Made by a program: the position numbers and the translations under genes. The notes below the pieces were generated by a model, which was not told where the DNA came from, ran no database searches, and saw only the letters and a program-made list of their open reading frames with translations. Shown here piece after piece: positions 1 to 24,720 of a stretch of DNA of 24,720 bases. How positions within the stretch are numbered: the stretch's first letter is position 1; each line of letters begins with the position of its first letter. The DNA is from Plicaturopsis crispa FD-325 SS-3 (taxonomy: Eukaryota > Basidiomycota > Agaricomycetes > Amylocorticiales > Amylocorticiaceae), in contig KN832555.1 of NCBI GenBank assembly GCA_000827205.1, positions 3,096,589-3,121,308 of the forward strand. Direction: 5' to 3'.

Positions 1-126
1 GTCCCAACTGGCGACATGGTTGCAGACGTTCTCACCAAGGCGCTCGCTCCTGACAAGCACTGGAAGTTTTCCAAGGCTATGGGACTTCGGCTGCGCTCGA
101 GTGGGAGTGTCAAAACTGGACGGTGA
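1..126 (+). CDS. Ty1/copia polyprotein, C-terminal end only (RNase H tail)
   Basis: Frame 1 is open from the first base and encodes 41 residues, stopping at TGA 124-126. It begins VPTGDMVADVLTKAL and continues with a charged stretch containing HWKF. The V-A-D-x-L-T-K-A-L string is the typical end of the RNase H domain in Ty1/copia polyproteins, where it follows the last catalytic region and precedes the 3' LTR. Gag, protease, integrase and reverse transcriptase would lie to the left, outside the window, so it cannot be said whether the element is intact. The element is in + orientation and is a different copy from the minus-strand one at the right end of the window. The identification rests on this short motif and is fairly secure at superfamily level. 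Confidence 0.8.
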   Translation, partial: VPTGDMVADVLTKALAPDKHWKFSKAMGLRLRSSGSVKTGR

Positions 127-223
127 TAGGAGAGCCCGTGCGCATCCTTCACCCAGTGGAGAAACGTTTTCCTGCAGGGGGAATTGAACCCACGGACTTT
201 TTAGCCACAGGTCACGTGACCCC

Positions 224-279
224 TGCTTACGATGTAGGCGTCGAGCTGTCCGGCGCACTCGACGCCTACATCGTAAGCA
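224..279. repeat. 22-bp inverted repeat with 12-nt loop
   Basis: The left arm 224-245 (TGCTTACGATGTAGGCGTCGAG without a break) and the right arm 258-279 are exact reverse complements, separated by 12 nt (246-257). RNA from either strand would fold into a stable hairpin. It lies 98 nt downstream of the copia stop codon, inside the presumed LTR. A separate 10-bp palindrome, GTCACGTGAC, lies just before it at 211-220. Confidence 0.9.
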
Positions 280-333
280 TTTCCCACGGTCGGACACAGA
301 CATTTTTCGTTATTCGTTCTTTCCCTCTTTCCT

Positions 334-514
334 CAGTCGTTACACTATCTTTGCAGTGCGACTGAGGTACGTTGTGTTCCACTACATTACACAGTTACTT
401 TAATACTCATTCATGTACTAGACGCGACCCGCTTCGCACTTATAGGTACATACAATGCAGTCGTTACACTATCTTTGCAGTGCGACTGAGGCGCGACCCG
501 CTTCGCACTTATAG
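334..514. repeat. two duplicated blocks in the order A-55nt-B-12nt-A-B
   Basis: Block A is 34 nt and occurs identically at 334-367 and 458-491. It begins CAGTCGTTACAC and ends GTGCGACTGAGG. Block B is 23 nt and occurs identically at 423-445 and 492-514. It begins CGCGACCCGCTTCG. The second copies abut with no spacer, while the first copies are separated by 55 nt (368-422). A1 is itself flanked by an inverted 9-mer, CCTCAGTCG at 331-339 and CGACTGAGG at 359-367. The arrangement could come from an LTR-internal duplication followed by insertion or deletion of the 55-nt spacer. Confidence 0.9.
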
Positions 515-1286
515 TTTCTGACAAAAACCCCTTCGCCTTCGTACCTAGATGTTCTCGCGGGTTAGAGTTGCTCGTGTCTAGATCTTGTTCTTACGCTGTA
601 GCAAAGGATATCGCCCCGCACTTCCATTTCTAGACCTTGCACTATGATTAGATTTCCCCGGCCTTGCAATCTGCAAGACATCCAGCTGCATTTCAGCCTG
701 GTGTCCTCGAGCTTCCACGCAGCCTTTGTATAGATACTGTTACGCTTGAACCTGTCTTTTCATTGTATACTCGATCAGGCTTGCTCTCTGAGTTGCCCTG
801 CTCTCTTTCTGCCCGCTATTGACCCCTGCCATGCTCTCAAAGCCTGAAGCCTGAGCCAATTGCAATGCCCCTGGAGGATTCCCTGAAGATGCTCGAGCGA
901 TTCCAGTCGACGGAAGCCATTTCAAGATGGACTGCCTATTGCGCGGAGATGCCTCGGAGGTCTCACCTGCGCGGAGTACGTCGGAGTCGGGAGTCGGGCG
1001 GCGGCATCGCGGCACAGACTGGGCCTCGCTCTTTCACCTGCTGATCGTTTACAACATCGAACGACTGGCTCTCCGTTTACGACTGGTCCTGCCATGTTTT
1101 GTGTCGTACCACCACGATGCACCGCGTATCCCCCATATATAAGACCTAGGCAGGGTTATGTCCCTGCTCGCGCATGGAAACGCCGCCGCTATACATATTT
1201 GCCTCCGCGCCGTACCCGCTGAGAAGCCAGTCCACATTCCAACGCGACGCGACTTTGTACGGGACGAGGGGCTCTATGCAGGAAAT
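515..1286. other. intergenic, no gene recognised
   Basis: Open frames here are short, overlap on both strands and show no family motif. TATATAAG at 1136-1143 resembles a promoter element but lies about 310 nt upstream of the next start codon. The rest is unremarkable mixed sequence and may include remains of the upstream transposon. Confidence 0.6.
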
Positions 1287-1294
1287 CTATAAAG
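1287..1294 (+). promoter_or_regulatory. TATA-like element upstream of the 1449 gene
   Basis: CTATAAAG lies 155 nt before the ATG at 1449. No other ATG in the same frame lies between them, and a pyrimidine- and CA-rich leader (about 1320-1440) follows, as expected of a fungal 5' UTR. Assignment is by motif and spacing only. Confidence 0.45.
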
Positions 1295-1448
1295 GTGAGG
1301 GCGTTCAGCAATTTGCAGTATCCGCCCACTCAACTCAACACCACTACTACCACCACTACAACCAATTCCGACACCAGCCCTCGCAGCTTCAGCGACCGCT
1401 GCTCGCCAACATTCACGGCCGTACACTACCTTTCCCCAACGGACCGAC

Positions 1449-3091
1449 ATGTCTTTCATCATATGCATAGCTGCGCTAGTTATTAGTTTCCTTGGCTTAA
1501 TGACGGTACGTCTCCTGACATGCCCCCTTACCTGGTATCCAGCACTCACGCAATTCATCTCGCAGAGCGTGGCAACGCTGTGTATCGCCTGGCTTATACC
1601 GTCCCTGAAGCCGACTGCGCCCTATTACCATAGGAAAGCTCTCCCCCATAGACATAGAAGCACTCGTTCGTCCCACGGCCTGCGGAGATCTGCTACCCTC
1701 AGGAGGCAGTCCTCGGCAAGCATTCTCCGGCGACAGGACTCCAAGCGCCCTGTTATCCCGACGCGCCCCTCGGGACCACGCCGCGTCTCTAGCCACAGGC
1801 AGCAGTTCTCCCGCATCCAGCGCAAATGGCCTTTCCTCGGAGCGCCGCACGACGCCGACTCGGTTTCCTCCAGCCGCCGCTCGTCTTTCAGCTCGGACCT
1901 CGAGTACTCCGACAAGTGCCGCTCCTACACTGCTAGCCCCGTTCCGGATGTGACGTCCGATGCGACGTCTGCGTCTGCTCGCACTTCTCCTCGCACGTCG
2001 CTTACGCTTTCTATGGTCATGCCCACCACCGCGACGGTGAAGAAGGCGCTTAATTTGACTGGGAATAGCAACAAGAGGAGGCAGAGCTTGTCGGAGGCTC
2101 CGTCTTATGGCGACTTTGGCCAGCCCATGGCACGCTCGCTTTCGGATACCGTTTCCGAGAAGAAGCCACTCGTCCGGCGTTCAACGGATGTCAACGAGGC
2201 CAGCGTCACTGAGGCGGAAGTGGAGAAGGCCCCGTCAAGGCCTAATACGATGAGATCGCTAACGAGTCCTCTTATGCCTTGTGAGTGTTCCTCGTTCTAT
2301 GGGTGCGCGGGAATGCCTAATTCTCCTTGTCTGTAGTGTTGCCCAATCTGATGAAAGCAAGCTCCCCTAAGCCTTCTGCTATCTCGAGGACCCTCACCGA
2401 GGCCACTGCAAAGCCAGCAAGGCCGCAGAATGTCAAGCGCCGGTCCTTCGTGGACCGGATCCCCACCCCGAAATTTGGAATGCTAGACTTCGGCTTGGCC
2501 TCGAACTCGGGACGGTCCACGCCAAACGTCGATCCGCCCAGCACAGCTCCACAACTCACGCCTGGCCTCAGGAACTTCCAGAGGCCCCGCACGCCCGACG
2601 GGTTCTCGACCGTCGCATCCTCCTCCTCGTACTTCGCCCCGATCATGGAGACGCAGCACACCGCCATGCCCACCGCAGGCGTCTCCTTCGCCGCACACCC
2701 CTCGCCCGTGCCCGACAGAGGCACCACCCCCCAGACGCCTGTCTACACGCCGTCGTACTTCGGGAGCATCAACGAGTCGCCCGAGAGCGAGCCGCCCGAG
2801 CCGAGGGAGCGCACGCAGCCGTACGCCCCGCCGTACAACTGCGCCTACCCGGGGACGCGCCCGATGCGCGGCATGAAGCCGTGTACGGACGCCGAGACGG
2901 ATCCGTCCGTGACGATCCTCGACGCGAAGCTCGCGGCGCATCTGAATGGCGAGGAGGACGCGGGCGCGGTGCGGCGCCCGCTGTATATGGAGATGGCGGA
3001 GCGGAGGAAGCGCGATGCGCAGCAGCCGACGATATCGGCTTTTCCGGAGCGCAGGCGGCCGCTTGCGCGGCGTACTATGACTGTGAGATGA
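1449..3091 (+). CDS. hypothetical Ser/Pro/Arg-rich protein with N-terminal membrane segment
   Basis: I do not recognise a family. The model has three exons: 1449-1505, 1566-2280 and 2337-3091, giving 508 aa. Intron 2281-2336 is well supported (GTGAGT donor, CTAAT branch motif, CTGTAG acceptor), and without it the frame stops. Intron 1506-1565 (GTACGT to CGCAG, 60 nt) is in frame, so it could be retained to add 20 residues. With it removed, residues 1-32 form a hydrophobic stretch beginning MSFIICIAALVISF, suggesting a membrane anchor or hairpin. The rest is low complexity: Arg/Ser-rich to about residue 110, Ser/Thr-rich with RRxS-type sites, then Pro-rich (about 300-430) and a charged C-terminus. 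A soluble, long tail on a membrane anchor is the inferred topology. The stop TGA is 3089-3091. Existence of the gene is likely; function is unknown. Confidence 0.65.
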
Positions 3092-3333
3092 GCTCAGCAC
3101 GCAGGACAATTGTTTTCATGCCTCGGATTTGGACTGGCATTGAAGACTTAACTTACTTTAGATGTGACTAGATGTTTTAGCACTTAAGTGGATGACTTCC
3201 CGCAGCGTTTAGAAACCTAGATAATATTTCTAAACACCAGTTTTTCTTGTCGGCCGCGTTGCCGCTCAGACCCCGGAAATTTTTTGACTCTCCGACACGC
3301 TGATTTCGTCTTCAAAGTGTCTTCAAACGCAAA

Positions 3334-3367
3334 ATCTAGAGGAGGGGGGGCCCCCCCTCCTCTAGAT
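3334..3367. repeat. perfect 34-bp palindrome with G7C7 centre
   Basis: The arm ATCTAGAGGAGGGGGGG (3334-3350) is followed with no spacer by its exact reverse complement (3351-3367). Pairing breaks at 3333/3368. The centre is seven G followed by seven C. Each arm ends with a TCTAGA site. Confidence 0.95.
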
Positions 3368-3484
3368 GTAAATCTATAATCCTAGATCTTTTGACCTCCG
3401 CGCGAGGCTCTCGCAGTGTACCTGAGACGCGGCACGCTCTCGGCATTGTAAGCGAGCACCGGCACTCCGGCACGCTCCACTTCA

Positions 3485-3521
3485 AGAAACGCTCGTCGTT
3501 TTCAAATTCGTGAGCGTTTCT
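3485..3521. repeat. 10-bp inverted repeat, 17-nt loop
   Basis: AGAAACGCTC at 3485-3494 is the reverse complement of GAGCGTTTCT at 3512-3521. It lies about 120 nt downstream of the 34-bp palindrome, in the same non-coding stretch. Confidence 0.75.
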
Positions 3522-3960
3522 AGTCGTCTCAAAACGGCAATAGCGGTTCCAACTCCGCTTTATCGTTTGAAGACAGTTTATGTTCGCAAATCCTGCGGGA
3601 AGTCATCCAGTACCGCATATTTGTATACCTCGCATTTATTCCACGGATTCTGCAATGTCAATATTGAATATTGGCAGCCATCTTGCGTTTGGTTCTCTGA
3701 CAACTCGAGCAGAGGAAATTTCGAGGCGCGCCAACTTGAAGTCGTGATAGGATGGATACAGTCACGTGGCCATAAAACGCCTCGGGATGGCTCCTGGTCA
3801 CCCTCGAGCTCTTCGTGTCCAGGCGCTCAAATATCTGTAACCATCCACTCAGTAGTAGGCGTACACTCAACAATGCGCGCACTCACCATTGTGGTACATA
3901 TGCACGCAGACAATGCCCTGAGCAGGTTCTTTGTTCGACAAATTCGGAAATTCGAAAAGG

Positions 3961-3968
3961 TATAAAAG
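3961..3968 (+). promoter_or_regulatory. TATA box of the zinc-finger gene
   Basis: TATAAAAG lies 234 nt upstream of the ATG at 4195. The first ATG after this box on the + strand is the chosen start, which fits a leader of about 200 nt. The leader ends in a short tandem of the unit CCCATATA (about 4160-4180). Confidence 0.6.
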
Positions 3969-4194
3969 GCGGGCGAGCTGGCAGCCTTGGTTTTGCGGCT
4001 TGTTCTCGTACCACCACCATCCCTAGAGCAATTGAGGTGTAGGAGGGCGTTGGGGACGAGACGATTCCATAGCCCAGCGCAGTAGGCGTACCGAACACCC
4101 GCGCCTTTGACTGCCGTTCATCCTCAGCAGTATTGTCCTGCTAGATACCGTTTCCGCATACCCATATACCCATATACCCATTAGCATCATTCTC

Positions 4195-5169
4195 ATGCAA
4201 CACAGCTCACATGAACGGGACAGTTCTGTCCGGACAGAACTTGCTGTCAAAGCCGTCACACCGCACCGCGAGCAGGACTCGCGCAGGACGTGCAGCGTAT
4301 GCCATTATGTACCCTACAGTGGACATTGCACTAATGAGCACACCCTTCGAATAAAGACCGCTCACCACCGGTGCACAACATGTAGCAAGACCTTTGGCAC
4401 AGAGCAGGACCTCCTCACGCACCTAGAAAGCGTTGGGGAGTCGCACAACACATGCGCCGCCTGCAACAGGCACTTCGTCTCCTGGCGTGCCCTCGAACAG
4501 CACTGGCTGCAGAGCCGCCGCCACAGTTACTGCCAGCGCTGCCGCGAGCATTTCGCCCACGCCCGTGCACTGGATGCGCACTACGACGCTGAGCACGTTA
4601 AGGTTATGTGCAAGCCCTGCGGGAGGTTCTTCACGACCGCGCACGGGCTCGCGCAGCACCTCCTCCAGGCGTCGAGGCACGTCGTCGTCTCGCCGCACCG
4701 TTGCCCGGAGTGCGATGGGCGCTTCGCGTCGAGGGCCAATCTCGAAGCTCACCTAGGATCGGGGGCGCATAACCTGAGGAGTACGCGATGCGTTTATGAG
4801 GATAGAGGATGTACGGCGAGGTTTGTATCGGAGCCTGATATGGTTGCGCACCTCGAGTCGGGGGTGTGTCCGTCGGGTGTGACGCAGATGCGCGTACGGC
4901 GGTTCGTTGTAAGGAAGGATAGGGGGTATCGGGTGACGGTGCGACCCGATGTGGACTACAGTGAGGAGGAGGAGGAGGAGGGAGGTAGGGATGGGGAGGG
5001 GGTGTACATCTGCCGAGACACCTGCAAGCGCCGTTTCACGACGCTCAGTGCGCTGTATCGACATGCACGCAGCCGGGAGTGCACGTCGCTGCGGCGCATC
5101 GAGCGGATGGTGAGGAAGCTGGGGGGCATGAAGGTCAAGGATCGGAGCGGAGGTCATGGTACGGAGTAG
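4195..5169 (+). CDS. C2H2 zinc-finger protein (five canonical plus degenerate fingers)
   Basis: The gene is modelled as a single exon of 324 aa. Five C2H2 fingers are visible with ligands C60/C63/H76/H84, C87/C90/H103/H110, C113/C116/H129/H134, C139/C142/H155/H162 and C170/C173/H186/H192. A partial finger starts at C33/C36, a C2HC-like unit lies around C200-C226, and a final C2HC-type unit (ICRDTCKRRF, ending SREC) lies near residues 270-295. The wide His-His spacing (H-x5-7-H) is of the type seen in fungal multi-finger proteins of unknown target. Residues about 245-260 contain a run of six Glu. The start is the first ATG after the TATA box at 3961. It could be a DNA- or RNA-binding protein. 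The target is unknown, and the family is certain only at zinc-finger level. Confidence 0.85.
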   Translation: MQHSSHERDSSVRTELAVKAVTPHREQDSRRTCSVCHYVPYSGHCTNEHTLRIKTAHHRCTTCSKTFGTEQDLLTHLESVGESHNTCAACNRHFVSWRALEQHWLQSRRHSYCQRCREHFAHARALDAHYDAEHVKVMCKPCGRFFTTAHGLAQHLLQASRHVVVSPHRCPECDGRFASRANLEAHLGSGAHNLRSTRCVYEDRGCTARFVSEPDMVAHLESGVCPSGVTQMRVRRFVVRKDRGYRVTVRPDVDYSEEEEEEGGRDGEGVYICRDTCKRRFTTLSALYRHARSRECTSLRRIERMVRKLGGMKVKDRSGGHGTE

Positions 5170-5698
5170 GCGGGCGTGTGATGAAGGGGATAAGGATGGG
5201 GATAGGGATGGGCGTTTGAGCTTGAGTGTGTTTGCAGAAGGATATACCCTTGACAGTTGCTTGACATTAGTATTTATGTGTATCGGCCTGCTGAACTCGG
5301 AGAGTATCATTTTGTCGTGAAGGTGTGCATACTTGGTTTATTGAGTTCCATTTCACTCTTATTTAATCAGTAGTTGTCTGAAGAAAGGTTATTAGTCTAC
5401 GCATAGAGGTGATTGACCCACCTGTCCATGTCCCTCCCTCCATGACACCTGCAGCTATGACTTCCTCCGCCAACCAGAGACGACACATGTACAGTCCACT
5501 GAGCTCCCCCACTAGGCTTCGCGTGTAGACAAGACACAAAAGCAAGCTCGAGTTCCAGCAGCGACAGTTTTCGTGATTAATGTCGTGGACCACGGTGGCT
5601 GCACCTTTCAAATAGGTGCACGTGACGCGTCTGCCGGCGCATACGTCCGTCTCGAAATTAAATTAAATTATTATTTCTTCCCATCCGCTACCACGACG
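5170..5698. other. intergenic, 3' region of zinc-finger gene and promoter of MPP alpha
   Basis: No gene is seen. Just upstream of the MPP alpha start there is an A/T-rich tract made of the unit AATTA (about 5656-5672), followed by a pyrimidine-rich leader, which together probably form the core promoter. Confidence 0.5.
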
Positions 5699-7526
5699 AT
5701 GCGCAGAGCAACGTCCTCCCTTGCTCGCCGCGCCCATGGCACTCGGCGGTATTCCACGGCGTACACCCAGCCACTGCAGCCGCCGGTGCAGGTAACCACC
5801 CTGCCCAACAAAATCCGTGTCGCCACAGAGTCGACGCCAGGCCATTTCTCTTCGGTCGGCTTGTACATCGACGCAGGCTCGCGGTACGAGTCCCCCGTCA
5901 CCTCCGGCGTCAGCCATTTCCTCGACAGGATGGCCTTCAAAGTGCGTTTCTCTTCCCTCCTTCCAACCGTCGATTATGCTAAATTTGCGGGCTGCGCAGA
6001 CGACCAGCACACGCACCGCCGCCGAAATGTCCACCTCCATCGACGCTCTCGGCGGGCAAATCATGTGCTCCTCCTCCCGCGAATCCATAATGTACCAGTC
6101 CTCCCACTTCCACCAGTCCACCCCCCTCGCACTCTCCCTCATCTCCGACACCGTCCTCAACGCCGCCTTCGCCCCGGAGGAACTCGCGGCCCAGCGCGAC
6201 GCCGTGCGCTACGAGATCCGCGAGATCAACGCGAAGCCGGATATGATCATCCCGGAGGTCCTGCACCACGTCGCCTACGGCGGGCGCACGCTGGGCAATC
6301 CGCTCCTGTGCCCGGAGGAGCGGATAAGTGAGATTGATGGGGGGCTGTTGAGGAGGTGCGTGGGGGAGTGGTATAGGCCGGAGAGGATGGTGATTGCGGG
6401 CGCGGGGATGGGGCATGAGGAGCTGGTGGAGTTGGCGGATAAGTATTTTTCGTCGTTGAAGGCTGCTGCGCCTGTTGTAGCGCCGGCATCGACGACGTCG
6501 AGGCAGACGTCCCCGGGGCCTCCGCCGACACCCTCCCACTTGCTCCCCTCTGCGAACCCGTCGCTGTACAAGTCCCTCACCCGCGCCGCGTCGTCCTATT
6601 TGTACCCTACTAATCCTGCTGCCACCCCCGATGCGCTCCCGCTGTCGCTTCATACTTCGAAGGCGACGTACACGGGCGGCCACCGGTTCATATCGGACCC
6701 GTCGTCCGAGTTTAACCATCTGTACGTTGCCTTCGAGGGTGTCGGGATCCACGACGACGATATCTACACGCTCGCTACTATGCAAGTCCTCCTCGGCGGC
6801 GGCGGCAGTTTCTCCGCAGGTCCGTTTCGTCTCCCTGTCTACCTCTTCTCCCCACTGCTAAGGAATGGCATGATATGATCCAGGCGGACCGGGAAAGGGC
6901 ATGTACTCTCGCCTATACACGCACATCCTGAACCACTTTCCGCAAATCGACCACTGCGCGTCCTTCCACCACATCTACAACGACTCCTCGCTCTTCGGGC
7001 TCTTCGCCTCGTTTGTGCCCACCTCCAACACGCCCGCGCAGATCCTTCCGCATCTGGTGCACCAGCTGAGTTTGCTGTTGTATAAGACGGTGCCGGGGGA
7101 GGAGCTGGGGCGCGCGAGGAATCAGCTCAAGTCGAGCTTGATGATGGCGCTGGAGAGTAGGCAGGTGGAGGTGGAGGATTTGGGGCGGCAGGTGCGCTTT
7201 CCTATTCTCTTACACTTTTGCTCCCTTACTCTCTTACCCCCTTACACCCTCACTCCCTTACTCTCTTACTCTCCTACCCCCCTCACCTCGCCGTCTTTCT
7301 GCTGCTAATGACAAACGAACAGATCCTAGTCCACAACCGCAAAGTCCCCATGTCCGAGATGGTCGCGCACATCGACGCCGTCAGCGCGGACAGCATCCGG
7401 CGCGTCGCCGAGCGCGTGTTCGGGCCGCACTCCGGGCACAAGGCGACGGTGGTGGGGATGGGGCATGAGGAGACGGGCGATTGGCAGGGCGTGCTGAAGA
7501 AGTATGGTGTTGGCGCTGCTGCGTGA
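5699..7526 (+). CDS. MAS2: mitochondrial processing peptidase alpha subunit (MAS2-like)
   Basis: The four-exon model is 5699-5941, 6000-6819, 6884-7191 and 7323-7526, giving 524 aa; all three junctions keep frame. The N-terminus is rich in Arg and Ser without acidic residues and contains RRYST, as in mitochondrial presequences. The inactive zinc-site equivalent reads HFLDRMAFK, lacking the HxxEH of the catalytic beta subunit, which marks it as the alpha subunit. The alpha-specific glycine-rich loop GGGGSFSAGGPGKGM (about 347-361) is complete and spans intron 2. Other family strings are NQLKSSLMMALESRQVE and VEDLGRQ. In known MPP the alpha subunit binds precursor presequences through this loop and works with the beta subunit in the matrix. 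A Pro/Ser/Thr-rich insertion (about residues 240-300) is longer than in yeast. Intron 3 (131 nt) is a pyrimidine-rich repeat. Confidence 0.95.
7200..7305 (+). repeat. pyrimidine-rich repeat inside MPP alpha intron 3
   Basis: Most of the intron 7192-7322 consists of irregular copies of units such as CTCTTAC, CCCTTAC and CTCCTAC. It explains why this intron is about twice as long as the others in the gene. A branch-like CTAAT (about 7305-7309) and an AACAG acceptor (ends 7322) remain outside the repeat. Confidence 0.7.
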
Positions 7527-7782
7527 TGTGCAAGTGGTTGTTAGGGCTTGGAATTAATGTGTATATTCGATTAATTATCAGTGCAACGCCCGACTCTGAC
7601 ACTGTAATCATGCGTCTTTTCTGACATCGACGTGAAACTTGCAAAATAGAGAAATGCCAGGGTCAACATGTCTGTCTTGAGCATGCAAGAGCGTCGGTAC
7701 ACTTCAATCACGCACGCATGGACATCGATATTACACCATACAACAGCTCGAAAGCATACATACACCTAAAAGCCTCCTCTCT

Positions 7783-10700
7783 TCACTTAATCCTCGTCCA
7801 CCGCGTATCCCTCCGCGTGCTCAAAAACACTTGCGAATCCTCCTCCCCGCGGTCCATCCACGCACTCTGCTGCGTCGGCATAAGGTTCGTGACCTTTTAG
7901 GCCGTTCAGTGTCAGATTACATACGCAAGTAATCATCTTGAATCGATGCCACTCACAAGGAACCGCTGTCCGGGATCAAACGCCCCCGCCCGGCTCCCCT
8001 CGGAGTGCGACAACGACAGCGCGTCCCACACCGTCAACTGCGCCTTGCGCAGCGCAGGCCGCTTGTGCGTATTCGCGTCCTCCACAACCAACACCCTAAA
8101 GTTACGCACTTCGCGTGCCGGGCATATACTCTGCCGCATTCTCATTCCTCAATATGCGATTCCCTTCCTTGAGTGGGTGCGACATGTGTGCGTACCTTGA
8201 GCTCGTGCGCGATCTCCTCGCCCGCTGTCTCGCGTACTTTGGCGATGCTTTCGCGGATGAAGCGCGCGAGCCAGCCCGCCTCGTTATGGTTCAGGCGCGC
8301 GAATATGGCGCCGACTTCGCTGGCGCTCTCGAGGTCGTCGTAGAGGTTCTCGATATTATCCGGTGGCGAGTCTGAGCGCCATTCGCATTTTAGCAGCAAA
8401 AACAGGGATACGCGCGGACGACAAAGGGAGGTGCTTACCATCCTCCCCGGGATGAAACTTCGTCCCGGCGCGGTGCTCTAAGCGCTCGGCGTACCCTTCC
8501 AGTTTATCCAGCTTTTTCTCCAGCTCTAGGCGCAGCTTGGACTCTTCGAGCTCCCAGTTACGCTGTCACAGCGTATCAGGTATCCGGTACTCGAAATACG
8601 ACAGAGTTGACGACGCACCTTCCACCGCTCGCTCACCTGGGCCTCCTCGCTCTCGCTCCGCGGGCCCTCCCTATGCTTCTGTCCATCTTCATCCTCGATG
8701 AACTCGAGGAACGCCACCGGGTACGCCTGCTCGCCCAAACATCAGCTTCTGAAAACCAACGAAAGACAACGACGTTCCTACGCACGGTTTTGACAATGAT
8801 ATCCATCACCGCGACGCACCCGCCCGCGGGCGAAAGGCTATGCATAGTCGCGATGAACGGGCCCATCTGGAACCCCAGCCTCGCATGCCACTTCGCCAAA
8901 TGGCACGAGTTCCCCGAAAGCACAAGCTTCGTCGAGTTATACGCCTCCAATATCTCACTCGGGTCTTTCCTCTCAGAACTCAGCTATTCTCCACCCATCA
9001 GCCACGACACACAGACACACTAGTATCGATGGATAGATAGACACACCTTAGCCCCAGCAACAGCCAGCTTCCTCCCGATCCTCACCAGCCCGCGGCGCAC
9101 CGCCCTAGCCATCGGCTCGTCCACCTGCGCGCGCAGCCGATACCACCCGTCCGAGACCTCGAGCTCCGGGTGCGGAGGGACGGGCATGCCATCGTCGGTG
9201 ACGCCGCCCTCGGACCAGGTGATGCCCGAGACGCAGAGCACCATGGGGCACGACGCCGGCGCGTCCTGCGTCACTATGAGCCGCAGCGCCGGGCGCGAGC
9301 CGCTGTTCAGCTCGCGCTCGTACCTGCACCTCTCTTTCGTTAGCCGCGACCCCACACACCACACACTATACCTTATGGTATGAGAGGTAAGAGTAAGGAA
9401 CGCACCGATAAAACAGCTGCCGCAGGACCTCCGCCCAGCACCACCACCGCGGCTCGCGCCCGGGGTCCAGCGCCGCCATGCCCGCGAGTTTCCACAGAAT
9501 CAGCGCCCAGTGGTTATCCACCCACGGCTTCGTGGCGAGCGTGCAGCCCCTGTCGTGCAGCGCCTGCAGCGCCTCGCGCGGTCCGAGTAGGGTCTCGATC
9601 TCGGGGAGCTGGGAGGGCGGGGCGTCGGGCGGGGTGGGGAGGGCGGTGTGGAATGAGTAGTAGAGCGCGATGGTGGGTGTTATTTGGCTGAGTTCTGTTA
9701 CGTTTCTAGGCGGGGAGAGGTGTATGAGCGCTTTGGATTTTTGTATAGGACGGTGGGATAGCTTACATTCCCATGGACTCTAGATCGTCTGGGCTGTATG
9801 CCTGTGGGACCAGACCTGATGCAGCAAGACTTTTCCTATCATCGCGCTTCGCTAAATAACACACAGATCAGGCCCATACATTCCTCAGATTGAAGCAAAG
9901 CAAACCTACTCAAGTCAAACGCCTTCCACCGCTCCTTACCCTTATCCTTTACCGAAGCAGGCGTCGGTACCGGTGCAGCTGATTTTCCCTTGCCAATCGT
10001 AGACGCAACCTTGACAGGCGTCGCAAGGACAGCCCGGCCAGGCTGACCAGGCTTCATACCCGCCTTAAACGGCGTCACGAATTTCGGCTTCCCAGGCGTC
10101 CCCCGCACCACACCACCGCGGGGCGTCAGTCCTAGCGACCGTATCGGGGTGCTGGCAGGGGGCACGGGCTTGCGGACGGGCGTCGTCGCAGTGATCGGGG
10201 TAGACGTCGCAGTGATCGGCGCAGACGCAAGAGGGTGGTGCTCCGAAGCGGACGCAAGGCGGTGGTGCTCCGAAGCGGACGCAGGGTGGTGCTCCGAAGC
10301 GGTTGCAAACCCCGTACTACTGCTAGGCCCGGGCCCGGCTCGGCTGGGGTTCAGAGGGGAGCTCTGCGCAGGCGACCGGAAGGGCGCCGCGGTATTCAGT
10401 AATAGGGGAGACTTGAACGGCTTCGGCGTGCCCTTTCCCCTCGGACCGAACCCACCTCCAAGGGTCGCGCGGCCGAAAGATGTTCCAGCGGGGGTAGGTG
10501 TATTGGGCCCTTTGCCAGGCGTATACGAGTTTTCTACGGCGCGCAGTACGGGTCGCGGGGACACCACTCGCGACTGCTGCAAAACAGGTGGCGGCGCGCT
10601 GGGAAGAGGCACGTCTTTCGTGATCGGCTGTGAGAGGACCACCTCGTCGACCTCCGGCTCTGCGTCCTGCCATTCCTTGAGCTTCTCCTTCGCGCGCTCG

Positions 10701-11392
10701 AGTGCTGCCTTTGAGGGCTCCATCCAGCCCTTGTTGGACGCTTTCATGAAGCCCTGCACCGGCGCGGAGGGCATGACAGAGGACGCTGCGGCAAAACTGG
10801 CAATTGGTCCGGAGTTTTCAGTGTCGGGATCGCGGGTGAACCAGGTGGAGAAATCGCGCTCCTGGTCCTCCTCCTCCTGTACGGCGTGTTCGGGGGACGA
10901 TGTGTGTTGCTGACTAGACGAAGCCGCTTCGTATGCAGCTAGGGCTGCAGAGGCAGGTTTGAAAGACGGGAACTCCGCCATCGTGTGGTCGCGATGTTTG
11001 TTAGCTGCCAAGGTCGACGCAGAGGCGAAGCCAGCCCCTAGGGCAGGACCGAATGGATTGTCTGGCTCGTCGCGCGCACTAGGCCCAGCAAAAAACACGT
11101 CCTCGTTCAACGACACGTCCTCATCTAACGACACGTCCGCAGGTGACGGCCTTAGATCCAGTCCCCCTTCCCTCATCGGCTCCTCATCCTCATCGTCGCG
11201 CTTATTCCACGGTTTCGCGAACGTTGTCTGGGAGCTTTTCTGCGACAGAACCAGATCCACTTTATCCAGCTCTGCAAAATCCTCCTGGCTCAGATCGCCC
11301 AGTTGTTCGTCGTACGTCGGGGACGAGAGTCGTTGGCGTTTACGCGCTGGAGAGCGCGGTGGAGATGAAGCTACCGCGACCGTTGGCAACAT
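7783..11392 (-). CDS. BRH2: BRCA2/Brh2-type recombination mediator
   Basis: Ten exons in order are 11392-9906, 9835-9767, 9705-9406, 9323-9047, 8971-8786, 8726-8619, 8562-8439, 8371-8196, 8130-7957 and 7893-7783. They join without frame error into 1003 aa. The first exon encodes a disordered region with one good BRC motif (GFMKAS at 214-219 followed by the helix ALERAKEKLKEW) and two weaker FxxA sites (122-125, 362-365). The helical domain starts near SGLVPQAYSPDDLESMG (about 502-518) and contains KPWVDNHWALILWKLAGM. OB-fold strings follow: CPMVLCVSGI, SDGWYRLRAQVDEP, STKLVLSGNS, HLAKWHARLGFQ, VRNFRVLVVEDA, RKAQLTVWDAL and the end TRRDTRWTRIK. By family knowledge it loads Rad51 onto RPA-coated single-stranded DNA, bound to DSS1 through the helical/OB region. 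It is much smaller than animal BRCA2 and similar in plan to Ustilago Brh2. Confidence 0.93.
10186..10306 (-). repeat. in-frame tandem repeat in the BRCA2-like gene (SASEHH units)
   Basis: On the + strand the string GGTGGTGCTCCGAAGCGG recurs three times (starting about 10234, 10261 and 10286) with units of about 24-27 nt. It encodes ATASEHH, SASEHH and SASEHH at about residues 364-386. Next to it the string GTCGCAGTGATCGG occurs twice (about 10186-10220), encoding two PITAT units. The tandem directly follows the candidate FATA Rad51-binding site. Confidence 0.85.
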
Positions 11393-11845
11393 TCAGCACA
11401 CCTTTTCGATTGTATAAAGACGATAGTATAACGCACCAGAGTACATTTGTTCTGTAGTTCTCGTAAGTAAGAGCACAGGTATTGGACAGCATATAAGCAG
11501 GTGGTGGTAAGAAATCAAGGGCCTCAGAGTCTCAGTCATGGCCAAACGGACGCGTCTGTATAAGTCACGTGATGGTACTCTTGTTTTAGGGGTAGCGCAC
11601 ACGAATGCCATGCTAGGATGCACAGCGAGGGCGAGGACAGTGCAGAGGTCCGAAACAAAAATTAACATTAAATGTCTCAAGGGGTGTCTATGGTATCGAG
11701 GAAGCTGCGATGCAGGTATTCGTAGATATGCAGTCGTGTTCGAGGCGTGAGTCCGTGTGTTCCACCCCTTCCCACGCGTGAAGAGGGAGTCCGAAATAAA
11801 AAAACAAAGATATACCGTCCAAGTCAGGTAAATTCTCAGATGTCT
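11393..11845. other. intergenic between glucanase 3' end and BRCA2-like gene start
   Basis: Both neighbours are on the minus strand. The stretch contains the promoter and leader of the BRCA2-like gene (TTTATACAATC on the minus strand about 25 nt before its ATG) and the 3' UTR of the glucanase. Nothing else is seen. Confidence 0.5.
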
Positions 11846-13483
<1,638 letters not shown>

Positions 13484-13548
13484 TGCAGAGCTGGCGGTCG
13501 TAGTGAAGAGAGAGCCGGTCGTACGAAATGAAACCAGACATGCCCGAC

Positions 13549-13556
13549 TTTATATA
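13549..13556 (-). promoter_or_regulatory. TATA box of the exo-beta-1,3-glucanase gene
   Basis: On the minus strand TATATAAA lies 66 nt upstream of the ATG at 13483. The spacing leaves a short leader of about 35-40 nt, typical of a strongly expressed fungal gene. Confidence 0.7.
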
Positions 13557-14559
13557 AATTTGTGAAACCCGGAAGAAGGGTGGCCGCAGCTCCAGCACAA
13601 ATCTTGCGAAAGATCCCTGGTCTTCACGTGGACCCAGTGTCGGTCGCCGACAAATTCTAACAAACCGTCGATCGTCCCGTATCACCGCAATGTTTTTTCG
13701 CCTGCAGGCAGACACGTTTCCCTTGCGAGAGACGGTGTTATCGTTCAACCGGGGCGCCATGCCTCGCCCGCCCTGTCTGTCGCTTTAGGTCGTCTTGGGA
13801 CGCGTAGGCGCGGTCAGGATTTCGGTCAGAGGTCGAGCGGTAAAGACTGTTAGAGTTGACCATATGACAGACGAAGATCTTGCCGAGCTTGCATCGCTAC
13901 TGATCGCAATGTCTCCGAGCTACTTCTGCTACATCTTTGGAGCTAGTACCTATTTCGCGACTGCTGACTTGTGTCTTCTGTCAAAGCGGGGCGCTGTGGG
14001 GAACACCGGGTGGCGAGCCATACAAAGGTCCTTGCGGTCGTCTGTCGCGCGTGCCCGACTGCCGTGAGCCTGCATGAGCTTTAAGGCAAAAAGGCTCGCA
14101 TCGTTACACGGCAAGACGACTTTCCTTTAATTGTACTCTGGCGTCTACTTATATCATAGCAACTGATGAGAGCCCTGTTTTTCTGCATGCCGGAGGACTT
14201 GATGTCATTTGCTGGTCATGTTTGGGAGCAAGAAGCAGACCTATTTTCGCAAAGCCAACGTTGCGCTACTCCGCTTGCACATATGTACGCGGAACTGGAC
14301 AGAGATATCCCCATGCTTGCCTGCTCGTGTACGCTGTGCTGCCAGTGCAAATGCTGTGTCTCAAACGTCTTGCTTGAGACCGTTTTCCTGCTTGGAGTTG
14401 TTCGCCCGTGGGTGGCGATGAAGGCGGCGACGGCGCGCGGGAGTTGCCGAGGACGTAGTTATACAACCGCCATGCTTGAAACGTCTGTCTCTTCATTTAC
14501 TACCACATACCGCCCAACTTTTCTCTCGATACCCGTTAAACCGTCTTATTCTATTCCCC
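13557..14559. other. divergent promoter region between glucanase and UDP-GlcNAc pyrophosphorylase
   Basis: About 1 kb separates the two start codons. The open frames in it (for example 13795-14067 and 14166-14573) show no family motif and no splice structure, so I treat them as chance. A pyrimidine-rich leader precedes the ATG at 14560. No clear shared operator was found. Confidence 0.55.
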
Positions 14560-16097
14560 ATGTCCTACGATAATCTCCGTCAACGTTACGAGGCCGCTGG
14601 CCAAGGTCATGTCTTCAATTTCTGGTCGCAACTGTCCGAAACCGAACAGCACTCGCTTGCCGCACAACTCGAGGCACTCGACATCGAACGCGTAAACCGC
14701 ATCTACCACACCGCCGTCAGCGCCGAGAAACAAGCCGCAGACCCTAATGCCCCGCAGGACGCGATTGAGCCGCTGCCCGAGGGCTCATTCGACTCGTACG
14801 TGACCCACCCGGAGAAGGCTGCCCAATGGCGCAGCGTCGGCTTAAAGGCCATTTCGCGCGGCGAGGTTGGCGTGCTGTTGATGGCGGGTGGTCAGGGAAC
14901 GCGACTGGGAAGCAGTGCGCCGAAGGGCTGTTATGACATTGGCTTGCCGTCGCACAAGTCGCTGTTCCAGTACCAGGCGGAGCGCATCGCGCGTCTGCAG
15001 GTCGTCGCGGAGAAGGAGTTTGGCAAGGCCGCGGGGTCTGTGATCATTCCGTGGTACGTTATGACCAGCGGGCCCACGCGCGCTGAGACGGAAGCGTACT
15101 TCACGAAGAACGCGTATTTCGGACTGGACAAGAACAACGTCATTTTCTTCGAACAAGGTGAGCCAACCTAGTGCACAAGTGCAGTAGTGTGTACTCATTT
15201 TTTTCCTCAGGTACTTTGCCGTGCATGACGATGGACGGGAAGGTCCTCCTCGAGACGAAGTCGCGCGTTGCGGTTGCACCGGATGGCAACGGCGGGTTGT
15301 ACGCTGCTACCCGCGCGCCCCTCTCCCCCTCTGACAAGTCTCGGACAGTCCTGTCGGATCTTAACGCCCGCAAGATCTTATACGTGCATGCATACTGCGT
15401 CGACAACTGCCTCGTGCGCGTCGCTGACCCAGTCTTCCTCGGCTACTCCATCGGCCAACAGGCCGCGTGCGCCGCGAAGGTCGTGCCCAAAGCCAGCCCG
15501 ACCGAATCCGTCGGCGTCATCGCGCGCCGCGGCGACAAATTCAGCGTCATCGAGTACTCCGAGATCTCCACCGCGCAGGCCGAGCGGCGCGACCCGAAGA
15601 CGGGCGAGCTCGCCTTCCGCGCGGGCAACATCGCGAACCACTTCTACACGACGCACTTCCTGGGCCAGATCGAGTCCTTCGAGAGCGAGCTGCCGCCGCA
15701 CATCGCGCGCAAGAAGATCGCGTACGTGGACCTCGCGAGCGGGGAGACCGTGAAGCCCGCGAAGCCGAACGGCATGAAGCTCGAGCACTTTGTGTTCGAC
15801 GTGTTCCCGCACACGCAGAGCTTCGCGGTGCTCGAGGTCGCGCGGGACGAGGAGTTCAGCCCGCTAAAGAACGCGCCGGGGACGGGGGCGGACGACCCAG
15901 ACACCAGCCGCCGGGATCTGCTCGCGCAGCAGCGGCGGTTCTTGGAGAGGGCGGGTGCGACCGTCAAGGAGGGCGTCGAAATCGAGGTCTCGCCGCGCGT
16001 CAGCTATGCCGGTGAGGGGCTCGAGAGCGTGAAGGGGAAGACTTTCTCGAAGTCGGGTTTGGTTGAGGAGGTTGAGGAACTGGACGCGCTAGTGTAA
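14560..16097 (+). CDS. UAP1: UDP-N-acetylglucosamine pyrophosphorylase
   Basis: Two exons, 14560-15157 and 15211-16097, give 494 aa, within the normal size range. The nucleotide-binding signature LLMAGGQGTRLGSSAPKG is at residues 106-123. Other conserved strings are GCYDIGLPSHKSLFQ, PWYVMTSGPT, FFEQGTLPC (spanning the intron), KSRVAVAPDGNGGLY, VDNCLVRVADP, GNIANHF and LEHFVFDVFP. The enzyme makes UDP-GlcNAc from UTP and GlcNAc-1-phosphate in the cytosol, the last step before chitin, N-glycan and GPI-anchor synthesis. The ATG at 14560 (CCCCATGTCC) starts right at the conserved N-terminal region (MSYDNLRQRYEAAGQ); an upstream in-frame extension from 14476 is not supported. The 3' end faces the taxilin gene with only about 170 nt between the stops. 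Confidence 0.96.
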
Positions 16098-16267
16098 ATC
16101 ATCATAATTAGTCTATTTTCAACGGACACGGACTGCTACTTGCTATCGGATTCTGCATCGGTTCTTCGCATTCACATACCTGGACAATACTCTGAATCTT
16201 CTCTATCGCATGTCATGGATGTTCATTGACTAGGCGAATACACACGGAGTTAGGATAAACATAGGCG

Positions 16268-18378
16268 TTAACCGCCCGCTGGATCGTCCTGTAGCTTGGC
16301 TAAACCCTTGTTCTCTAATTCTTCTCGCAAGGATGTAAACAGCCGTTGTGTCCGTTCCACGTTGGGCTGACCAGCCTATCTCGTCAATACGGTTCCGCAC
16401 ACGCAAGACGATGGGAAACTCACCTCTTTACAACAAGCAATGAGTTTGTCGATGAGCATCGTCTGCGAGCGCTGCGATTTCTCCAATTCGGTCTTCAGGA
16501 GCTGGACCTAAGAGCCAATATTGGATCGGCCGTCGCTGGAGCAGATATGAGACAGCTGCACACCTCATCCTCAGCCTTGTGCGACCGAGATTTCTCCCCG
16601 TCCGCGAGCTGCTTCTGCTCTGCAGCTCGTGCGCGGGACAGCAGGACTTCGAGCTCCTTCGACCGTATGACGCATTCGAAATGTCGTTCTCGCAGCTCGT
16701 ATTGTCGTAGCACCTCTTTCAAGCGTTCGCGGACACTGGATAACGAATTGAGTGAGATTGCGGTTATACGTGAGCAGTGCTTTCTGGACGTACACTCCGT
16801 CGAAGATCTCCTCCATTGAACGTCGTGCTCTGTGGAAAGGTGGGCAAGTCAATTTGGGGCGTTACAAATGGGTAGAAAAACAATCGCGTACTCTCGGGGG
16901 TCATCTGTCCAGTTTTTCTTCAGTTTTTGTCGACGGGGTTCGACTAGGTCTTCCCACTCCTCCCCTGCCGGGCCCTCGGTGAGGTCCATGAGCTCAACGG
17001 CCAATATCTCGTCACCGTCCTCCATCTCGGCCTCTTCAGGAGTCTGCTCGCTCTCCACAGTCCGTCCGTTATGCGTGAACACGAACTGCATGCTTGGCCC
17101 GGTGCCAGAGTTCGCGGTTGTGGAGGACGAGGACGTGCTCGCTGCATCCGTCTTCATCTGCCCCTGCCCCGACCCGCCTGTGCCCTTCTTCGCTGTCCCG
17201 GAGCCCACGCCCTCCATCCGGTCGGTCCACGCATTGAAAAGCCGCGCTAATTTCGTTTTACGCGAAATTTTGAAGAAGAGCTCCGCGCGGTAGCGGCAGA
17301 CGACCTTTACCACGATGTCAGGCATCTCACGGAATTTCACGTCCTGCAGCTTGGCGCGGTCGGCGCGTTTCGACATGTCGTTCTTCATTTGGAGTATCTT
17401 TCGAAGGGTAGCTGTCAGCAGTGACCCTGTGTCGTGAGGTGAGACTGACCTCGTCTTGCGCATCCTCCACGCATTGAGCCAGCCGCTTGCTGTCCTCCTA
17501 TATCCGTGGTTAGATGTACGTAGACCTGAAATATTGTGTGTGCTCACCCGTAACCTCTTATTGTCCTTCGTGCAATCTGTGAGTCAGTGCAGTTTGTCCG
17601 ACCATGGCATGGCGTACCTTTTGCAGCTCTCGTGCTAGATTTTCCATCTTTGTTTTGGTTTGATTCGCCTTCGTTAACTGGCCTTTTGCTATTATAGAAA
17701 GTGCGATTAGCTTCAATCAATGAAACTCACGGAGCAAGTGAACGAATTCACGGACCCGCATCTTTGTCCTTTGTCAATTTCTGCTTCTCCTTGGCGTGGT
17801 CGCGTTCCACTCTCTTCAATTCTGCGAACTGGGGGGCAGCGTTTAGCATAACGCCTACTCATTTACTAGCCACTCACTAATTCGATGTATTTGGAATGAA
17901 TGGTGTTCTCCTCCAGCCCCTTGACAGATTTCTGTGCCTCCTCAGCTGTCCAAATTTAAATTCAGTATAGCCCCTGCAGAGGTAAGTACAGACGGAGGTA
18001 AGAGGACCACGTACCGTACTGCCGTTCCTCCTCTTCCTCGAGCACTTCCTCCTCCTCCAGTGCAGCGATCCGGTTCTTGAGTGACTCGTACATCTGCGCG
18101 GGGTCGACAGGGGAAGGTTCAGACTTCTTCTTCCCCTTCGTTCCCGCACCCGATGGTGGGTGTGCATGGTGGTGGTGGGCGTGGTGGTGGTGCGCCCCGT
18201 TCGTGTGCGTGTGTGTATGCCCGGTCTGCGGCAGGTGCTTCGACGGCGCCATCTGCATCGTGGAGGAGGTGGGCGCAGATGCCGGAGGTGCAAGGGGCGC
18301 AGGGCCCGTCGGAGGTGGTTTTGCAAGCTTCGCGGACGCGTTTTGCGGCTGCGGGGGGTGGACACTTACACCGTTCAT
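16268..18378 (-). CDS. taxilin coiled-coil protein with embedded SUMO-like domain
   Basis: Eleven exons are 18378-18015, 17945-17878, 17828-17756, 17688-17618, 17565-17548, 17497-17450, 17397-16892, 16829-16794, 16735-16564, 16507-16424 and 16366-16268, joining in frame to 512 aa. The N-terminal about 100 residues are Pro/Ala-rich with a His tract (HHHHAHHHHAH). The coiled coil follows: FAELKRVERDHAKEKQKL, MENLARELQK/DNKRLR, and after exon 7 RRSMEEIFDG, LKEVLRQYELRERHFE and RSKELEVLLSRARAAEQK. LARELQ and QYELRE are taxilin hallmarks. Exon 7 (residues 215-382) inserts a beta-grasp domain resembling SUMO/Rad60-SLD: DIVVKVVC, ELFFKISRKTKLARLF, then a Gly/Ser/Lys-rich insert of about 40 residues (277-315), then QFVFTHNGRTVESEQTP and EEAEMEDGDEILAVELMD. 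There is no C-terminal Gly-Gly. Taxilins bind syntaxins or ribosome-associated NAC in animals; the role here is unknown. The C-terminus is shorter than in animal taxilins. Confidence 0.8.
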
Positions 18379-18715
18379 GGTGTCGTGTAAAATGCTGCTG
18401 TCAGTCCAGTGTTTGCTACGCCGATAGTAGAAGACGCAGAGATAAATGAGCAGGAGAATGAAAGTCGTGTATAGAAAGCTGAGCGCACGCGCAATTGCAG
18501 CTGGCTTGGAATTCTGTCGGACATGTTTCTTTCGTTCTTTCACATCGACCACGACAATGCCGGCAACTTCTTGTTCGACGTCAAACTAGGTCTGAACCGG
18601 ACACTTTGGTTCTCTACTGTCGATTCAGATATCCCCCCGCGAACCTCGGTTTCCTTATGCTGCTCCCGTATTTCTAAGCGCTTCCAGCGCTTGTGCTTGA
18701 CTCGACACTTCTACC
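18379..18715. promoter_or_regulatory. short divergent promoter between taxilin and F-box-like genes
   Basis: The two ATGs (18378 minus, 18716 plus) are 337 nt apart and point away from each other, so the genes probably share a promoter. On the minus strand CTATACACG (about 18470-18478) could serve as a TATA element for taxilin. No clear box is seen for the plus-strand gene. Confidence 0.5.
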
Positions 18716-20346
18716 ATGGCATTACCGTCCGACCGCAGGGCTACCGGGCTCAAGCTCTCTACAATGGAGGGCTTACCGTCAGAGATATACTCCGCAATCA
18801 TCGCCCAACTAACTGACGACGATTTCCAACAAACGGTACTCGCTCTCACCCGGGCACTTCCTCGCGCACCCATTCCACATCATCATCTATTCGCGCACGT
18901 CCGCATAACTTCCTTCCGACAACCCGCGCTTCTGTATCGTCGCCTACGGGCCTCACCCGCCGACGCTGCGTGGGTGCGCAGGTTTAGTCTGGAGACCTTT
19001 GCGGTAGACGCTGATGTCGTGTTAAACCTCGTACGCCTCTTACCGCAAGTGACTGCACTCACATTGTTCATCGGCCAAAATTTTGCGCCTGAACACCTGG
19101 AGGATTTATTTGAGCGGCCAATGGAGGGACTGAAATTTCTCTCATTGCGGTTCAGGCCTTAGTGAGTCCAGATGTCAATTCCAATATACGTCAGCCGAGG
19201 GCTCACAGCTCTCAAAAGCGTACAGAAAGCCACATATCAACAGTTTCTGAAGGTCGGTCTGCGTCAGTGATTATGGTATTGATAACTCATAAGCATATAC
19301 TGCAGGGCGCGTACTTCGATGGCACCCTCACAGCACTAGCCAAATGGCCCCCATCTGCTCTGCCCGTGCTCTCAATAGTGCAAGACCCATTACCTTCGTC
19401 GATCACTCGTACTTTCGCCCAACCACTCGTGTTTTTCAGGCTAGATCCCTTCACTGTACTATGCCAGTCGCCATACACTCGCTCTTTGACATCCGCTCGC
19501 ATTCGCATCCCTGGACGTCAAGTCGCGCGTCACCTCGCTGGCCTTCCGAGCCTGTCATTGCTTGACCTGTCAACCTGTGCACTAAGTTTCTCGGACCTCG
19601 ATGCTATTTTGACGCGTTTTGTACGCCTGAAGCACCTAGTTGTCGATAGCTGCGGGCTGCTGCGGGGTACCGAGCCTGAAAGCGACTGCGTTGCTCTCGG
19701 GAAGCTCTGTGTACTGGCGAGCGTGCAACGAGCCAAGCATCGAGAGCGAAAGCTTAGAGCATGGCTCGAGGCACAGGCGGTCCGCACGGTGGAAAAATCT
19801 ACTGCGAATAACCAGGACAATCGCAGTGGTGGTCCTAGCCAGGCTAAACGCGGTGGGAGACGAGGGATAGCGACGGCTACGATCTCCCTGCGCGCGCCTG
19901 CACAATCCTCGAATGTGCCTGTCCAGTCCACAGCACATGCGGTCGTTGAGAAGATACGCGTGCTTCCGCCAGCGCCCTCGCTCGGTTCATTTGCCACGCC
20001 GACATCGGTGTTCCTCGGGCACGAAACTCACCCTGAACTACGCGCGGCATTCGAGAGTGGCTGGGAAGACGGCATCGGGCAATTACGCGCCATCCGCGCC
20101 CGGCTGAGAACTTCGTGGTCGAACGGCATTCGTGTCATGCGGTTTGCCCCCGACGGCGGGAACGAAAGCGATGAAGGATTTGACGGGCTGGTAGACGTAG
20201 GGCCCGGCGACGAGGCTGCATTTGACGGCGACGCTGAGGGGAAAAAGTGCCCAGTCTTTTGTCTAGCTGGCCCTTCCCGGGAGACTGGAGAGCATGTCGA
20301 GGGATGCGGGCACCAGGCAAGCTGGGATGTCTGGGATGAGGTCTAA
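18716..20346 (+). CDS. conserved F-box/leucine-rich-like protein of unknown function
   Basis: Three exons, 18716-19161, 19219-19252 and 19306-20346, give 506 aa. The 34-nt middle exon (VQKATYQQFLK) is required to keep frame and restores a string typical of an Agaricomycete family I remember without a functional name. Residues about 18-65 (EGLPSEIYSAIIAQLTDDD and following) resemble a degenerate F-box. The middle carries leucine-rich segments: VRLLPQVTALTLFIGQNF, MEGLKFLSLRFRPY, LPSLSLLDLSTCALSFSDL and FVRLKHLVVDSCG. The part after about residue 340 is basic and low in complexity, then Gly/Asp-rich to the end. The start ACCATGG at 18716 fits the fungal context; a second ATG at 18764 is possible. 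If the F-box is real, it would be a substrate adaptor of an SCF ubiquitin ligase, but this is inference. Confidence 0.78.
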
Positions 20347-20430
20347 AAACCAGTCATCGTTACGTCATTTCCCACGGTATCTACTCGGAGTGGCGTTTCC
20401 AAGTTATTCTTGTCTTTCGACATCGATACC

Positions 20431-21986
20431 ATGGCTTCAAACGATTCCACTCTGCAGTCGGCGACAGAAACTCTAACGCGGCTGGTGCGATCCCTTAGCA
20501 AGAAAGAGGTCCCGAAAGCAAGCGCGCAGGATACCCCAGCGAACGTGGGGGGAGATGCAGCCGTAGATCCACCGTCGCACACGACGCGCAGCATTCCCAA
20601 GGCGAAACTCACCGCGTTTCAACGGTTTGCAAAGCTTACATCCTCCAAGAAAGCCGTGTTTCCTCCTACAGGATGGTTTGAAGAGCCTGTCACCCCAGGC
20701 ACGGCCGCAGCAGCAGCGGTGCCGTTGCCACCGACGCCTGGGGAAGGTGGGGACATTAGGCTGGAGGACATCAGACTGGAGGAGCCCGCGGGGTCAGACG
20801 CAATCAACGAGAGCGACAATGAGGCAACCCCTCCCAGCGGGGCGGCGACACCTCCAGAACCTATGACACTCGCGCAGCGCATTCAGGCCTTGATTAGCTC
20901 GCTCCCGCCATTTACCGCCTCTATCTCTACCCCAGGTTCGAACACCCCGTCAGAAACTCCACCTGCGTATACCTCCGACACGCCGCCTGCATACACTCGT
21001 GGCGCGCCGCAGCCCCCTCCGTCGAACACATTAGCCGACTCTACCATGACAGCGTTATTGTCGTCGGCAGCCGTTATGAACGGTTCTATCTCGAAGAGCC
21101 GGCAATCTGTGTGGTCTGCTTTAGATCGTCTCCGACCCAATAAAAAGGGCAAGGGGAAAGCGCCTCAGAGTGGCATAGAAGAGGTGGAGGGCGACGACGA
21201 TAACGACAGTGTCATGATGTACGCCCCGCTTGAACCAGATGCGAACTCCGAGATTGAACTCGCGGACTCGGAAATGATGTCTGTTGACGAGGACGGGGAG
21301 CGGATTCCCGAGAGCTCAGCGGGGGACAAAGGCAAGGGCAAGGAGAACGCAGCACCACCCAAGGAGATAAAGGTCTGGATCCCGTCCGCGACCAAAATCT
21401 CACTCCAAGCCAATTGGTGGGGCTACCGATTGTGCGTCCTTACCAGTGTACCTTTTCTGGATGTCATTGACAATTCGATGGTAGATATCTGCCTCCGCCC
21501 GTCCTCGATGTCTTGTCCTCCAAGCAGCTTGAAGCTACAAAACGCGCCGCCCTGATTACCGCCTCCTTGAAATGGTTTATCGACAAGATTCCGGTGAAAG
21601 TGCTGCCCTTGCAACTGCGCGCCCCCGCTATGGTTCTGAAACGCTTGACACCATATCTGGGCTACATCGGCGCGTTCATCGCCTGGAGCTGGGCTGCGAT
21701 CAAGGCATTTGATCACGGTGGGCCGTGCTGGTGATCGTGCATGCGGCCTTTTCTTATGAAGTGTCTTTGTTTAGGCGACGGCGTCGTTTTGACGGCGACG
21801 TGGATATTGCCTGTGGCACTCATTCCCAGCACCTGGGACATCAATGAGGTCCCCGTTCATCCGGGTCCCGTCCCCATCACGAGAATGCCAGCTCCCGATA
21901 CAAGCACCTCGAACGGCGAAGGGTCCCGACCGGAAACCGCGAAGAATCCAGACGTGAAGGGGAAAGGTAAGGCGAGGGAAAAATGA
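20431..21986 (+). CDS. conserved fungal protein with two PPAY motifs and C-terminal hydrophobic segments
   Basis: Three exons, 20431-21431, 21485-21717 and 21775-21986, give 481 aa. The family has no function that I know. Residues 1-330 look disordered: an N-terminal amphipathic stretch (TLTRLVRSLSKKE), Pro/Thr-rich sequence, two PPAY motifs at 177-180 and 185-188, an acidic stretch (250-290) and a Lys-rich KGKGKENA. After VWIPSATKISLQANWWGYR comes a more ordered part with two hydrophobic segments, LGYIGAFIAWSWAAIKAF (about 392-409) and VVLTATWILPVALIP (about 415-429), probably membrane-spanning or a hairpin. The ATG at 20431 sits in ACCATGG. The gene begins only 84 nt after the stop of the upstream gene on the same strand. 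PPxY motifs are ligands for WW domains of Nedd4/Rsp5 ubiquitin ligases, so a membrane adaptor role is a reasonable guess. Confidence 0.8.
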
Positions 21987-22174
21987 TACGGTTGTGGATA
22001 GTGGAGACATCATTTCTTGCGTGGCGTACGACATGACATAGCATATGTACTATATTGAACTGTATCTATTACCTTTCATGTATTCTCGTTAGTAGACTTC
22101 ATCGGATCCTTCTCTTGATGCTATCGCTCTCGTGCCGTTGCGCGCGTGTAATTAGTAAATGCGTGCGTACATTT

Positions 22175-22798
22175 CTATGATGAGAAAAATGTGCTCAACC
22201 AAGTAGCCTCGTCCTCCATTTCTTTCATGCTCCTGGGCTTCCTGTCCTCGTCTGCGTCTACCTTGAATGGCTCTTGAGCCGCATATACCTGTGGCAGCAC
22301 TCCCTCCGCGCGTTCCAATGCCGGATAGACGTCGTCATTGCGTCCCGCGAACCGGTCTCCCTCTGATTTTCGCGGGAGGATATGAAAATGCACGTGCGGC
22401 ATAGACTGGCCTGCCGCTTTCCCGTCCTGCTCCTCAATCAGCAAAGGGATCAGACGCGACGACATCATCTACATACCTGGCAAGCCACCGTGAGCGCGTC
22501 TGCGCCGTATGCTTTCTCTACGACCTTGCCGACCTGTTGCACGGACAGCATCAGGTCAGAGAGTTCGGGATGCGTCAGGTCTGCCAAACGCGGCACGACT
22601 CGGTTCGGTATGACCAGGACATCTGTCGCAAGTCTTCCATTAGGCGCCGACAGCAAGCAGGATAGGACGCGTTGGGTGCTAACGGCCGGGGACGATTGGT
22701 TTGAGGTTCACAATCGCATAGCTGAGTGGGCTGCGAAGAAAGACCTGGCGAGTAACATCGATGGTAGCAAAGAGAAGTGGTTGCAGGCTTGGGCTCAT
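22175..22798 (-). CDS. HIT-family hydrolase, FHIT-like (diadenosine polyphosphate hydrolase)
   Basis: Three exons, 22798-22684, 22622-22477 and 22426-22175, give 170 aa, close to human FHIT and yeast HNT2. Conserved strings in order are FATIDVTRQVF, SYAIVNLKPIVPGHVLVIP, PRLADLTHPEL, YGADALTVACQDG and the histidine triad SMPHVHFHILPRK, with the catalytic central His in H-x-H-x-H. The first intron (22623-22683, GTTAGC donor) splits PGH and is needed to restore it. The second (22427-22476) is 50 nt. FHIT enzymes cleave Ap3A to AMP and ADP through an AMP-histidine intermediate. The C-terminus (PRSMKEMEDEATWL) is typical of the family. The gene is convergent with the PPAY gene, with stops 188 nt apart. 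Confidence 0.94.
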
Positions 22799-23722
22799 TG
22801 TATTCGACGGAAAGACTTAAATCTTGGAGCCTGAAGTCCTTCAACTTCAAGTTGAAAGAGCCCGTCCGCAGAAGGATGTGAATCTTGCAAAGTCGCGTGG
22901 CATGGCCCGTTATGGTAGCTCGGGCATGCGCAAAAGTTGGCTGGCACTGCTCGAGCCTCGGCGAACAACTTTGTCGAATTGAAAACTACAATCACTCCGC
23001 TTCGCTCCTAGGATTGATAGACATTGTGTAGGGTGTACTTTGATTCAGATACTTGAGGATTTTATGTTTTGATTTCTATTCATCACTTTCCTCGGGTTTC
23101 ACTGCTTGTTTCCACTTGTCTTCTCTGTTTCTCTACCATTCTCGCTGTAGATTGTGATGTGCACTCCTCAAGAGCATTCAAGAGGACCCGTGGCTCAGTG
23201 GTGGAAGCATAGTACCAAACACGTCTGCTGAGTGTCTACTAGGGGCCTTCTATAGGTGTGCTCCTCAGTGTGATGAGGAGTCGCGAGGTAAGTTTGTGCA
23301 GTGCTCAGTGGAGCAGCGGCAGCGACAACCTGGACCTTCTGTACTGATTGCACAGTGTAAACCTCGGCAGCTACCTACCGACAAAAGTCCTGCACACTTG
23401 AGCGGCGGGTAGACGTGTTCCACGGTGCAAACATCATCCTTGTATTCAAACGTGGTCCAAATGCCAGAGAGCACACCACTGACTACCACATGCAATACAG
23501 TAGCTGTGGCAGGCTGGATGGCAATTATGAGGTGGCTGGTCAATGGCTGGTGACTACAACCTGCGTCTCCCATCCGATCCGCTGGTCGACAACCCGCCAG
23601 AGATCGAAGTGGGAGCCGAAAAACCGCGCGATCTGCATAGAATTAAGATCTCCAGTCGGGACTTCAGGGTTGAGGAGGAAGACCATGCGGCGTTCCTCAT
23701 TCATGCCCGCACCAACCGTCTG
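22799..23722. other. intergenic and transposon-flanking DNA, no gene recognised
   Basis: Minus-strand open frames at 23265-23573 and 23540-23746 overlap each other and show no known motif. A + strand string TGGCTCAGTGG (about 23193) matches an RNA polymerase III A-box, but no B-box follows at tRNA spacing. The stretch could hold older transposon remains. The first part (22799-22860) is the promoter and leader of the HIT gene. Confidence 0.5.
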
Positions 23723-23941
23723 TGTTGTTTTACTGTCTGGCTGCACTCGTAGCGGTTAGGCTCTGTGGTCCACACGCGTGAGGACTTCACCTCTCGCGCG
23801 GTCCCTTATATATTGTACAGTACATTTATCTAGTCTATTCTACTTTGTTCTCCAAGAGTCCGGCGCTTTCCTGCTTAGTCAGCACCTACCATATCGGGTA
23901 TGCGCCACCGGGGATGTACCCGGATCGCATCCCTACCAACA
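23723..23941 (-). repeat. probable 3' LTR of the gag-only copia element
   Basis: On the minus strand the sequence starts TGTTGGTAGGG at 23941, immediately after a purine tract GAGGGGGAG. It ends in AAACAACA at 23723, so TGTTG and CAACA form short terminal inverted repeats. That gives about 219 bp. A TATATAAG box at 23806-23813 lies in the position of the LTR promoter. The left border is inferred from the terminal motif only, because the partner LTR is outside the window. Confidence 0.6.
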
Positions 23942-24074
23942 CTCCCCCTCGAGCCGGGTACAGACCAATGAAAAATAATAGTCCAGCTCCCCCTGATTCC
24001 AGCAAATGTCCATAAGCTCCCCCTGAAGCCCACTTGTCCACACAGGACTGCAATTTCCCTCTAAAATCGGCAGG

Positions 24075-24159
24075 GCACACAGCTCTTTGCGATGGCAAGT
24101 TCACACAGATCATTGCCATCACGTCACACAGATCTTTCCACCGATTGATCACACAGATC
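24075..24159. repeat. spaced copies of an 11-mer between gag and the 3' LTR
   Basis: TCACACAGATC occurs exactly at 24101-24111, 24124-24134 and 24149-24159, with a degenerate copy at 24075-24085, at intervals of about 23-26 nt. Further left the string AGCTCCCCCTGA occurs twice (24015-24026 and 23985-23996). It repeats the core of the polypurine tract at 23942-23950 when read on the minus strand. Confidence 0.85.
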
Positions 24160-24197
24160 AGGGACCGATTTCCCATTAAGTCCGAACTCTAAATCCT

Positions 24198-24719
24198 TCA
24201 AAATGCGACGTCGAGGTCTAGCGCGGTATTAGACCTGCCGTTATAGCCCTGATTGTTGAGCGGGCAGTCTCTAGCAATATGACCATGCTTCCGACAATTG
24301 AAGCAAGTCAATCCGGCGTGACGGCGGTCCATTGTCGGGGACCGGTAATTTGCGCGAGCGCGCATGGCCGCATTTTCCTCGGGTGTTGTAGCCATCGGGT
24401 CGGGTTTGCCGCGCCGGCCTTCTTCGTCCGTGAGCGCACCGGTTACATCCGCAACCGAAAGCTCGGATTTCTGCGAACTGAGCGATGCCGCGATGTTCGA
24501 GTATGATTCATCCAAATTAAATATAAGCACATCAGTAATGTCCTCATCTGTGAGTACAATGCCAATGGCTTTGAGTCGAGCAGCGAGGGTAGTGACACCC
24601 TGGATGCATGTTTGGATGGATTCCTCGGTGTCGTGCTTAAACGCATAGAATTGGCGCTTAAGCGAAATTCGATTCGCGCGGCTGTTCTTCTCGTAGATGG
24701 AAGCGAGCGCCTTCCATGC
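24198..24719 (-). CDS. Ty1/copia Gag, C-terminal part with CCHC zinc knuckle
   Basis: The frame is open from the window edge (first full codon at 24719) and runs 173 aa to the TAA at 24198. The N-terminal part (AWKALASIYEKN, LKRQFYAFKHD, LKAIGIVLTDEDI and VLIFNLDESYS) matches the Gag domain of copia elements (UBN2/gag-polypeptide type). Near the end is the knuckle CFNCRKHGHIARDC, a perfect C-x2-C-x4-H-x4-C for nucleic-acid binding. The frame stops 20 residues after the knuckle at DLDVAF, where a copia polyprotein would continue into protease. Gag proteins form the capsid-like particle in the cytoplasm. Its start lies outside the window. Confidence 0.85.
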   Translation of the reverse strand, partial: AWKALASIYEKNSRANRISLKRQFYAFKHDTEESIQTCIQGVTTLAARLKAIGIVLTDEDITDVLIFNLDESYSNIAASLSSQKSELSVADVTGALTDEEGRRGKPDPMATTPEENAAMRARANYRSPTMDRRHAGLTCFNCRKHGHIARDCPLNNQGYNGRSNTALDLDVAF

Positions 24720-24720
24720 A

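Follow-up and report, generated by a model that had tools for sequence, protein, structure and literature searches.

Taxilins typically form one long uninterrupted coiled coil, and most descriptions of SUMO-like domains fixed within larger proteins concern factors of chromatin and genome maintenance (Rad60, Esc2 and NIP45). PMC549199 describes the Rad60-Esc2-NIP45 (RENi) type as a larger protein with linear, non-cleavable SUMO-like domains that lack Gly-Gly. SLD2 of Esc2 and Rad60 is described as non-conjugable and as binding the back of Ubc9 (PMC9243176, PMC7891725, PMC549199), and Esc2 SLD2 is reported to promote sumoylation (PMC9243176, PMC7891725). Neither ubiquitin nor SUMO can replace SLD1 or SLD2 of S. 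pombe Rad60 (PMC2946365), and SUMO-like is therefore not the same as SUMO-equivalent. Animal taxilins are described as binding syntaxins and as having a part in vesicle traffic, and a link between gamma-taxilin and alpha-NAC in ER stress has been reported (PMC4650556). Open-access literature searches returned no work on fungal taxilins.

The window analysed here, 24,720 nucleotides from the agaricomycete Plicaturopsis crispa FD-325 SS-3, encodes a predicted taxilin into which a SUMO-like domain is built. This pairing of domains is unusual and, judged from its sequence, could tie taxilin to the SUMO machinery. The gene is on contig C2 of a 33.2-Mb genome in 49 contigs. It runs on the minus strand, and an 11-exon model with GT-AG introns yields an open frame of 515 residues (Table 1). 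The ten introns measure, in order, 69, 49, 67, 52, 50, 52, 62, 58, 56 and 48 nt, so that exon 7 is flanked by introns of 52 and 62 nt and the other eight span 48-69 nt. Exon 7 starts in phase 0 and leaves two codon bases, which exon 8 completes. It was found exactly where the first-pass annotation of the window had placed it and contains the peptides named there. The acceptor of the micro-exon, exon 5, is the second AG past a branch-like CTGAC, the first AG lying just 7 nt beyond the branch A.

Table 1. Predicted taxilin/SUMO-like gene and its parts (positions in the window).
Feature	Position	Strand	Basis
Whole taxilin/SUMO-like fusion gene, 11 predicted exons, 515 aa, TAA ends at 16268	16268..18378	-	Pfam Taxilin, E 2.3e-19
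Exon 1, N-terminus of low complexity, rich in Pro and His, then beginning of the coiled coil	18015..18378	-	sequence and model
Exon 2, taxilin N-terminal coil	17878..17945	-	model; profile 4-104 over residues 123-215
Exon 3, taxilin N-terminal coil	17756..17828	-	model and Taxilin profile
Exon 4, taxilin N-terminal coil (LARELQK)	17618..17688	-	model and Taxilin profile
Exon 5, 18-nt micro-exon (DNKRLR)	17548..17565	-	model and acceptor context
Exon 6, end of taxilin N-terminal match	17450..17497	-	model and Taxilin profile
Exon 7, 506 nt: 26-residue lead, SUMO-like domain, charged linker	16892..17397	-	Rad60-SLD, PDB and splice-site scores
SUMO-like domain proper, residues 241-353 (DIVVKVV ... 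AVELMDL)	16981..17319	-	profile, PDB and alignment
40-residue Gly/Ser/Thr-rich loop inside the SUMO-like domain, between expected helix 1 and strand 3	17092..17211	-	69% G+C
Exon 8, 36 nt, ARRSMEEIFDGV	16794..16829	-	model and splice-site scores
Exon 9, taxilin C-terminal half (QYELRERHFE...)	16564..16735	-	PF09728 profile 136-199, E 1.1e-7 (genome search)
Exon 10, taxilin C-terminal half	16424..16507	-	model and Taxilin profile
Exon 11, protein end (...QDDPAGG stop)	16268..16375	-	model

The whole protein matched the Pfam Taxilin profile (PF09728) in two stretches with 70.2 bits, against a cut-off of 30.3; the best stretch places residues 123-215 on profile positions 4-104. When the flanks were scanned alone, the part before exon 7 gave an E-value of 9.2e-12 and the part after it 4.7e-10 (profile 136-242), with the order of the profile kept. 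The proposal that taxilin sequence lies on both sides of exon 7 is thereby borne out by separate matches. Profile positions 105-135 were unrecognised in the protein and positions 243-302 found no match, the alignment stopping at 242 of 302. No second taxilin was found when the 33.2-Mb genome was searched with the Taxilin profile and three candidates were scored, and the C-terminal taxilin part, used as a query against the same genome, matched only itself. The N-terminal coil carries a heptad signal (48 of 2000 shuffles scored as high), and none was detected in exons 8-9 (1709 of 2000). When a 346-residue version of the protein lacking exon 7 was searched against the PDB, 57 sequences matched at E ≤ 10, the best at 0.034 and none of them named taxilin. 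The protein is like other members of the Taxilin family in the content and order of its flanks; unlike them, it has a SUMO-like domain between the two halves. The uninterrupted coil of a taxilin is absent, the two Taxilin stretches being split by the SUMO-like exon, and by profile the predicted protein is a taxilin with an insert rather than a typical taxilin.

Exon 7 alone matched the Pfam profile Rad60-SLD in two stretches (E 7.5e-8; 32.5 bits, cut-off 23.8). With 36 of the 40 loop residues omitted, a single continuous match was obtained that covers profile positions 1-68 of 72 (E 2.2e-10). The top match of exon 7 in a phmmer search of the PDB was chain 8oi3_C, named small ubiquitin-related modifier 2 (E 1.6e-9); 140 distinct sequences matched at E ≤ 1, and among the best 60 of these 140 are many SUMO-tagged constructs. 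These profile and PDB matches, together with the alignment to the genome's own SUMO described below, uphold the assignment of exon 7 to the SUMO-type beta-grasp sequences. A single-sequence AlphaFold model of exon 7 alone is too low in confidence to be used (mean pLDDT 39.6, pTM 0.27); its elements are H11-18, E28-34, E40-44, H50-62, E107-109, E112-114, E131-137 and H148-164. Past the first short helix this low-confidence model has the order E-E-H-E-E-E-H, the middle of which resembles the order in SUMO.

The first Gly-Gly downstream of the SUMO-like domain is the very end of the protein, in agreement with the proposal of a non-cleavable module. The predicted protein ends in DDPAGG right at the stop codon (16268-16279), and ubiquitin-like modifiers do require a Gly-Gly at their terminus. 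Since it stands about 160 residues past the SUMO-like domain, this ending is probably due to chance. On sequence and predicted splicing, the domain is a linear ubiquitin-like domain without Gly-Gly that is built into a multi-domain protein, and its in-frame position within taxilin, as first proposed, is reproduced at this level by the open 515-residue frame.

Aligned with the genome's own SUMO, the exon 7 domain is identical at 29 of 67 positions, with a z-score of 13.5 against 300 shuffles at a lenient gap-extension cost. Two patterns are kept in the alignment: FFKI.R.TKL..L, at strand 2 and helix 1, and MED.D, an acidic patch. We take the FFKI strand and the helix leucine to form the SIM groove, and MED.D to be the patch of SUMO that faces Ubc9. 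Such a role of the acidic patch would be in line with PMC549199 and with what PMC7891725 says of E380/D430. The kept positions, which fall in both halves of the fold, argue against a functionless SUMO copy that merely lengthens the protein. A relic of this kind might be read from the low-complexity loop of 40 residues, from the missing Gly-Gly after the fold and from the 38 of 67 aligned positions that differ from the own SUMO. The frame is nevertheless open, and the GC3 of exon 7 (0.74) is that of a coding exon, the other exons lying at 0.48-0.75 and the G+C of the ten introns lower, at 0.40-0.56. We consider a relic very unlikely.

A SUMO gene separate from the fusion, which the first-pass annotation had named as a possible sign against it, does exist on contig C16. 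It has four introns (spliced by hand) and ends in EQVGG-ALSHASP, and it reads as the normal SUMO of this genome, with a Gly-Gly end, rather than as a displaced copy of the exon 7 domain; the idea that exon 7 is itself a displaced copy of SUMO or of Rad60 was rejected. The exon 7 domain and SUMO/SMT3 share a common Pfam family and the identity given above. Unlike SUMO, the fused domain is internal, has no Gly-Gly after its fold, contains the 40-residue loop and is free of predicted introns, of which the C16 gene has several.

The search of the genome with Rad60-SLD gave 23 matches, several per locus and one of them in exon 7. Nine other places were examined. The own-genome searches led to the SUMO gene and to a Rad60/Esc2-type candidate (L021) on contig C5 at about 1126450-1127550. 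The C-terminal SUMO-like domain of this candidate was identified by Pfam (30 bits) and its first domain by eye. The exon 7 domain showed no significant similarity to that C-terminal domain (z 1.0). By eye, the C-terminal domain of the candidate has extra Lys/Pro/Gly-rich residues near the site that corresponds to the exon 7 loop, a likeness between the fusion and the local RENi-type candidate. Like RENi proteins the fusion holds its SUMO-like domain linearly and without Gly-Gly; unlike them it has one such domain, internal to a taxilin, where RENi proteins have two at the C-terminus. The spacing of the matches in two clusters, C3:133k and C2:1220k, was the ground for regarding these as polyubiquitin, and inspection of two of the nine places (L018 and L020) revealed nothing recognisable. 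In collections of viral and prokaryotic contigs, which are uninformative on fungi, 2 and 38 stretches respectively matched the pattern of exon 7, none of them related. Because no Gly-Gly follows it and because a normal SUMO gene and a Rad60/Esc2-type candidate lie elsewhere in the genome, the fused domain is, as judged from these comparisons, an extra, fixed SUMO-like domain.

The training set of the splice-site matrices consisted of the eight introns not adjacent to exon 7, and the acceptor matrix spanned 10 bases. The donor of exon 7, which was left out of the training, scored 7.3 and ranked sixth of the 66 GTs in 17700-16300, all five higher ones being training sites. The exon 6 donor scored 5.7 (eighth of 66) and the exon 8 donor at 16794 scored 8.0, but the latter is itself a training site. 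Donor 16794 and acceptor 16829 fix the frame of exon 8, and the phase of exon 7 feeds that frame. On this 10-base matrix, the exon 7 acceptor reached 1.6 and the exon 8 acceptor 2.0. The eight training acceptors scored higher (4.6-7.9), and so did acceptors that would skip exon 7 in frame, at 16779 (5.5), 16827 (4.4), 16656 (4.4) and 16713 (4.0). The wider surroundings of acceptor 16829 have a pyrimidine share of 0.76, the highest of the ten model acceptors (the mean of 109 AGs is 0.42), and a branch-like TTGAC lies 19 nt upstream of it, the preceding 45 nt being free of any other AG; the exon 7 acceptor at 17397 has CTGAC 17 nt upstream. The short acceptor matrix thus speaks against the model, and the longer acceptor context favours it.

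The in-frame acceptors bear on an arrangement of two genes, in which an ordinary taxilin gene would harbour a small SUMO-like gene, on the same strand, in one of its introns and leave it out of its own mRNA. Exon 7 has ATGs of its own close to where it begins, and its open frame continues as far as a stop at 16849. Skipping it in frame is possible on paper through 15 combinations that use an exon between 16829 and 16737 and through 10 direct acceptors. In the combination that joins exon 6 via 16827-16796 to exon 9, the product scores 76.5 bits against the Taxilin profile, compared with 73.5 bits for a skip version that keeps the model frame of exon 8. Acceptor 16827, which is ahead of 16829 on the short matrix, shares the pyrimidine tract of the latter, but its partner donors are poor (-0.8 at 16796 and -3.6 at 16790, against the 8.0 of 16794); a third donor, 16745, lay outside the scored set. 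The frame-keeping acceptors 16779, 16656 and 16713, for all their higher scores, have pyrimidine shares of 0.41-0.47, earlier AGs and no branch-like motif in 45 nt, a loose test in which 4 of the 10 model acceptors also lack the motif. Across all skip acceptors other than 16827, which have pyrimidine shares of 0.24-0.53 and earlier AGs, a branch-like motif was seen only for 16810 and 16807, at distances of 38 and 41 nt. If exon 7 were unused, an intron of about 620 nt would be left in a gene whose other eight introns measure 48-69 nt. The exon is closed by a strong donor, followed by an ordinary intron of 62 nt, and the room for a promoter between exons 6 and 7 is only about 50 nt. We regard the existence of two genes as unlikely.

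The same sites would serve a cassette exon 7, from which both a plain taxilin and the SUMO-like form would be made. The low short-matrix scores of the exon 7 and exon 8 acceptors are what such an exon might have, and the in-frame skip combinations would supply the second product. The first-pass annotation had held that skipping exon 7 breaks the frame. This is correct for the sites of the model, where the skip shifts the frame and the second half of taxilin is lost; it does not hold for every site, as the combinations above keep the frame on paper. Those combinations depend either on a donor that scores poorly or on acceptors whose upstream sequence lacks the usual features, and we judge alternative splicing of exon 7 to be improbable as well.

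When the SUMO core was removed and the first 26 residues of exon 7 were kept, the Taxilin match became single and continuous, with 74.3 bits. Nine shuffles of these 26 residues gave the same continuous match at 75.2-85.8 bits, all nine above the native sequence, and the linker from downstream of the SUMO-like domain, put in place of the 26-residue lead, gave 82.3 bits. Since the shuffles and the linker score higher, the lead of exon 7 resembles taxilin in nothing but length; the continuous match reflects spacing only, and we rejected this segment as taxilin coil. Neither exon 7 nor exon 8 is supported as taxilin sequence by the Taxilin profile, because the shuffles and the skip version with the other exon 8 frame score higher.

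We consider it likely that the locus is one gene, in which a complete SUMO-like beta-grasp domain splits a taxilin coil and would act as a fixed, non-conjugable docking module. The domain and its in-frame model are read from the sequence, and both the splicing and the age of the fusion are predictions. The taxilin coiled coil might dimerize or oligomerize and would then display several fixed SUMO-like heads. These heads could dock partners non-covalently, either SIM proteins through the conserved hydrophobic FFKI strand and helix leucine or, alternatively, the SUMO E2 Ubc9 by way of MED.D, the conserved acidic patch, as SLD2 of Rad60 and Esc2 does. SUMO-pathway factors would in this way be brought to the sites of taxilin, which in animals are syntaxin-bearing membranes or the nascent-chain machinery. 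We infer docking of SIM proteins or Ubc9 because known SUMO-like domains without Gly-Gly are linear docking modules and because taxilins have links to syntaxin and alpha-NAC. A SUMO-like domain in the only taxilin found in this genome would connect SUMO-type recognition with a trafficking protein family. It seems to us rather doubtful that, in this fungal lineage, the taxilin is a scaffold dedicated to the SUMO pathway, with a permanent array of SUMO mimics on its coiled coil that recruits Ubc9 or SIM proteins to sites of trafficking or of nascent chains; were it so, part of SUMO signalling would be hard-wired outside the nucleus.

The first-pass annotation had not known such a fusion from the literature, and our searches of the open-access literature likewise found no paper on a taxilin-SUMO fusion among the titles listed. 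The domain combination may well be present, without comment, in the annotations of other fungi.

Tail to tail with the taxilin gene is a gene of the UDPGP family (UDP-sugar pyrophosphorylase type), with open frames at 14422-16097 on the plus strand and an E-value of 1.7e-11 for its first part; 170 bases separate the two stops. Elsewhere in the window, an open frame at 4111-5169 on the plus strand encodes several C2H2 zinc fingers.
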